This document shows, in pieces, positions 1 to 57,973 of a stretch of 57,973 bases of DNA. The notes under the pieces were generated by a model. The model ran no database searches. It saw nothing but the letters and a program-made list of their open reading frames with translations, and was not told where the DNA came from. Numbering within the stretch: position 1 is the stretch's first letter; every line of letters begins with the position of its first letter. The position numbers and the translations under genes are program-made. Source of the DNA: Pseudomonadota bacterium (GTDB lineage Bacteria; Pseudomonadota; Alphaproteobacteria; Reyranellales; Reyranellaceae); assembly GCA_018242505.1 (NCBI GenBank), contig JAFEBU010000029.1, forward strand, positions 1 through 57,973, read 5' to 3'.

Positions 1-933
1 GCCCGACGGCAGCGGCGAGTGCTGGATGTCCTTGTAGAGCGGCGTGCCCTTTTCGGTCTGGTATTGGTCGGGTTTGCGCATGGCCTCGATGTAGATCGAC
101 GCGCCGTTCAGCGTTGCCGAGACAGTTTGCGACAGGAAGGCTCTGTTGTTGTTGGTGTCGTCCCACGCGAGACCGCCCTCGTCGCAGCAGTCCTTCCAGA
201 AGCCGGTCATGAACTTGACCGATTCGATCGTCTCCTTGGAATTGATCGCGACAGTCTTGCCGTCGGCCTCGACCTCCTTGCCGCCCCACGACCACAGGAA
301 GGGATAGGTAAAGGTCGGAGCGTCGCCGAAGGTATGGCCGAGCGTCTGGCCGATCGGCCGACCCTTGGCTTTCAGCTTCTTGCCCGCGGTGTGATATTCC
401 TCCCAGGTCTTGGGGAAAGATGTTGCGCCTGCTTCGTCGAACCACGATTTGCGGTAGGCGATCATGGCGCCAATGACGGCCCATGGCATGCTCATGAACA
501 TCTTGCCGTCGCTGCAGATCGAGCGGCAGTACTTGAACAGTCCGCCTTCGCGCTTACTGAGATCCTCGGCAAGATCGCTGAGATCGACGACACTGTTGGC
601 GTAGATATAGGTATAGTTGTTGAATGCCTGGATCAGGTCGGGGCCGGTGCCCGATTGGATCGCCGCGGTCGTGCGCGGTTGCAGGTCGTTGCCGTTCACC
701 GTCTCGAGGTTGATCTTCATGCCGAGTTCCTTCTCGGCCTGAGGGACCAGCTCCTTGCGCAAGAGCGTGTCCGACGCCGGGACGAAATCGACCCATCGCA
801 ACCAATGCACGGTTTTCTGCTGGGCGTAGGCGGGCGTGCGGCCCGAGGCGAGGATTCCGGCCATGCCAGTGGACGCAACCGCGGCCGCGCTGCCGGCGAG
901 CTTGATGACGCTCCGACGCTTCGTCTGAACCAT
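1..933 (-). CDS. ABC transporter extracellular solute-binding protein, family 1 (partial, C-terminus outside window)
   Basis: This is the first 311 residues of a periplasmic binding protein of the kind that feeds sugar-type ABC importers; the C-terminus runs off the left edge. The ATG at 933-931 is preceded by a GGGAGG ribosome site about 7 nt upstream. The leader carries a twin-arginine motif (KRRSVIK, Arg6-Arg7), a short hydrophobic stretch and a likely cleavage after AYA at residue 37, so Tat export is expected. The mature part has family-1 hallmarks such as GTGPDLIQA, a NSVVDLSDL segment, and a region near residues 230-270 (KTVAINSKET, then WDDTNNNRAFL) that also occurs in the carbohydrate binding protein at 23060-24388. 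That similarity suggests a related ligand class. Permease and ATPase partners are not in the window and may lie to the left. Ligand unknown. Confidence 0.88.
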   Translation of the reverse strand, partial: MVQTKRRSVIKLAGSAAAVASTGMAGILASGRTPAYAQQKTVHWLRWVDFVPASDTLLRKELVPQAEKELGMKINLETVNGNDLQPRTTAAIQSGTGPDLIQAFNNYTYIYANSVVDLSDLAEDLSKREGGLFKYCRSICSDGKMFMSMPWAVIGAMIAYRKSWFDEAGATSFPKTWEEYHTAGKKLKAKGRPIGQTLGHTFGDAPTFTYPFLWSWGGKEVEADGKTVAINSKETIESVKFMTGFWKDCCDEGGLAWDDTNNNRAFLSQTVSATLNGASIYIEAMRKPDQYQTEKGTPLYKDIQHSPLPSG

Positions 934-1057
934 ATTTCTTCCTCCCAGAAGGCGACCGCCTCTTTGGGCGGCATTTGTTAGCGTTATCGTACGCAGCCGG
1001 GAGGAGTTGGCGCAAGCCGTATTGCGGAATTTTTCCTGGCGAGTCGAAGCGGGGGTT

Positions 1058-2293
1058 TCACGTTCCGTTGTGTGGCGCCTGCACGAGGGCCGGGTCGAGC
1101 GTGAAGAGATCCTGTGCGCGGCCGACGCCGCGCAGGGCGAAGCGGCCAACCGATACCAGCTTTTTGCGTTTTTCGGCCGGCAGCGCCTCGGCGAAGGCGG
1201 AGGAGATCAGCAGCGGACGATCGACCGAACGGCACATCGAGGCGATGCGGCTGGTTTCGTTCACGGCCGGGCCCACGACCGTGAAGTCAAGCCGGTGGAC
1301 GCTGCCGATATTGCCGTAAAACACTTCGCCGACATGCAGACCGAGATAGACCGTGGTGATCGGCTGGGCTTCCATCGCCCGACGCGCGTTCAGCGCCTGG
1401 ACATTGCGGCGCATCGCCGCCTCGGCCCGGAGCGCGTTGGCGGAAGCCAGCGCCGGATCGTCGGCGCGGAAGATCGCGAGCGTGCCATCACCGATCAGTT
1501 TCAGCACTTCGCCGCCGGCTTCGTGGATGGCGGTAATCACCGCGTCGGCATAGTCGTTCAATAGCGGGATGATCTCGTCGGGAGCGGCGGTGTCGGTGAT
1601 GGCGGTGAAGCCGCGCAGATCGGAGAACCACAACACGGCGTCGATGCGGTCGGCGACGCCACGCTGGATACGGCCCTTGATGACGCGCCTGCCCGCATCG
1701 CGGCCGAGATAGACTTCGACCAGGGTGTCGGCAACCCTGGCGAGGGCCGCGCTCTTGATGGCGAGCCCCAGCGCCGGCACGAGGCGGCGGAGTGCCGCGA
1801 TGCCCTTGTCGCCGAAACCCTCGGGGCTACGTGTCGACCAGCCGGAATAGACGCAGTCCATCTCGCCGATGACGGCATCGCTTGCAAACCTATAAACGAA
1901 GACGATGTAATCGGTGTGGCCGAGCTCTTTCATCTCGTTGATGACCGGGAAGTCCGCCGGCTCTCCCAGCCACATGCGCCGACGCAGCTCTTCGCCTCCG
2001 GTTTGCAGCAAATGATAGAAGGGGCTGCGGTGCCAGGCGTCCGCCGCTTGACCCTCGGTCGTGCGGCCGTATGGCGTGGCCGCCTTCTCCTCGACATCGT
2101 CGTCGCGCCAGCGAAACACGGTTCCTTCGTGCACAGGATGCAATGTGTCGATGACCACAAGCGAGCGTCCGATCGGCAATCCAGCCGCGTTGCACTTCTC
2201 GCAGAACTCACGGAGCAGATCAGTCTCACCGGCGCCTTCGAGCCCACGGCGAAGCACCCAGTCTGCAATGCGGTCGATGTCGGAAGATTCCAC
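1058..2293 (-). CDS. Class III adenylate/guanylate cyclase domain protein
   Basis: A 411-residue soluble protein expected to make cAMP (or cGMP) from the nucleotide triphosphate. The C-terminal half is a class III cyclase domain: FSDLRGFT gives the first metal Asp (Asp225), LIGDG the second (Asp269), Lys265 is the purine-selecting lysine, Asp336 sits in LDFTVVG, and Asn345 and Arg349 in VNETSR are the transition-state residues. All catalytic positions look intact and the Lys/Asp pair favours ATP. Residues 1-190 form an N-terminal region I cannot assign; no membrane segment is evident. The start is GTG (2293-2291), only 5 nt after the stop of the ArsR-like gene, so the two are probably co-transcribed. 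This would couple second-messenger synthesis to the repressor's signal, an inference from spacing only. Confidence 0.9.
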   Translation of the reverse strand: MESSDIDRIADWVLRRGLEGAGETDLLREFCEKCNAAGLPIGRSLVVIDTLHPVHEGTVFRWRDDDVEEKAATPYGRTTEGQAADAWHRSPFYHLLQTGGEELRRRMWLGEPADFPVINEMKELGHTDYIVFVYRFASDAVIGEMDCVYSGWSTRSPEGFGDKGIAALRRLVPALGLAIKSAALARVADTLVEVYLGRDAGRRVIKGRIQRGVADRIDAVLWFSDLRGFTAITDTAAPDEIIPLLNDYADAVITAIHEAGGEVLKLIGDGTLAIFRADDPALASANALRAEAAMRRNVQALNARRAMEAQPITTVYLGLHVGEVFYGNIGSVHRLDFTVVGPAVNETSRIASMCRSVDRPLLISSAFAEALPAEKRKKLVSVGRFALRGVGRAQDLFTLDPALVQAPHNGT

Positions 2294-2298
2294 GAGGC

Positions 2299-2613
2299 TT
2301 AACCGGTTTTGGTCTTGGCAAGCGCCCGGCTCTCCTTCTTGAGAGGCCGGGATACCGGGCAGACTTCCTGGACGAAGCCGTTCAGGGTATTGGCTAAATT
2401 ATCGCGCACCAGTCGATAGTGAACGAACTGTCCTCTCTTCTCGCTTTCGATCAGCCCTGCGCCTTCCAGAATCGCGAGGTGCTTGGAAATCGACGGCTTT
2501 GAGATGTCGAAGCGATCGGCGATTTCACCGGCAGTAAGATCGGCCGCTGATAAATAGGCGAGGATTTTGCGCCTTACAGTGGATGACAGCGCTTCGAAAA
2601 CCTTGTCGATCAT
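2299..2613 (-). CDS. ArsR/SdpR-like winged-helix transcriptional repressor
   Basis: A 104-residue DNA-binding protein. Residues about 5-75 form an ArsR-type winged helix: VFEALSSTVRRKILAYL, then the recognition-helix region DISKPSISKHLAILEGAGLI (about 36-56), then a wing ending in VHYRLV. The metal-binding ELCVC box of classical ArsR/SmtB sensors is absent, and the only Cys is near residue 85. This fits the non-metal SdpR-type branch better than a metalloregulator. It is divergent from the small membrane protein at 2721-3128, the same arrangement as the SdpR/SdpI autorepressor-immunity pairs of Bacillus, although that neighbour is not obviously SdpI. It probably represses both genes through the AT-rich palindrome in the intergenic region. 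It leads into the cyclase gene 5 nt downstream. Confidence 0.88.
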   Translation of the reverse strand: MIDKVFEALSSTVRRKILAYLSAADLTAGEIADRFDISKPSISKHLAILEGAGLIESEKRGQFVHYRLVRDNLANTLNGFVQEVCPVSRPLKKESRALAKTKTG

Positions 2614-2645
2614 GATCGGTCTGCCCTTACTTAGCTATTTGACGG

Positions 2646-2655
2646 ATTAGCTAAT
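2646..2655. promoter_or_regulatory. Palindromic ATTAGCTAAT, candidate operator of the ArsR-like repressor
   Basis: ATTAGCTAAT is its own reverse complement. It lies in the 107-nt divergent region between the repressor (start 2613) and the membrane protein (start near 2721). A partial copy, TTAGCTA, occurs at 2631-2637, 15 nt away, and the surrounding 2630-2695 is strikingly AT-rich compared with the rest of the window. ArsR-family dimers bind such short AT-rich palindromes over their own promoter. The role is inferred. Confidence 0.45.
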
Positions 2656-2720
2656 GATAAATATTTGGCTATTACGCTAATTAACTTTCTAATTGGCGAA
2701 ACTGTCAAGGGAGTCGAACG

Positions 2721-3128
2721 ATCTCGGCTCAAAACATCGCCGTCTATTATGCCTTGTACGTCGCTATAGGCCTCGGCATCACGGTCTGGGTGGGTCACAC
2801 TCTCGGTAGCAATGGCTTGATTTTCCTGATCGAAAATTTCGCAGGCAGAGAACCACTGGCGAGGAGCATCAACCACCTTCTTCTCGTCGGCTTTTACCTG
2901 ATCAATATCGGCTTCATGGCCTTGATGCTGCGTTACGGTGCCCGGCCAGCCGGGGCGGTCTCGGCAATCGAGTATCTCAGTACCAAGATCGGCCTGGTCG
3001 TCGTGCTGCTGGGCATCATGCATTTCATTAACATGTTCGTGCTGGTCCGCTTCCGGAGGTCTGGGCTGTTTCGCCTGATCGAGGTTCAGCCGGTGCAGGC
3101 CGGATCGCCGACCCCGTCCAGCGTCTGA
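2721..3128 (+). CDS. Small three-helix membrane protein, unusual start codon
   Basis: About 135 residues if it starts at 2721, with three hydrophobic helices near residues 7-27 (IAVYYALYVAIGLGITVWVG), about 55-75 (SINHLLLVGFYLINIGFMAL) and about 95-115 (IGLVVVLLGIMHFINMFVLV). Function unrecognised. No ATG or GTG exists in frame between the upstream stop (2682) and the first helix. The only standard candidate is TTG at 2754, which lacks a ribosome site and would cut into helix 1. A good AAGGGAG (2707-2713) lies 7 nt before an ATC at 2721 that would give (M)SAQNIAVYY. So either ATC initiation or a base change in an ATG is possible. It is divergent from the ArsR-like repressor, which likely controls it, and ends at a bidirectional terminator. 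Confidence 0.7.
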   Translation: MSAQNIAVYYALYVAIGLGITVWVGHTLGSNGLIFLIENFAGREPLARSINHLLLVGFYLINIGFMALMLRYGARPAGAVSAIEYLSTKIGLVVVLLGIMHFINMFVLVRFRRSGLFRLIEVQPVQAGSPTPSSV

Positions 3129-3158
3129 TCCGTCGGCAACGATAGGTCAGAGTGAGAA

Positions 3159-3181
3159 ACGCGCCGGCCTGACCGGCGCGT
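3159..3181. terminator. Bidirectional hairpin terminator between convergent units
   Basis: A perfect 9-bp stem (ACGCGCCGG / CCGGCGCGT) with a CCTGA loop lies between the stop of the membrane protein (3128) and the stop of the ABC ATPase (3185, other strand). Read leftwards it is followed by TTTCTCACT and read rightwards by TATTTCATT. These short T-rich tails suit intrinsic termination in both directions. Confidence 0.7.
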
Positions 3182-3184
3182 ATT

Positions 3185-4148
3185 TCATTGCGGGCGGTCG
3201 CGAAAGTGGCAGGCGGCGCGATGGCCCGGCGCGACCGCTTCCAGCGCGGGCAACTCACTGACGCAGCGTTCGGCCTTGATCGGGCAGCGCGGATGGAAAG
3301 GACAGCCCGGCGGCGGGTTCAGGGCGCTTGCAATCTCGCCCTTGGCCTTGGCCCGGACGGTTGCGGCAGGAGCGCGATGGAATGGATCGGGGATCGCGGC
3401 GATCAGGGCGCGCGTGTAGGGGTGGCGCGGGTTTTCGAAGATCTCCTGCCAGCCACCCTGCTCGACGATGCGGCCGAGATACATCACCGCCACGCGATCG
3501 CTCACATGCTCGACCACGCCGAGATCGTGGCTGATCATGATGTAGGCGAGTCCCATCTCGTCCTTGAGCTCGAGCAGGAGATTGATGATCTGGGCGCGGA
3601 TCGATACATCGAGCGCCGACACCGGTTCGTCGCAGATCACGAGTTTGGGCCTCAGGATCAGTGCGCGGGCGATGCCGATCCGCTGGCGCTGGCCGCCGGA
3701 GAACTCATGCGGATAGCGATCGGCATGCTCGGGCCTGAGTCCCACCTTGGCCAGCATGTCCATGACGCGCCCATCGACCTCCGCCTTGTCCCTCAGGCCC
3801 TGCAGGCGTAGCGGATCGGCGAGCGTGCGGCGCACGGTCTGGCGCGGATTGAGCGACGCATAGGGGTCCTGGAAGACCATCTGCACCGTGCGCGCCGTCT
3901 CGAGCCGGGCGCGTTGATTGAGATTGCGGCCGTCGAGCGCGATGCGTCCACGGGTCGGCGCGATCAGCCCCATGATGGCGAGCGCCAGGGTGGACTTGCC
4001 GCAACCCGATTCGCCCACCAGGCCGAGGCATTCACCGGGCTTCACGTCGAGCGTGATGCCTTCGACGGCCTTGAGCGTTTTGAGTCCGCCCGCGAACGTG
4101 CCGCCGACCGTGAAGTGCACGGCAAGGTCGTCAAGGGCGAGCAAGCTG

Positions 4149-4156
<8 letters not shown>
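3185..4156 (-). CDS. Peptide/nickel-type ABC transporter ATP-binding protein (DppF/OppF-like)
   Basis: A 323-residue cytoplasmic ATPase that energises the importer encoded upstream. Walker A is GESGCGKST (48-56), the Q-loop is in VFQDPYASLNP (about 95-105), the ABC signature is SGGQR (153-157), Walker B is LVICDEP (172-178) and the switch His follows in ISHDLGVVEHV. The C-terminus carries the oligopeptide-type extension GCPFHPRCP with paired cysteines, found in OppD/F and DppD/F. Length matches the family. The ATG (4156) overlaps the 3' end of the DppD-like gene by 8 nt, so the two ATPases are translationally linked. It is last in the operon and is followed by the hairpin at 3159-3181. Substrate cannot be read from the ATPase. 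Confidence 0.95.
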
Positions 4157-5122
<966 letters not shown>

Positions 5123-5126
<4 letters not shown>

Positions 5127-6004
5127 GTGCGGCGCGTCGTGGCCTGCGGATCGAAGATGTCCCGCAATCCGTCGCCCAGGAGGTTGAGGCCGAGCACGGT
5201 GAAGAAGATCGCAAGTCCCGGGAAGACCGAGAGCCAGGGCACCGTGGTGATCTGGTCGCGGGCCTCGGACAGCATGCTGCCCCAGCTGGGGAAGGGCGGC
5301 CGGATGCCGAGCCCGAGGAAGGAAAGCGCCGCTTCGGCAAGAATGGCGCTCCCCATGCCGAGCGTGGCGATCACGATCAGTGGTCCCAGCATGTTGGGCA
5401 GGAGCTGGGTGAACATGATGCGCAGATCGCCGTAGCCCAGGATGCGTGCGGCCTGGACATAACCCTGGCTCTTGAGCGACAGCACCTGCGCGCGCGCCAG
5501 CCGGCAGGAATAGGACCAGTTGGTGAGGCCAAGGGCGATCACGAGGCTCACCAGCCCGGGGCCGAGGATCGCCATGATGGCGAGCGCGAAGATCAGCGAA
5601 GGGATGGCAAGCATCAGATTGGTGAGGCCGCTCACCAAGTCGTCCCACAAGCCGCCCCAGTAGCCGGCGCTCAATCCCAGCGAAACGCCGATCAGGCTGT
5701 TCACGATCTGGCTCACTACGCCCACGGTGAGCGAGATCCGCGAGCCATAGACAATGCGCGAATAGATATCGCGGCCCTGGGCGTCTGTGCCGAACGGAAA
5801 TTCCAGGCTGGGCGGAAGCTCGGCGTTCATCAGGTTGGCGCTCATCACCGGGTCGGTGAGGGCGATCAGGGGGGCGGCGATCGCCACCACGAGCGCGAGG
5901 CCAACCAGCGCGCCGCCGATCCACAGGGACAGCCCGCCCTTGAGCCTGAATCTGCGCTTCACGGCAATGTCAGCCGTAGCGGATGCGGGGGTCGATTGAG
6001 ACAT
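5123..6004 (-). CDS. Peptide/nickel-type ABC transporter permease (DppC/OppC-like)
   Basis: A 293-residue inner-membrane permease. The N-terminal cytoplasmic stretch is followed by a first helix (LSLWIGGALVGLALVVAIAAPLIAL), then the family marker FPFGTDAQGRDIYSRIVYGSRISL near residues 70-93. The EAA coupling loop is near AARILGYGDLRIMFTQLLPN. The C-terminus FFTVLGLNLLGDGLRDIFDPQ is characteristic of DppC. The ATG at 6004 overlaps the end of the DppB-like gene by 35 nt, which is long. A later start would shorten the cytoplasmic tail but no better ribosome site is obvious. It forms a heterodimeric channel with the DppB-like protein. Confidence 0.93.
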
Positions 6005-6905
6005 AGGCGAGATCGATCAGCGTGTTGATGACGAGGAAGAAGGTCACGATCAGCAGGATGCAGCCCTGCACCGTCGGGATGTCGCGCTGGAATACCGAAT
6101 CGACCAGCAGCGAGCCGACGCCGGGCCAGGCGAAAAGCTTCTCGACCACGACGGCCGCGCCCATCAGCGAGCCGAACTGCAAGCCGATGGTGGTGATCAC
6201 CAGCACCAGCGCGTTGCGCAGCACGTGCCACTCCACGACGCGCGTCTCGGTCATCCCCTTGCTGCGCGCAGTGCGGACGAAGTCGGCGTTCAGCACGTCG
6301 AGCACGGCGGCGCGCGTGGTGCGCGCCAGAAGCGCCATCGGCCCCACGCCCAGCGCCACGGCGGGCAGGATCAGATGACGCAATCCACCATCGCCATAAC
6401 CGAAGCTCGGTAGCCATTTGAGCTGGAGCGCAAACAGATACATCAGCATCAGGCCGAGCCAGAACTGCGAGAGCGACAGGCCGGAGATTGCGCCCACCAT
6501 CGCGGCGGTATCGATTGTGCTGCCCGGTCGCAGCGCTGCGAGGAAGCCGAGCGGCACGCCGACGATGATGGCAAAGCACATGGCGGCGAAGACGAGCTTC
6601 AGTGACGGCCAGATGCGGGCGGCGATCAGCTTGGTCACCGGCTCGCGGGTGCGGAACGACGTGCCGAGATCGCCCACGGCGATACGGGTCACGTATTTGG
6701 CGAAGCGCGTTGTGACGGGATCATCCAGCCCCATCTCCTTGCGCATGCGCTCCATCACCGCCGGGTCGATGTTGCTGCGGCCATCTTCGTTCATGGCCGA
6801 CACGAAACTGCCGGGCAGGACACTGAACAGCAGGAACACCAGCGCCACGACGGCGGCGAGCGTTGGGATGATGTTGGCGACGCGCCGCGCGAGGACGGGG
6901 AGCAT
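5970..6905 (-). CDS. Peptide/nickel-type ABC transporter permease (DppB/OppB-like)
   Basis: A 311-residue inner-membrane permease with the DppB layout: an N-terminal helix (IIPTLAAVVALVFLLFSVLPG), a periplasmic loop containing GLDDPVTTRFAKYV and GDLGTSFRTREPV, then five further helices. The coupling helix is around RTARSKGMTETRVVEWHVLRNAL, and the C-terminus is ILLIVTFFLVINTLIDLAYVSIDPRIRYG, where INxLxDLxYxxxDPRxRxG is the DppB tail signature. It begins 20 nt after the binding-protein stop and overlaps the DppC-like gene. Sure of family; substrate undetermined. Confidence 0.94.
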   Translation of the reverse strand: MLPVLARRVANIIPTLAAVVALVFLLFSVLPGSFVSAMNEDGRSNIDPAVMERMRKEMGLDDPVTTRFAKYVTRIAVGDLGTSFRTREPVTKLIAARIWPSLKLVFAAMCFAIIVGVPLGFLAALRPGSTIDTAAMVGAISGLSLSQFWLGLMLMYLFALQLKWLPSFGYGDGGLRHLILPAVALGVGPMALLARTTRAAVLDVLNADFVRTARSKGMTETRVVEWHVLRNALVLVITTIGLQFGSLMGAAVVVEKLFAWPGVGSLLVDSVFQRDIPTVQGCILLIVTFFLVINTLIDLAYVSIDPRIRYG

Positions 6906-6925
6906 CGGCTACACCGGATGCTGAA

Positions 6926-8518
6926 TCACTTGGCGGGCGATGTCGCGTCGACCCAGATGTTCTCCGGATACTGATGGGTGATCTCGGTCGGGTTGGCCTG
7001 CAGGCCGTGGATCCACGGCTGATATGCCAGCACGGCCTTGTTGTAGTTGAAGAACCAGACCGGCGCTTCTTCATAGAGCAGGTTGTTGGCCTGGCGCAGG
7101 AGATCGTTGCGCTTGGCCATGTCCGCCTCCTCGCCCGCCGCATCGAGGAGCTTGTCGAACTCCGGATTGTTGAACGAGGTGTAGTTGCAGGCCGTCCGCG
7201 GCGTCTTGGAATAATAGCACCGCAGGGTCGCAAGCGAATCGGGCCCGGTGAGGTTCGATCCGATGAAGGCTTGGTGCTCGCCCTTCATCGCGATCTCGGT
7301 CAGCACAGTGACCTCCACCAGCTTGGGTTTCAGCTTGATGCCGACCTTGTCGAGATAGGGAATGATCGCCTCGACGATCGGCAGGCCCCAGCTCTCGTTC
7401 TGGCTGGTGCTGAGTTCGAATTCGAAGCCGTTGGGATAGCCTGCGTCGGCCAGGAGCTTCTTGGCCTTGGCCGGATCGAAAGGATAGGGCTTCATGGTCT
7501 TGTCGAACGCGGCGGAGGAAGGCGGGAGCCAACTGACCGCACGATAGGCCTTGTCCTTGACCAGCCGCTTGATGATCAGATCGGTGTCGATCGCATAGTT
7601 GATCGCCTGCCGGACTCGCTTGTCGGCAAAGGGCTTGTAGGTGGGATTGAACTGCATGGCGCGCGTGAACATCTCGGCCACTTCCAGGATGCCCTTCGAC
7701 AGTTGCGGATCGGCGCGATAGGCGACGTACTGCGCCGGCCCCAGGATCGAGGTGTCGATCTCCTTGTTGCGGAAGGCAACGTCACGCGCCGCCGCCTCGG
7801 CCATGATCAGCACTTCGAGCTTGTCGGCGTAAGGCATGCCGGGCTTGTAGAATTTGTCCCAGCGCTCGGCGACGACGCGTGAGCCCGGGATATGCTCTTT
7901 GAACTTGAAGGGGCCGAGGCCGACGGGATTGGCAGCGTAGTTGCCCTTCTCGACCTCCTCCTTCGGCAGGATCGCGGTCGTGCCAGCGAAGAAGTAGTAG
8001 CCTGGCTCGACCCGCTCGGTGAGGGTCATCTGGAGCGTGAAGTCGTCGATCTTCTTCAGGCCGGAAATTTCCTTGGCCTGGCCCTTCTCGACATCGACGG
8101 CGCCCTTGATGATGCGCACATAGCGTGCGCCGGGGAATCCCTTGGTTCCGTCCATGATGCGCGTGTAGGACCAGATGATGTCGTCGGCCGTCATCTTGCG
8201 GCCGTTATGGAAGTAGGCGTCGTCGCGCAGCTTGTAGGTATAGGTGAGGCCGTCTTCCGATACGCTCACCGATTTCGCAAGTTCGAGCACCGGCTTGTTG
8301 TTGGCGGTGTCCCAGTTGTAGAGCGAGCGTTGCAGGGCCTTGCCGACGATGTCGTCCTGGGCACGCGGCGTGGCGTGGGGATCGAGACTGCCGAAGCTTG
8401 CGGCGTAAGGCGCCGTCATGCGGATCGTGCCACCGCGGCGGGGCGTATCCTGCGCTTGGGCGGCTGCTATTCCCAACACTGCGAAAGCAACAGCAGCCAG
8501 CCAGACCAACTTGCGCAT
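6926..8518 (-). CDS. ABC transporter substrate-binding protein, family 5 (peptide/nickel/opine type)
   Basis: A 530-residue periplasmic receptor. I place the start at the ATG 8518-8516, giving MRKLVWLAAVAFAVLGIAAAQAQ, because AGGGGGAAG lies just upstream; the frame is open 60 nt further but without a leader. The Sec signal ends near residue 23 (AQA). Family-5 features follow: LDPHATPRAQDDIVGKALQRSLYNWD, then KLRDDAYFHNGRKMTADDIIWSYTRI (the conserved FHDGxxxTAxDV region), and RQAINYAIDTDLIIKRL in the second lobe. First gene of the importer operon (binding protein, B, C, D, F). Ligand unknown; this family includes peptide, nickel, glutathione and opine receptors. Confidence 0.93.
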   Translation of the reverse strand: MRKLVWLAAVAFAVLGIAAAQAQDTPRRGGTIRMTAPYAASFGSLDPHATPRAQDDIVGKALQRSLYNWDTANNKPVLELAKSVSVSEDGLTYTYKLRDDAYFHNGRKMTADDIIWSYTRIMDGTKGFPGARYVRIIKGAVDVEKGQAKEISGLKKIDDFTLQMTLTERVEPGYYFFAGTTAILPKEEVEKGNYAANPVGLGPFKFKEHIPGSRVVAERWDKFYKPGMPYADKLEVLIMAEAAARDVAFRNKEIDTSILGPAQYVAYRADPQLSKGILEVAEMFTRAMQFNPTYKPFADKRVRQAINYAIDTDLIIKRLVKDKAYRAVSWLPPSSAAFDKTMKPYPFDPAKAKKLLADAGYPNGFEFELSTSQNESWGLPIVEAIIPYLDKVGIKLKPKLVEVTVLTEIAMKGEHQAFIGSNLTGPDSLATLRCYYSKTPRTACNYTSFNNPEFDKLLDAAGEEADMAKRNDLLRQANNLLYEEAPVWFFNYNKAVLAYQPWIHGLQANPTEITHQYPENIWVDATSPAK

Positions 8519-8613
8519 ACTTCCCCCTCTTAACATCGCTTTGTTGACATGCATTCCAGCGCGTCGGCCGGTGATGTGCAAGAGAAATGCCAGACGCTTT
8601 TGGGGAGATCAGA

Positions 8614-10746
8614 TCAGCGTTGCTGCGCCACATTCTGCTGCATGAGGCCGCCTAGAATCTTGTCCGGGGTGATCGGGTAGTCGCGTACGCGCACGCCGCA
8701 TGCATTGTAGACGGCGTTGGCTATAGCTGCACCGGCACCGCAAATGCCGAGCTCGCCGACACCCTTGGAGCCGAGCGGACTCGACTTGTCGTCGAAGCCT
8801 GCCAGCATCACGGCATCCACCGCCGTGGGCACGTCGGCATGGACAGGCACATGATAGCCCGCGAGGTCGTGGTTCACGAAGGCGCCCGAGCGCACGTCGA
8901 CGACGGCGTTCTCGTGCAGGGCCGAACTCACGCCCCACAGCATGCCGCCGATCAGTTGCGAGCGGGCGGTCTTGGCGTTGAGGATGCGGCCGGCATCGAA
9001 GATGCCGAGCATGCGTCGCAGCCGGATCTCACCGGTCACGCTGTCGACCGCGACCTCGGCGAAGTGGGCGCCGTAACTGTATTGCGAGAAGTTCTCGTAT
9101 TCGCTGCCCGGCTCCGACTGGCCCTCCGCCTGCAGATTGCCAGGGCTCTCGCCTGCGTCGATCTTCTTCTTCAGCGCCACGCACACGTCGTACAGGGCCG
9201 ACGTGCAGCTCGCCGCGCCGAACGATCCGCCCGAACCCGGAGTTTCAGGGTAGGTGCTATGCCCGAGATTCACGCTCACGGCTTCCACCGGAACCTGGAG
9301 AGTGTCGGCCGCCACCTGCGCGAGGATCGTGTAGGAGCCCGTGCCGATATCCGTCATGTCCATCTCGACGGTGACATGCTTGTTGGCGTCCATGCGCACG
9401 CGCGCGTGTGCGGGCTGGCGATAGTTGGGCCGAATCGCGGCCGCCATGCCGAGGCCGACCAGCCAGTGGCTGTCCTTCAGCCGCCCCGGGATCTTGCTGC
9501 GCCGGTTCCATCCGAACTGTTCCGCCCCTTGGGTCAGGCAGGGCACCAGCGCCCGCGTTGAGAAAGGCACATGCGTCTCGGGATCCCGGTCCGGCTCGTT
9601 GCGCAGCCTGAGCTCGATCGGATCAAGGTCGAGTTTTTCTGCGAGCTCGTCCATCGCCTGCTCCAGCGCGAGCTGGCCCACGGCATCGCCGGGTGCGCGC
9701 ATGGAATCGGAGACCGGAAGATCGAGTGGAACGACACGATGGGTCGTCAGTCTGTTGGGGGCGGCATACATCGCTCGCGTGCTGGCGGCCACGCCCTCGG
9801 CGAATTCGTCCATGCGCGCCGATTGGGTCCAGGCCTCGTGCGCGACCGCACTCAGCTTGCCGTCTTCGCCAGCCGCCAGCCGAATGCGCTGGATCGTGGC
9901 GGCGCGATGCGTGGTGACGGAGAACATCTGCTGGCGCGTCAACACGATCTTGACGGGCCGGTTGAGCTGCTTTGCGGCAATCGCTGCCAAGATGGCATCG
10001 CCGTAGATCGGCAGCTTGCCGCCGAAACCGCCGCCGATGTATTCGCTCACGACCTCGACCTTCTCGAGCGGCAGCCGAAGCGTCGATGCAATCGATCGAT
10101 GGGCGCTGTTCACAAGCTGCGTTGCACAGTGCACGGTGAGCTTGTCCCCCGACCATTCGGCCAGGCTTGCGACCAGCTCCATCGGGTTGTGGCTTTGATA
10201 GGGCGTGGTGTAGGTCGCGTCGACCTTCGCGGCGCTCGAGGCAAGCGCACGATCGACATCGCCGATCCTCGAATCGGTCTTGCCGACGACGATGTGTTCC
10301 GGCGGGTAGGCAAGCCGTCGTCCCTCGGCGAGATCGTAGGAGCCGCTTTCGGTCCGATAGGACACGCGAACCAGCCGCGCGGCCGCGGTCGCCTGTTCGA
10401 AGGTCTCGGCGACGACGAGCGCGACAGGTTCGCCGTAGTAGTGGACCCGCGTGCCATTGAACTGCGGCTTGGCGCGCGCATGCCGCGAGCCGCCCAGCCC
10501 GCTTGGCTTGAACGGCGCCTGCGCCGGCACATTCTCGTGGCTCATGATCAGCAGGATGCCGGGTGAACGTTCGGCATCGTCGGCCTCGATCCTGGTGATC
10601 TCGCCGCGTCCGATGGTGCTCGTGACCAGCACGCCATGGGCAGGCGGCATGCTGGCCGGCACATCGGCTGCATACCGGGCTCGTCCGGTGACCTTCGCTT
10701 TGCCGTCGATACGGTCGAGAGGTTGGCCGATGATCGAGTCAGGCAT
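8614..10746 (-). CDS. paoC: Aldehyde oxidoreductase molybdenum-binding subunit (PaoC/xanthine dehydrogenase family)
   Basis: A 710-residue large subunit of a molybdenum-cofactor aldehyde oxidoreductase that oxidises aldehydes to carboxylic acids. The N-terminal GQPLDRIDGKAKVTGRARYAAD is the standard opening of the aldehyde oxidase a/b hammerhead domain. EYIGGGFGGK and SMRAPGDAVGQLALEQ belong to the molybdopterin-contact loops, and GVGELG near the C-terminus supplies the essential glutamate (Glu665). Length is close to E. coli PaoC. It has no signal of its own and would be co-exported with the Tat-bearing iron-sulfur subunit. It starts 2 nt after the stop of the FAD subunit. The PaoD/XdhC-type maturation factor is absent from the cluster as seen. 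Confidence 0.92.
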   Translation of the reverse strand: MPDSIIGQPLDRIDGKAKVTGRARYAADVPASMPPAHGVLVTSTIGRGEITRIEADDAERSPGILLIMSHENVPAQAPFKPSGLGGSRHARAKPQFNGTRVHYYGEPVALVVAETFEQATAAARLVRVSYRTESGSYDLAEGRRLAYPPEHIVVGKTDSRIGDVDRALASSAAKVDATYTTPYQSHNPMELVASLAEWSGDKLTVHCATQLVNSAHRSIASTLRLPLEKVEVVSEYIGGGFGGKLPIYGDAILAAIAAKQLNRPVKIVLTRQQMFSVTTHRAATIQRIRLAAGEDGKLSAVAHEAWTQSARMDEFAEGVAASTRAMYAAPNRLTTHRVVPLDLPVSDSMRAPGDAVGQLALEQAMDELAEKLDLDPIELRLRNEPDRDPETHVPFSTRALVPCLTQGAEQFGWNRRSKIPGRLKDSHWLVGLGMAAAIRPNYRQPAHARVRMDANKHVTVEMDMTDIGTGSYTILAQVAADTLQVPVEAVSVNLGHSTYPETPGSGGSFGAASCTSALYDVCVALKKKIDAGESPGNLQAEGQSEPGSEYENFSQYSYGAHFAEVAVDSVTGEIRLRRMLGIFDAGRILNAKTARSQLIGGMLWGVSSALHENAVVDVRSGAFVNHDLAGYHVPVHADVPTAVDAVMLAGFDDKSSPLGSKGVGELGICGAGAAIANAVYNACGVRVRDYPITPDKILGGLMQQNVAQQR

Positions 10747-10748
10747 GA

Positions 10749-11747
10749 TCAGCCTTTCCCAAGGTGTGCCTGTTGGACAGCTTCCGTCAGCGCCGCCGCC
10801 ACGGTGCGTGAGGCGAGGCTGATCTTGAAATCGTTGAGCCCGTAGCCGCGCGCGCCGGTCATCGCCGCAGCGCCCGCCGCCGCGAAACTGTCATCGGTCG
10901 CGGATTTGCCGACGAGTTGCTGCTCCGCCTCATGGGCACGCCACGGCTTGTGCGCCACGCCGCCCAGTGCAATCCGCGCCGAGCGGATGCGATCGCCGTC
11001 GAGGCCGACAAGTGCGGCAACCGACACCAGGGCGAAGTCATAAGATGCCCTGTCGCGCACCTTGCGATAGGCCTGCCCTCCGAAGGGCGGACGCGGCAGG
11101 AGCACGGCCGTGATCAGTTCACCCTCCCTGAGGGCGGTTTCCACTTGTGGCGTCGTGCCGGGGAGACGATGGAAGTCCACCAGCTTGATCCGTCTGCCGT
11201 TGCCGTTGGCCGGCTGCGCCTCGACCTCGGCGTCGAGAGCCGCCATGGCCACCGCCATGTCGGACGGATGCACTGCGATGCAGGCATCGCTGGCGCCCAG
11301 CACGGCGTGAATGCGGTTGTAGCCGTGCAGTGCCGAGCAGCCGCTGCCCGGGCTGCGCTTGTTGCAAGGCTTGGCCGTGTCGTAGAAGTAATAGCAGCGA
11401 GTCCGTTGCAGCAGATTGCCTGCCGTGGTCGCCTGATTGCGCAACTGACCGGAGGCGCCGTTCAGCAGCGCCCGCGACAGCATCGGATAACGTTCGCGGA
11501 CGCGCCGGTCGGCGGCGAGGTCGGAATTGGTCACGGTCGCTCCGATCCGCAGCCCGCCATCCTCCGTCTCCTCCACCTGCGCGAGGGGGAGGCGGGAGAT
11601 GTCGACCAGATGCGAAGGCGTCTCGACCTCGACCTTCATCAGATCGAGAAGGTTGGTGCCGCCACCGAGAAATTTGGCGCCCGGCCGGGCGATCGCCTGA
11701 AGCGCCGCGGCCATATCGACGGGCCGCTCGTAGGTGAAGGCTCTCAT
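10749..11747 (-). CDS. paoB: Aldehyde oxidoreductase FAD-binding subunit with extra iron-sulfur cluster (PaoB-like)
   Basis: A 332-residue medium subunit of the CoxM/XdhB type. [13 protein letters not shown] (about 27-38) and [13 protein letters not shown] (about 102-114) are the two FAD-binding loops. Between them and the C-terminal CO-dehydrogenase flavoprotein domain lies an insertion with four cysteines (118, 128, 137, 156) in [20 protein letters not shown] and [10 protein letters not shown]. That pattern is known from E. coli PaoB and 4-hydroxybenzoyl-CoA reductase beta, where it holds a [4Fe-4S] cluster. The start at 11747 overlaps the upstream stop as ATGA. An upstream in-frame extension has no family resemblance. 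Confidence 0.92.
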
Positions 11748-12400
11748 CCTGCGGCCCTTCCGGCCGATTCGAGGATGGCGGCCGCTATGTTGGGATAGGC
11801 GGCGCAGCGGCAGATATTGCCGCTCATGCGTTCGCGGATCTCCGACTCGACGACCGGCATGGCAGCGGCGGCAAGGTCGGCCGTTGCCGCCGAGGGCAGG
11901 CCGCGCCTGATCTCGGCGAGGACACCAACAGCCGAACAGATCTGCCCGGGTGTGCAATATCCGCATTGGAAACCGTCGTGTGCGACGAAGGCCGCTTGCA
12001 TGGGATGGAGCGACTGTTCGTTGCCGAGACCTTCGATGGTGACGATTTCACGGTTGTCGCATGCAACGGCAAGATTGAGGCAGGCATTGCGGCGCACGCC
12101 GTCAACCAGGACGGTACAGGCGCCGCACTGTCCGTGATCGCAGCCTTTCTTCGCCCCCGTGAGGCCGAGATGATCCCGCAGCGCGTCGAGCAGCGACGTG
12201 CGCGGATCGAGCTGCAACCCGCAGTGCTCTCCATTCACCGTCATACCGACATCGACCGTGATCGACGCTGCAGACTCGGCAGAAGCGGCAGAAGAAGGGG
12301 CGGGAGTAGGACTCCGGGCGAAAGCGCCGGAGCCCTGCAGCGCGGTGAGCGCCACGCCGGTTCCGAGGACACCCCGCCGCGTCGGGTGGTTGTTGCTCAT
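11744..12400 (-). CDS. paoA: Aldehyde oxidoreductase [2Fe-2S] subunit with Tat signal (PaoA-like)
   Basis: A 218-residue small subunit carrying two [2Fe-2S] clusters. The N-terminus [20 protein letters not shown] has a twin-arginine motif (Arg8-Arg9) and hydrophobic core. An Ala/Ser/Pro linker follows to about residue 45. The plant-type ferredoxin cluster is bound by Cys87, 92, 95 and 107 ([13 protein letters not shown]), and the second, helical domain by Cys146, 149, 197 and 199 (QCGYCTPGQ and ICRCAAYPN). The Tat leader makes this a periplasmic PaoABC-type enzyme that detoxifies aldehydes rather than a cytoplasmic xanthine dehydrogenase. It is first in the three-gene operon; the promoter must lie in the 73-nt gap to the divergent CBS gene. 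Confidence 0.93.
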
Positions 12401-12473
12401 GCGGACACAACGACCAGCCCGGACGGGCGTTGCACCACGGGAACCAACCGCTCGCCACCTGCATTATCTTTGC

Positions 12474-12911
12474 ATGCAGGTTTCGGAAATCATGACCCGC
12501 GAAGTGGAGACGGCGGCGCCGGACACGTCGTTGCAGCAGGCGGCTTCGACCATGGAGGCGCTGGGGGTCGGTTCGTTGCCTGTATGCGATGGAAACCGGC
12601 TGGTCGGTACCATCACCGACCGTGACATCGTCGTGCGCGCCGTGGCCGCGGGCCTGTCCCCGGTCGAGACGCTGGTGCGTGACTGCATGACCGGGGACAT
12701 CGTCTACGCCTTCTGCGACGAGGACGCGGAGGAAGTGCTCGAGCGTATGAAGACACAGCAGATCCGCCGGTTGGCCATCCTTGATCGCGACAAGTCGCTG
12801 ATGGGCATCGTGTCCCTGGGGGATGTCGCCACCGAGCCGCGGGCTGCGGCTCTGGCCAGCGTCGGCGCAGCAGTCTCCGAGATTTCCGAACCGTCGCGGC
12901 CGCGGAAGTAA
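12474..12911 (+). CDS. Tandem CBS-domain protein
   Basis: A 145-residue cytoplasmic protein made almost entirely of two CBS motifs forming one Bateman module. The first is VSEIMTREVETAAPDTSL to VGTITDRDIVVRAVA (about 3-55), the second LVRDCMTGDIVYAFCDEDAEEV to LMGIVSLGDVATE (about 62-120). Such stand-alone modules sense adenine nucleotides or similar ligands and regulate partner enzymes or channels. The start is the ATG at 12474; longer in-frame sequence upstream overlaps the paoA promoter area and shows no conserved content. It faces paoA head to head and ends 12 nt before the convergent hydrolase. Partner unknown. Confidence 0.88.
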   Translation: MQVSEIMTREVETAAPDTSLQQAASTMEALGVGSLPVCDGNRLVGTITDRDIVVRAVAAGLSPVETLVRDCMTGDIVYAFCDEDAEEVLERMKTQQIRRLAILDRDKSLMGIVSLGDVATEPRAAALASVGAAVSEISEPSRPRK

Positions 12912-12923
12912 TTCGAAGGGCCC

Positions 12924-14537
12924 CTAGACCGGCACGCAGTAGCCGTCGCGGCGCGGGTCGCAGCCACCGGTGAGGATCCCCGTCTTTGGATCGATGGCAA
13001 TGCCCTGCATGCCGCCGACCTTCATGGTCCAGGCCGGCCCCGTCGTCACATCATGGCCGCGCTGGCGCAGCGCTTCGTGCACGTCCTTGTCGACACGCGA
13101 CTCGATCAGCACTTCCCGGCCGTCGGTGAGCCGCGCTCGCGGCGCCTCGATCGCCTGCTGCAAGGGCAGGCCGAAGTCGAGGTAGTGCACCAGCGCCTGT
13201 GGCTGGGTTTGCAGGATGCCGTAGCTGCCCGGTGTGCCGAGGGCGAGCACGGGAGCATCGTCCTTGGTCAGGATCGAGGGCGCCATGCACATCGGTAGCG
13301 CACTGCCCGGCTTCACGCGATGCGGGCTCTCCGGATTGACGTCCGCCCAGTATAGAAAATTGTTGAGGCAGAGCCCGGTATCGGGGACCACCACGCCTGA
13401 GCCGAAGACGCTGCCGAGGCTCTGCGTCACGCAGACGAGATTGCCATCGCTGTCGGCGATCGAGAACGAGGTGGTGTGGCTTTCTTCAAGCGCCGCCACT
13501 TTGTCGGCCGCGGGCGTCCATTGCTCGGTAGGGCCTTCGACTGGCCGGCCGTCGCGCACCCGGGCGCGGAGGGCCTCGACATGGCCATCGGACAGAATCT
13601 CGGCGAGCCGTTGTGGACTCGGCACGCTCGATGCGATGCGCACGCCAGCGGCGAGCCGGATGGCACGCAACACGACGTCGAGGTGCTGTGTCGAACCGTG
13701 CTTCAACTTTGCGAGGTCGAAGCCTTCGAGGATGCGCAGGGTCAGCAGGTACTGGAAACCTTCGCAGGGCGGGGGTGGGACGTTCACGGCGTGGCCGCGA
13801 TAGGAGATCGCGATTGGATCGACCCAGCGCGGCTTCACCGCGAGGAAATCTTCCATGGTAAGGCAGCCGCCGAGTTCGTTCAGCCGGTCGATGATCTTCT
13901 GGCCGAGCGCGCCGCCATAAAGCAGGCCAGGACCGTCGCTCGCCAGTGCCTCCAACGTGCGGGCGAGATCGGGTTGCTTCAGGATGAAACCGGGTGCGAC
14001 GCTGCCCTTACCTGCCGTGTAGACGCGCGACCATTCCGGATAGAGTGCCTTGTGGGCGGCGAGTTCGGGCGCCGCCTTGTCGAATTCCTCAAGATTGAAT
14101 TCGATGAGCTGGAAGCCGTCGCGCGCCAATGCAATCGCCGGCGCGAAGAGTTCCGGCAGCGTCTTGCGGCCGTGGCTCTCGGCCAGTTCGCACCAGCCAG
14201 CAAGATTGCCGGGCGCGCCCACCGGCAACGCGCCGCGCATGAGCTGGTCGCGGTGGCTGAATCTTTCGACGGGAAACTTGTCGGGAATGGGCGCCACAAA
14301 GTCGAGCGAGCGTACCCGCCTCTCCTTGGCGATGTAGCAGGTCGCCACACCGCGCCCGGCGAGGCCCGACATATAGGGCTCGACGACGTTCAAGGCCGCC
14401 GCCGTCGCCACCGCGGCATCGAACGCCGTGCCGCCATTGCCGAGGATTCGCGCGCCGGCCGCGGCTGCGAGCGGATGGGCGGCGGCAACCATGCCGTGCC
14501 GCGATGCGATCGTGGGCCGTCGTCCGTGCTGAAGCAT
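12924..14537 (-). CDS. Gamma-glutamyltransferase family protein (Ntn hydrolase)
   Basis: A 537-residue member of the gamma-glutamyltranspeptidase/cephalosporin acylase family, made as a precursor that self-cleaves. The large-subunit opening [30 protein letters not shown] is diagnostic. The predicted cleavage site is before Thr355 in [17 protein letters not shown], so the mature nucleophile would be Thr355. No signal peptide is seen, so a cytoplasmic enzyme of the YwrD type is more likely than the classical periplasmic Ggt. The ATG at 14537 has GGGGGAG about 5 nt upstream; an in-frame extension to 14630 lacks family sequence. Substrate may be glutathione-like or an acyl amide. Confidence 0.9.
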
Positions 14538-14657
14538 CGGTCTCCCCCTGCAAGATCGCGGATCGTGGCGATTTCGACTGCCCGCCGCCAGCACGAATTG
14601 CGCGACCGGCCATTCCCCTCGAACATGCAAGATGTGTTCGCCAAGAGGAGCATTCGT

Positions 14658-15599
14658 ATGCGTGCTGGAGCGTATCAGACCTTCACGAGAGCAGAGTGGG
14701 CCAAGCTTCGGGCGAATACACCGCTCACGCTCACCCAGGACGACCTCATGTCGCTGCGCGGCATCAATGACAACGTCTCCCTCGACGAGCTGGCCGACGT
14801 CTATCTGCCGTTGTCACGCCTCCTCAATCTGCATGTCCGCGCGGCGCGCAACCTGAATGGCGTCACCGACACGTTCCTCGGACAGCCGATCGTCGGCCGT
14901 ACCTACGTGATCGCGGTCGCGGGCAGCGTCGCGGTGGGCAAGAGCACTTTCGCCCGCGTGTTGCAGGCGCTGATGGCGCGCTGGCCCGACCATCCTGCGG
15001 TCGATCTCGTGACTACGGACGGCTTCCTCTACCCGTTGCACCAACTCGAGGAAAAGCAGCTCATGCGCCGCAAGGGCTTCCCCGAAAGCTACGACACCAA
15101 GCAAATGGTGCAGTTCCTGGCAGACATAAAGGCTGGCCGACCCGAGGTGACGGCGCCGGTCTACTCGCATCTCGCCTACGATATCGTCCCCGACCGACGG
15201 CAGGCTGTGCGTCGTCCCGACGTCCTGATCTTCGAGGGGCTGAACGTGCTTCAGCCCGGCCTCGCCGGCGGCCCGGGCGGACGGCCGGCCTCGGTCATCC
15301 TCTCCGACTTTTTCGATTTCTCGATCTATATCGACGCCGCGACCGCTGACATAGAAGCCTGGTATCTTGATCGCTTCCTGCTGCTCCAGCGCACGGCGTT
15401 CCAGAATCCGTCGTCCTATTTCCATCACTACAAGGATTTGCCACCTGAGGAGGCGCGCGATGTCGGGCGGCGCATCTGGTCGGAGATCAACGAGGTGAAT
15501 CTGCGCGAGAACATCCTGCCGACGCGCGAGCGCGCGAATATCGTCCTTTCGAAGGACGCCGACCATTCGATCGCCGGGGTGGCGCTGCGGCAGCTTTGA
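14658..15599 (+). CDS. coaA: Type I pantothenate kinase
   Basis: A 313-residue cytoplasmic kinase that phosphorylates pantothenate in the first step of coenzyme A synthesis. Residues 1-70 have the CoaA N-terminal pattern ([22 protein letters not shown]). The P-loop is GSVAVGKST near residues 90-98. [30 protein letters not shown] and [17 protein letters not shown] segments form the pantothenate site, and FEGLNVLQ and [11 protein letters not shown] close the fold. Length matches E. coli CoaA. The ATG at 14658 is preceded by AGAGGAG (14644-14650). The only housekeeping metabolic enzyme in the window; it converges on the hydratase gene with a 10-nt gap. Confidence 0.96.
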
Positions 15600-15609
15600 C
15601 CTTGCGCCC

Positions 15610-16410
15610 TCAAACGACGGCGACGGTCACGCTGCCGAACGGGCCGAAATCGGCGATGTAGGTTTCGCCTGCCTTGGGCCGCAGCATGCCGGTGAGCGTA
15701 CCGGTGCTGACCATCTGGCCTGCCTTCAGCCCGATGCCGGTGCGCGACAGCTCATTGGCGAGCCAGGTGAGAGGCACCATCGGATGGTCGAGCGCGGCTC
15801 TTGCCGTGCCTTTGCGGCGCGGTTTGCCGTTGCACAGAAGCACCGCTTCCTGGCCGGCGATATCGCGTGTCCGCCAATCGTCGATGGCCGGGCCATGGAC
15901 GATTGCGCTTGCCCCCGCGCCGTCGGCGAGAATTGCCGGCAACGGCGGGAAGCTGGCGTCGTGAATGAACCGGCACTCGGCGAGTTCGAGCCCGGGATGA
16001 AGCGAAGCGACGGCTTCCGTCACTTCTTCAACGGTATAAGGTCCGGCGCGCGGCGGCAGATCCGTACCGAGCCGCGCCTGATACTCGACCTCGGGGATCG
16101 GGCTGCAGAGAGTGGCGTGCTCCACCGAGAGCGGCGAGGGCCTGACCATGGGTGCGAAGACACGGCCGTAGATCGGCGAGTCGGTGCGAAGCGCCGTCTG
16201 CATCTCCTCCTTCGCCGCGGCGATCTTCCAGCCGACGACCTTCCAGTCGAGTTCCTCTTCGACCATCCGGGCGATGCGATAGGCGGTGTCCTTGTCGGGC
16301 GGCACGAGCTCGGGATCGAGGCCGCTCTGCTGCCGGCCTTCACGCCGCAGGGTCGCCAACAATCGGGCCAGTTCGCGTTGCCGGATATGGTCCATGCGCT
16401 TCTGCTTCAA
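15610..16410 (-). CDS. 2-keto-4-pentenoate hydratase/fumarylacetoacetate hydrolase family protein
   Basis: A 266-residue protein of the MhpD/HpaH type, which hydrates 2-hydroxypenta-dienoates formed during meta-cleavage of aromatic compounds. The pattern LDPELVPPDKDTAYRIA, WKVVGWKIAAAKEEMQ, PEVEYQARLG (the Glu-Val-Glu metal ligands) and LKAGQMVSTGTLTGMLRPKAGETYIADFGPFGSV at the C-terminus identifies the family. Two starts are possible, 16410 (MKQKRMDHIRQ) and 16395; neither has a strong ribosome site. No ring-cleavage dioxygenase or aldolase is adjacent, so the pathway is unknown and a decarboxylase-like activity is also possible. Confidence 0.85.
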   Translation of the reverse strand: MKQKRMDHIRQRELARLLATLRREGRQQSGLDPELVPPDKDTAYRIARMVEEELDWKVVGWKIAAAKEEMQTALRTDSPIYGRVFAPMVRPSPLSVEHATLCSPIPEVEYQARLGTDLPPRAGPYTVEEVTEAVASLHPGLELAECRFIHDASFPPLPAILADGAGASAIVHGPAIDDWRTRDIAGQEAVLLCNGKPRRKGTARAALDHPMVPLTWLANELSRTGIGLKAGQMVSTGTLTGMLRPKAGETYIADFGPFGSVTVAVV

Positions 16411-16742
16411 TCAATCAAGGCCGACGCGGCTTTGTCGGAACGCCGGCGCATCCATGCGCGACAAAAGCAGGTTCCGCGAGAGCCGGACGGGGGGCGCGAT
16501 CGGCAGGATCATGGGCTTGGTTTAGGATTGCGCCGAAGGTCCCGCAAACTGCTTGTTCGGTCCCGATCTCGCACGTCGAAAGGCTGGCAGTGCCCATCCT
16601 GCCATGCGTCCGGGGTCGCCATTTCCTGTTGCAGGACGAGGCGCGGGTTGTCGACGATCCCGTCCTGATCGTCTTTGCCGCGCAAACGGCTCGTTTGCAG
16701 GATGGCTGGCGGATAAGCTGCGTGTCAGGAGGAGTGGACAGC
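16411..16742. other. Intergenic stretch of 332 bp between divergent genes
   Basis: No convincing gene lies between the hydratase start (16410) and the monooxygenase start (16743). Open frames here lack ribosome sites and recognisable protein sequence. It holds the divergent promoters, a perfect palindrome at 16682-16698 and the AGGAGG (about 16728-16733) that fixes the monooxygenase start. Confidence 0.6.
16682..16698. promoter_or_regulatory. Palindrome GCAAACG-GCT-CGTTTGC, candidate operator
   Basis: A perfect 7-bp inverted repeat with a 3-nt centre lies 45 nt upstream of the monooxygenase ATG. It is followed by GC-mixed sequence and not by a T-run, so an operator is more likely than a terminator. 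The LysR regulator encoded at the end of the same unit is a possible ligand, though the site is not of the classic T-N11-A form. Confidence 0.35.
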
Positions 16743-17822
16743 ATGCGACATCTCGAATTCGGCTGGTTCCTGCCGACCGCTGGCGACACGACTGCCTATG
16801 GAGTCACCGGCGCGCAGGTCGGCTCGTCGATCGCGTTGTTCGATCGCGTCGTGCAGGCGGCCGAAGCTGCGGGTTTCGAATATATGCTGGTGCCGGTACA
16901 GACCGCCTGCTGGGAGGCTTGGATCTCGAGCGCGATGATGGTGGCGCGCTCCCAGTCGATCCGCATGTTGGTCGCGGCGCGGCCCTCCTATATCAACCCC
17001 GTGCTGCTCGCCAAGATGATCTCGACCTTCGACCAGCTCTCGGGCGGACGCATCTGCATCAACCTGATCGCCGGTCAAAGCGAAGCGGAGAATGCCGCCG
17101 AAGGCATCAAGTGGAGCAAGGAAGAGCGCTATGAGATCATGGACGAGGAGGTCTCGATCCTGAAGGCGCTGTGGACGACCCGTGGCCCGGTGAATTTCGA
17201 CGGCAAGTTCCATCAGCTCAAGGGTGCGCAGATCCGGCCTTATCCACTGCAGCAACCCTATCCGAAGTTCTATCTCGGCGGCGGCAGCCGGCAGGCCTGG
17301 GAGATCTCCGCCAAGCATTCCGACGTGCATCTGTTCTGGGGCGATACCTACGATCGCATACAAGCCAACATGGCCGAGATCAGAACCATGGCCGCCAGGC
17401 ACGGCCGCGAGCAGGAGATCGGCTTCGGCATGCGCTTGCAGATCGTCTGCCGTCCGACCGAGAAGGAGGCGTGGGAATTCGCCCACGGGCTGGTCGCCCA
17501 TGCGAGCGAGGCGCAGAAGGCGTTCGTGAAGCAGCACTTCGCGACCTCGGAGGCGAACCGCCGCGTGCGCGAGCTGGCAGCGATCGGCGAGACCATCGAG
17601 CCGCATCTCTGGACCGGCATTACCCAGGTGCGGCCGGGCGCCGGCATCGCCGTGGTCGGCGACCCGCAACAATGCGCCGACACCTTGCAAAGGTTCATCG
17701 ATCTTGGCTGCCACTCCTTCTGCCTCTCCGGCTACCTGCACGACGAGGAAGCCGAGCGGTTCGGCAAATGGGTGCTGCCGATCCTGCGTGAGCGCAATCG
17801 CGAACGCATGCTCGCGGCATGA
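16743..17822 (+). CDS. LLM-class flavin-dependent monooxygenase (SsuD-like)
   Basis: A 359-residue bacterial-luciferase-fold oxygenase resembling alkanesulfonate monooxygenase SsuD, which uses reduced FMN and oxygen to release sulfite from sulfonates. Supporting segments are FGWFLPTAGDTTAYG at the N-terminus, AARPSYINPVLLAKMISTFDQLSGGRICINLIAGQSEAE in the middle, and YPKFYLGGGSRQAWEISAKHSDVHLFWGD. The ATG follows AGGAGG by about 9 nt. The next gene, a LysR regulator, overlaps the stop codon, implying co-transcription and probably control of sulfur or related supply. No flavin reductase or sulfonate importer is adjacent. Other LLM substrates are possible. Confidence 0.9.
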   Translation: MRHLEFGWFLPTAGDTTAYGVTGAQVGSSIALFDRVVQAAEAAGFEYMLVPVQTACWEAWISSAMMVARSQSIRMLVAARPSYINPVLLAKMISTFDQLSGGRICINLIAGQSEAENAAEGIKWSKEERYEIMDEEVSILKALWTTRGPVNFDGKFHQLKGAQIRPYPLQQPYPKFYLGGGSRQAWEISAKHSDVHLFWGDTYDRIQANMAEIRTMAARHGREQEIGFGMRLQIVCRPTEKEAWEFAHGLVAHASEAQKAFVKQHFATSEANRRVRELAAIGETIEPHLWTGITQVRPGAGIAVVGDPQQCADTLQRFIDLGCHSFCLSGYLHDEEAERFGKWVLPILRERNRERMLAA

Positions 17823-18733
17823 TGCGCGGTTCGCTGCCCGACATCGGCGCGCGCCAGCTCGAGGCCGTGCTGGCTCTGGCGGAATACGGCAGCTTCGTCG
17901 CCGCAGCGGCACGGCTCCGGCTTTCGCAGCCGGCGCTGACGCGCATGGTGAAGCGGCTGGAGGATGAGCTCGGCGTGCGCCTGTTCGATCGCAGCACGCG
18001 GCGTGTCCGGATCACGGCGCCGGGCCGCGAATTCGCCGCCGTGGCCGAACGCATGCTGAACGATCTCGGCATCACGTTGCAGAGCGTGCGCGAGGTGGCG
18101 CAGGAACGGCGCGGCCTGATCGTCGTCTCGAGCGTGATGTCCGTCGCGGGCGGTCAACTGCCACGCCTGATCGCCGCCTTCCACGGCGATCGCCCCGGCG
18201 TCGAGATTCATATACGCGAGGGCATCTACGCAACGATCCTCGACGACGTGCGCAGCGGCGTCGCCGATTTCGGCATCGGCTACGTCGATGCGTTGCCCGA
18301 TTTTGCGGTCGGCACGGCGCTGGGGCGAGAGACATTCCATGCGGTCGTGCCCGCGCGCCACAAGCTGGCCGGCCGGCGTCGCGTCACCCTGGCCGAGCTT
18401 GCCGCTCATCCGATCGTGGCGCTGCCGACCGAATCGCGCACCCGCCGCACGATCGATGCCGCGGCCGTGACGGCCGGCGTGCAGCTTCACCAGAGGGTCG
18501 TCGTGACCCAGGTCGCGACGCTGCTCGCCCTTGTCGCTGCAAGTGTTGGCGTGGGCGTCGTGCCGGGCGGGGCGACCCGTGGGCCGCTGCCGTCGGGCGT
18601 GCGCGTCGTTCCGCTCGCCAAGCCTAAGCTGGTGCGCCGCATGGGGCTGATCATGCTGCGCGGGCGCGAGCTGACGCCGGTCGCCGCCGGCCTTGCGGCC
18701 CTGTTGCGGCGCGAATGGCGGAGGTCCGATTGA
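17819..18733 (+). CDS. LysR-type transcriptional regulator
   Basis: A 304-residue regulator with an N-terminal winged helix (IGARQLEAVLALAEYGSFVAAAARLRLSQPALTRMVKRLEDELGVRLFDRS-type sequence, residues about 9-60) and a two-lobed periplasmic-binding-like effector domain from about residue 95. It starts as ATGATG overlapping the monooxygenase stop; either Met could be used. The effector domain ends with a short Arg-rich tail. Likely targets are its own unit and possibly the genes downstream at 18811. The ligand is unknown; in this subfamily these are often small acids or sulfur compounds. Confidence 0.93.
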   Translation: MMRGSLPDIGARQLEAVLALAEYGSFVAAAARLRLSQPALTRMVKRLEDELGVRLFDRSTRRVRITAPGREFAAVAERMLNDLGITLQSVREVAQERRGLIVVSSVMSVAGGQLPRLIAAFHGDRPGVEIHIREGIYATILDDVRSGVADFGIGYVDALPDFAVGTALGRETFHAVVPARHKLAGRRRVTLAELAAHPIVALPTESRTRRTIDAAAVTAGVQLHQRVVVTQVATLLALVAASVGVGVVPGGATRGPLPSGVRVVPLAKPKLVRRMGLIMLRGRELTPVAAGLAALLRREWRRSD

Positions 18734-18810
18734 TGCAATATTGGCAACAATCCTGTCTATCAGGTTGATCTTGGCATAACGAGTTTTGGGCCTATGCTGA
18801 CTGGCGGAGG

Positions 18811-19872
18811 ATGACCGTGCAGCTTTCGTCCCGGACCTACGACGTCGACAGCATCTCCGCGGTGCAGGAGCTCTATCACAGCAATGGCTGGACAGACGGG
18901 CTGCCCATCGTGCCGCCGACGGAAGATGCCGTCCGGGCCTGCCTCGACTGGGTAATGATGCCGCCGGATCAACTGATCGGCATCGAGCCGGTGCGCGGGC
19001 TTGCGATCACGGTCGAGAAACTCGCGGTCAATTCAGTGATGGCGGGCTGCCTGCCGATGCACTTCCCTGTCGTTGTCACCGCGTGGACGGCGATGATGCA
19101 GGAGCCGTTCCTGATCCACGGCGCCACGGCCAGCACCGGTGGCTGTGCGGTGCTGGTGGTGTTGAACGGGCCTGTCCGGCGCGAGATCGGTGCCAGCGGC
19201 GGCTTCAATGCGCTCGGCAACTCGGATCGTGCGACGGCGGCGATCGGCCGGGCCATCCGGCTTTGCCTCATCAACTTGATGGATGTGCGGCCGGGCGCCA
19301 TCGACCGCTCGACACTCGGCCATCCCGGCAAGTTCAGCTACTGCATCGCCGAGGACGAGGAGGACTCGTCGTGGCTGCCGTTGCATCAGCAACGCGGGGT
19401 CGAGAAGGAAGCTTCGGCGGTGACGGTGATGGCGGCCGGTGCGCCGCGCCAGATCATGAACGAATGGACGACCAGGCCGGAGGAGATCCTGGAGACCTTC
19501 GCCGCCGAGATGAGGGCCAATCTCAGGCACTACTCGATCCACCCTGGCAACTATGCGCTGATCATTCCCAAGCAATTGCGCGAGCACCTGCAGGCGGCGA
19601 AGTGGAGCAAGACCGACATCGCCAACTTCATCCACGAACGCGCCCGCATCCATCGCCGCGAGTGGGCCGACGTCGGTAAGGGCGCAGTAGTGCGCGACCG
19701 CGGCGACAGCGTCTATCCTGCGATGGAGTCGCCCGACCAGCTTCTTGTCGTCGCGGCGGGCGGTCCGGCGGGCGGGTTCGGCGCCGTGATCCCGCCCTGG
19801 CTCGGCAACAAGAGCCATGCCGTCACCGTGCCGGTGGGCGTCTGCATCGATTGCGAACCGCCAAAGAGCTGA
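18811..19872 (+). CDS. Unrecognised protein, partner of the downstream selenoprotein
   Basis: A protein of 351-353 residues that I cannot assign to a characterised family. It opens with VDSISAVQELYHSNGWTDGLPIVPPTEDAV and contains a mid-region rich in small residues (ATASTGGCAVLVVLNGPVRREIGASGG) resembling a nucleotide- or cofactor-fold turn. It ends GVCIDCEPPKS, a C-terminal Cys-x-x-Cys that could be redox active. No signal peptide or membrane segment is seen. The ATG at 18811 abuts GGCGGAGG with no spacer; GTG at 18817, 6 nt after the ribosome site, may be the true start. The selenoprotein begins 10 nt after its stop, so the two form one unit and probably one complex. Confidence 0.85.
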   Translation: MTVQLSSRTYDVDSISAVQELYHSNGWTDGLPIVPPTEDAVRACLDWVMMPPDQLIGIEPVRGLAITVEKLAVNSVMAGCLPMHFPVVVTAWTAMMQEPFLIHGATASTGGCAVLVVLNGPVRREIGASGGFNALGNSDRATAAIGRAIRLCLINLMDVRPGAIDRSTLGHPGKFSYCIAEDEEDSSWLPLHQQRGVEKEASAVTVMAAGAPRQIMNEWTTRPEEILETFAAEMRANLRHYSIHPGNYALIIPKQLREHLQAAKWSKTDIANFIHERARIHRREWADVGKGAVVRDRGDSVYPAMESPDQLLVVAAGGPAGGFGAVIPPWLGNKSHAVTVPVGVCIDCEPPKS

Positions 19873-19882
19873 GGGGAACACC

Positions 19883-20407
19883 ATGACTTTCCGTGTGCTC
19901 GATCCCACCGCCGAGAAGACCGCGCCGCTCGGACAGGCGGCGCCACGCCTCGACACGCTCCAGGGCAAGACCGTGGGCTTCATCTCCAACGGCAAGGAAG
20001 GTACCAAGGGCTTCTTCCGCCACCTCGAACGTCTCCTGCGCGAGGAGCACGGCGTTGCCGAAGTGGTCAGCCGCACCAAGTCCAACTACAGCGCTCCGGC
20101 CGACGCGCACATTGCCGCCGAGATCAGGCGGTGGGATGCGGTGATCTCCGGCATCGGAGATTGAGGCAGCTGCTCATCGTGCAGTCTGCACGACGCTGTT
20201 ACCGCTGAACGTCAGAACGTTCCCGCCTTCGGGGTGATGACCACCCGCTTCGCGAGCGCGGCCGAGATGATGGGGCGCGTGCTGGGGATGCCGGGCTACG
20301 CCTTCGCCCTGATCGACCATCCGGTCAGCAGTGCCACCGACCAGCAACTCGCCGATCGGGCTCGGGCCGCCCTTGAACAGGGCGTGAAGCTGCTGGTGAA
20401 GGCCTGA
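19883..20407 (+). CDS. UGSC-motif selenoprotein (TGA at 20162-20164 read as selenocysteine)
   Basis: A 174-residue protein in which codon 94 is TGA and the frame then continues 80 codons to a TGA at 20405-20407. The start ATG follows GAGGGGAA. Residues 27-36 read LQGKTVGFIS, and the core continues as RWDAVISGIGD-U-GSCSSC, giving Sec94-Gly-Ser-Cys97-x-x-Cys100, a likely selenenylsulfide redox centre. The post-TGA part (VPAFGVMTTRFASAAEMMG, then ALIDHPVSS, then an amphipathic helix) keeps the codon bias of the pre-TGA part and has no start of its own. A hairpin with SECIS geometry follows the TGA. I recall an NCBI family called UGSC family (seleno)protein with this motif; membership is not checked. 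It is soluble and probably works with the gene 10 nt upstream. A standard annotation would truncate it at 93 residues. Confidence 0.88.
20165..20198 (+). promoter_or_regulatory. Bacterial SECIS element of the selenoprotein mRNA
   Basis: Immediately after the in-frame TGA, TCGTGCA (20177-20183) pairs perfectly with TGCACGA (20187-20193) around a GTC loop (20184-20186). A lower stem CAGC (20167-20170) with GCTG (20195-20198) can extend it across an internal loop. The loop begins with G then U and lies 19 nt after the TGA. Both fit the known bacterial SECIS rule (apical loop roughly 16-37 nt downstream, G among the first loop bases) recognised by SelB. Confidence 0.8.
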
Positions 20408-20446
20408 TACGGGGAACTTTATCGGAGGCTAGACGTTGCCCAGGGC

Positions 20447-20668
20447 ATGAGACCACTCGTGCTCGTCGGCGTGATCCTGATCGTGCTTGGGATCGCAGGC
20501 CTGGTTGTCGCCAATATCTCCATCACCGAGCAGAAGACCGTCCTCGATGCAGGACCGCTCAAGGTCACCAAGGACGAGGAGAAGACCATCCCGATTCCAA
20601 CCATTGCCGGCGTCGTCGCCGTGGTGGTTGGCTTGGGCCTTGTCGTTGTCGGTAGAGGGCGTCGCTAG
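20447..20668 (+). CDS. Small two-helix membrane protein
   Basis: A 73-residue protein with two hydrophobic helices, about residues 4-25 (LVLVGVILIVLGIAGLVVANI) and 50-69 (IAGVVAVVVGLGLVVVG). They are separated by a polar linker with DAGPLKVTKDEEKTIPIP, and the tail is basic (RGRR). This is the layout of short DUF3185-type inner-membrane proteins of unknown function. It lies 39 nt after the selenoprotein and could share its transcript. CGGAGG is some 20 nt upstream of the ATG, so translation initiation is unclear. Its TAG stop overlaps the TAG of the convergent gene inside a shared CTAG. Confidence 0.7.
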   Translation: MRPLVLVGVILIVLGIAGLVVANISITEQKTVLDAGPLKVTKDEEKTIPIPTIAGVVAVVVGLGLVVVGRGRR

Positions 20669-21009
20669 GGCAGCTCCAGTTGGACCGCGACGGCGGCGCT
20701 GGCGATGGCAGCGACGTCCTTGCCTTCTGGGTCCGGGACATCGAGGCCGCCTTTCACCGCCTTCACCGTTACGATGCCGTGCGGCAGGGACGCCCGCACC
20801 TTGTCGAGATCGACTTTGTCGGGCTGCTGCACGCCGATCGTGACATCGACGAACATGCCGGTCTTCGAATCGACCTTGAGCGTGCGCAGCATGGTCAGCG
20901 AGCTGTGGTGCAGGGCGTCCTGCACCGCCCGCAACGCCGCCTTGGTGTAGTCGCCGCCGTGCAGGTCGTTGCCGGTGCCGAGTTCCAGAATCACGCGCTT
21001 GCGGGGCAT
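20665..21009 (-). CDS. Lin0512-like conserved protein, copy B
   Basis: A 114-residue soluble protein that I recognise as resembling the Lin0512 family of conserved hypothetical proteins (function unknown). Typical sequence is KRVILELGTGNDLHGGDYTKAALRAVQDALHHSSLTML near the N-terminus, then VDVTIGVQQPDKVDLDKVRASLPHG and VTVKAVKGGLDVP. It is clearly paralogous to the gene 10 nt upstream, with the same motif order. Such small tandem pairs often form hetero-oligomers. Third and last gene of the DoxX unit; convergent with the small membrane protein. Confidence 0.85.
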   Translation of the reverse strand: MPRKRVILELGTGNDLHGGDYTKAALRAVQDALHHSSLTMLRTLKVDSKTGMFVDVTIGVQQPDKVDLDKVRASLPHGIVTVKAVKGGLDVPDPEGKDVAAIASAAVAVQLELP

Positions 21010-21019
21010 GCGTCGCTCC

Positions 21020-21358
21020 TCAAAGGTCGAGCCGCACGATGGCGGCGGCGTGTGCGATCACTGTCTTGTCGGTGCCGGCCTCGTTTGCGATCTCGAGCCC
21101 GCCTTCGACGACTTTCACGACGCCGGTGCCGTGAGGCAGCACCTTCAGCACTTCACTCTTGTCGACCTGGTCCGGCTGCGGCACGCCGATCAGTACCTCG
21201 ACCTGCATGTCGTCACTCGACTTGCCGAGGGCATGGGCGACGGTGAGCGAGTTGTGCCACAGCGCATCGCGCAGGGCCCGTGCCGCGGCTTTGGTGTAGT
21301 CGCCGCCGCGAATGTCGGTGCCCATGCCGATCTCGAGGGCGACGCGCTTCAGGGTCAT
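21020..21358 (-). CDS. Lin0512-like conserved protein, copy A
   Basis: A 112-residue paralogue of the downstream gene: KRVALEIGMGTDIRGGDYTKAAARALRDALWHNSLTVA, then VEVLIGVPQPDQVDKSEVLKVLPHG and VVKVVEGGLEIANEAGTD. The frame opens further upstream, but family sequence begins at MTLKRVALEIG, whose ATG (21358) overlaps the DoxX stop as ATGA. Function unknown; the GxDxxGGDYTKAA block is the most conserved part and a candidate ligand or oligomer site. It is translationally coupled to DoxX. Confidence 0.86.
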   Translation of the reverse strand: MTLKRVALEIGMGTDIRGGDYTKAAARALRDALWHNSLTVAHALGKSSDDMQVEVLIGVPQPDQVDKSEVLKVLPHGTGVVKVVEGGLEIANEAGTDKTVIAHAAAIVRLDL

Positions 21359-21762
21359 GGCGATTCCCTGCTGCGTGTGGCGTCGATGCTCCACGGCCCC
21401 GGGCCGGCAGCGGCGACATAGAGCAGGCCGAAGCTGAAGAGGATCACGGTCTCGCCTCCGTTCAGGAGTGGGAAGAAGCTTCGAGGCGCATGCGCGTAGA
21501 AATAGGCCACCGCCGTCATGCCGGACAGGATGAAGGCTGTCGGCCGCGTGAAGAGGCCAATGACGAGCAATGCTCCGCCGATGAGCTCGAAGAAGCCGGC
21601 GATACCGAACATCGACGAGTAGTCAAGATTTGCGAACATGGGGACGGCGGGGACCTTGAAGAATTTCGCGATGCCGTGCTGAAGCAGCAACAAGCCGCAG
21701 CAGATGCGGAAGACACTGAGCAGGCGCGGCGCCCAAGACGCCGGAATGATGGTCAAGTCCAT
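21355..21762 (-). CDS. DoxX family membrane protein
   Basis: A 135-residue inner-membrane protein with four helices: about 12-30 (RLLSVFRICCGLLLLQHGIAKFF), 45-68 (FGIAGFFELIGGALLVIGLFTRPTAF), 70-90 and 105-125. The sequence LxxQHGxxKF and FELxGGxLLxxGxxTR is the DoxX signature. Members include subunits of thiosulfate:quinone oxidoreductase and proteins of redox-linked membrane complexes, but most are uncharacterised. The ATG at 21762 has GGGAGA 6 nt upstream. It heads a three-gene unit with the two Lin0512-like genes and is divergent from the carbohydrate ABC operon. Confidence 0.9.
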   Translation of the reverse strand: MDLTIIPASWAPRLLSVFRICCGLLLLQHGIAKFFKVPAVPMFANLDYSSMFGIAGFFELIGGALLVIGLFTRPTAFILSGMTAVAYFYAHAPRSFFPLLNGGETVILFSFGLLYVAAAGPGPWSIDATRSRESP

Positions 21763-21972
21763 GGCGGTCTCTCCCGTGTTGGCCCGATGCATCATGCAGG
21801 TACGTTCCTTTTCCGACAAGCGATCCGGCGAAGCAACCAGATCACGGTTGCGCTCACTGATTGCTCGCGCAACCGCCTTCCTTTGCTATAGTCCATGTCC
21901 TGTGGAAGCGACCGCAAGAGTCGAGTGGTGGTTGTAACGGTGGAAACCGTTGCGTGTAGCGTGGGAGGGATG

Positions 21973-23025
<1,053 letters not shown>

Positions 23026-23059
23026 TCAGAAAGTAGAGTAAGAGGAGGAGACGAGAGAA

Positions 23060-24388
23060 ATGGTGTTCATTATCAAGCGGCGCGAGGCGCTCACGTTCGG
23101 CGTGTCGGCCATGGCGCTTGCGCTCGCCCGTCAAGCGATGGGTCAGGACATTCCCAAAGCCGACGTTGCGGCACCGAAGCTGACGCCCGAAAACGGCGCG
23201 TCGCTGCGCGTGCTGCGGCCGGCGCGCTTCGTCGAGCCTGACGAGGTGATTTTCCGGGCCAATACCGAGAAATTCACCAAGGCAACGGGCATCCAGGTGA
23301 AGGTCGACTTCGTCGGCTGGGAGGACATTCGCCAGCAGACCGCCGTGTCAGCCAATACCGGCGCCGGACCGGACGTCATCCTGGGCTGGGCCGAAGATCC
23401 CCACATTTTTTCCGACAAGGTTTCCGAGCTGAGCGACGTCGCCGAATATCTCGGCAAGAAGTACGGCGGCTGGATGTTCCTGGGCGAGAAGTACGGCAAG
23501 AAGGCCGGCACCAACAACTGGATCGGTCTGCCGATGGGAGGCTCGAGCGGCCCGGTCGTCTATCGCAAGTCGGCGGTCAAGGAAGCCGGCTTCGACGAAA
23601 TTCCCAACGACCACGCCAACTACCTGAAGCTCTGCCAGGCGCTGAAGAAGATCAACAAGCCCGCGGGCTTCTCTCTCGGCAATGCGGTTGGCGACGCCAA
23701 CGGTTTCGCCAACTGGCTGCTGTGGAGCCACGGCGCCTATCTCGTCGACGAGAAGGGCAAGGTGGCGATCAACAGCAAGGAGACGCTGAACGCGCTGAAT
23801 TACCTCAAGGAACTGTATCCGACCTTCGTGTCGGGGACGCTGTCCTGGAACGACGTCAGCAACAACCGCGCCTATTCCGCCGGCGAACTGTTCCTGACCG
23901 CCAACGGCGTGTCGCTCTACTTCTCGCTGAAGAACGATCCCAAGACCAAGCCGATCGCGGACGACACCTATCATGCACCGCTGATGAGCGGCATCGTCGG
24001 CAAGCCCGCGCAAACCGCGCTGGTGCTGAACGCCATGCTGTTCAAGCACTCCAAGTACCAGAACGCTGCGAAGACCTACCTCACCTTCATGATGGAGGCC
24101 GAGCAGTACGATCCCTGGCTGACCGGCTGTCTTGGCTATTGGGCGCATCCGCTCAAGGCCTACGACAAGAGCAAGGTGTGGGAGAGCGATCCGAAGATCG
24201 CTGTTTACCGCAACACGATGGATGCGGCTTTCTGGTCCGGCTACAAGGGTCCGATCACGCAGGCCGCCGGCACCGTCGCTGCCGACTACGTTCTGGTGCA
24301 GATGTTCGCGTCGGTCGCGTCAGGCCAGGCAACGCCCGAAGCTGCGGTGAAAGAAGCCGAGCGCAGGACCAAGCGCTACTACCGTTGA
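23060..24388 (+). CDS. ABC transporter substrate-binding protein, carbohydrate type (family 1)
   Basis: A 442-residue periplasmic receptor. The leader has KRREALTFGVSAMALALARQAMGQ, a twin-arginine (Arg7-Arg8) followed by a hydrophobic stretch and an AMGQ cleavage region, suggesting Tat export. The mature protein shows NTGAGPDVILGWAEDP, the family-1 sugar-binding core, and KVAINSKETLNALNYLKEL with WNDVSNNRAYSAGELFLTANGVSLYF. These two blocks parallel the truncated binding protein at the left edge of the window, so the two likely recognise related ligands. AGGAGGAG precedes the ATG by about 10 nt. The ligand, a sugar or polyol, is not determinable here. Confidence 0.94.
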   Translation: MVFIIKRREALTFGVSAMALALARQAMGQDIPKADVAAPKLTPENGASLRVLRPARFVEPDEVIFRANTEKFTKATGIQVKVDFVGWEDIRQQTAVSANTGAGPDVILGWAEDPHIFSDKVSELSDVAEYLGKKYGGWMFLGEKYGKKAGTNNWIGLPMGGSSGPVVYRKSAVKEAGFDEIPNDHANYLKLCQALKKINKPAGFSLGNAVGDANGFANWLLWSHGAYLVDEKGKVAINSKETLNALNYLKELYPTFVSGTLSWNDVSNNRAYSAGELFLTANGVSLYFSLKNDPKTKPIADDTYHAPLMSGIVGKPAQTALVLNAMLFKHSKYQNAAKTYLTFMMEAEQYDPWLTGCLGYWAHPLKAYDKSKVWESDPKIAVYRNTMDAAFWSGYKGPITQAAGTVAADYVLVQMFASVASGQATPEAAVKEAERRTKRYYR

Positions 24389-24394
24389 CCCATC

Positions 24395-24430
24395 GAGGTG
24401 GCGCGGCGGTTCGGGCCGTCGCGCCACCTC
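24395..24430 (+). promoter_or_regulatory. Intercistronic stem-loop between binding protein and permease
   Basis: GAGGTGGCGCGGCGG (24395-24409) pairs with 24416-24430 over 15 positions, with a single G-T wobble, around a TTCGGG loop. It sits 7 nt after the binding-protein stop and 8 nt before the permease ribosome site. Such hairpins protect the upstream message or attenuate transcription, so binding proteins are made in excess of permeases. No T-run follows, so it should not fully terminate. Confidence 0.65.
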
Positions 24431-24447
24431 CTCTGTTCGGAGGAATG

Positions 24448-25404
24448 ATGACAGTCGCCACGGTGACCGATTGGACGCGCGTACGGCCGCAGCCGAGCTG
24501 GCTGGCGCGGCTGTTCGACCACAAGCCGTTCCTGGTCTTCGCCTGCCTTCTGCCGGCCTGCGGCCTGCTGCTCGTATTTCTCACCTATCCACTCGGCCTC
24601 GGCATATGGCTTGCCTTCACCGACACCAAGATCGGCCGCGCCGGCGAATGGGTCGGGTTCGAGAATTTCGAATACTTGATGACCGACCCGCAGTTCTGGA
24701 GCGCAGTGTTTTTCAGCGTCTTCTACACTGCGGTCGCAACCTTCGGGAAATTCGGCCTCGGTCTCTGGCTCGCGCTGCTGCTCAACAACCATCTGCCGTT
24801 CAAGAGTCTGCTGCGCGCGATCATCCTGTTGCCGTGGATCGTGCCGACCGTGCTGTCGGCGATCGCCTTCTGGTGGATCTACGATCCGCAATTCTCGATC
24901 CTGTCCTATCTCGCGGTGGACGTGCTGCATCTCAGGGACAAGTACTTCGACTTCCTCAGCACCACCTGGCCCGCACGCTGGTCGCTGGTCGCGGCCAACA
25001 TCTGGCGCGGAATCCCGTTCGTGGCGATCTCGCTGCTGGCCGGCCTGCAGACCATCTCGCCCTCGCTGTACGAGGCCGCGCTGCTCGACGGATCGACCGG
25101 ATGGCAACGTTTCCGCTACATCACCTTCCCGTTGCTGCTGCCGATTCTCGCGATCGTGATGACCTTCTCGATCATTTTCACCTTCACCGACTTCCAGCTC
25201 GTCTATGCGATCACTCGCGGCGGCCCGATCAACTCGACCCATCTCATGGCGACGCTCGCCTTCCAGCGCGGCATCTCGGGCGGTGAGCTGGGCGAGGGCT
25301 CGGCGATCGCCGTATCCATGATCCCGTTCCTGATCTTCGCCACGCTGTTCAGCTACTTCGCCCTGGCGCGTCGCAAGTGGCAGCAGGGGGAAGCCAATGA
25401 CTGA
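24448..25404 (+). CDS. Carbohydrate ABC transporter permease (MalF/UgpA-like)
   Basis: A 318-residue inner-membrane permease with six helices. The N-terminal basic stretch precedes helix 1 (LVFACLLPACGLLLVFLTYPLGLGIWLAF), and WVGFENFEYLMTDPQFWSAVFFSVFYTAVAT is the typical MalF-type opening of the permease domain. The coupling loop EAALLDGSTGWQRFRYITFPLLLP carries the EAA motif. GRYRTLN-type parts are absent, consistent with the UgpA side of the family. Of two adjacent ATGs, 24448 is better spaced from CGGAGG. It overlaps the next permease by 8 nt. Confidence 0.94.
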   Translation: MTVATVTDWTRVRPQPSWLARLFDHKPFLVFACLLPACGLLLVFLTYPLGLGIWLAFTDTKIGRAGEWVGFENFEYLMTDPQFWSAVFFSVFYTAVATFGKFGLGLWLALLLNNHLPFKSLLRAIILLPWIVPTVLSAIAFWWIYDPQFSILSYLAVDVLHLRDKYFDFLSTTWPARWSLVAANIWRGIPFVAISLLAGLQTISPSLYEAALLDGSTGWQRFRYITFPLLLPILAIVMTFSIIFTFTDFQLVYAITRGGPINSTHLMATLAFQRGISGGELGEGSAIAVSMIPFLIFATLFSYFALARRKWQQGEAND

Positions 25405-26299
25405 CGTTCCTGCCGGCGGCGGCTCGACCAACACCGCGAGTGCAGTGCCGGAGAAGCTCGCCTGGGACAGTCGTGCACGCCGTGTCGTGACGATCTATGT
25501 GCCGCTTGCCTGCTTCGTCGTGATCCTGCTGTTCCCGTTCTATTGGATGGCGGTTACGGCGTTCAAGCCGGACAACGAGCTCTACGACTACAAGCACTAC
25601 AATCCGTTCTTGATCGGCAGCCCGACGCTCGGGCACATCAAGCATCTGCTGTTCGAGACCCACTATCCGCAATGGCTGATGACCACGATGTGGATCGCCT
25701 TCGCGGCGACGGCGGTTTCCCTGTTTGCCAGCGTCCTGGCCGCGTACGCCATCCAACGGCTGCGCTTCCGGGGCAGCCAGTATGTCGGCCTTGCCATCTA
25801 TCTCGCCTACCTCGTTCCGCCGACGATCCTCTTCATCCCGCTCGCGACGACCATCTATCAGTTTGGACTGTTCGACTCGCCTTTCGCGCTGATTCTCACT
25901 TATCCGACCTTCCTGGTGCCGTTCTGTACCTGGCTGCTGATCGGCTACTTCAAGTCGATTCCCTACGAGCTCGAGGAGTGCGCGCTGATCGATGGCGCGA
26001 CGCGCCTGCAGATCCTGCGGCGGATCACGCTGCCGCTCGCCGTCCCCGGGCTGATCTCGGCCGGCATTTTTTCCTTCACCCTGTCCTGGAACGAGTTCGT
26101 CTATGCGCTCGCCTTCATCCAGAGCAGCGAGAAGAAAACCGTGCCGGTCGCCATCCTGACCGAGCTGGTGTCGGGCGACGTCTATCAGTGGGGTGCGCTG
26201 ATGGCGGGATCTCTGCTGGGCTCGCTGCCCGTCGCCATCTTCTATTCCTTTTTCGTCGACTACTATGTGTCGTCGCTGACCGGCGCGGTGAAGGAATAG
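25397..26299 (+). CDS. Carbohydrate ABC transporter permease (MalG/UgpE-like)
   Basis: A 300-residue inner-membrane permease and partner of the preceding one. Helix 1 (YVPLACFVVILLFPFYWMAVTAFKP) is followed by ASVLAAYAIQRLRFRGSQYVG. The coupling loop reads ELEECALIDGATRLQILRRITLPLAVPGL, a classic EAA motif, and SFTLSWNEFVYALAF is the MalG-type substrate-channel segment. It ends the operon; a hairpin just after the stop probably terminates transcription. Confidence 0.95.
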   Translation: MTDVPAGGGSTNTASAVPEKLAWDSRARRVVTIYVPLACFVVILLFPFYWMAVTAFKPDNELYDYKHYNPFLIGSPTLGHIKHLLFETHYPQWLMTTMWIAFAATAVSLFASVLAAYAIQRLRFRGSQYVGLAIYLAYLVPPTILFIPLATTIYQFGLFDSPFALILTYPTFLVPFCTWLLIGYFKSIPYELEECALIDGATRLQILRRITLPLAVPGLISAGIFSFTLSWNEFVYALAFIQSSEKKTVPVAILTELVSGDVYQWGALMAGSLLGSLPVAIFYSFFVDYYVSSLTGAVKE

Positions 26300-26311
26300 T
26301 GTGCGACCATG

Positions 26312-26332
26312 CGCCGGCCCGTCAGGCCGGCG
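26312..26332. terminator. Hairpin terminator overlapping the convergent gene end
   Basis: CGCCGGCC (26312-26319) and GGCCGGCG (26325-26332) form a perfect 8-bp stem with a CGTCA loop, 12 nt after the permease stop. It overlaps the last codons of the convergent binding-protein gene, so one hairpin serves both. No T-run follows on the plus strand, so termination may be weak or Rho-assisted. Confidence 0.5.
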
Positions 26333-27047
26333 GTGCGACCGAGAGGCCCCGGACCTTGTGCTTCTCGATCAGCCGCGCCACCAGACCCGACCGCTTGGCC
26401 TCCTCGACGAACTCGGCCAGGAACGTGGCGCCGGCAGTGTTGGCGCGCGCCGTGCCCACAGCCTGCTGTACGGCGCTGAACTTGCCGTCGAGGATCGTGG
26501 CGGTCGGCAGTTTCTCGATGTCCTTCAACAGCCCGGGCCGCAACCCCGCCAGCACGTCGAGCTTGTCGTCGACGAACTTGTTGAAAGCGGCATCCAGCCC
26601 GGCGACCGGGACAAGCGTGGCGTTCTTGATGTTGTTCTCGAGCCACAGCCCGTACGCGGACCGCGCCGAGACGGCGATGCGTACGCCCTTCTTGTCGACA
26701 TCGGCAATGGCTTTGATCGGCGAGCCCGCGGGAACCATGTAGGTCGCCTCGATTTCGCAGTAGGCCGCGGTGAAGGCGATCTTCGCCGCGCGCTGCGGCT
26801 CGGCGCCGATATTGCCGATGTCCCACACATTGTTGCCTGCCTGGTCGGCAAGCTCGCCGGGAGACTTGAACGACACATACTTTACCGGAACGCCCAGGCG
26901 ATCGGCGATCGCGCGCGCCATGTCGGGCGACACGCCTTCGGGGTCGCCGTTGGCGGCACGGCCCGTCACAAGCAGGAAGTTCGAGAGATTGATGCCGGCG
27001 CGCAGAACGCCAGTCGGGGCCAGTTCGGCTTTCGCTTTGTCGCTCAT
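26322..27047 (-). CDS. Orphan substrate-binding protein, amino-acid type (family 3), no signal peptide
   Basis: A 241-residue protein with the family-3 periplasmic receptor fold: GVLRAGINLSNFLLVTGRAANGDPEGVSPDMARAIADRLGVPVKYVSF at the N-terminus, then DIGNIGAEPQRAAKIAFTAAYCEIEATYMVPAGSPIK, and a C-terminal lobe. It begins MSDKAKAELAPTGVLR with no hydrophobic leader, and no better start exists before the divergent esterase promoter. It may therefore be cytoplasmic, or act as a soluble ligand sensor or enzyme-like relative. No permease or ATPase adjoins it. The divergent carboxylesterase starts 41 nt away, so a shared regulatory region is likely. Confidence 0.85.
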   Translation of the reverse strand: MSDKAKAELAPTGVLRAGINLSNFLLVTGRAANGDPEGVSPDMARAIADRLGVPVKYVSFKSPGELADQAGNNVWDIGNIGAEPQRAAKIAFTAAYCEIEATYMVPAGSPIKAIADVDKKGVRIAVSARSAYGLWLENNIKNATLVPVAGLDAAFNKFVDDKLDVLAGLRPGLLKDIEKLPTATILDGKFSAVQQAVGTARANTAGATFLAEFVEEAKRSGLVARLIEKHKVRGLSVAPPA

Positions 27048-27088
27048 CGTTGGAGCTTATACTGAACCGGCCAAAGGGAGAAATGCGC

Positions 27089-28624
27089 ATGACGGACGGC
27101 TGTATCGTCGAAACTGCGAGTGGCCGCGTGCGCGGCACCGTCGAGCGCGATGTGCGCGTCTTCAAGGGCATTCCTTACGCCGCGCCGCCGCTGGGACCGT
27201 TGCGCTGGAAGCCGCCGCAGAAGGCGGCACCGTGGAGCGGCGTCCGCGAGGCCGCATCGTACGGCAGCATGTCGATCCAGGCCGAGAACGTGTTCGACCT
27301 GCCGGCCGATCTGCTCAGGCTTTTCACCCTCGGCGGCCGGCAGAAGATCAGCGAGGACTGCCTCTATCTCAATGTCTGGACGTCGGGCCTCGAAGGCCGG
27401 AAGCGGCCGGTCCTGTTCTGGTGCCATGGCGGTGCGTTCATCACCGGCTCGGGATCGTCGCCCTGGACCGATGGCGCCAACCTCTGCCGTCTCGACGATG
27501 TCGTGGTGGTGTCGATCAACCATCGCCTGGGTGCGCTGGGCTACCTGCACCTGGACGATATCGCCGGCGAGGCGTTCGCCGGCGCCGGCACGGCGGGCAT
27601 GCGGGACATCGTCGCCGCGCTTGAATGGGTGCGGGACAATATCGCCGCTTTCGGCGGTGATGCCGGGAACGTCACGATCTTCGGCGAGTCCGGCGGCGGC
27701 GCGAAAGTGTGCGTGCTGATGGCGCTTCCCGCGGCCAAGGGCCTGTTCCACAAGGCCGTGATCCAGAGCGGGCCGGCGGTGCAGATGGCCGACCGTGAGG
27801 ACGGCACCAAGACGGTGCACCAGCTGTTGGGCGAGCTTGGCCTTGATGCCGCCTCGGCCGGCAAGCTGCGAGAGCTGCCGGCGCTCACGATCCTGAAGGC
27901 CCAGAACGCGGTGCAAGCCACGGTGAGCCGAGCCTCCTTCAGCAACCGCCGGCGGCTCGGCTTCAATCCGGTGATCGACGGCACATTTTTTCCCGGCGGC
28001 CCCTTCGCACCGACGGCACCCTCGGTATCTGCGCATGTTCCGCTGATGATCGGCACCAACAAGGACGAGATGGCGCTGTTCCTCGGCCATCTGGACTGGG
28101 TCAAGGAGGCGGCGTTCGACACCCTTGTCGAGGCGATGACGACCTATGTCGGGGCACGGGCGTCCGACGTGATCGCAACCTACCGCAAGGCGCAACCCGG
28201 GGCGACCGCTGGCGAGATCGGCCTTGCCATCGTCGGGGATCTCGGCGTGCGCAGCCTTTCGCTCACCATCGCCGAACGCAAGCTCGCCCAGCGGGCGGCC
28301 GATGTGTTCGTCTACCTCTTCGCCTGGGAGACTCCGGTTTTGGGCGGAAGGCTGCGCTCCTGTCACACGCTCGAAATTCCGTTCGTGTTCAATAATCTCG
28401 CCGAGGCGGCGCTGACCGGCGACGATCCGGCGCGGCTGGCGCTGGGCGAGCGCATGGCGCAGGCGTGGATCGCCTTCGCGAGGACCGGTCGGCCGGGGCA
28501 TGCGGGCTTGCCCGATTGGCCCGTCTATTCGACAGCCGCACGGCCGACCATGATCTTCGACACCGAGTGCCGCGTGGAGAACGATCCCTACGGCACGGAA
28601 CGACGGGTTTGGGAGGGCGCATGA
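27089..28624 (+). CDS. Type-B carboxylesterase/lipase family protein
   Basis: A 511-residue alpha/beta hydrolase of the cholinesterase-like type-B family, which splits carboxylic esters. The N-terminal GRVRGTVERDVRVFKGIPYAAPPLGPLRWKPP and EDCLYLNVWT (about 89-98) are family signatures. HGGAF (113-117) forms the oxyanion hole, Ser201 lies in GESGGG (the usual motif is GESAGG), and a His in SCHTLEIPFVFNN completes the triad. No signal peptide, so cytoplasmic. Of two in-frame ATGs, 27089 is the better spaced from AAAGGGAG. The enolase-superfamily gene overlaps its stop, suggesting a pathway in which ester hydrolysis precedes an acid-sugar-type conversion. Confidence 0.93.
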   Translation: MTDGCIVETASGRVRGTVERDVRVFKGIPYAAPPLGPLRWKPPQKAAPWSGVREAASYGSMSIQAENVFDLPADLLRLFTLGGRQKISEDCLYLNVWTSGLEGRKRPVLFWCHGGAFITGSGSSPWTDGANLCRLDDVVVVSINHRLGALGYLHLDDIAGEAFAGAGTAGMRDIVAALEWVRDNIAAFGGDAGNVTIFGESGGGAKVCVLMALPAAKGLFHKAVIQSGPAVQMADREDGTKTVHQLLGELGLDAASAGKLRELPALTILKAQNAVQATVSRASFSNRRRLGFNPVIDGTFFPGGPFAPTAPSVSAHVPLMIGTNKDEMALFLGHLDWVKEAAFDTLVEAMTTYVGARASDVIATYRKAQPGATAGEIGLAIVGDLGVRSLSLTIAERKLAQRAADVFVYLFAWETPVLGGRLRSCHTLEIPFVFNNLAEAALTGDDPARLALGERMAQAWIAFARTGRPGHAGLPDWPVYSTAARPTMIFDTECRVENDPYGTERRVWEGA

Positions 28625-29724
28625 AGATCACCGATGTCTCGCTCACGCTTTTTTCGTGGGACGATATTCCCGCCACGCAATACGGCCAGATCGCTCGCTT
28701 CGCCGGGTCGAGTGCGCTCGGCTTGCTGGTCCTCAGGACCGATGACGGTGTCGAAGGCCATGCCTTCCTGGGCTCGGCCTCGAACTCCGCGACCAGTGAC
28801 GCGCAGGGCCTGATCACCCATCTGAAGCCGATCCTGATGGGCAAGGATCCGATCATGCGCGAGGCGATCGTCGCCGAACTCTGGCGTCGGCAGAGGAGCG
28901 CCGGTGTACGCTGCATCGGCGCCGTTGACGTGGCCTTGTGGGACCTGGTCGGCAAGGCGATAGGCCAGCCGATCCATCGCCTGCTGGGCACGTTCCGCGA
29001 ATCGGTGCCGGCCTATGCGAGCTCTGCCGTGCTCGCATCGCCCGAAGCCTATGCCGAGGAGGCGCTGAAGCACAAGCAGGAGGGATGGACTGCCTACAAG
29101 ATCCATCCGCCGACGCAATGGCAGACCGACATCAAAGTGTGCGAGGCGGTGCGTCGCGCAGTCGGCGACTATACCGTCATGCTCGATTCGACCTGGGCCT
29201 ACGACTATCCGGCGGCGCTCCGCGTCGGCCGCGCCGCCGAGGAGCTCGGCTTCTACTGGTACGAGGATCCGCTGCACGACCAGGACATCTACAACTACGT
29301 GAAGCTGAAGCGGCAGCTCGCGATCCCGATCCTCGCCACCGAGTATCCGATCAGCGGCCTGGAATCCTACCAGCCCTGGATCATGCAGCAGGCAACCGAT
29401 TTCCTGCGCGGCGATGTCGCCGTGAAAGGCGGCATCACGACATTGGTGAAGACCGCGCACCTCGCCGAGGCGTTCCGCATGAGCTTCGAGGTCCACCACG
29501 GCGGCAATTCGCTCAATAACCTCGCCAACCTCCATGTGATCGCCGCGATCCGCAACACCACCTTCTTCGAGGTGCTGCTGCCCGATGCGGCGCAGAAGTA
29601 CGGGCTGCAGAAGGACATCGTCGTCGACCGTGACGGCATGGTGCATGTGCCGCACGGGCCGGGGCTCGGCGCGGTCATCGACTTCGACCTGATCGAGCGC
29701 AAGAAGATCGCCGTCCTGTCGTGA
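28621..29724 (+). CDS. Mandelate racemase/muconate lactonizing enzyme family protein (first)
   Basis: A 367-residue enolase-superfamily enzyme. The N-terminal capping domain is followed by a barrel with GAVDVALWDLVGKAIGQPIHRLLG, a Lys-x-His at the end of strand 2 (AYKIHPP), metal ligands in MLDSTWAYDY, FYWYEDPL and LATEYPISG, and a His in VHHGGNSLNN. The Lys-x-His and His arrangement points to abstraction of an alpha-proton from a carboxylate, either as a racemase or an acid-sugar dehydratase. ATG at 28621 overlaps the esterase stop as ATGA, so the two are co-translated. Exact substrate unknown. Confidence 0.92.
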   Translation: MKITDVSLTLFSWDDIPATQYGQIARFAGSSALGLLVLRTDDGVEGHAFLGSASNSATSDAQGLITHLKPILMGKDPIMREAIVAELWRRQRSAGVRCIGAVDVALWDLVGKAIGQPIHRLLGTFRESVPAYASSAVLASPEAYAEEALKHKQEGWTAYKIHPPTQWQTDIKVCEAVRRAVGDYTVMLDSTWAYDYPAALRVGRAAEELGFYWYEDPLHDQDIYNYVKLKRQLAIPILATEYPISGLESYQPWIMQQATDFLRGDVAVKGGITTLVKTAHLAEAFRMSFEVHHGGNSLNNLANLHVIAAIRNTTFFEVLLPDAAQKYGLQKDIVVDRDGMVHVPHGPGLGAVIDFDLIERKKIAVLS

Positions 29725-29729
29725 CGATT

Positions 29730-30309
29730 GATGTTACCCGCGTGCTGCCCAACCGGCGCGGCATCGGCTTCATGTTCTAGGACTGCGCGCTGTTCCCCAT
29801 CCGTGTTCGACAACATGGCCGGGCGCTGCGCGTCGAGCGGCGCGAGGAAAAAGCATCAGGATCCTGGTGAAGGAGATGCTGGCGGCGGTCGGTCTCGCAA
29901 GCTACGGCCGCCAGCATCCGAACCAACCCTCCGGCGGCGAGCAACAGCGACTGGCGCCGGCCAGCGCGGTGATGCAGCTCAAGGTGTTGTTGTTCGACGC
30001 GCCGCCCCGCAATCTCGACGCCAAGTTGCGACTGGAAATGCGCGAGCAGATCCGGTCGCTGCAGAAACGGGTGGGCATCGCCGCGGTCTATGTGACGCAC
30101 GGCCAGGAGGAGGCGATGGCGATCTCCGACGCATCGCCGTCATGGAGCGGGGCGAACCTCATGCGGTTGCGGCGGTCGGCGGACGTCTGACGCAGCTCGG
30201 CATCGAGAAGGTCGATGATTCGACGCCGGAGAGCACCGCGACCTTCATCAAGGCCGAGATCTGGAAGTGGCGGGCCCTGGTCGAGCTCGCCGGGGCAAAG
30301 ATCGATTGA
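29730..30309 (+). pseudogene. Chimeric remnant: ABC ATPase fused to the tail of a Bug-type tripartite-tricarboxylate receptor
   Basis: Translations in three frames give consecutive pieces of a PotA/FbpC-type ATPase. They read VLPNRRGIGFMF-stop-DCALFP (the TAG replaces the Q-loop Gln), SVFDNMA, then QPSGGEQQRLAPASAVMQLKVLLFDAPPRNLDAKLR through VYVTHGQEEAMAISD, then IAVMERGE after another frameshift. The signature and Walker B are degenerate (SGGEQQ, LLFDAPP) and Walker A is missing. From about 30170 the sequence becomes RLTQLGIEKVDDSTPESTATFIKAEIWKWRALVELAGAKID, which is the C-terminus of a Bug/TctC-type periplasmic receptor. A deletion must have joined two genes. Non-functional; it marks loss of two transporters here. 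Confidence 0.82.
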
Positions 30310-30319
30310 AGCGGGCCCG

Positions 30320-31909
30320 TCAGCGGTCCAGCCAGACATCCTCGAAGCGGAAGCCGTTGTAGACGCTGTTCACTTGCTGGACATAGCCTTTCACGTAGGA
30401 CCTGCTGCAGGTGGCGGCGCGGTTCCACATGATCATGGGCCGCGCATTGTCCTCGAGAAGCCGGCGGTCGATCTTCCAGACGAGCTTGCGGCGCTTCTCC
30501 TTGTCCATCTCGGCGGATTGCTGCTCGATCATCTTCTCGATCTCGGGATTGCAGTAGCCGGTGTAGTTGCGCTTCGACTTGCAGGAGAAGTTCTCGAAAA
30601 AGTTCTGGTCGGGATCGTCGACGCCGTTGCCGGTGGTGTTGAGCCCGATCGAATAGGCCTTGCGCTCGACCTTGGAATACCATTGCGACGTCTCGACGAT
30701 GTCGACCTCGGCGTCGATCCAGATCTCCTTGAGCTGCCCGACGAGAATCACGGCCGGGTCCTTGTAGAGGGAAATGCCGCGGGTCGAGACCTTGAGCGTG
30801 AGGTGCTTGTCAGGTCCGTAGCCCGCTTTCTTCATGAGCTCGCGCGCCTCGCTGCGGTTCTTCTCGACATCCGGTCCGTAACCGGGAATCGAAGCAACCA
30901 TTTCCGGCGGCAGCCCCCATATGCCGTCAGTTGGCGGCTGCATGACGCCACCGATCTGCGCCTGACCGTGGTTGAGGATGTCCACGAACGCCTTGCGGTC
31001 CATGGCGAGCGATAGCGCCCTGCGAAGGTCAGGATTGTCGAAGGGCGGCGCATCGCGATTCACGATGAGGTTGGTGCTGTTGTTCATCGAGGTGATCTGG
31101 CAGGCCGCGTCCGGCGCCTGGCTCTTTATGTCTCCCAGCAGCGGCATGGTGACTTCCCAGGGGAAGGTCATGTCGAAGCGGCCCGATACGAAGCCGAGGA
31201 TCGCGGTTGCCCGGTTGGGTACGATGCTGAACTCGATGCCGTCGAGATATGGGTGCCCCTTCTTCCAGTAATCGGGGTTGCGGGCGAGCTTGATGCCCTC
31301 GTTCTGCCGGAACTCGACGAACTTGAACGGTCCCGTGCCGATCGGCTTCGTCCGCATCTGCGCCGGGGGGATGTGGCACGGATAGATCGGCGAATAGCCC
31401 GACGCGAGCAGGGAGGGCAGTGACGGCTGCGGATGGTGCAGATGGATTGTCGCCGTGTAGTCGTCGTCGGCTGTCACGGACTCGATATTGCCGTACCACG
31501 ACTGGCGGGGGTTGCGGCGCAGCTTGTCCTTGCCCTTGCCGGCGAGCAGGTCGAAGGTGCAGACGACGTCCTTTGCCGTGAATGGCCGGCCGTCGTGCCA
31601 TTTCACGCCATCGTGCAACTTGAACGTCAGGGCCTTGCCGTCGGCACTCCAGCTCCAGGAGGTCGCGAGATCCGGCACGATATCGTCCGGGCTGTTCTGC
31701 GGCTTCGATTGATCGTAAAGCACCAGGTTATTGAAGACGGACATGAAGGGAATGACGGTCGAATTGGTCGCCTCCTCGAGGATCGAGGCGCTGGGCGGGT
31801 TGTCACGATGATATATCTTGAGGATGCCTCCCGATTTTTGCGCCAGAGCCGGCGCCATGGTGCAGGCGAAGGCGGCCATGAAGCTGGCCGCGAGAATGAG
31901 AGGCCGCAT
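30320..31909 (-). CDS. Orphan ABC substrate-binding protein, family 5
   Basis: A 529-residue periplasmic receptor starting at the ATG 31909, which has GGAAGGA about 9 nt upstream. It has a Sec signal (LILAASFMAAFACTMAPALAQ, cleavage after ALA near residue 20). Family-5 sequence follows: WSWSADGKALTFKLHDGVKWHDGRPFTAKDVVCTFDLL, GTGPFKFVEFRQNEGIKLARNPDYWKKGHPYLDGIEF, and LRRALSLAMDRKAFVDILNHGQ. It shares the fold with the binding protein at 6926-8518 but is not a close copy. No permease or ATPase follows; the degraded ABC remnant next to it belongs to another family. It may serve a remote transporter. Confidence 0.92.
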   Translation of the reverse strand: MRPLILAASFMAAFACTMAPALAQKSGGILKIYHRDNPPSASILEEATNSTVIPFMSVFNNLVLYDQSKPQNSPDDIVPDLATSWSWSADGKALTFKLHDGVKWHDGRPFTAKDVVCTFDLLAGKGKDKLRRNPRQSWYGNIESVTADDDYTATIHLHHPQPSLPSLLASGYSPIYPCHIPPAQMRTKPIGTGPFKFVEFRQNEGIKLARNPDYWKKGHPYLDGIEFSIVPNRATAILGFVSGRFDMTFPWEVTMPLLGDIKSQAPDAACQITSMNNSTNLIVNRDAPPFDNPDLRRALSLAMDRKAFVDILNHGQAQIGGVMQPPTDGIWGLPPEMVASIPGYGPDVEKNRSEARELMKKAGYGPDKHLTLKVSTRGISLYKDPAVILVGQLKEIWIDAEVDIVETSQWYSKVERKAYSIGLNTTGNGVDDPDQNFFENFSCKSKRNYTGYCNPEIEKMIEQQSAEMDKEKRRKLVWKIDRRLLEDNARPMIMWNRAATCSRSYVKGYVQQVNSVYNGFRFEDVWLDR

Positions 31910-32050
31910 TTGATTCGTTTCCTTCCATCGTCGCGCCGCTTGTCGAGGCGCGGCTGTCGAGGTGAAAGCTAACATGAGTTACATTTCTCGATGTGCCGGA
32001 ATCGCCGACGCCAAACGTTCGGCGAAACTCCGCGGCGTCGCCGACGGACG

Positions 32051-35000
32051 ATGACAATGCGCTTGCGTTGGAAGATCGGGTTGATCGTCGCCGCCATCCT
32101 GGCGTCGATTGCCGGGGCCTTCGCGCTCCTGCCGTACCTGATCGATGTCGAAGCCTACAAGCCCGGTCTGATCGAGGCTGTGCGCGATGCCACTGGACGC
32201 GAGCTCGTGATCGATGGGCCGATGCGACTCTCGGTTTTCCCGGTGCCCGGCATCGGTGCGGGCCGGGTCCATTTTTCCAACGCTGTCGGCGCCGAGGGCG
32301 CGCAGATGGTGGATGTGCGATGGGTTGCCGTTACCCCCTCCTGGAGCGCGTTGCTGCAGGGGAGGATCGAAGTCGGCACGCTGACCCTCTATCGCCCGAC
32401 GATCGTGCTCGAAACCGACGCCAACGGCACGCCCAACTGGCAATTCGATCCTGGCGGCGGCGCGAAGCAGCAAGCCGGCGCGCCGAGCAGCGGTCTACAC
32501 TTGGCGATCGGCCGGCTTTCGCTCGTGCGCGGTGAGGTGACCTACCACAATCCGCACGACGGATCGACGCTCACTGCCAAGGATGTCAATGGAAGCGCGA
32601 CGGTACGTTCCTTCGATGGCCCGTTCGAGATCAATGGCAGCGCAACCGTGAACGGCATCCCGCTCAAGCTCGATGTCAACGTCGACGCTGCCGGCGCCAA
32701 CGGGCATCGCACCAGCCTGTCGCTCGAAGTTTCCAGCGGAAAACTTGATTTCGACGGCATGTTGAGCGCCGTCGCGCCCGACGCGACCGCGACGGGCCAT
32801 CTCTCGGTGGAGACGGGTCTCCTGAGCGACTTCGTCAATGCGATCTGGAGCGCCTTGGGCGGGGCCAAGCCCGAATTCGATACTTCGGGGGCGGGCCGCT
32901 TCTCCTTTGTCGGCGACATCGTGGTGTCGCCGCAAATGGCGGCCGCCAAGGATTTCGAGATCCGCGCCGGCAAGGACGAAGCCAGAGGGGCTCTGTCCGT
33001 CATGTTCAAGCCGAGCCCAGCGCTCGCCGGCAAGGTGTCGTTGTCGTATCTCGACCTCGACAAATGGCTCACGATCCTGTCGCGACCGATCGACTTCGCG
33101 CCGGCCACCGTCAAGGCGGCGATAGGGGCAAAGATAAAGGACCAGGGGCCTTCGCCTTGGTCTGCCCTCGATGCCGATCTCGCCGTCGATGTCGGTGAAG
33201 CGCACTATCAAAACGGCATTGTCCGCAATCTCTCCGTGATGCTCGACGTCAAGAAGGGTGTCGTCGCCGTACCGCATCTGTCGGCGCTCCTGCCGGGTGA
33301 GATGAAGGTGGACGCCGATGCGGCGACCGGGCGTTTCAGCGTCGTCGGCGCCAATCTGCGCCAGACATTGGCGTGGCTGGATATCGACACGTCGGGCGTG
33401 CCGGCGGGACGGTTGCAGAGGGTGAAGGCCGACGGCAAGCTTGCCGCGCCACGGGGCAGTCTGCAGGTGAGCGACGGCCATTTCGTGCTCGACGGCGCGA
33501 CGGGAACGGCGGGCGGCACGGTCTTCCTCAAATTGCCGTTCTCGGCGGCGCTCCATGCCGAGACCGATCGATTCGATCTTGACGCCTATCAGCCGAAGGC
33601 GCCGCCGCCTGATTCCGCGACGATGGCACCGGAACCGGCCAAAGGAGCATCGAAGCCGCCGCCGCCCGATACGCCCAAGATCGGGTTGAAGCTGAAGGTC
33701 GCCAATCTCGGCTTTCGCGGCGAGGTCCTGAAGGGCGTCGACAGCGACATGATCGTGCAGGGCGGTCGGCTGCAACTCGCCAGTGCGAGGATTGGCGACG
33801 TCGCCGGCGCGCGGATCGATCTCAAGGGGACGGTGAGCGATTTCGGCACCGCACCGCGCTTTGATCTCGCTTTCGCCGTCTCGGCGCCGGATGCCGATCG
33901 GCTGCTCGACTTTGCCGGCCTGCCGCATTTCCTGAACGGCAAGATCGGGCAGGCCACCGCAAGCGGTGCCGTCGCCGGAACCTTCGCGTCGGTCGCCTTG
34001 CGTGACGTGGCAATGAATTTTCTGAACACCGAGAGCCGGGTCTCAGGCAGGCTGACGTTTGGCGACGACATTGCTTACGACTTCCCGAGTTTCTTTCTCC
34101 ATACGCGGGATGCGAGCGCCCTGGTCTCGGCCGCGAGCGGCCAGGCGATGTCGAGCGTGGGGTATATCCGCGCCACCGGAAGCCTCAAGGGAACATCGCA
34201 GCGGGCGACGTTCAATGGCGAGATTCGCGCGCGCGGCAGCCGGATGAACGGCCAGATCGACACCACGCTCGACCGCCATCCGCGTCTCGTCGCCACATTC
34301 GAGGTGCCGGGCGTGCTGAAGGTCGACCGTTGGCTGGGCATCGATCCCAAGTCGGTTGCACGCATCGCTCCGGTCGAAGGGGCGTCCGATCCGACACCCA
34401 GCCCCACGACGTCACAGCCGATCGATCTGGCAGCGTTCCGCGCCTTCGACGCCAGGCTCTCCCTGCATGCGGAGAAAATGACACTGGCCACGCTCACGGT
34501 CGAGCACGCCGAAGTCGAAGCCGCGCTCGCCAAGGGCATAATCAAGGTGTCGAAGATTGCGGGAGCATTCTATGGCGGCGATGCCGCGCTCGCCGGTACC
34601 ATCGATGCATCCGGGTCGACGCTCGCCATCGATCTCGCGGGCGATGTACGCGGCATCGCCCTGGATCGGCTGTTGCAGGGCACATTTGGCCGCAACACGT
34701 TGAGTTCTTCCGGCTTTTCGATCGCGATCGGGGGCAAGGTCGATGTGACGGGACTGCGCATCAGCGGCGCCGGGACCTCATCGCAGGAGATCCGCAACGT
34801 TCTGTCAGGCAAGGGCATGGTGAGTGGATATCTTCATCCGATCGTGATCGACGGATCGCCGGCTTTCGCACGCTTCGCTGCGAGCGTGGGCGGCATCTTC
34901 AGCGACAGTCTGGCGTTCGATGCGGAAGTACTGAAGAGCTTCATCGACCGGCAGAATCCCCTCTCCGGTCAAATCAGCCTGGGGGCCGGTGGTCTCGAGA

Positions 35001-35182
35001 TGGAGAACCAGACGATCCACGGCGCGAGCGCCGTCGCCAATATCAACGGCCGGGTGAGTTTCGCGCAGGATACGATCGATTCGACCGTCACGCTCCAGAG
35101 CGGCGCAGATCGCTACGTCACGACCGTCAAGGGGCCGCTCGCCTCTCCTGATCTCAACACCACACGAAATCAGGCGCAATGA
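32051..35182 (+). CDS. AsmA family protein
   Basis: A 1043-residue inner-membrane-anchored protein. Residues about 7-28 (WKIGLIVAAILASIAGAFALLPYLI) are an N-terminal anchor. The next 45 residues (YKPGLIEAVRDATGRELVIDGPMRLSVFPVPGIGAGRVHFSNA) are the conserved AsmA opening. The rest is a long periplasmic beta-rich domain, interrupted near residues 520-545 by a Pro-rich linker (PPPDSATMAPEPAKGASKPPPP). The C-terminal domain (LLQGTFGRNTLSSSGFSIAIGGKVDVTG) is the AsmA_2-type region. The family is believed to bridge the inner and outer membrane for phospholipid transport, working redundantly with TamB/YhdP. It is monocistronic, divergent from the binding protein. Confidence 0.93.
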   Translation: MTMRLRWKIGLIVAAILASIAGAFALLPYLIDVEAYKPGLIEAVRDATGRELVIDGPMRLSVFPVPGIGAGRVHFSNAVGAEGAQMVDVRWVAVTPSWSALLQGRIEVGTLTLYRPTIVLETDANGTPNWQFDPGGGAKQQAGAPSSGLHLAIGRLSLVRGEVTYHNPHDGSTLTAKDVNGSATVRSFDGPFEINGSATVNGIPLKLDVNVDAAGANGHRTSLSLEVSSGKLDFDGMLSAVAPDATATGHLSVETGLLSDFVNAIWSALGGAKPEFDTSGAGRFSFVGDIVVSPQMAAAKDFEIRAGKDEARGALSVMFKPSPALAGKVSLSYLDLDKWLTILSRPIDFAPATVKAAIGAKIKDQGPSPWSALDADLAVDVGEAHYQNGIVRNLSVMLDVKKGVVAVPHLSALLPGEMKVDADAATGRFSVVGANLRQTLAWLDIDTSGVPAGRLQRVKADGKLAAPRGSLQVSDGHFVLDGATGTAGGTVFLKLPFSAALHAETDRFDLDAYQPKAPPPDSATMAPEPAKGASKPPPPDTPKIGLKLKVANLGFRGEVLKGVDSDMIVQGGRLQLASARIGDVAGARIDLKGTVSDFGTAPRFDLAFAVSAPDADRLLDFAGLPHFLNGKIGQATASGAVAGTFASVALRDVAMNFLNTESRVSGRLTFGDDIAYDFPSFFLHTRDASALVSAASGQAMSSVGYIRATGSLKGTSQRATFNGEIRARGSRMNGQIDTTLDRHPRLVATFEVPGVLKVDRWLGIDPKSVARIAPVEGASDPTPSPTTSQPIDLAAFRAFDARLSLHAEKMTLATLTVEHAEVEAALAKGIIKVSKIAGAFYGGDAALAGTIDASGSTLAIDLAGDVRGIALDRLLQGTFGRNTLSSSGFSIAIGGKVDVTGLRISGAGTSSQEIRNVLSGKGMVSGYLHPIVIDGSPAFARFAASVGGIFSDSLAFDAEVLKSFIDRQNPLSGQISLGAGGLEMENQTIHGASAVANINGRVSFAQDTIDSTVTLQSGADRYVTTVKGPLASPDLNTTRNQAQ

Positions 35183-35262
35183 GCCAAGTCCGTTCGTCTG
35201 GCGACTTTGCGATAGAGGTGTTGTAGGCTCGCATTCTGCGCCGGAAGCGAGGGAGAGGGGCG

Positions 35263-36348
35263 ATGCTGGCAAGGGAAGGGGCGGTCGCCGCGAGCCAGGC
35301 TGCCATCGCGTTCACCGGTTGCCCCATGATCGCGGCCGCAGCAAGCGATTCGCACGGCCATACGCATACTGGGCCGCGCCGGCGCGAGGTCGTGGTCAAT
35401 GGCAGGCGGATCAAGACCGTCGACGTGCATGCCCATTGCGCAGTGCCGGCGGCAATGGCGTTGATCAAGCATCCGCTGGAGGCGCCGGGCCTGCTGATGA
35501 GCGATATCGACACGCGTATTGCCGCCATGGATGCGCAAGGCATCGACGTCGAAGCGCTCAGCATCAATCCCTATTGGTATCGGGCGGAGCGCGACATCGC
35601 CGCCGAGCTGATCAGGGTCCAGAACGAGGCGCTGGCCGAGTTCTGTGTCGCCAATTCAGACCGCTTTGTCGCGTTCGCTACGGTGGCGCTCCAGCACCCC
35701 GATCTCGCCGCGGAACAGGTCGAACATGCCGTGAAGTCGCTCGGCTTTCGCGGAGTTGGTGTCGGCGGCAGTGTCGCCGGCGTGGAACTGGCCAATCCGA
35801 AGTTCCATCCCTTCTGGGCCAAATGCGAGGAGCTGGGCGTCCTGGTCTTCATGCATCCGCAGGGAACGCGTGAACTGGAGCCCAGCGGTCGGCTCGCCGG
35901 CAGCGGCTTGTTGACCAACACGATCGGCAATCCGCTCGAGACCACGATCGCGCTGTCGCATCTCATCTTCGAAGGCACGCTCGACCGCTTTCCCGGCCTC
36001 AAGATCTGCGCCGCGCATGGCGGCGGATTCCTGCCGTCCTACGCCAATCGCTCGGATGCGGTGTGCCGGACCTTTCCCGACCGCGTCGGGCCGTTACCGA
36101 AAAAGAGCCCGACGGCCTACCTCCGGGACGGACAGCTCTTCTTCGATACCATCGTGTTCACGCCCGAGGCCCTGCGCCACCTGGTCGCCGAAACCGGTCC
36201 CGGACAGATCATGATCGGCACGGATTATCCGTTCCCCTGGACCAGCACCGAGGTCGACCTTGTGCTTGACACGCCAGGATTGAGCGACGAGCAGCGGATC
36301 GCCATCCTCGGCGGAACGGCGGCGCGGCTGCTCGGTATCGCTTCCTGA
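35263..36348 (+). CDS. Amidohydrolase family protein (ACMSD/decarboxylase-like)
   Basis: A 361-residue metal-dependent hydrolase or decarboxylase of the aminocarboxymuconate-semialdehyde decarboxylase group. The HxH metal motif is VDVHAHC. Other parts are FMHPQG (about 205), ALSHLIFEGTLDRFPGLKICAAHGGGFLPSY (metal-binding His) and IMIGTDYPFPW (active-site Asp). The N-terminus LAREGAVAASQAAIAFTGCPMIAAAAS looks like a worn export signal with a lipobox-like FTGC, and a basic LRRKRGRGA lies in frame just before the ATG. So a Tat or lipoprotein leader starting at an unusual codon is possible. It is followed by an epoxide hydrolase 16 nt later. Confidence 0.9.
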   Translation: MLAREGAVAASQAAIAFTGCPMIAAAASDSHGHTHTGPRRREVVVNGRRIKTVDVHAHCAVPAAMALIKHPLEAPGLLMSDIDTRIAAMDAQGIDVEALSINPYWYRAERDIAAELIRVQNEALAEFCVANSDRFVAFATVALQHPDLAAEQVEHAVKSLGFRGVGVGGSVAGVELANPKFHPFWAKCEELGVLVFMHPQGTRELEPSGRLAGSGLLTNTIGNPLETTIALSHLIFEGTLDRFPGLKICAAHGGGFLPSYANRSDAVCRTFPDRVGPLPKKSPTAYLRDGQLFFDTIVFTPEALRHLVAETGPGQIMIGTDYPFPWTSTEVDLVLDTPGLSDEQRIAILGGTAARLLGIAS

Positions 36349-36364
36349 AGGGAAGGAGGGCTGC

Positions 36365-37507
36365 ATGTCCAACGCCATCAGGCCCTTCCGGATCGCGGTC
36401 GGCGACGACGTGCTCGATGATCTCAAGTCGAGGCTGCGGAACACCCGTTGGCCGGAGGCCGAGCTCGTCGGCGACTGGAGCCAGGGCGTGCCCTTGCAGT
36501 GGATCCAGGAGGTCTGCCGTTATTGGGGCGACGGCTACGACTGGCGGCGCCGAGAGGCGGCGCTCAATCGCTTCCCCCAATTCACCATCGAGATCGACGG
36601 GCTGGATATCCATTTCCTGCACGTGCGTTCGCGCCATCCGGAAGCGATGCCGCTGATCATCACTCACGGCTGGCCGGGGTCGGTCGTCGAGTTCCACAAG
36701 GTCATCGAGCCATTGACCGATCCCACGGCGCACGGCGGAAACGCGGCCGACGCCTTCCATGTCGTGTGCCCGTCGCTGCCCGGATTCGGCTTCTCGGCCA
36801 AACCGAGGACGACCGGATGGGGCGTCGACCGGATCGCCCGGGCCTGGGCGGAGCTGATGAGCCGTCTCGGTTATGCGCGCTATGGGGCGCAGGGTGGCGA
36901 CTGGGGCTCCGCCGTGACGACGTCGCTCGGCGCGCAGGATTCGGCGCACTGCGCCGGCATTCACATCACCCTTGCCATGTCGACGCGACCCAAGGTGGAC
37001 GGCGAGCCGACGCCGGAGGAAGCGCGGGCGCTCAAGGGCATCAAGTATTATGCCGACTGGGATTCAGGTTATTCCAAGCAGCAGTCCACCCGTCCGCAGA
37101 CCGTCGGCTACGGCCTCACCGATTCGCCAGCCGGCCAGGCGGCGTGGATCCTGGAGAAGTTCTGGGCCTGGACCGATTGCAACGGCCATCCTGAGCACAT
37201 CCTGAGCCGCGACGAACTGCTCGACAATGTCATGCTCTATTGGGTGACCGGCACCGCGGCTTCGTCGGCGCGACTCTATTGGGAGAGCTTCGGCCCCGAT
37301 CGTCGCGTCGCCCACAAGGTCGCAATACCGACCGGCGTGGCGGTATTTCCCAAGGAGATCGTCCCTCCCGTGCGGCGGTGGATGGAGGGAAGCTTCACCA
37401 ACATCCGCCATTGGACGGAAATGCCGAAGGGCGGCCACTTCGCCGCCTTCGAACAGCCCGAGCTGTTCGTCGCCGAAGTGCGTCGCTTCTTCGGGACCTT
37501 GCGCTGA
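36365..37507 (+). CDS. Epoxide hydrolase (EHN-type, alpha/beta hydrolase)
   Basis: A 380-residue epoxide hydrolase. Residues 1-110 form the N-terminal EHN domain (RPFRIAVGDDVLDDLKSRLRNTRWP, WRRREAALNRFPQFTIEIDGLDIHFLH). HGWPGS (101-106) is the oxyanion motif, Asp179 in GAQGGDWGS is the nucleophile, and His in KGGHFAAFEQPEL near the C-terminus completes the triad. No signal peptide. GGAGG stands 4 nt before the ATG. Co-directional with the amidohydrolase, so both may act on the same imported cyclic or aromatic compound; that link is inference. Confidence 0.94.
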   Translation: MSNAIRPFRIAVGDDVLDDLKSRLRNTRWPEAELVGDWSQGVPLQWIQEVCRYWGDGYDWRRREAALNRFPQFTIEIDGLDIHFLHVRSRHPEAMPLIITHGWPGSVVEFHKVIEPLTDPTAHGGNAADAFHVVCPSLPGFGFSAKPRTTGWGVDRIARAWAELMSRLGYARYGAQGGDWGSAVTTSLGAQDSAHCAGIHITLAMSTRPKVDGEPTPEEARALKGIKYYADWDSGYSKQQSTRPQTVGYGLTDSPAGQAAWILEKFWAWTDCNGHPEHILSRDELLDNVMLYWVTGTAASSARLYWESFGPDRRVAHKVAIPTGVAVFPKEIVPPVRRWMEGSFTNIRHWTEMPKGGHFAAFEQPELFVAEVRRFFGTLR

Positions 37508-37542
37508 GCGCTGAAACTCCGGCAGCGTCCTGCCCGTCAGCG

Positions 37543-38214
37543 TTACGCCGCCCGGGTTTTCAGAATGCCCCAAGCCTGGCGGAAGGCGTTTGCCATCTCC
37601 TCGGCGGCAAGCGCGCCGGAGAACAGCACATGGCCCTGCAGGGCGAAGCTCGGTACGCCCTGGATGCCGGCGTTGCGCGCCATCTGGTCGTTCGCCAGCA
37701 CTTCGCGCTTGCCCTCGTCGCTTGCCAACATCTTCCAGACTTCATCGGGGTCGAGGCCGCCGGTGCCACCGATCGCGGCCAGAAGTTCTGGGTCGCCGAG
37801 ATCGGCACCGTCGCAGAAATAGGCCTTGAACAGTGCTTCGACAACACTGTCCTGCGCGCCCTGCTGTGCGGCGAAGCGGATCAGCCGATGGGCGTTCAGC
37901 GTGTTGGGCGTACGTGTGAGCTTCTCGAGATGGAACTCGAGGCCCACGGTCGCCGCCGTCTCCGTGATGCGCCGATCGATGGCCTGCGCGCGCTCTGCGC
38001 CGCCGAACTTCGCGGCACGATAGGTTGCGCGATCGACTCCTTCGGCCGGCATGTCGGGGTTGAGCTGGTAGGGATGCCACATCACACTGAAGTGAAGCTG
38101 TTCCTGTGCCAACAGCCCGAGCGCCCGCTCGAGCTGGCGCTTGCCGATATAGCACCACGGACAGATGGCGTCGGAAATGACGTCGATGCGGGCGGAAGGA
38201 GCGGCTGCGTCCAT
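37543..38214 (-). CDS. DsbA family oxidoreductase (FrnE-like)
   Basis: A 223-residue cytoplasmic thioredoxin-fold protein of the FrnE/2-hydroxychromene-2-carboxylate isomerase group. It starts IDVISDAICPWCYIGKRQLERAL with the redox pair Cys18-Pro-Trp-Cys21. The helical insertion (LNAHRLIRFAAQQGAQDSVVEALFKAYFCDGADLGD) is typical of FrnE. It ends with a cis-Pro region GIQGVPSFALQGHVLFSGAL. No signal peptide. AAAGGA lies 8 nt before the ATG, within a GGAAA/TTTCC inverted repeat. The divergent SDR gene starts 71 nt away. Confidence 0.93.
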   Translation of the reverse strand: MDAAAPSARIDVISDAICPWCYIGKRQLERALGLLAQEQLHFSVMWHPYQLNPDMPAEGVDRATYRAAKFGGAERAQAIDRRITETAATVGLEFHLEKLTRTPNTLNAHRLIRFAAQQGAQDSVVEALFKAYFCDGADLGDPELLAAIGGTGGLDPDEVWKMLASDEGKREVLANDQMARNAGIQGVPSFALQGHVLFSGALAAEEMANAFRQAWGILKTRAA

Positions 38215-38285
38215 TGGAAAATCCTTTCCACTGACCTCATGTACCTTATACCTGCACCGTCACCTGAACAACGAGGCTCCCTCCG

Positions 38286-38987
38286 ATGAGTAAACCCCGC
38301 TATCGCTCCGCCCTGATCGTCGGCACTGGTCCCGGTCTCAGCGCATCGCTGGCGCGCCTGTTCGCCAAGCACGGCCTCGCGGTGGCGGTCGCGGCACGCC
38401 AGACCGACAAGCTCGCAGCTCTGGCGAAAGAGACGGGGGCGAGCGTGCACAAGTGCAACGCTGCCGACCCGGCGGATGTTGCGGCGCTGTTCAAGTCGAT
38501 CGAAGGGAAGGGCGAGGCGCCCGATGTCGTGGTCTATAACGCAAGCTCGCGCGTGCGCGGTCCCCTGGTGGACCTTGCTCCCGAAGACGTGAAGCGGGCG
38601 CTTGAGGTGAGTGCGTTCGGGGCCTTCCTGGTCTCCCAGGAAGCGGCGCGGCGCATGCTTCCCAAGGGGCATGGTGCCATCCTGCTCACCGGGGCCACGG
38701 CGGGCGTGAAGGGCTTCGCCTTGTCGGCGACCTTCGCCATGGGCAAGTTCGCCCTGCGTGGTCTCGCGCAATCCATGGCGCGCGAGCTGTCGCCGAAGGG
38801 AATCCACGTCGCCCATTTCGTGATCGACGGCGGAATCCGGAGCGCCGCGCGGCCGGTATCGGCCGATACTCCCGACAGTCTGCTCGATCCCGACGCCATC
38901 GCCGAGACCTACTGGGCGGTGCTCCAGCAGCACCGCAGTGCCTGGAGCTGGGAAGTCGAGGTGCGGCCGTGGGTGGAGAAGTTCTAG
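38286..38987 (+). CDS. Short-chain dehydrogenase/reductase family protein lacking the catalytic Tyr
   Basis: A 233-residue Rossmann-fold protein. The nucleotide motif is VGTGPGLSASLAR (about 10-22), close to TGxxxGxG. NASSRVRG stands at the NAG position, and LLTGATAG holds a Thr at the usual catalytic Ser region. Where classical enzymes have YxxxK, this one reads FAMGK (about residues 153-157), so the catalytic Tyr is Phe. It may therefore be inactive, use another acid, or have a binding role. A divergent FrnE-like gene lies upstream. A short inverted-repeat element begins 2 nt after the stop. Confidence 0.9.
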   Translation: MSKPRYRSALIVGTGPGLSASLARLFAKHGLAVAVAARQTDKLAALAKETGASVHKCNAADPADVAALFKSIEGKGEAPDVVVYNASSRVRGPLVDLAPEDVKRALEVSAFGAFLVSQEAARRMLPKGHGAILLTGATAGVKGFALSATFAMGKFALRGLAQSMARELSPKGIHVAHFVIDGGIRSAARPVSADTPDSLLDPDAIAETYWAVLQQHRSAWSWEVEVRPWVEKF

Positions 38988-38989
38988 CG

Positions 38990-39133
38990 GGCTGTTGAGA
39001 AAGGGTTTGGGGCCATGGGGCCAGGCAATATCGGTTCAAAGGGAGCGCCGAGACCGCCCGTTGGAGTCAAGATTGCGCCGATCTCGACTCGATTGCTGCG
39101 CATCATGTTGTAATTCCCGACTTTTCAACAGCC
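38990..39133. mobile_element. Short inverted-repeat element (MITE-like or IS end remnant)
   Basis: GGCTGTTGA at 38990-38998 is matched by its complement TCAACAGCC at 39125-39133. The similarity continues inward with mismatches (GAAAGGG against AAAGTCGGG). Ends of the form GGCTGTTGAAAA are common for insertion-sequence termini. The 144-nt interior has no transposase gene. No clear target duplication is visible, so this may be a MITE or an internally deleted IS. Confidence 0.5.
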
Positions 39134-39223
39134 TGCGCGGTCGCGCATCGGCCCACAGGCGACGTGTGAAAGGGCTTGCTGCGATGTCGCCTTGTCCTAG
39201 TGTCGCGCGATAAGGAGCACCCA

Positions 39224-39685
39224 ATGAAACGTCCTTCGTTCCGTCTGACATGCGCCGCCCTTGCGGGTGTCGGCCTCGGTCTTTCGATGCCCGCTTTCGC
39301 CCAGGTCGAACCGCCCCATCGAAAGCCCGGGATGTGGGAACAATCCATTCAGCTTCCCGGCGATAGGGTCATGACCATGCAGATGTGCATCAATGAGGAG
39401 ACCGAGAAGGAATACTCGGCGATGGGCAAGAAGATGGCGGGCTGCACCCAGGAGTTCCAAAAAATTCCTGGCGGCTATTCCTTCAAGGGGACGTGCCATG
39501 GCAAGACCGCGACCGGAACGGCCATCGGCGATTTCGACAAGGCGATCAAGGTCGAAGTCGACAGCGAAGGCACGCACATGACCTCGAACCTCAATTATCT
39601 CGGCCCTTGCCCTGCGGGCCGTAAGCCCGGCGACCTCGTCATGCCGGGCGGTCGTGTGGTGAACATGAAGGATATGCCGCACTAG
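39224..39685 (+). CDS. DUF3617 family periplasmic protein
   Basis: A 153-residue exported protein with a Sec signal (FRLTCAALAGVGLGLSMPAFAQ, cleavage after AFA near residue 26). The mature part has the DUF3617 pattern PGMWEQSIQLPG, an MQMCINEETEKE segment, and cysteines at GCTQEF, KGTCHGK and LGPCPAG. Function unknown. TAAGGAG precedes the ATG by about 6 nt. Its last 47 nt overlap the end of the convergent HAD gene. Confidence 0.88.
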   Translation: MKRPSFRLTCAALAGVGLGLSMPAFAQVEPPHRKPGMWEQSIQLPGDRVMTMQMCINEETEKEYSAMGKKMAGCTQEFQKIPGGYSFKGTCHGKTATGTAIGDFDKAIKVEVDSEGTHMTSNLNYLGPCPAGRKPGDLVMPGGRVVNMKDMPH

Positions 39686-40358
39686 GATCGGCAATCGGCA
39701 TCCATTTGCGCAGCAGGCGCAAGGCAGCGACGAGATCGGGCGCGACCTGCAGACATTTCGCGCGCACTTCCTCGGTCGGCGGCACGATGTCGGGCACCAT
39801 GATCGCCATCGTGCCCGCCGCATGCGCGGCCGTGAGCCCTATATTGGAGTCGTCGAAGGCGATGCAGTTTTCCGCCGCCACGCCGAGCCGCCGGGCGGCC
39901 TCGAGGTAGACATCCGGATGTGGCTTGCTGCGCGCGACATCGTCGCGTGTGGCGATGGCGTCGAAACGGTCGAGCAGGCCGGCACGGCCGAGATGCTTCT
40001 TCACCGTGGCTTGGCTCGACGAGGTGGCGATGGCGAGGGGCAGGCGATGCTGCCGCAGGAAATCGAGCAGCTCGATCGCACCTGCCTTCACCGGCACGCC
40101 GATCTCGAAACGGCGGTGGGTGTGTGCGTCGAAATGCGCACCGAATGTTTCGAGGACGAAGTCCGGCCCGTAGAAATCCCGGATCATGCCGTCGCAGACC
40201 GGACCAGGGATGCCGATCATGGAGTGGCAAAAGCTGAGGGGCATATCGAGCCCCATCGCGGCGGCGGCAGCCTGCAAAGCGTCGATATAGACGGCTTCGG
40301 TGTCGATCAGCAGGCCATCCATGTCGAACAGCACGGCCTTCACGGGTTTCGCGAACAT
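39639..40358 (-). CDS. HAD-superfamily phosphatase (beta-phosphoglucomutase/Gph-like)
   Basis: A 239-residue HAD hydrolase. Motif I is VLFDMDGLLIDTE (catalytic Asp12 and Asp14), motif II is LAIATSSSQATV, motif III is the Lys in RSKPHPDVYLEAA, and motif IV is AFDDSNIGLTAAHAAG. A helical cap lies at about 20-85. This layout suits sugar-phosphate phosphatases or mutases such as YniC and beta-PGM. The C-terminal 16 residues, which overlap the convergent DUF3617 gene, are Pro/Ser-rich and probably non-essential. No signal peptide. Confidence 0.93.
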   Translation of the reverse strand: MFAKPVKAVLFDMDGLLIDTEAVYIDALQAAAAAMGLDMPLSFCHSMIGIPGPVCDGMIRDFYGPDFVLETFGAHFDAHTHRRFEIGVPVKAGAIELLDFLRQHRLPLAIATSSSQATVKKHLGRAGLLDRFDAIATRDDVARSKPHPDVYLEAARRLGVAAENCIAFDDSNIGLTAAHAAGTMAIMVPDIVPPTEEVRAKCLQVAPDLVAALRLLRKWMPIADPSAAYPSCSPHDRPA

Positions 40359-40406
40359 CTTTTCGTTCTAAGCTCGGGTCCGTAAACGGCAAGTGGGAGA
40401 AAATTC

Positions 40407-40757
40407 ATGCGCATCCACAATCTCTATGTCGACGCGAGCGGCGAAACGCATTTCCGCGACATCGAGGTCGAATGGAAGAACGAGGGCCGGGGCGGGAAGA
40501 CCTCCGCCACGTTTCCTGCCACAGGCATCATCTTTCGGCAGACACCAGGCACCTACGACTACGAATGGCATCCGGCGCCGCGCCGGCAGTATATCATCAA
40601 TCTCGACGGTGCGGTTAGCATCCAGGCAAGCGACGGCGAGACGCGCATCATCGGGGCGGGCGAAGTGCTGCTGGTCGAGGACACATCGGGCAAGGGCCAC
40701 TTCTCCAAGGCGGTCGAGGGCAAGATGCGTCATTCGATCTTTGTACCGATCGAGTAG
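40407..40757 (+). CDS. Small cupin-like protein
   Basis: A 116-residue single-domain beta-barrel protein: FRQTPGTYDYEWHPAPRRQYIINLDGAVSIQASDGETRIIGAGEVLLVEDTSGKGHFSKAV. The YEWHPAPRRQYIINLDG and GAGEVLLVED blocks resemble the two cupin motifs, and His residues at WHPAP and KGHFS are candidate metal ligands. The first 30 residues form an extra strand region. GGGAGA lies 6 nt upstream of the ATG. Substrate unknown. Confidence 0.85.
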   Translation: MRIHNLYVDASGETHFRDIEVEWKNEGRGGKTSATFPATGIIFRQTPGTYDYEWHPAPRRQYIINLDGAVSIQASDGETRIIGAGEVLLVEDTSGKGHFSKAVEGKMRHSIFVPIE

Positions 40758-40877
40758 CGTCAGCCATGAGAATGCGAAATTTCATGGGTGGCCTTAGCGT
40801 TTATGCCGATGCCGGGGCCGGCAACCGCGCTAAGCTCGTGGTTCCGTCGTTGTTCCGCCTTTGCCAAGGAGTGCGCC

Positions 40878-42164
40878 ATGTCCGCCACGACCGCTGATCC
40901 AGTCCTCGACATCGTGACCGCTGCAAAGAAGGTGATGCCCGGCGGCAGCTTCGGCAACCTGCCGGCCGAGGTGGTGTTGAGGGACGGCAAGGGTGGTCGC
41001 ATCTGGGATGAGGCGGGCCGAGAATATGTCGATTTCCTGCTCGGCTCGGGGCCGATGTTCATCGGCCATGCCCATCCGGACGTGACGGCGGCGGTGCAGG
41101 GACAGGTTCCGCTCGGCACGACCTTCTTTGCCAACAACCGGCACGGCATTGCGCTCGCCGAAGCGATTGTAGACGCCGTACCGTGTGCCGAGCAGGTGCG
41201 CTTCGTCTGCTCGGGCACCGAGGCCGACCTCTATGCCATGCGCGCCGCCCGTGCCTTCCGCAAGCGCGACAAGATCCTGAAGTTCGAGGGCGGCTACCAC
41301 GGCATGAGCGACTATGCCCTGATGTCGATGGCGCCCAAGAACCCGGGCAATTTCCCGCGCGCCACTCCCGACTCGGCCGGCATCCCGAGGAGCGTGCAGG
41401 ACGAGATGCTGATCTCGGCCTTCAACGACGTCGAGATGACCGAGAGCTTGATCAAGGAGCACCGCGACGAGCTGGCCGGCGTCATCGTCGAGCCGTTCCA
41501 GCGCCTGATCCCGCCGGCACCGGGCTTCCTGCAGGCGCTGCGCCGAATCACGCAGGAGCACGACATCCCGCTCATCTTCGACGAGGTTGTGACCGGCTTC
41601 CGCTTCGCCTATGGCGGCGCGCAGGAATATTACGGCGTGACGCCCGACCTCTGCACCCTGGGCAAGATCGTGGGCGGCGGTTTTGCGCTGGCGGCGATTG
41701 CCGGCCGCGCCGACATCATGGCGCATTTCGACAAGCTCGCCGTGGCCGACGAGGATTTCCTGTTCCAGGTCGGTACGCTCTCGGGCAACCCGGTCGCCTC
41801 GGTGGCGGGACTGGCCACCCTCGAGGTGCTGAAGCGCCCCGGCTCTTATGAGCAGGTATTCAAAACCGGTCGGACACTGATGGCCGCGCTCGACGATCTC
41901 CTCAAGAAGGCGGGCCTCAAGGCCCGGGTAATCGGCGAGCCGCCGCTGTTCGACGTCATCTTCACCGACCAGCCGGTGCGCGACTACCGCGACACGCTGA
42001 AAGGCGACAAGGCGATCGCCGCGCGTTTCAACCAGCTTTTGCGCGCCAAGGGCATCATGAAAGGCGAGTCGAAATACTATGTGAGCCTGGCCCATACCCA
42101 GGCCGACATCGACCACACGATCGGCGCCTGGGCGGACTCGATCAAGGAGCTCGCGAAGGGCTGA
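40878..42164 (+). CDS. Class III aminotransferase (glutamate-1-semialdehyde aminomutase-like)
   Basis: A 428-residue PLP enzyme. The PLP-Lys is Lys263 in TLGKIVGGGFA, Asp235 in LIFDEVVTGFR contacts the pyridine nitrogen, and SGTEADLYAMRAARAF (about 112-127) binds the phosphate. The opening VMPGGSFGNLPAEVVLRDGKGGRIWDEAGREYVDFLLGSGPMFIGHAHP is GSA-aminomutase-like, but tetrapyrrole function is not implied because the context is catabolic. AAGGAG stands 8 nt before the ATG. Amino donor and acceptor unknown. Confidence 0.93.
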   Translation: MSATTADPVLDIVTAAKKVMPGGSFGNLPAEVVLRDGKGGRIWDEAGREYVDFLLGSGPMFIGHAHPDVTAAVQGQVPLGTTFFANNRHGIALAEAIVDAVPCAEQVRFVCSGTEADLYAMRAARAFRKRDKILKFEGGYHGMSDYALMSMAPKNPGNFPRATPDSAGIPRSVQDEMLISAFNDVEMTESLIKEHRDELAGVIVEPFQRLIPPAPGFLQALRRITQEHDIPLIFDEVVTGFRFAYGGAQEYYGVTPDLCTLGKIVGGGFALAAIAGRADIMAHFDKLAVADEDFLFQVGTLSGNPVASVAGLATLEVLKRPGSYEQVFKTGRTLMAALDDLLKKAGLKARVIGEPPLFDVIFTDQPVRDYRDTLKGDKAIAARFNQLLRAKGIMKGESKYYVSLAHTQADIDHTIGAWADSIKELAKG

Positions 42165-42213
42165 TCTTCGTCCTTTCAGCGCGTCATGCCTTGAATCAAG
42201 CTGTAGTTGCCCT

Positions 42214-42240
42214 CTTCCCCTTGGCTTTGCCTAGGGGAAG
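42214..42240 (+). terminator. Hairpin downstream of the aminotransferase
   Basis: CTTCCCC (42214-42220) and GGGGAAG (42234-42240) form a 7-bp stem with a 13-nt loop, 49 nt after the aminotransferase stop. No strong T-run follows, so it is a weak or Rho-assisted terminator candidate. Confidence 0.45.
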
Positions 42241-42320
42241 TGTCGCCGTCATACGGCGATGACGGGGGCATGAGCAGCGGCTGATTCCAGCCCTTTCGTC
42301 CGCGGAAACACGGGTAACTC

Positions 42321-42341
42321 CCTTTGCGGACCCCGCAAAGG
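42321..42341. terminator. Hairpin near the end of the ModA-like gene
   Basis: CCTTTGCGG (42321-42329) and CCGCAAAGG (42333-42341) form a perfect 9-bp stem with an ACC loop. Flanking CTC and GGAG can add pairs after one bulge. It lies between the convergent aminotransferase and binding-protein genes, downstream of both. Confidence 0.5.
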
Positions 42342-42345
42342 GGAG

Positions 42346-42389
42346 GAAGTCACTATATGTCTGAAGTCACTATATGTCTTAATATGTCT
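42346..42389. repeat. Tandem 17-bp direct repeat plus a partial third copy
   Basis: GAAGTCACTATATGTCT occurs twice in perfect tandem (42346-42362 and 42363-42379). TAATATGTCT (42380-42389) follows as a decayed third unit. The AT-rich unit contrasts with the surrounding GC-rich DNA and touches the end of the binding-protein gene at 42389. Either replication slippage or a protein-binding array. Confidence 0.8.
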
Positions 42390-43150
42390 TACGGTGCTTC
42401 TAGGCCGCGTCGTTTCAGGATCGGCCCGACGCTTGGGTCGGAAAGCGCGGCCAGCAAGGCCTTAGCGGCGTCCTGTTCGTGCGTCTCGGCAGAGATCGCG
42501 CCGGAATAGGTGGTGTAGATCTGGATCGCGGCGGGAAGCAGGCCGGCGAAGCGGATCGTCGGCACCAGTCGCAACTCGCTCGCCTGTTGCAAGGCGATGT
42601 CGGCGTCGCCGCGGGCGACCGCCGCGCCGGCGGGACCGCTCCTCACCAGGACGGCCTTGCGGCCCACTTCCGAAGAGATGCCGAGTGCTTGGAAGATCTG
42701 GACCAGCGAATTGCCGCTGGTGCTGCCGGAGCCTGGATCCATGTAGGCAATGCGGTGCGCCTTCAGCAGGGTCTGGCGGAACGCCTCGACGCTCCGGATG
42801 TCGGGCTGCGGTGCGCTGAGACCGACAGCGACGCCGATGCCCACCCGAGCCAGCGGGGTGATCGAATCGCCGGTCACGGTGCCGATGTCGGCAAGCGCGT
42901 CGAGGCCGTCCGACGTCAGCACGATCACGTCGAACGTCTCGCCGCCGCGCAGGCGACGGATCAGCGCGCCCGCCGTGTCGCTCACGACCGTGACCTTGTT
43001 GCCGGTCTGCTTCTCGAAGGCAGGAACGACATCCTGGGTCACGGGGCGGAAGGCGCCGGTCGTCATGAGCTTGATGTTGGCTGCCGACGCGCCGGCACTG
43101 CCGGCGAGCAGCAGGCCGAGGCAGAGGAGAAGACGAATGGCTCCTGTCAT
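42389..43150 (-). CDS. Orphan ModA-like substrate-binding protein
   Basis: A 253-residue exported protein with a Sec signal (IRLLLCLGLLLAGSAGASAAN, cleavage after ASA near residue 23). It has the extracellular-solute-binding family 11/ModA pattern: IKLMTTGAFRPVTQDVVPAFEKQTGNKVTVVSDTAGALIRRLRGGETFDVIVLTSDGLDAL. Such proteins bind molybdate or other small anions, but the oxyanion Ser/Thr set cannot be confirmed by eye. No ModB or ModC genes adjoin. The ATG overlaps the HutD-like stop as ATGA, so the two are co-translated. Confidence 0.88.
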   Translation of the reverse strand: MTGAIRLLLCLGLLLAGSAGASAANIKLMTTGAFRPVTQDVVPAFEKQTGNKVTVVSDTAGALIRRLRGGETFDVIVLTSDGLDALADIGTVTGDSITPLARVGIGVAVGLSAPQPDIRSVEAFRQTLLKAHRIAYMDPGSGSTSGNSLVQIFQALGISSEVGRKAVLVRSGPAGAAVARGDADIALQQASELRLVPTIRFAGLLPAAIQIYTTYSGAISAETHEQDAAKALLAALSDPSVGPILKRRGLEAP

Positions 43151-43701
43151 ACCGAAGCTCCCAGGATGATGCTCGCGATGATTGCCCGTCCGCTCCTGGA
43201 CGCGAGGATCGTCGGCTTGTCGACATCGATCCGCAAGGCGTGACGGGCGGGCAACCGGTGGAGCTTGCCGTCAACGTCGAGGATCGTCGGCCCTTCCGCA
43301 CAGTAGGCGATATGGATGCCCGGTTCGACGGTGCCGCGCTCGCCGGCATCGAGCGTATCGAGATCGATCTTCATCTTGGCACGGCTGCCGATCAGGTTGA
43401 CCACCTCGACCGGGCCGCCTTCGAGCCGGCTGACGATCGGTGTCTCGCCCGCGAACCGGACTGGCCGGAAGGGCGTACGGACATCGATCTCGCCGTCGGG
43501 CGTCTCGAGCACGAGACCCTTGCCGGCGACCAGCATCTGCATCCGATCGAAGCCCGAATAATCGGAAAAGGGGCCGCTTTCGACGATGGGCGTTCGGCCG
43601 AAGCGCCAGAGATCGTCGTCGTTGGCGATATCTACGGTCGTCCCGCCGCCATTCTTCCAGGGGGTTCGGCGGTACTGCGAGGGTTCGATCAGCGTGAACA
43701 T
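43147..43701 (-). CDS. HutD/Ves family protein
   Basis: A 184-residue cupin-like protein of the HutD/Ves group. The opening FTLIEPSQYRRTPWKNGGGTTVDIAND is the family signature. FGRTPIVESGPFSDYSGFDRMQMLVAGKGLVLET and RPVRFAGETPIVSRLEGGPVEVVNLIG follow, matching the usual two-barrel order. HutD is found with histidine-degradation genes but its role is unclear; no hut enzymes are here. The start is at 43701 although the frame is open well upstream, because family sequence begins at this Met. It is coupled with the ModA-like gene (ATGA) and follows the CoA-transferase by 5 nt. Confidence 0.88.
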   Translation of the reverse strand: MFTLIEPSQYRRTPWKNGGGTTVDIANDDDLWRFGRTPIVESGPFSDYSGFDRMQMLVAGKGLVLETPDGEIDVRTPFRPVRFAGETPIVSRLEGGPVEVVNLIGSRAKMKIDLDTLDAGERGTVEPGIHIAYCAEGPTILDVDGKLHRLPARHALRIDVDKPTILASRSGRAIIASIILGASV

Positions 43702-43706
43702 GGGCG

Positions 43707-44891
43707 TCAGGCTGCGGCAACGATGCCTTGCCCAAGCAAGGCTGAGATCTCGGCCTCGGCGTAGCCGTGCTCGGCGAGGAGAGCACGAGTATGTTGGCCG
43801 GGCACGGGTGCCGTGCCGCGCGGTGTGCCGTTCTCCTGGCGCGGCATGCCGGGCAGCGCCGGTACCGGCACGGCGGTGCTGAGCCCCGCCTGGTCCAGCC
43901 ATTGAATCAAACCAGTCTCCTTGACATGCGGTTGCGTAATGAAGTCGGCGTAGCTGTTCAGCCGCTCGTGCATCAGGCGCGCGCGCGTCAGCCGCTCGCT
44001 CCAGACCGTCCAGGGGTGGCGCGCAAAAGCCGGCCTCAGGATCGCATAGAGCGCCTCGCTGTTGGCGAGCCGCGCGGCAGCGTCGGCGAAGCGTGGCTCG
44101 TTGGCGAGCGTCGGCATTTCCATCGCGGTGCAAAGGTCGCGCCAGTCACGATCGTTGATGGCGACCACCGAGATCCAGCCGTCGGCGATCTGGAACACGC
44201 CGCCGGGTGCGCCGCCCGGCTTCATGGTGCCTCCCTCGAGATGGCAGGCCATGAGCCGGATCGACTGCAACGCCGCTGACGACTGCATCAGGCTGACCTC
44301 GATATAGCGGCCGCGCGGTTCGTCCCGCCGCGCATAGAGTGCGGCGGACAATGCCTGGAAGGCATAGAGCGCCGTCGACATGTCGACCACGATCACCGGA
44401 ACGCGATGGGGAATGCCGTCCTCGCCGCGATTCTCGATCATCAGGCCGGTATAGGCCTGCAGCACCGGATCCATCGCCGGCCGTTCGGCGAGCGGCCCGG
44501 TCTGGCCGAAGCCGGAGATCGAAAGATAGAGCAGGCGCAGTTCGCGGCGGGCGACGGAGTCGTAGTCGAAGCCCAGGCGCTGGATCACGCCGGGCCTGAA
44601 GCCTTCGAGGAACACGTCGGCACCGTCCAGGAGGCGCCAGACGACCTGCTTGCCGGCCTCGGTCTTGAGATCGACCGCGATGCTGCGTTTGCCGAGATTG
44701 CCGATGATCGAGAAAGCTGTATGGCTGCCATAGCGTGTGCCCAGCGTGCGCGCCCAATCGCCGTCGCCCAGACTCTCGACCTTGATCACGTCGGCGCCAT
44801 GCTGGGCCAGCAGCATGGCGCAATAGGGGCCGGCAATGCCCTGGCTGAGATCGACGACCTTCAACCCGGCGAAGGGCACGGCGTAGCTCAT
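43707..44891 (-). CDS. CaiB/BaiF-type (family III) CoA-transferase
   Basis: A 394-residue enzyme that moves CoA between acyl-CoA and a carboxylic acid. The opening FAGLKVVDLSQGIAGPYCAMLLAQHGADVIKVE is diagnostic, followed by NLGKRSIAVDLKTEAGK and LEGFRPGVIQRLGFDYDSV. The catalytic Asp lies in ERPAMDPVLQAYTGLM (about residue 150). Substrate unknown; likely a branched or aromatic acid. It heads the unit CoA-transferase, HutD-like, ModA-like and is divergent from the second enolase-superfamily gene, 98 nt away. Confidence 0.94.
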   Translation of the reverse strand: MSYAVPFAGLKVVDLSQGIAGPYCAMLLAQHGADVIKVESLGDGDWARTLGTRYGSHTAFSIIGNLGKRSIAVDLKTEAGKQVVWRLLDGADVFLEGFRPGVIQRLGFDYDSVARRELRLLYLSISGFGQTGPLAERPAMDPVLQAYTGLMIENRGEDGIPHRVPVIVVDMSTALYAFQALSAALYARRDEPRGRYIEVSLMQSSAALQSIRLMACHLEGGTMKPGGAPGGVFQIADGWISVVAINDRDWRDLCTAMEMPTLANEPRFADAAARLANSEALYAILRPAFARHPWTVWSERLTRARLMHERLNSYADFITQPHVKETGLIQWLDQAGLSTAVPVPALPGMPRQENGTPRGTAPVPGQHTRALLAEHGYAEAEISALLGQGIVAAA

Positions 44892-44989
44892 GCGTCCCCC
44901 GCCGGTGTCATGTTTTGCAAACCCTTCATGAACGGTTGCCTCCGGTCGATCTTGGGGACCACCATAGCGCGGGACTTGCAGGAGCTGCC

Positions 44990-46126
44990 ATGCCGACCAT
45001 CCGGCGTCTTTCGTTCATCGGTCTTGAATATGCGTTTGCGCCGGAAAAGGCCTACGGCATGTCGCGCGGCGGTGGCTTCCGCCGGCAGGGAGGGCTGGTC
45101 GAGGTCGAGACCGATACCGGGGTGAAGGGGGTCGGCGAGGCTTTCGGCAATCCCTTCGTCACGCGGGAATATTTCCGCATGGTCGAGCCGTTCTTCCCGG
45201 GCAGGAGCGTGTTCGATTTCGAGCATATCGAGGCGCGAATCCGCAATTCGATGTACCATCTCGGGGTCGGCAACCAGCTCACCGCCTGTCTGGCCGGCAT
45301 CAATGTGGCCCTGTTCGACGCCATCGGGCGCGGCTTCGGTGTGCGTATCTGCGACCTGATCGGCGGCTGTCGCACCACGCGCATTCCCGCCTATGCCTCG
45401 ACCGGGTTCTTCTCCGACGATCCGGCGCGGCAGCTTTCCCACATGCTGGCCGAGGCAGCGGGACATCCTTATGCCGGCGCCAAGATCAAGATCGGCCGCG
45501 GACTCAGAAGCGACGTCGAGCGCGTACGCCAGGCGCGCCAGGCGTTGGGGCCCGACAAACGCCTGATGGTCGATATAAACGGCGCCTATACCGTCGACGT
45601 GGCGTTGGAATGTGCGCGGGCCATCCAGCCCTTCGACATCCACTGGATCGAGGAACCGCTGCCGCCAGGGGACGTCAGGGGCTATGCCGAATTGCGTGCC
45701 CGCTCGCCAATTCCGATCGCGGCCGGCGAAGCCCATCATACGATTCGCGATTTCCGTGCGTTGATCGACGGGCGCTGCATCGATATCGTCCAGCCGTCGA
45801 TTCCCGGTGTCGGCGGCCTCACCGAAGCCGGGCGGATCGCAACGCTCGCCGCCGCGGCGAACCTCCGGCTGGCGCCGCATGCCTGGGGCGGAGCGGTAGG
45901 ACTGGCGACGACCTGCCACTTCATTGCCGCACAGCCCGCCGCGCCCCATGTCGACCACCCGCCACATCCGCAGATGCTCGAATACGACATGAGCGCCAAT
46001 GCGCTGCGCACCGAGCTTCTCAGGACCCCTTTGAAGCTCGAGGAAGGACATGTCCTGCTGCCCGAGGGGCCGGGACTCGGCATCGAACTCGACCCTGCGG
46101 CGGTAGAGCGCTATCGGATTTGCTGA
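44990..46126 (+). CDS. Mandelate racemase/muconate lactonizing enzyme family protein (second)
   Basis: A 378-residue enolase-superfamily enzyme, distinct in sequence from the one at 28621-29724. It has Lys-x-Lys at the end of strand 2 (GAKIKIGRG), metal ligands in LMVDINGAYT, HWIEEPLPPG and IAAGEAHH, and a His in LAPHAWGG. This is the full mandelate-racemase subgroup set, suggesting an acid-sugar dehydratase or racemase. AGGAG lies 5 nt upstream of the ATG. It is followed by the Liv-type cluster 81 nt later, and a functional link to the CoA-transferase across the divergent promoter is plausible. Confidence 0.94.
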   Translation: MPTIRRLSFIGLEYAFAPEKAYGMSRGGGFRRQGGLVEVETDTGVKGVGEAFGNPFVTREYFRMVEPFFPGRSVFDFEHIEARIRNSMYHLGVGNQLTACLAGINVALFDAIGRGFGVRICDLIGGCRTTRIPAYASTGFFSDDPARQLSHMLAEAAGHPYAGAKIKIGRGLRSDVERVRQARQALGPDKRLMVDINGAYTVDVALECARAIQPFDIHWIEEPLPPGDVRGYAELRARSPIPIAAGEAHHTIRDFRALIDGRCIDIVQPSIPGVGGLTEAGRIATLAAAANLRLAPHAWGGAVGLATTCHFIAAQPAAPHVDHPPHPQMLEYDMSANALRTELLRTPLKLEEGHVLLPEGPGLGIELDPAAVERYRIC

Positions 46127-46207
46127 CCGCCGGTTTGCTAAACTAAAGTGGGCCGTGTCAACATCGCGTTCTGCGGCGTGGGACGCGCGTCGCTGTTTGG
46201 GGGCCTC

Positions 46208-47470
46208 ATGACCAAGATTGTTCGCCGGGCATTTGTTGCCGGCGCTGTTCTTTCCGCTTTTTCGCCAATATCCAGGGCTAACGCCCAGCAAACGGTGAAG
46301 ATCGGCGTCCTCTATCCCTTGAGTGGCAATGCCGCGAGCGCCGGCAACTACTCCAAGATGGCGATCGAGCTTGGTGCGGACCTCGTCAACAAGGGGGATC
46401 CCGAGCTCGCCAAGTTGATGCCGATCGCCAAGGGCGGCGGCCTTTCCGGCCTGAATGGAGCCAAGATCGAGCTGGTCGTTGCCGACAATCAGGGCACCCC
46501 GGCCGCCGGCCAGAACCAGACGCTGCGGCTCATCACCCAGGAGAAGGTGGTGGCCATGGTCGGCGCCTATCAGTCGGGCATCACGCAGACGGCGAGTGCT
46601 GTTGCGGAGAAATACGGCATCCCGTTCGTGGCGCCCGAATCGACGGCCGCCGACCTCACCGAGCGCGGCTTCAAATGGTTCTTCCGCACGACGCCGATCG
46701 CGACCAACTTCGCCAAGGCCTACTCGGATTTCCTCAAGGAGCAGAAGGCCGCCGGCCTGAAGGCCGATTCGATCGCGATCGTCTACGAGAATACCGAGTA
46801 CGGAAAATCGACGTCGACGGCGATCGGTGACCTCTTCGTCAAGGAAGGTCGCAATGTGACGATGAAGGTCCCCTATTCGGCCAACTCCACCGATGTCCAG
46901 CCCCAGGTGCTGCAGCTCAAGGAGAAGAATCCCGACGTGGTCGTGTTCATCTCCTACACGTCTGACGCGATCCTCTATACGAAGACCCTGAAAGCATTGA
47001 ACTGGAAGCCCGAGATCATGATGGCCGATTCCTCGGGCTTCAACGATCAGGCTTATGTCAAGTCGATGGGACACGAAGTCGAAGGCCTGGTCAGCCGGTC
47101 GGCGTTCGCTCCCGGCAAGCCCGGCAGCATCGCCGCCATTTGCGAGGCTCTTTACAAGAAGAAGACCGGTGGTGACGGTCTCGATGACGTCTCATCTCGG
47201 AGCTTCCAGGGCTTCCTGGTGCTGGCCGATGCGATCAACCGTGCCGGTTCGACCGAGCCGGCGAAGATCCAGGCGGCGCTCAAGGCCACGAACATGCCGG
47301 CGGATCAGATGGCCGTGGGCTATAATGGGGTGAAGTTCGACGACAAGGGCCAGAATACGCTGGGGTCGAGCCTGCTCATTCAGATGCGCGACGGCCATTA
47401 CGTTCCGGTGTGGCCGAAGGCCAAGGCGACGGCCAACGTCATCCTGCCCTTCAAGGGCTGGACCAAATAA
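46208..47470 (+). CDS. Branched-chain amino-acid-type ABC substrate-binding protein, paralogue 1
   Basis: A 420-residue periplasmic receptor of the LivJ/family-6 type. The leader KIVRRAFVAGAVLSAFSPISRANAQ holds a twin Arg and a hydrophobic core, cleaved near ANA. The mature protein begins VKIGVLYPLSGNAASAGN and includes NQGTPAAGQNQTLRLITQEKVVAMVGAYQSGIT. It is highly similar to the next two genes but diverges in the mid part (FVAPESTAADLTERG and TTPIATNFAKAYSD). It is first of three tandem receptors ahead of a single permease/ATPase set, presumably giving different ligand range. Confidence 0.95.
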   Translation: MTKIVRRAFVAGAVLSAFSPISRANAQQTVKIGVLYPLSGNAASAGNYSKMAIELGADLVNKGDPELAKLMPIAKGGGLSGLNGAKIELVVADNQGTPAAGQNQTLRLITQEKVVAMVGAYQSGITQTASAVAEKYGIPFVAPESTAADLTERGFKWFFRTTPIATNFAKAYSDFLKEQKAAGLKADSIAIVYENTEYGKSTSTAIGDLFVKEGRNVTMKVPYSANSTDVQPQVLQLKEKNPDVVVFISYTSDAILYTKTLKALNWKPEIMMADSSGFNDQAYVKSMGHEVEGLVSRSAFAPGKPGSIAAICEALYKKKTGGDGLDDVSSRSFQGFLVLADAINRAGSTEPAKIQAALKATNMPADQMAVGYNGVKFDDKGQNTLGSSLLIQMRDGHYVPVWPKAKATANVILPFKGWTK

Positions 47471-47509
47471 CAACAGGGTCGAGGCACCTCACTTCAAGGA
47501 AGGTACATT

Positions 47510-48772
47510 ATGGTCCAACTCTCTCGCCGGGCATTGACGGTCGGCGCGGCCTCGGCAGCGTTCGCGTTTGCAACGGATGTGGCCGCGGAGGAGGTCGTGA
47601 AGATCGGCGTCCTCTATCCTTTGAGCGGCAATGCCGCGAGCGCCGGCAATACGTCCAAGATGGCCGTCGAGCTTGGAGCCGACATCGTCAACAAGGGCGA
47701 TCCCGAGCTTGCCAAGCTGATGCCGATCGCCAGGGGCGGCGGCCTTTCCGGCCTCAAGGGCGCCAAGATCCAGCTCGTCATCGCCGACAATCAGGGCACC
47801 CCGGCCGCCGGCCAGAACCAGACGCTGCGGCTCATCACCCAGGAGAAGGTGGCGGCCATGATCGGTGCCTATCAGTCGGGCATTACGCTGACGGCGAGCG
47901 CCGTGGCCGAAAAATACGGCATTCCCTTCGTCAATCCCGAATCGGTCGCCGCCAATCTGACCGAGCGTGGCTTCAAATGGTTCTTCCGTGTGACGCCGGT
48001 GGCCGCCGACTTCGCCAAGGCCTATTCGGCCTTCCTCAAGGAACAGAAGGCGGCCGGTCGCAAGGTCGATGCAGTCGCGATCGTGCATGAGAACACCGAG
48101 TACGGAAACTCGGTTGCCGGCGTCATCGCCGATGTCTTCGCCAAGGAAGGCCTCAAGGTCATGCAGAACATCGCCTATTCGGCGAATTCCACCGATGTGC
48201 AGCCAGAAGTGCTGCAACTCAAGGAAAAGAACCCGGACGTGGTCCTCTTCATTTCCTACACGTCGGATGCGATCCTCTATACCAAGACGATGAAGGCGCT
48301 CAATTGGAAGCCCGAGATCATGATGGCCGACGCGTCGGGGTTCAACGATCAGGCCTATGTGAAGTCGATGGGACGGGAGGTCGAGGGCCTGATCAGCCGG
48401 TCGGCGTTTGCTCCCGGCAAGCCCGGCAGCATCGCCGCCATTTGCGAGGCCCTTTACAAGAAGAAGAGCGGTGGCGATGGTCTCGATGACGGTTCGGCGC
48501 GCAGTCTGGAGGGCTTTCTGGTGCTGGCCGATGCGATCAACCGGGCCGGCTCGACCGATCCGGCGAAGATCCAGGCGGCGCTCAAGGCCACGAACATGCC
48601 GGCGGATCAGATGGTTGCAGGCTACAATGGGGTGAAATTCGACGCCAAGGGCCAGAATACGCTGGGGTCGAGCCTGATCATTCAAATGCGCAATGGTGAC
48701 TACGTTCCGGTGTGGCCGAAGGCCAAGGCCACAGCCGATCTCGTTCTGCCTTTCAAGGGCTGGACCAAATAA
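47510..48772 (+). CDS. Branched-chain amino-acid-type ABC substrate-binding protein, paralogue 2
   Basis: A 420-residue receptor, 39 nt after paralogue 1. The leader RRALTVGAASAAFAFATDVAAEE has a twin Arg like paralogue 3, so Tat or Sec export is possible. The middle (IGAYQSGITLTASAVAEKYGIPFVNPESVAAN) is shared with paralogue 3. The C-terminal half (EIMMADASGFNDQAYVKSMG and APGKPGSIAAICEALYKKK) follows paralogue 1. AAGGA precedes the ATG. The mosaic similarity suggests recombination among the three. Confidence 0.95.
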   Translation: MVQLSRRALTVGAASAAFAFATDVAAEEVVKIGVLYPLSGNAASAGNTSKMAVELGADIVNKGDPELAKLMPIARGGGLSGLKGAKIQLVIADNQGTPAAGQNQTLRLITQEKVAAMIGAYQSGITLTASAVAEKYGIPFVNPESVAANLTERGFKWFFRVTPVAADFAKAYSAFLKEQKAAGRKVDAVAIVHENTEYGNSVAGVIADVFAKEGLKVMQNIAYSANSTDVQPEVLQLKEKNPDVVLFISYTSDAILYTKTMKALNWKPEIMMADASGFNDQAYVKSMGREVEGLISRSAFAPGKPGSIAAICEALYKKKSGGDGLDDGSARSLEGFLVLADAINRAGSTDPAKIQAALKATNMPADQMVAGYNGVKFDAKGQNTLGSSLIIQMRNGDYVPVWPKAKATADLVLPFKGWTK

Positions 48773-48810
48773 CGACAAGATAGAGCAAGCAATTCTTAGG
48801 GAGCGACGTC

Positions 48811-50067
48811 ATGGTTGAACTTTCACGCCGGGCATTGACGGTCGGCGCGGCCTCGGCAGCGTTTGCGTTCGCGACGGACGCAAACGCCGAAGGGGTCGTG
48901 AAGATCGGTGCGATCTATCCGCTGAGCGGCAACTCCGCGAGCGCGGGCAACTACGAGAAGATGGCGATCGAACTGGGCGCAGATCTCGTCAACAAGGGCG
49001 ATCCCGAACTCGCCAAGGTCCTGCCGCTCGCCAAGGGCGGCGGCCTTTCTGGCCTCAAGGGCGCCAAGATCCAGATGGTTTTTGCCGACAACCAGGGCAC
49101 GCCGGCCGCCGGCCAGAACCAGACGCTGCGGCTCATCACCGAGGAGAAGGTGGTGGCGATGATCGGTGCCTATCAGTCGGGCATCACGCTGACGGCGAGC
49201 GCCGTGGCCGAAAAATACGGCATTCCCTTCGTCAATCCGGAGTCAGTGGCGGCCAACCTGACCGAACGCGGTTTCAAGTGGTTCTTTCGTGTGACGCCGG
49301 TGGCCGCCGACTTCGCCAAGGCCTATTCGGCCTTCCTCAAGGAACAGAAGGCGGCCGGTCGCAAGGTCGATTCGATCGCCCTGGTGCACGAGAACACCGA
49401 GTACGGCAACTCGGTCGCTAGCGTCATCGCCGACGTCTTCGCCAAGGACAAGCTCAACGTCAGCATGAAGGTCGCCTATTCGGCGAACTCGACGGACGTG
49501 CAGCCGCAGGTGCTGCAGCTCAAGGAGAAGAATCCGGATGCGGCCATCTTCGTCTCCTACACGTCGGATGCCATCCTCTATGCCAAGACGATGAAGGAGC
49601 AGAACTGGAAGCCCGCGATCCTGATCGCCGATGACGGCGGCTTCAACGATCCGGCGTTCGTGAAGGCGATGGGTTCGGTGACCGAGGGGCTGATCAGCCG
49701 TTCGGTCTTCGCCCCGGGCAAACCGGGTTCCGTCGCCGCGATTTGCGATGCGCTTTACAAGAAGAAGACGGGTGGCGACGGGCTCGACGACGTGTCGGCA
49801 CGGGCCTTGCAAGGTTTTCTCGTCCTGGCCGATGCGATCAACCGGGCCGGCTCGACCGAGCCGGCAAAGATTCAGGCGGCGCTTCGCGCCACGGATATCA
49901 AGCCGGAACAGCTCGTCGCGGGCTATGACGGCGTGAAGTTCGATGACAAGGGACAGAACATCCTGGCCTCGACACTGATCACGCAGCTCCGCAATAGCCA
50001 GTACGTCTCGGTCTGGCCGAAATCGCGGGCGACCAGCGAACTGATCTTGCCCTACAAGGGCTGGTAA
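48811..50067 (+). CDS. Branched-chain amino-acid-type ABC substrate-binding protein, paralogue 3
   Basis: A 418-residue receptor, 38 nt after paralogue 2. The leader RRALTVGAASAAFAFATDANAEG is nearly that of paralogue 2. The mature part begins VKIGAIYPLSGNSASAGNYEKMAIELG. Its C-terminal half differs most from the others (AILIADDGGFNDPAFVKAMGSVTEGLISRSVFAP), which is part of the ligand-binding lobe, so specificity may have shifted. GGGAGCGA lies just before the ATG. It is followed by livH after 27 nt. Confidence 0.95.
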   Translation: MVELSRRALTVGAASAAFAFATDANAEGVVKIGAIYPLSGNSASAGNYEKMAIELGADLVNKGDPELAKVLPLAKGGGLSGLKGAKIQMVFADNQGTPAAGQNQTLRLITEEKVVAMIGAYQSGITLTASAVAEKYGIPFVNPESVAANLTERGFKWFFRVTPVAADFAKAYSAFLKEQKAAGRKVDSIALVHENTEYGNSVASVIADVFAKDKLNVSMKVAYSANSTDVQPQVLQLKEKNPDAAIFVSYTSDAILYAKTMKEQNWKPAILIADDGGFNDPAFVKAMGSVTEGLISRSVFAPGKPGSVAAICDALYKKKTGGDGLDDVSARALQGFLVLADAINRAGSTEPAKIQAALRATDIKPEQLVAGYDGVKFDDKGQNILASTLITQLRNSQYVSVWPKSRATSELILPYKGW

Positions 50068-50094
50068 TCCAACCAACGGCATAGGCGAGATTGC

Positions 50095-50961
50095 ATGACG
50101 ACAACGCTTCTGTTGCAGGTCGTGGTGAGCGGCCTGCTGCTGGGTGCCGTCTACGCGCTCTTTTCATCCGGCCTCAGTCTGATCTGGGGCATGATGAACG
50201 TCGTGAATTTCGCTCACGGCGAGTTCGTGATGCTGGGCATGTACACTGCTGTCGTCGTGTGGACGGCGATGGGCGGCGGCCCCTGGGCGTCGGTGCCGAT
50301 CGCCGCCATCCTGATCGGGACGCTCGGCGTGCTGGCCTATTTCCTGCTCGTCCGCCACATCATGCGTGGACCGATGCTGGCGCAGATCCTGGGCACGTTC
50401 GGACTGGCGCTGTTCCTGCGCTATGGCGCCCTGTGGGTCTTCGGCGCCAACTTCAAGACGCTGCCCGACGATCTCGTCGGTCACTCTTTCATCCTGGGCG
50501 GTATCCGCTTCGAGGGATCGCGCGTGCTCGCGGGCGCGGTCGGCTTCATCGTCACCGTGCTGCTGCACTTACTGTTGACGCGCACTTCGGTCGGCAGCCG
50601 GATGCTGGCAGTGTCGGAGGATGCGACGGCTGCGCAGCTCATGGGGATCAGGCCGCAGCGCATGCAGGCGCTCGCCTGGGCACTCGCCGGCGCAGCGACC
50701 GGTATCGCGGGGGCGTTGGTCGCCACCTTCTTCTACACCTCGCCGACGGTCGGCGAGACGCTCGCCATCGTGGCCTTCGTCACCGTGGCGCTCGGCGGGT
50801 TCGGCAGCGTGCTGGGTGCGCTGGTTGCCGGCCTGCTGATCGGCGTGGTCGAATCGCTTTCGGCCTTCCTGATCGGTCCCGTATACAAGGATGTGATCGT
50901 CTATGCCGTCTTCGTGCTGGTGCTGTGGTTCCGGCCGCAAGGCCTGATGGGTACGACATGA
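50095..50961 (+). CDS. livH: Branched-chain amino-acid-type ABC transporter permease (LivH-like)
   Basis: A 288-residue inner-membrane permease with about eight hydrophobic segments. It has the LivH marker GAVYALFSSGLSLIWGMMNVVNFAHGEFVMLGMY near residues 18-51, then GVRLLAVSEDATAAQLMGI-like sequence and GALVAGLLIGVVESL. It starts after the third receptor and overlaps livM as ATGATGA. Its substrate follows from the receptors, which are amino-acid-type by family. Confidence 0.96.
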   Translation: MTTTLLLQVVVSGLLLGAVYALFSSGLSLIWGMMNVVNFAHGEFVMLGMYTAVVVWTAMGGGPWASVPIAAILIGTLGVLAYFLLVRHIMRGPMLAQILGTFGLALFLRYGALWVFGANFKTLPDDLVGHSFILGGIRFEGSRVLAGAVGFIVTVLLHLLLTRTSVGSRMLAVSEDATAAQLMGIRPQRMQALAWALAGAATGIAGALVATFFYTSPTVGETLAIVAFVTVALGGFGSVLGALVAGLLIGVVESLSAFLIGPVYKDVIVYAVFVLVLWFRPQGLMGTT

Positions 50962-51959
50962 TGACGTCACGCCGCCTGCTCCAGCTCGCCGTCATCGTCG
51001 TGGCGCTGGCCTATCCGATCGTGACGAGCGGCTCGCCGGTCTGGCAGCGGCTGGGGGCGTTGGTGTTGCTGGCTGCCATCAGCGCCTCGGCCTGGAACAT
51101 CGTCGGCGGCTATGCCGGCCAGGTGTCGGTGGGGCACGCGGTGTTCTTCGGCATCGGCGCCTATGCCGCCGTGGTGGCTTTCGTCCATCTCGATCTGCCG
51201 CCGATCCTGGGGGCGCCGATCGGCATGCTGCTGAGTGTGGCCGTTGCGGTCGTGGTCGGCGTCCCGACGCTTCGATTGTCGGGCCACTATTTCAGCATGG
51301 CGACCATTGCCGTCGGCGAACTGGTGCGCGTGCTGAGCTCGACCAGCGACTGGCTGGGCGGCGCCCAGGGGCTTGGCGGTCCCGCCATGCCGCGGACGGT
51401 GTTCGATCTCTCCTTCGTCTCGGCGATGCCCTACTACTACATCTTCCTCGCCGTTCTCACGGGACTGTTGGGACTCACCTGGTGGATCGAACGCAGCCGC
51501 ATGGGGTTCTACCTGCGCGCCATCAAGGACAGCGAACGGGCGGCACGGTCGCTCGGCGTGTCGGCCGGCCGCTACAAGCTCCATGCCTACATGCTGAGTG
51601 CAGCCTTCACCTCGCTGGCAGGCTCGCTCTATCTCTGCATGTTCGGCTTCATCGATCCCGAATCGGGTTTCGGCATTCTGCTGTCGGTCAAGATGGTGGT
51701 GATGGCGGCGCTAGGCGGCGCGGGCCAGCTCTTCGGCCCGCTGATCGGCGCCCTGATCCTGGTGCCGCTGGAGGAGCTCTCCAACAGCCTGCTGGGCGGC
51801 CAGGGCGCCGGCATCACCTTCGTGGTCTATGGCGCCATCATCGTGATTATCGCGCGTTTCCTGCCAAGTGGCCTCCTGTCGCTGCTGGAGCGACGGCCGC
51901 ACCCCGGGACGAAGGCAGCCCCTGCCAACCCGAACCCCGCGAGCGGCCATGCTGATTGA
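50958..51959 (+). CDS. livM: Branched-chain amino-acid-type ABC transporter permease (LivM-like)
   Basis: A 333-residue inner-membrane permease, the second half of the channel. Characteristic sequence is ASAWNIVGGYAGQVSVGHAVFFGIGAYAAVV (about 35-65) and LSGHYFSMATIAVGELVRVLSS. A conserved basic loop is DSERAARSLGVSAGRYKLHAYMLSAAFTSLAGSLY. The start ATG overlaps the livH stop. A cytoplasmic tail follows the last helix, and the stop overlaps the livG start by 11 nt. Confidence 0.96.
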   Translation: MMTSRRLLQLAVIVVALAYPIVTSGSPVWQRLGALVLLAAISASAWNIVGGYAGQVSVGHAVFFGIGAYAAVVAFVHLDLPPILGAPIGMLLSVAVAVVVGVPTLRLSGHYFSMATIAVGELVRVLSSTSDWLGGAQGLGGPAMPRTVFDLSFVSAMPYYYIFLAVLTGLLGLTWWIERSRMGFYLRAIKDSERAARSLGVSAGRYKLHAYMLSAAFTSLAGSLYLCMFGFIDPESGFGILLSVKMVVMAALGGAGQLFGPLIGALILVPLEELSNSLLGGQGAGITFVVYGAIIVIIARFLPSGLLSLLERRPHPGTKAAPANPNPASGHAD

Positions 51960-52683
51960 AGCGCGCGGCGTCACCCGCCTGTTCGGGGCCTTCAAGGCCG
52001 TCGACAATGCCTCGGTCACGGTCGAGGAGGGCGAGATCCTGGGCCTGATCGGCCCCAACGGTGCGGGCAAGTCGACCTTCTTCAATTGCCTGACCGGCGA
52101 TCTCGCGCCGACCTCGGGAAGCGTGCATTTTGCCGGCGTCGACGTGACGCGCGAACCGCCCGAGGCGCGAGCCCGGCTCGGCCTTGCCCGCAGCTTCCAG
52201 GTGCCGCTCACCTTCGAATCAATGTCGGTGCTCGACAACGTCATGATCGGCGCATTGCTGCGCCATCCTCATGCCCGCGACGCCCGGGCCAGGGCGCGGG
52301 CGGTGTTGGATCGGGTCGGGCTCGGCGCCCTTGCCGACGCGCCGGCCCGCAGCCTCGGCACGCCCGGCCGTAAGCGTCTGGAGATCGCCCGCGCTCTGGC
52401 CTCCGAACCCAAGGTGCTGCTGCTCGACGAGGCGATGGCCGGCCTGACGCCGACCGAGGTGCGCGAGGCGATCGAACTGGTGCGGCGCATCCATGGCGAC
52501 GGTATCACCATCGTGATCGTCGAGCATATCATGGAGGTGATCACCTCGCTGACGCGCCGCGTCGTGGTGTTCCACCAGGGACGGGAGATTGCCCGCGGCA
52601 CGCCGCGCGAGGTGACCAGCGATCCGCACGTGATCGAGGCCTATCTCGGCCGGCGCAAGGTCAAGCATGCGGGGGATGCATGA
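51949..52683 (+). CDS. livG: Branched-chain amino-acid-type ABC transporter ATP-binding protein (LivG-like)
   Basis: A 244-residue ATPase. Walker A is GPNGAGKST (about 35-43), followed by FFNCLTGDLAPTSG. FQVPLTFESMSVLDNVMIGALL is the LivG-type region. The signature is degenerate: where LSGG is expected it reads LGTPGRKRLEIARAL. Walker B LLLDEAMAGLTPTE and VEHIMEVITSLTRRVVVFHQG follow, with HIMEV in the place of HDM. The non-canonical signature suggests asymmetric ATPase function or loss of one site. ATG at 51949 is inside livM's end. Confidence 0.95.
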   Translation: MLIEARGVTRLFGAFKAVDNASVTVEEGEILGLIGPNGAGKSTFFNCLTGDLAPTSGSVHFAGVDVTREPPEARARLGLARSFQVPLTFESMSVLDNVMIGALLRHPHARDARARARAVLDRVGLGALADAPARSLGTPGRKRLEIARALASEPKVLLLDEAMAGLTPTEVREAIELVRRIHGDGITIVIVEHIMEVITSLTRRVVVFHQGREIARGTPREVTSDPHVIEAYLGRRKVKHAGDA

Positions 52684-53399
52684 GTCCGCCGTTGCTGAAG
52701 ATCGAGCACCTCGAAGTGCGCTATGGCGACCTGATAGGCGTCGCCGACGTGTCGCTCGAGGTGCCGCGCGGGGCAGTCGTGGCGCTGTTGGGGTCCAACG
52801 GTGCCGGCAAGACCACGACACTCAATGCGATTGCCGGGATCGCCCGCACCTCGTCCGGCACCATCGCCTTCGAAGGCAAGGACATCGCGGGTCAGCCGGC
52901 CTATGCGATCGTGCGGAAGGGGCTCGCCCTGTCGCCCGAGGGTTGGCGGCTCTTCGCCCAGCAGAGCGTCGAGAACAACCTGCTGCTGGGCGCCACGCCG
53001 ATCGCCGATCGTACGCGCATTCCACGCCTGCTCGAGCGCGTCTATACGGCGTTCCCGCGCCTGGCCGAGCGGCGCATGCAACGCGCAGGCACGATGTCGG
53101 GCGGCGAGCGCCAGATGCTGGCGGTCGGTCGCGCGCTGATGAGCGAGCCCAAGCTCCTGATGCTTGACGAGCCGAGCCTGGGGCTTGCGCCGGCGATCGT
53201 CGATTCGATGTATGACAGCTTCGCCGCCCTTCATAAGGACGGACAGACGATCCTGCTCGCCGAGCAGTCGGTCGATGTCGCCCTCGAAGCTGCCGACCAC
53301 GCCTATGTGCTGCAGGTCGGACGCACTGTCCTGTCAGGACCGGCCAAGGCGATGGCCGACAATCCCGAAGTCCAGCGTATCTATCTCGGCGTCGAGTGA
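52680..53399 (+). CDS. livF: Branched-chain amino-acid-type ABC transporter ATP-binding protein (LivF-like)
   Basis: A 239-residue ATPase, partner of LivG. Walker A is GSNGAGKTT (about 38-46). LALSPEGWRLFAQQSVENNLLLG is the LivF-specific region. The signature is MSGGERQMLAVGRALMSEPKLLMLDEPSLGLAP, which includes Walker B, and the switch region is LLAEQSVDVAL. Intact signature, unlike LivG. It overlaps livG as ATGA and ends the operon, convergent with the porin gene after 22 nt. Confidence 0.96.
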   Translation: MSPPLLKIEHLEVRYGDLIGVADVSLEVPRGAVVALLGSNGAGKTTTLNAIAGIARTSSGTIAFEGKDIAGQPAYAIVRKGLALSPEGWRLFAQQSVENNLLLGATPIADRTRIPRLLERVYTAFPRLAERRMQRAGTMSGGERQMLAVGRALMSEPKLLMLDEPSLGLAPAIVDSMYDSFAALHKDGQTILLAEQSVDVALEAADHAYVLQVGRTVLSGPAKAMADNPEVQRIYLGVE

Positions 53400-53421
53400 G
53401 TGGATCGCCTTTGGGCAGCGG

Positions 53422-55425
53422 TCAGAACTGCATGTGCAGCCGCCCGCTGAACACGTTGATCGGCCCGCGCTCGGCGTTGTAGGCCGGACTGATCAGGAGC
53501 TGGTAGTCGGCGGTCGCGATCATGCCTTTCGTGAGCTGCAGGGCGTAGTAGGCCTCGATCACCTTCTCGGAGTCATAGGCCAGTCGCCCGTCACCGACGA
53601 GGACGCCCAGGCCGCCGGCTGCCAGGAAGGCGCTGGTCTGCGGCGAGATCGTATTGAGAGCACCGCCGAGACCAATCACGTCGTCGTCGCGGCCCCAGAG
53701 CGTTCCCTTCAGCTGTACCCCGAGCGACAGGCTCTGGTCGATATCGGTAAAGGCGGAGGTCTCGGTCTGGCCGTCGTTCCAGCTCCAGCGGGCGAAGGCG
53801 CCGATGTCCTTCGTGATCTCCTGCTGGAGGTTGAGGTAGATGCCGTACTTGGTGCGCCCCTGGCGTGTCTGCAGGATGGTGTCATTCACCGACAGGCTTG
53901 GGTTGGCGAGGGCGAGCGCTGTTGCCTCGCCGAACGAACCCGAGAAGGTGCTGGTCAGCCAGGGGCCGATCTTGAACACGCCGCGGTGGTCGCCGATGCC
54001 ATACCGCAGCTCCAGTTCGGCGACGTAGCCGCCGCGCGAGAACAGGTTCCAGTCGAAGACGTTGGCGTTGGGCTCGATGCCGACCAGGAAATAACCGGCG
54101 CGCAGGGCCCAGTCGGCACGGTTCAGCTCGGCCGCGATGCCGTAGGTCAGGCCGACGCGGTCGGCCGGATAATCGAAGGCGCCGGCCGCCCAGATCGACC
54201 AGTTGAGGAAGTCGACGCGCGAATCCTGGGCGTAGTCGTTGGTATCGAACAGGTCGTGCACCGAGAACTTGCCGACCTGCAGCGTGATACGCGAGACATC
54301 CTTCTCGCCCGCAAGCTGGCCGTAGTCGCTCTCGATCTTCTCACGCGGGCCGCCGAGGCCGAATTCCTGTCGCAAGAAGAGGCGCGAGGTATTGTAGCGC
54401 GGCAGAGGAAAGTTGGATTTCTGCGCCTCGCCGTTGGGGAAGCCGGCGGCGCCCACGGTATCGGCGAGGCCGAAGCCCTGCAGGAGCTCGGGGTTGTAAT
54501 AGAGTTCCGCTCCTTGCCACAGGCGGATGCCAAGGAAGGCCGAGGTGGTCCAGGTCTCGCGTGACTGGCCGCCGGCGGGCAGGCTGTTGGTTCCGTCGTA
54601 GGGTGCCTGGAAGGGTGGGTAACCCTGGAAGACGAAGGTCGACTGGCCGTGGATCTCCCAGGAGCCCGGTCCGCGATCGGCGGTCCTGTCGTCGCGCTTG
54701 TCCGGCGCACCGAAGTGATAGTTGAGGCCGGCGCGGAACTGATGGAAATCGTATTGCGAGTCGTAGCGCGACGGCGATGCGAACGTGAAGCCCTTCGGTC
54801 CGAGGTTCGTATAGAGATACTCGAGGCGGGCCGACCACTTCGGATCGAGTGCATAGTCGATGCCACCGCCGACGGTGTATCCAAGCCGCCATTGGCTGGG
54901 TGTCGCGTCTTGGTCGCCGGTCGTGAAATCGGTGAGCGAGAAACGTGTGCTTGCCCAGGCAAGACCGCCGGTCACGAACGGCGTCCAGCCGCCCAGGCTG
55001 TAGCCCAGCCGGCCGCGCAGCGTGCCGAGAAATTCGAGCTGTTCGTCCGCACCGCCAGTGCCGGTGGCGCGATAGGACAGGACCTGGCCGGTATCCTGGA
55101 AATTGGCGAACGACAGGTCAGCTTCGATGCCCAGCATCCAGTGGAACGGCAGGTCCCATTGGTAGCCGCCCTGCACGCCGCCGGCGAAAGTGCCATACGG
55201 GCTCGTTCCGCCTGAAGCCGATATTCCGGTCGGGTCGCCGAGCGTGGCCGTGGCATTGCCGAACAGCATGCCCGCATGGCCACCGAGGTAGAACCCGGGG
55301 GGGATGACTGCGGGATCGGCCGACAGGGCCGGCACCGATGTCAGCAACAGGGTGACGATTGCCGCGCCCGTCGGCGCCAGGGCCTTGTTCTCCTCAGTCC
55401 GTCCCCAAGATGCAAATTTCTTCAT
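53422..55425 (-). CDS. Two-domain outer-membrane protein: Omp25-type barrel fused to OprB-type carbohydrate porin
   Basis: A 667-residue outer-membrane protein with a Sec signal (TGAAIVTLLLTSVPALSAD). Residues about 40-250 form a small eight-strand barrel as in Omp25/Omp31 (FYLGGHAGMLFG, GGVQGGYQWDLPFHWMLGIEADLSF, WSARLEYLYTNLGPKGFTF, FHQFRAGLNYHFG). From about 270 the sequence is an OprB-type porin (WEIHGQSTFVFQGYPPFQAPYDGTNSLP, GAELYYNPELLQGFGLADTVG, QVGKFSVHDLFDTNDYAQDSRVDFLNW, IEAYYALQLTKGMIATADYQLLISPAYN). It ends in Phe, the outer-membrane assembly signal. OprB porins pass sugars, which suits the ABC sugar importers here. Confidence 0.93.
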   Translation of the reverse strand: MKKFASWGRTEENKALAPTGAAIVTLLLTSVPALSADPAVIPPGFYLGGHAGMLFGNATATLGDPTGISASGGTSPYGTFAGGVQGGYQWDLPFHWMLGIEADLSFANFQDTGQVLSYRATGTGGADEQLEFLGTLRGRLGYSLGGWTPFVTGGLAWASTRFSLTDFTTGDQDATPSQWRLGYTVGGGIDYALDPKWSARLEYLYTNLGPKGFTFASPSRYDSQYDFHQFRAGLNYHFGAPDKRDDRTADRGPGSWEIHGQSTFVFQGYPPFQAPYDGTNSLPAGGQSRETWTTSAFLGIRLWQGAELYYNPELLQGFGLADTVGAAGFPNGEAQKSNFPLPRYNTSRLFLRQEFGLGGPREKIESDYGQLAGEKDVSRITLQVGKFSVHDLFDTNDYAQDSRVDFLNWSIWAAGAFDYPADRVGLTYGIAAELNRADWALRAGYFLVGIEPNANVFDWNLFSRGGYVAELELRYGIGDHRGVFKIGPWLTSTFSGSFGEATALALANPSLSVNDTILQTRQGRTKYGIYLNLQQEITKDIGAFARWSWNDGQTETSAFTDIDQSLSLGVQLKGTLWGRDDDVIGLGGALNTISPQTSAFLAAGGLGVLVGDGRLAYDSEKVIEAYYALQLTKGMIATADYQLLISPAYNAERGPINVFSGRLHMQF

Positions 55426-56404
55426 TGCCGTCTCCGTACCACGATGCCCGCGCGTGGGCTCCTTTCACCGGCTCAGGTTTGTCGATCTTCTGTTGCGTTT
55501 TGATGCCGTCACCGCATTCAGCCTCCCGCAGAAGTCGCGGCAGTCACCGATGTGTCGTTGGAGGAACGCGAAGACATGATCGTATCCTGCCGGCGATCGT
55601 TGGAAGAGGTCAGTTGGGGGCGTTGCGGGCATGCCATTGGCGTTTCCACGTGCCAGGATGCAATCAGCCACCCGTCAGCATCGCGTTGCCAGCGGCAAGC
55701 AAGCCTCGGCGGCACCGACAGCCGATCGAGAGCGCGCAGCCGCACGAGATCGACTGCGCTCGTCCGTGCGGAGCGGTTGGCTGGGCAGGCCTTCCTCTCG
55801 TGGAAGGCGTGAATCGGAAGGAAAGTAAGCTTCTCCATTGTCCACCTGTTCTGTGTCGGCGCTCGCACGACACGGCAGGTGGACGGCAACGGTACCGCTC
55901 AGAAGCGGCCGTTCATCCCCCTGCGGCACCGGTCGAACGCGGTCCGCGCGAATTGGCCGTTGCCGGCCGAGTGAAGCCGTTTGTGCCGCGCCGATGCGCG
56001 CAAGGCGGCGTTTGCTGGTCCTTCGTCCATCATCAAGATCCTGATACGGGGTCGATCTACGAATCGCCGGTCGTCGTGGGCGAGTCGCTGCGCGCGCCGT
56101 GGCGTCGGCAATTCCAATCCTGCTTCAGTGTGTTCGACATGTTCATCTCTCCCGGCCCGATTGGCGCGGCAGGATGAACGAGGATCGAGGGCCCAGCTAG
56201 GGCCGACGTCCTTTGCTCACCCGACACGTCCGGTCGAGCGCGATACTCTCGAATCGGTGGGCCGCATCAAGAGCGGCGCATCGTGGGTGGCAATCCATCT
56301 CTGTTTCCGTTGCTGCGGTCGCGACCAAGTCGGCAACCGGTCGGCCAGATACGCCGCCATGATTTTAGCGTCAAGCGCAAAGCGCCAATGCTCGACGACG
56401 ATCG
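55426..56404. other. 979-bp sparsely coding region
   Basis: Between the porin and the deacetylase-like gene no strong coding frame is apparent except the small one at 55518-55838. Frames open for 60-270 codons on both strands, but they have no ribosome sites, no recognisable domains, and composition rich in Arg, Ser and Cys, as expected for unconstrained GC-rich DNA. It may contain decayed genes. 56130-56400 shows nothing I can name. Confidence 0.6.
55518..55838 (-). CDS. Possible small hypothetical protein
   Basis: A 106-residue frame starting MEKLTFLPIHAFHERKACPAN, with AGGTGGA just before the ATG (55838). Residues about 41-60 read RLACRWQRDADGWLIASWHV, a pattern I associate with short uncharacterised proteins in Alphaproteobacteria (Cys-x-Trp-x-Arg-Asp followed by Gly-x-Leu-x-x-x-Trp). 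The C-terminus is Ser/Thr-rich without structure. If real it is small, soluble and of unknown role. Could be a decayed or spurious frame. Confidence 0.4.
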   Translation of the reverse strand: MEKLTFLPIHAFHERKACPANRSARTSAVDLVRLRALDRLSVPPRLACRWQRDADGWLIASWHVETPMACPQRPQLTSSNDRRQDTIMSSRSSNDTSVTAATSAGG

Positions 56405-57340
56405 TTACACGCGCATCAACGCGCGCACATGCGCTGCAGTCGCGGCGGCAAGCGCGTCGAGATCGTAGCCACCCTCGAGCGCGGAAACGACCCGGCCCCG
56501 GGTGTGCCGGTCGGCGATCCTCATCAGCTCTTCGCTGATCCAGCGGAAGTCCTCGGTCTCCAGGCGCAATTGCGCCAGCGGATCGCGTTTGTGCGCATCG
56601 AAGCCTGCCGAGATGATCAGCAGCTCAGGTGCGAACCGATCGAGTTGCGGCAGGATGCGCTCGCTCCAGCCGGCCCGGAAGTCGCTGCTGCCGCTGTTGG
56701 GCGCGAGCGGCACGTTCACGACATTGCCGTCGATGCCGTGCTCGCGCGTGCTGCCGGTGCCGGGATAGAGCGGATATTGATGCGAGGATCCGTAGAACAG
56801 GGAGGCATCGGCTTCGACTACGGCCTGCGTTCCCTGGCCGTGATGCACGTCGAAGTCGAGAATGGCCACCCGCTCGATGCCGTACCGGGCCTGCGCGTGG
56901 CGCGCGCCGATGGCGACGTTGTTGAACAGGCAGAAGCCTCCGGGAATCTCGGGCGTGGCATGATGGCCGGGCGGCCGCACCGCGGCGAAGGCGGTGTCGA
57001 CACTCCCGGCGGCCAGCACGGCATCGACGCCGGCCACGACCGCACCCGCCGCGCGCAGCGCCGCTTCCGCGCTGCCGGCGCTCATGGCGGTGTCGCCGTC
57101 GATCATGACGATTTCGTTGGCGGCAGGCCGGATGCTGAGGATCGTCTCGACATAGTGCTGCGGATGCACCCGCAGGAGTTGCTCTGCGGTTGCCGCCGGT
57201 GCCGCCGCGCGTTCCAGCAGCGCGAAGGATTCCTGTTCGAGGGCGGCCAACACGGCCCGCAGCCGGTCGGGACACTCCGGGTGGTGCTCGCCTGGATCGT
57301 GCTCCAGGAACGCGGGATGGCTGATCAGAAGGGTCGACAT
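56405..57340 (-). CDS. Histone deacetylase-like amidohydrolase
   Basis: A 311-residue zinc hydrolase of the arginase/deacetylase fold. Segments are FLEHDPGEHHPECPDRL at the N-terminus, RPPGHHATPEIPGGFCLFNNVAIGARHA with the catalytic His pair (126-127), LDFDVHHGQGTQ giving metal ligands Asp164 and His166, then SAGFDAHKRDPLAQL with the last Asp ligand and LEGGYDLDAL near the end. Bacterial members act on acetylpolyamines, acetoin-related or other acylated amines. The start is 57340, at MSTLLISHPAFLEHD; upstream in-frame residues show no similarity. Confidence 0.94.
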   Translation of the reverse strand: MSTLLISHPAFLEHDPGEHHPECPDRLRAVLAALEQESFALLERAAAPAATAEQLLRVHPQHYVETILSIRPAANEIVMIDGDTAMSAGSAEAALRAAGAVVAGVDAVLAAGSVDTAFAAVRPPGHHATPEIPGGFCLFNNVAIGARHAQARYGIERVAILDFDVHHGQGTQAVVEADASLFYGSSHQYPLYPGTGSTREHGIDGNVVNVPLAPNSGSSDFRAGWSERILPQLDRFAPELLIISAGFDAHKRDPLAQLRLETEDFRWISEELMRIADRHTRGRVVSALEGGYDLDALAAATAAHVRALMRV

Positions 57341-57574
57341 CGAGGGCACTGTAGAGCGCTCCGCGGGTCGGGGCATCCGGGTTGACGTCCGAGTCGGAGG
57401 CCGCCCTTCGCCACACGCAGAAATGGGGGATGGGGTGAGAAAATGAGAAATCGGCCGGAAATGCCGATGCCATCGATATCGGAGGCTTCTCACCTGGTGA
57501 AAAATGATGAGAATCGATGAGAATGTGGCGTTGCCGCGATCGAGGAACTGTGGCGCGGAAAGGCGGGAGAGAGC

Positions 57575-57973
57575 CTAGGCGAAGTGCCGGATCACCGTCT
57601 CGCCGAATCGATCGAGGCTGGCCTCGAGATCGGGCAGGAAGGCATGCACGGGCAGGACGATGCGATCGATACCGTGCTTGCGACGCTCCTCGACCGCTGC
57701 TTTGGGATCCTTGCCCGATTGGGGAAGTGCATCGGGGCAGCCCGCCATCATCTCGATCGCCTTGGGATCGCGGCCGGCCGCCGCAGCCGTGCGCCGCGCG
57801 AGATCGAACAGCGGGAAGGTGTCGACCTGCGAGCCGATCGAGGGGAAAAAGCCGTCGCCCAGCCGGCCGGCGCGTTTGGCGGCCGCTTCGGAATGACCGC
57901 CGATCACGATCGGCACGCTGCCGCGCACAGGCTTCGGGTTCGAGCTGACCTCATGGAAGTTCACGAACTCGCC
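57575..57973 (-). CDS. LLM-class F420-dependent oxidoreductase (partial, N-terminus outside window)
   Basis: The last 132 residues of a luciferase-like oxidoreductase, open to the right edge. GEFVNFHEVSSNPKPVRGSVPIVIGGHSEAAAKRAGRLGDGFFPS is the conserved C-terminal region of the F420-type subfamily, in which PIxIGGxSxxAxxRAxxxxDGxFP is the diagnostic block. The rest is helix and ends DRFGETVIRHFA. Cofactor (F420 or FMN) and substrate cannot be told from this piece. The gap 57341-57574 before it contains no gene. Confidence 0.9.
   Translation of the reverse strand, partial: GEFVNFHEVSSNPKPVRGSVPIVIGGHSEAAAKRAGRLGDGFFPSIGSQVDTFPLFDLARRTAAAAGRDPKAIEMMAGCPDALPQSGKDPKAAVEERRKHGIDRIVLPVHAFLPDLEASLDRFGETVIRHFA

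Follow-up and report, generated by a model that had tools for sequence, protein, structure and literature searches.

Where does the frame that opens at position 19883 end, what does its product do, and does it act alone? The window analysed here, the whole 57,973-nucleotide stretch of contig JAFEBU010000029.1 from a Reyranellaceae genome (GCA_018242505.1; 5.79 Mb in 85 contigs), carries at that position a frame interrupted by a TGA, which an initial annotation had read as a selenoprotein gene with selenocysteine (Sec) at residue 94. The features of the locus are collected in Table 1.

Table 1. Coordinates of the features discussed in the text
Feature	Coordinates	Strand	Remarks
Luciferase-like (alkanesulfonate-monooxygenase type) flavin monooxygenase, context	16713..17822	+	homologue near the pair in 46/81 records and 0/29 distant ones
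LysR-type regulator, context	17819..18733	+	homologue near the pair in 38/81 records and 1/29 distant ones
Partner gene, predicted second subunit	18811..19872	+	353 aa; 10 nt separate its stop from the UGSC start
UGSC-family selenoprotein frame (predicted)	19883..20407	+	174 residues with TGA 20162 read as Sec; end is TGA 20405-20407
In-frame TGA, predicted Sec94 codon of U-G-S-C-x-x-C	20162..20164	+	TGA in 80/80 related records
Bacterial SECIS-like hairpin inside the frame	20177..20193	+	arms 20177-20183 / 20187-20193, apical GTC loop 20184-20186
Lin0512-family gene (PF09585), downstream of UGSC	20668-21009	minus	
Frame looking like the Lin0512 neighbour, judged by eye only	21020-21394	minus	

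An in-frame TGA in a member of the UGSC family

From its ATG the frame runs for 93 residues to the first TGA and beyond it for another 80 (residues 95-174), closing at a further TGA in the same frame, and the interrupting codon opens the motif U94-G-S-C97-x-x-C100 (U-G-S-C-S-S-C in the window protein), all of which is as the initial annotation had described it. Its statement that codon bias is kept past the TGA was likewise borne out, with a GC3 of 0.81 after the codon versus 0.83 before. The post-TGA segment has a dN/dS of at most about 0.33 in eight relatives picked from 80, and by this measure is under purifying selection in the eight compared. The relatives comprised the best 80 of 83 found; judged by their titles, the records are mostly from Reyranella-like bacteria, with some Acetobacteraceae and Gammaproteobacteria, and a few come from the same assembly (e.g. 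L090/L099 and L093/L094). The set used to check the TGA contained 81 frames, including the L020 copy and a second copy in L079; the frame of L101 is cut by a contig end in that set and its TGA was read separately, and the L021 copy was missed by the motif pattern because Cys100 is Trp there. Two findings had been named in advance as speaking against a selenoprotein, namely homologues that end at residue 93 and a TGA that is an error for TGC. Homologues continue past residue 93, and the Sec codon is TGA in 80/80 related genome records, which rules out a sequencing error for TGC.

The window protein matched the Pfam model for UGSC (PF24696) with 162 bits against a cut-off of 25, residues 5-172 aligning to positions 2-171 of the 172 in the profile. 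With C written for U it scored 120.7 bits against NCBIfam NF041046, narrowly missing the equivalog cut-off of 125 by 4.3 bits, and the protein is therefore filed under the Pfam family and not under the NCBI equivalog. Among 36 aligned UGSC rows, Sec/Cys94, Gly95 and Cys97 are invariant and Ser96 is nearly so. Cys homologues (P0002, P0007, P0008 and others) read straight through the Sec position, and four database homologues (P0003-P0006) have Arg, Trp or Gly there; a different genetic code applied to TGA could account for the Trp and Gly, and not for the Arg. As had been foreseen of ordinary gene callers, many UGSC genes are cut at residue 93, and many database entries, stopping at the TGA, cover only about 53% of the query.

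A conserved hairpin after the TGA

Just downstream of the TGA lies a perfect 7-bp hairpin (TCGTGCA/TGCACGA) whose GTC loop is 19 nt after the codon, exactly where the initial annotation had placed it. Taken singly, the window hairpin is weak evidence: the 45-nt fold of the region has z = -0.54, and a stem of at least 7 pairs arises at that place in 7.6% of 200,000 random synonymous recodings of the same peptide. Comparison across homologues makes it strong evidence. We used the 102 distinct sequences of 113 frames, all of them open for 50 codons to either side. Standard pairing holds at each of the six innermost positions of the stem in 92 of these, and in 0/102 once the partner strand is shifted by 1-3 nt in either direction; the longest stem lies at exactly this place with a 3-nt loop in 90 sequences, and elsewhere or with another loop in 12. 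Codon usage was compared in the 82 of the 102 sequences that encode the identical peptide GSCSSCSLHD. Ser101 is AGT in 82/82, a codon that accounts for 4/88 Ser codons in five window stretches, and Cys100, inside the stem, is TGC in 82/82, whereas Cys97, outside the stem, is TGC in 45 and TGT in 37. Codon choice is thus frozen inside the hairpin and free outside. These comparisons indicate a hairpin under selection as RNA, in frame and just after UGA, which is the arrangement that marks a selenoprotein gene. In the copy on contig C70 of the same genome, Cys100 is replaced by Trp and Leu102 by Phe, and the stem is retained through a swapped G-C pair; the Cys form L183 is without the AGT codon.

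Selenium machinery and distribution

The initial annotation had called for a search of the genome for selA, selB, selC and selD, and had held that a lack of selB and selC would speak against it. All four are present above their cut-offs: selA, selB and a tRNA-Sec gene (anticodon TCA) form one cluster on contig C55, and selD is on C63. A second match to the tRNA-Sec model (L009; C76 8411-8496) scores 47.2 against a cut-off of 47 bits and is perhaps a tRNA-Ser. The PF24696 match, the sel genes, the TGA in 80/80 records and the conserved hairpin all uphold the selenoprotein reading. Insertion of selenocysteine at Sec94 is accordingly predicted with near certainty from the sequence comparisons, and we regard the window gene as a predicted authentic selenoprotein gene of a known family.

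The genome encodes three UGSC copies with one TGA each. In a survey of 289 alphaproteobacterial genomes, UGSC was found in 28, with up to eight diverged copies per genome, and 72/73 matches carry one TGA. Twenty-seven of the 28 UGSC genomes pass the selA cut-off, the exception being a 77% complete genome, versus 14/261 of the others; the Fisher P of about 1e-26 for this association is overstated because the genomes are related, as are the co-occurrence P values generally. The claim that Sec genes are rare in Alphaproteobacteria was only partly right, since selA passes its cut-off in 41/289 genomes; 14 of these 41 are without UGSC. UGSC lies 5.6-6.9 kb from selA in four surveyed genomes, including the one studied here. 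In a draw from the whole phylum, UGSC was present in 4/299 genomes (this genome, a congener, one with a Cys form and one with a split match). In L182 (genome G543), a UGSC match in two pieces beside a partner homologue is possibly a decaying copy.

A co-inherited neighbouring gene

The gene immediately upstream, absent from the initial annotation, is the more informative part of the locus. No Pfam or NCBIfam family matched its 353-residue product, and no partner of GRD systems was recognised in it. Among the best 80 of the 83 relatives, a homologue of this partner ends 12-231 nt upstream of UGSC in 79/80 records, and in the sole record without it the contig begins at UGSC. The partner is also near UGSC in 31/32 loci from the same genome and the class survey (32 loci inspected, out of 73 UGSC matches in the 289 genomes); at the remaining locus, L115, it is on another contig of that genome. 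Genome-wide, it was found in 29/289 genomes, namely all 28 with UGSC and 1/261 others, the last a marginal match of 48 profile positions. Both Cys forms for which the DNA was examined (L126 and L183) have the partner adjoining. In L127, UGSC and the partner are encoded as one chain, a natural fusion, and the database proteins P0184 and P0198 are chains with pieces of both. The single-chain protein of L176 and L127 (G057) has a Cys immediately ahead of Sec, giving a CUGSC motif, and its neighbours include thioredoxin-reductase-like, selB and selA genes; the CUGSC motif recurs in L181 (genome G053).

An alignment of 22 partner sequences has two invariant Cys residues, Cys80 and Cys178; on visual inspection, the fused version in L127 seems to be without the latter. 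The structure model of the partner (pLDDT 85.5) gave no significant structural match. Conserved adjacency, co-occurrence and fusion make an obligate partnership of UGSC with its 353-residue neighbour very probable. The coupling of UGSC to this unnamed protein, which the comparisons of sequence strongly support, is new here, and the two likely form one complex or reducing enzyme. A co-inherited and sometimes fused partner is a likely second component for UGSC, and the pair can be co-expressed and assayed.

Gene neighbourhood and proposed electron supply

Homologues of the two minus-strand frames downstream of UGSC recur near the pair in about 45/81 records and 1/29 distant ones. These neighbour counts, and those in Table 1, come from records whose flanks are in many cases cut by contig ends, and they leave aside minus-strand or shifted frames of the gene pair. 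Among the neighbours tested, no family besides the pair is kept widely beyond the genus, the next best being found in 8/29 distant records.

A different arrangement surrounds the third UGSC copy of the same genome (C70; L021 5733-9981), which has a UGSCSSW motif and tandem partner genes with overlapping starts. The gene order there is enoyl-CoA hydratase, thioredoxin-reductase-like flavoprotein, UGSC, partner A and partner B. The flavoprotein scores 179 bits against TIGR01292, below the cut-off of 343. Its homologues were sought in clusters hand-picked from the UGSC and partner survey matches; they were present in 7/11 C70-type clusters (five upstream, two downstream) and absent from 4/11, present in 2/2 CUGSC-type clusters and absent from 7/7 clusters of other types. 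In the whole window and the 80 related records, no homologue was found (0/81, E up to 1e-8). With no flavoprotein near UGSC of the window type, the electron source for this type can be proposed by analogy only. The thioredoxin-reductase-like neighbours of some paralogues nevertheless suggest what to feed the pair.

Predicted fold and possible relation to selenoprotein B

The structure model of UGSC (pLDDT 90.9) consists of strands alternating with helices, and Sec94 falls at the junction of strand 86-92 and helix 95-110. PDB entries matching it have for the most part generic alpha/beta folds, many of them of Rossmann/flavodoxin type (response regulators, PurE, lumazine synthase and TIR), and thioredoxin is absent among the 50 matches listed by either structure-search program, an absence that by itself rules out no fold. 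The predicted model looks Rossmann/flavodoxin-like.

When an alignment of 36 UGSC proteins was compared by hhalign with one of 30 PrdB/GRDB-like proteins, Sec aligned on Sec over 70 columns, with scores in the two directions of 28.6 (E 0.003) and 34.1 (E 0.0004) and a probability of only 10-34%. None of 150 column shuffles in the first direction reached 28.6, the best scoring 21.6, and six unrelated families scored at most 17.9 against UGSC, one of these controls having only 2 sequences. With an unrelated LysR alignment the GRDB-like profile reaches 23.3 (E 0.034), and its background is therefore not negligible. PF07355 was not matched by 27 UGSC members (hmmscan, E up to 10), nor were PF07355 and TIGR01918 by the window protein (P0001; E up to 1). 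Membership of UGSC in the GRDB family was rejected on family score, there being no PF07355 match; the evidence for kinship with selenoprotein B of glycine and D-proline reductase is suggestive. Matches to PF07355 occur in 31/289 alphaproteobacterial genomes, some of them Cys forms.

Proposed mechanism and alternative readings

The explanation that we consider best, and hold to be somewhat more probable than not, is that Sec is inserted by way of the hairpin and that UGSC and the upstream protein are the two subunits of a selenol-based reductase. SelB would bring Sec-tRNA to the UGA, where conservation of sequence and pairing predicts that the 17-nt hairpin, whose GTC or GTT loop lies 19 nt further on, is bound on the ribosome. 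In the predicted model, an alpha/beta fold, Sec94 sits at the start of the helix that follows strand three; from there it would attack the substrate or become oxidised, and the intermediate would be resolved by the two cysteines of the UxxCxxC motif, Cys97 and Cys100. The partner, with its two invariant Cys residues, would supply the rest of the active site or pass electrons on. The reducing power would come from NAD(P)H by way of a disulphide-reductase flavoprotein, such as is encoded next door in some paralogous clusters, and clusters of the window type, with none adjoining, would make use of one that the cell already has. A small molecule cleaved reductively, in the manner of glycine or D-proline reductase, would be the best-fitting chemistry. 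Both the reductase chemistry and the NAD(P)H supply are proposed by analogy: a thiol/selenol reductase fed by NAD(P)H has an even chance in our estimate, lowered from a slightly better one because the flavoprotein homologue was found in 0/81, and bond cleavage of the GrdB/PrdB kind is put forward tentatively, with the balance somewhat against it.

A simpler catalytic role would have Sec reduce a disulphide or peroxide, with the partner as an accessory. This agrees with the published view of the family (a "likely Trx-like fold" in the available passages of PMC2398784), with the UxxC motif and with the thioredoxin-reductase-like neighbours of some paralogues. We nevertheless find it unlikely, as strands and helices alternate in the confident model and Sec follows strand 3, the 50 matches listed by either program include Rossmann/flavodoxin-type folds and no thioredoxin, and a co-inherited 353-residue partner is more in keeping with an enzyme for a particular substrate than with a general thiol protein. 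Less probable again is a role for UGSC in selenium metabolism itself, in sensing, carrying or recycling selenium, which would account for its position near selA or selB in some genomes (5.6-6.9 kb from selA in the four mentioned above) and for selA in 27/28 UGSC genomes. Confinement to selA genomes is, however, expected of any Sec gene, 14/41 selA genomes are without UGSC, and up to eight diverged copies per genome fit enzymes with different substrates.

The reading that does away with selenium altogether takes the TGA as a true stop, with a 93-residue product and, beyond it, either a degenerate remnant or a small gene in its own right. Standard gene callers do end there, and the many database entries covering about 53% of the query follow suit, but this reading is scarcely credible given the downstream dN/dS of at most about 0.33 in eight relatives and unchanged GC3, the Cys variants (P0002, P0007, P0008 and others) that read straight through, the TGA in 80/80 related records, the frozen SECIS codons and the sel genes of the same genome. 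The two-subunit selenol-based reductase remains the reading that we prefer.

Comparison with known systems

UGSC is not a new family; it is already known and named (PF24696 / NF041046), and has been since 2008 (PMC2398784). Table 2 of that ocean survey lists UGSC-containing selenoproteins with 255 Sec and 21 Cys forms, which makes UGSC one of the commoner environmental selenoprotein families in the part of the survey available, and a 2026 review (PMC13188914) places it, in its available passages, among families with largely uncharacterised function. In the limited literature searched, by title or the opening of the abstract, we recognised no functional study of UGSC, of selenocysteine in Reyranella, or of UGSC paired with GrdB. 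The window gene shares with the described family the Pfam match, the U-G-S-C motif and the in-frame UGA with its hairpin, and differs in being one of three paralogous lines in its genome. Its two-gene organisation is not set out in the available passages of either paper. Those of PMC2398784 report a fusion of UGSC to an "Unknown_1" domain, which, compared by description only, could be the partner family; strict co-occurrence of the two is not described in them.

The nearest functional parallel that we can offer is selenoprotein B of the anaerobic glycine and D-proline reductases (GRDB/PrdB; PF07355, TIGR04483 and TIGR01918). UGSC resembles it in the UxxC(xxC) motif after a hydrophobic strand, in the weak profile match that sets Sec on Sec, and in the thioredoxin-reductase-like genes near some UGSC paralogues; grd operons carry thioredoxin reductase genes. 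It differs in length, at 174 residues versus models of 238-435, and in that the same genome holds a separate GRDB-like Sec gene (L147). The latter, at L147 1270-2430 (contig C31, near 184322), is PrdB/GRDB-like and carries its in-frame TGA within the motif VPV-U-P-A-C-T. Speculatively, and with a shade less confidence than we attach to GrdB/PrdB-like cleavage, UGSC and its partner may constitute a new class of NAD(P)H-fed two-subunit selenoenzyme, a distant cousin of the anaerobic glycine and proline reductases that took on a new role in environmental proteobacteria and, by duplication, gave rise to several versions per genome, each specific to its own substrate.
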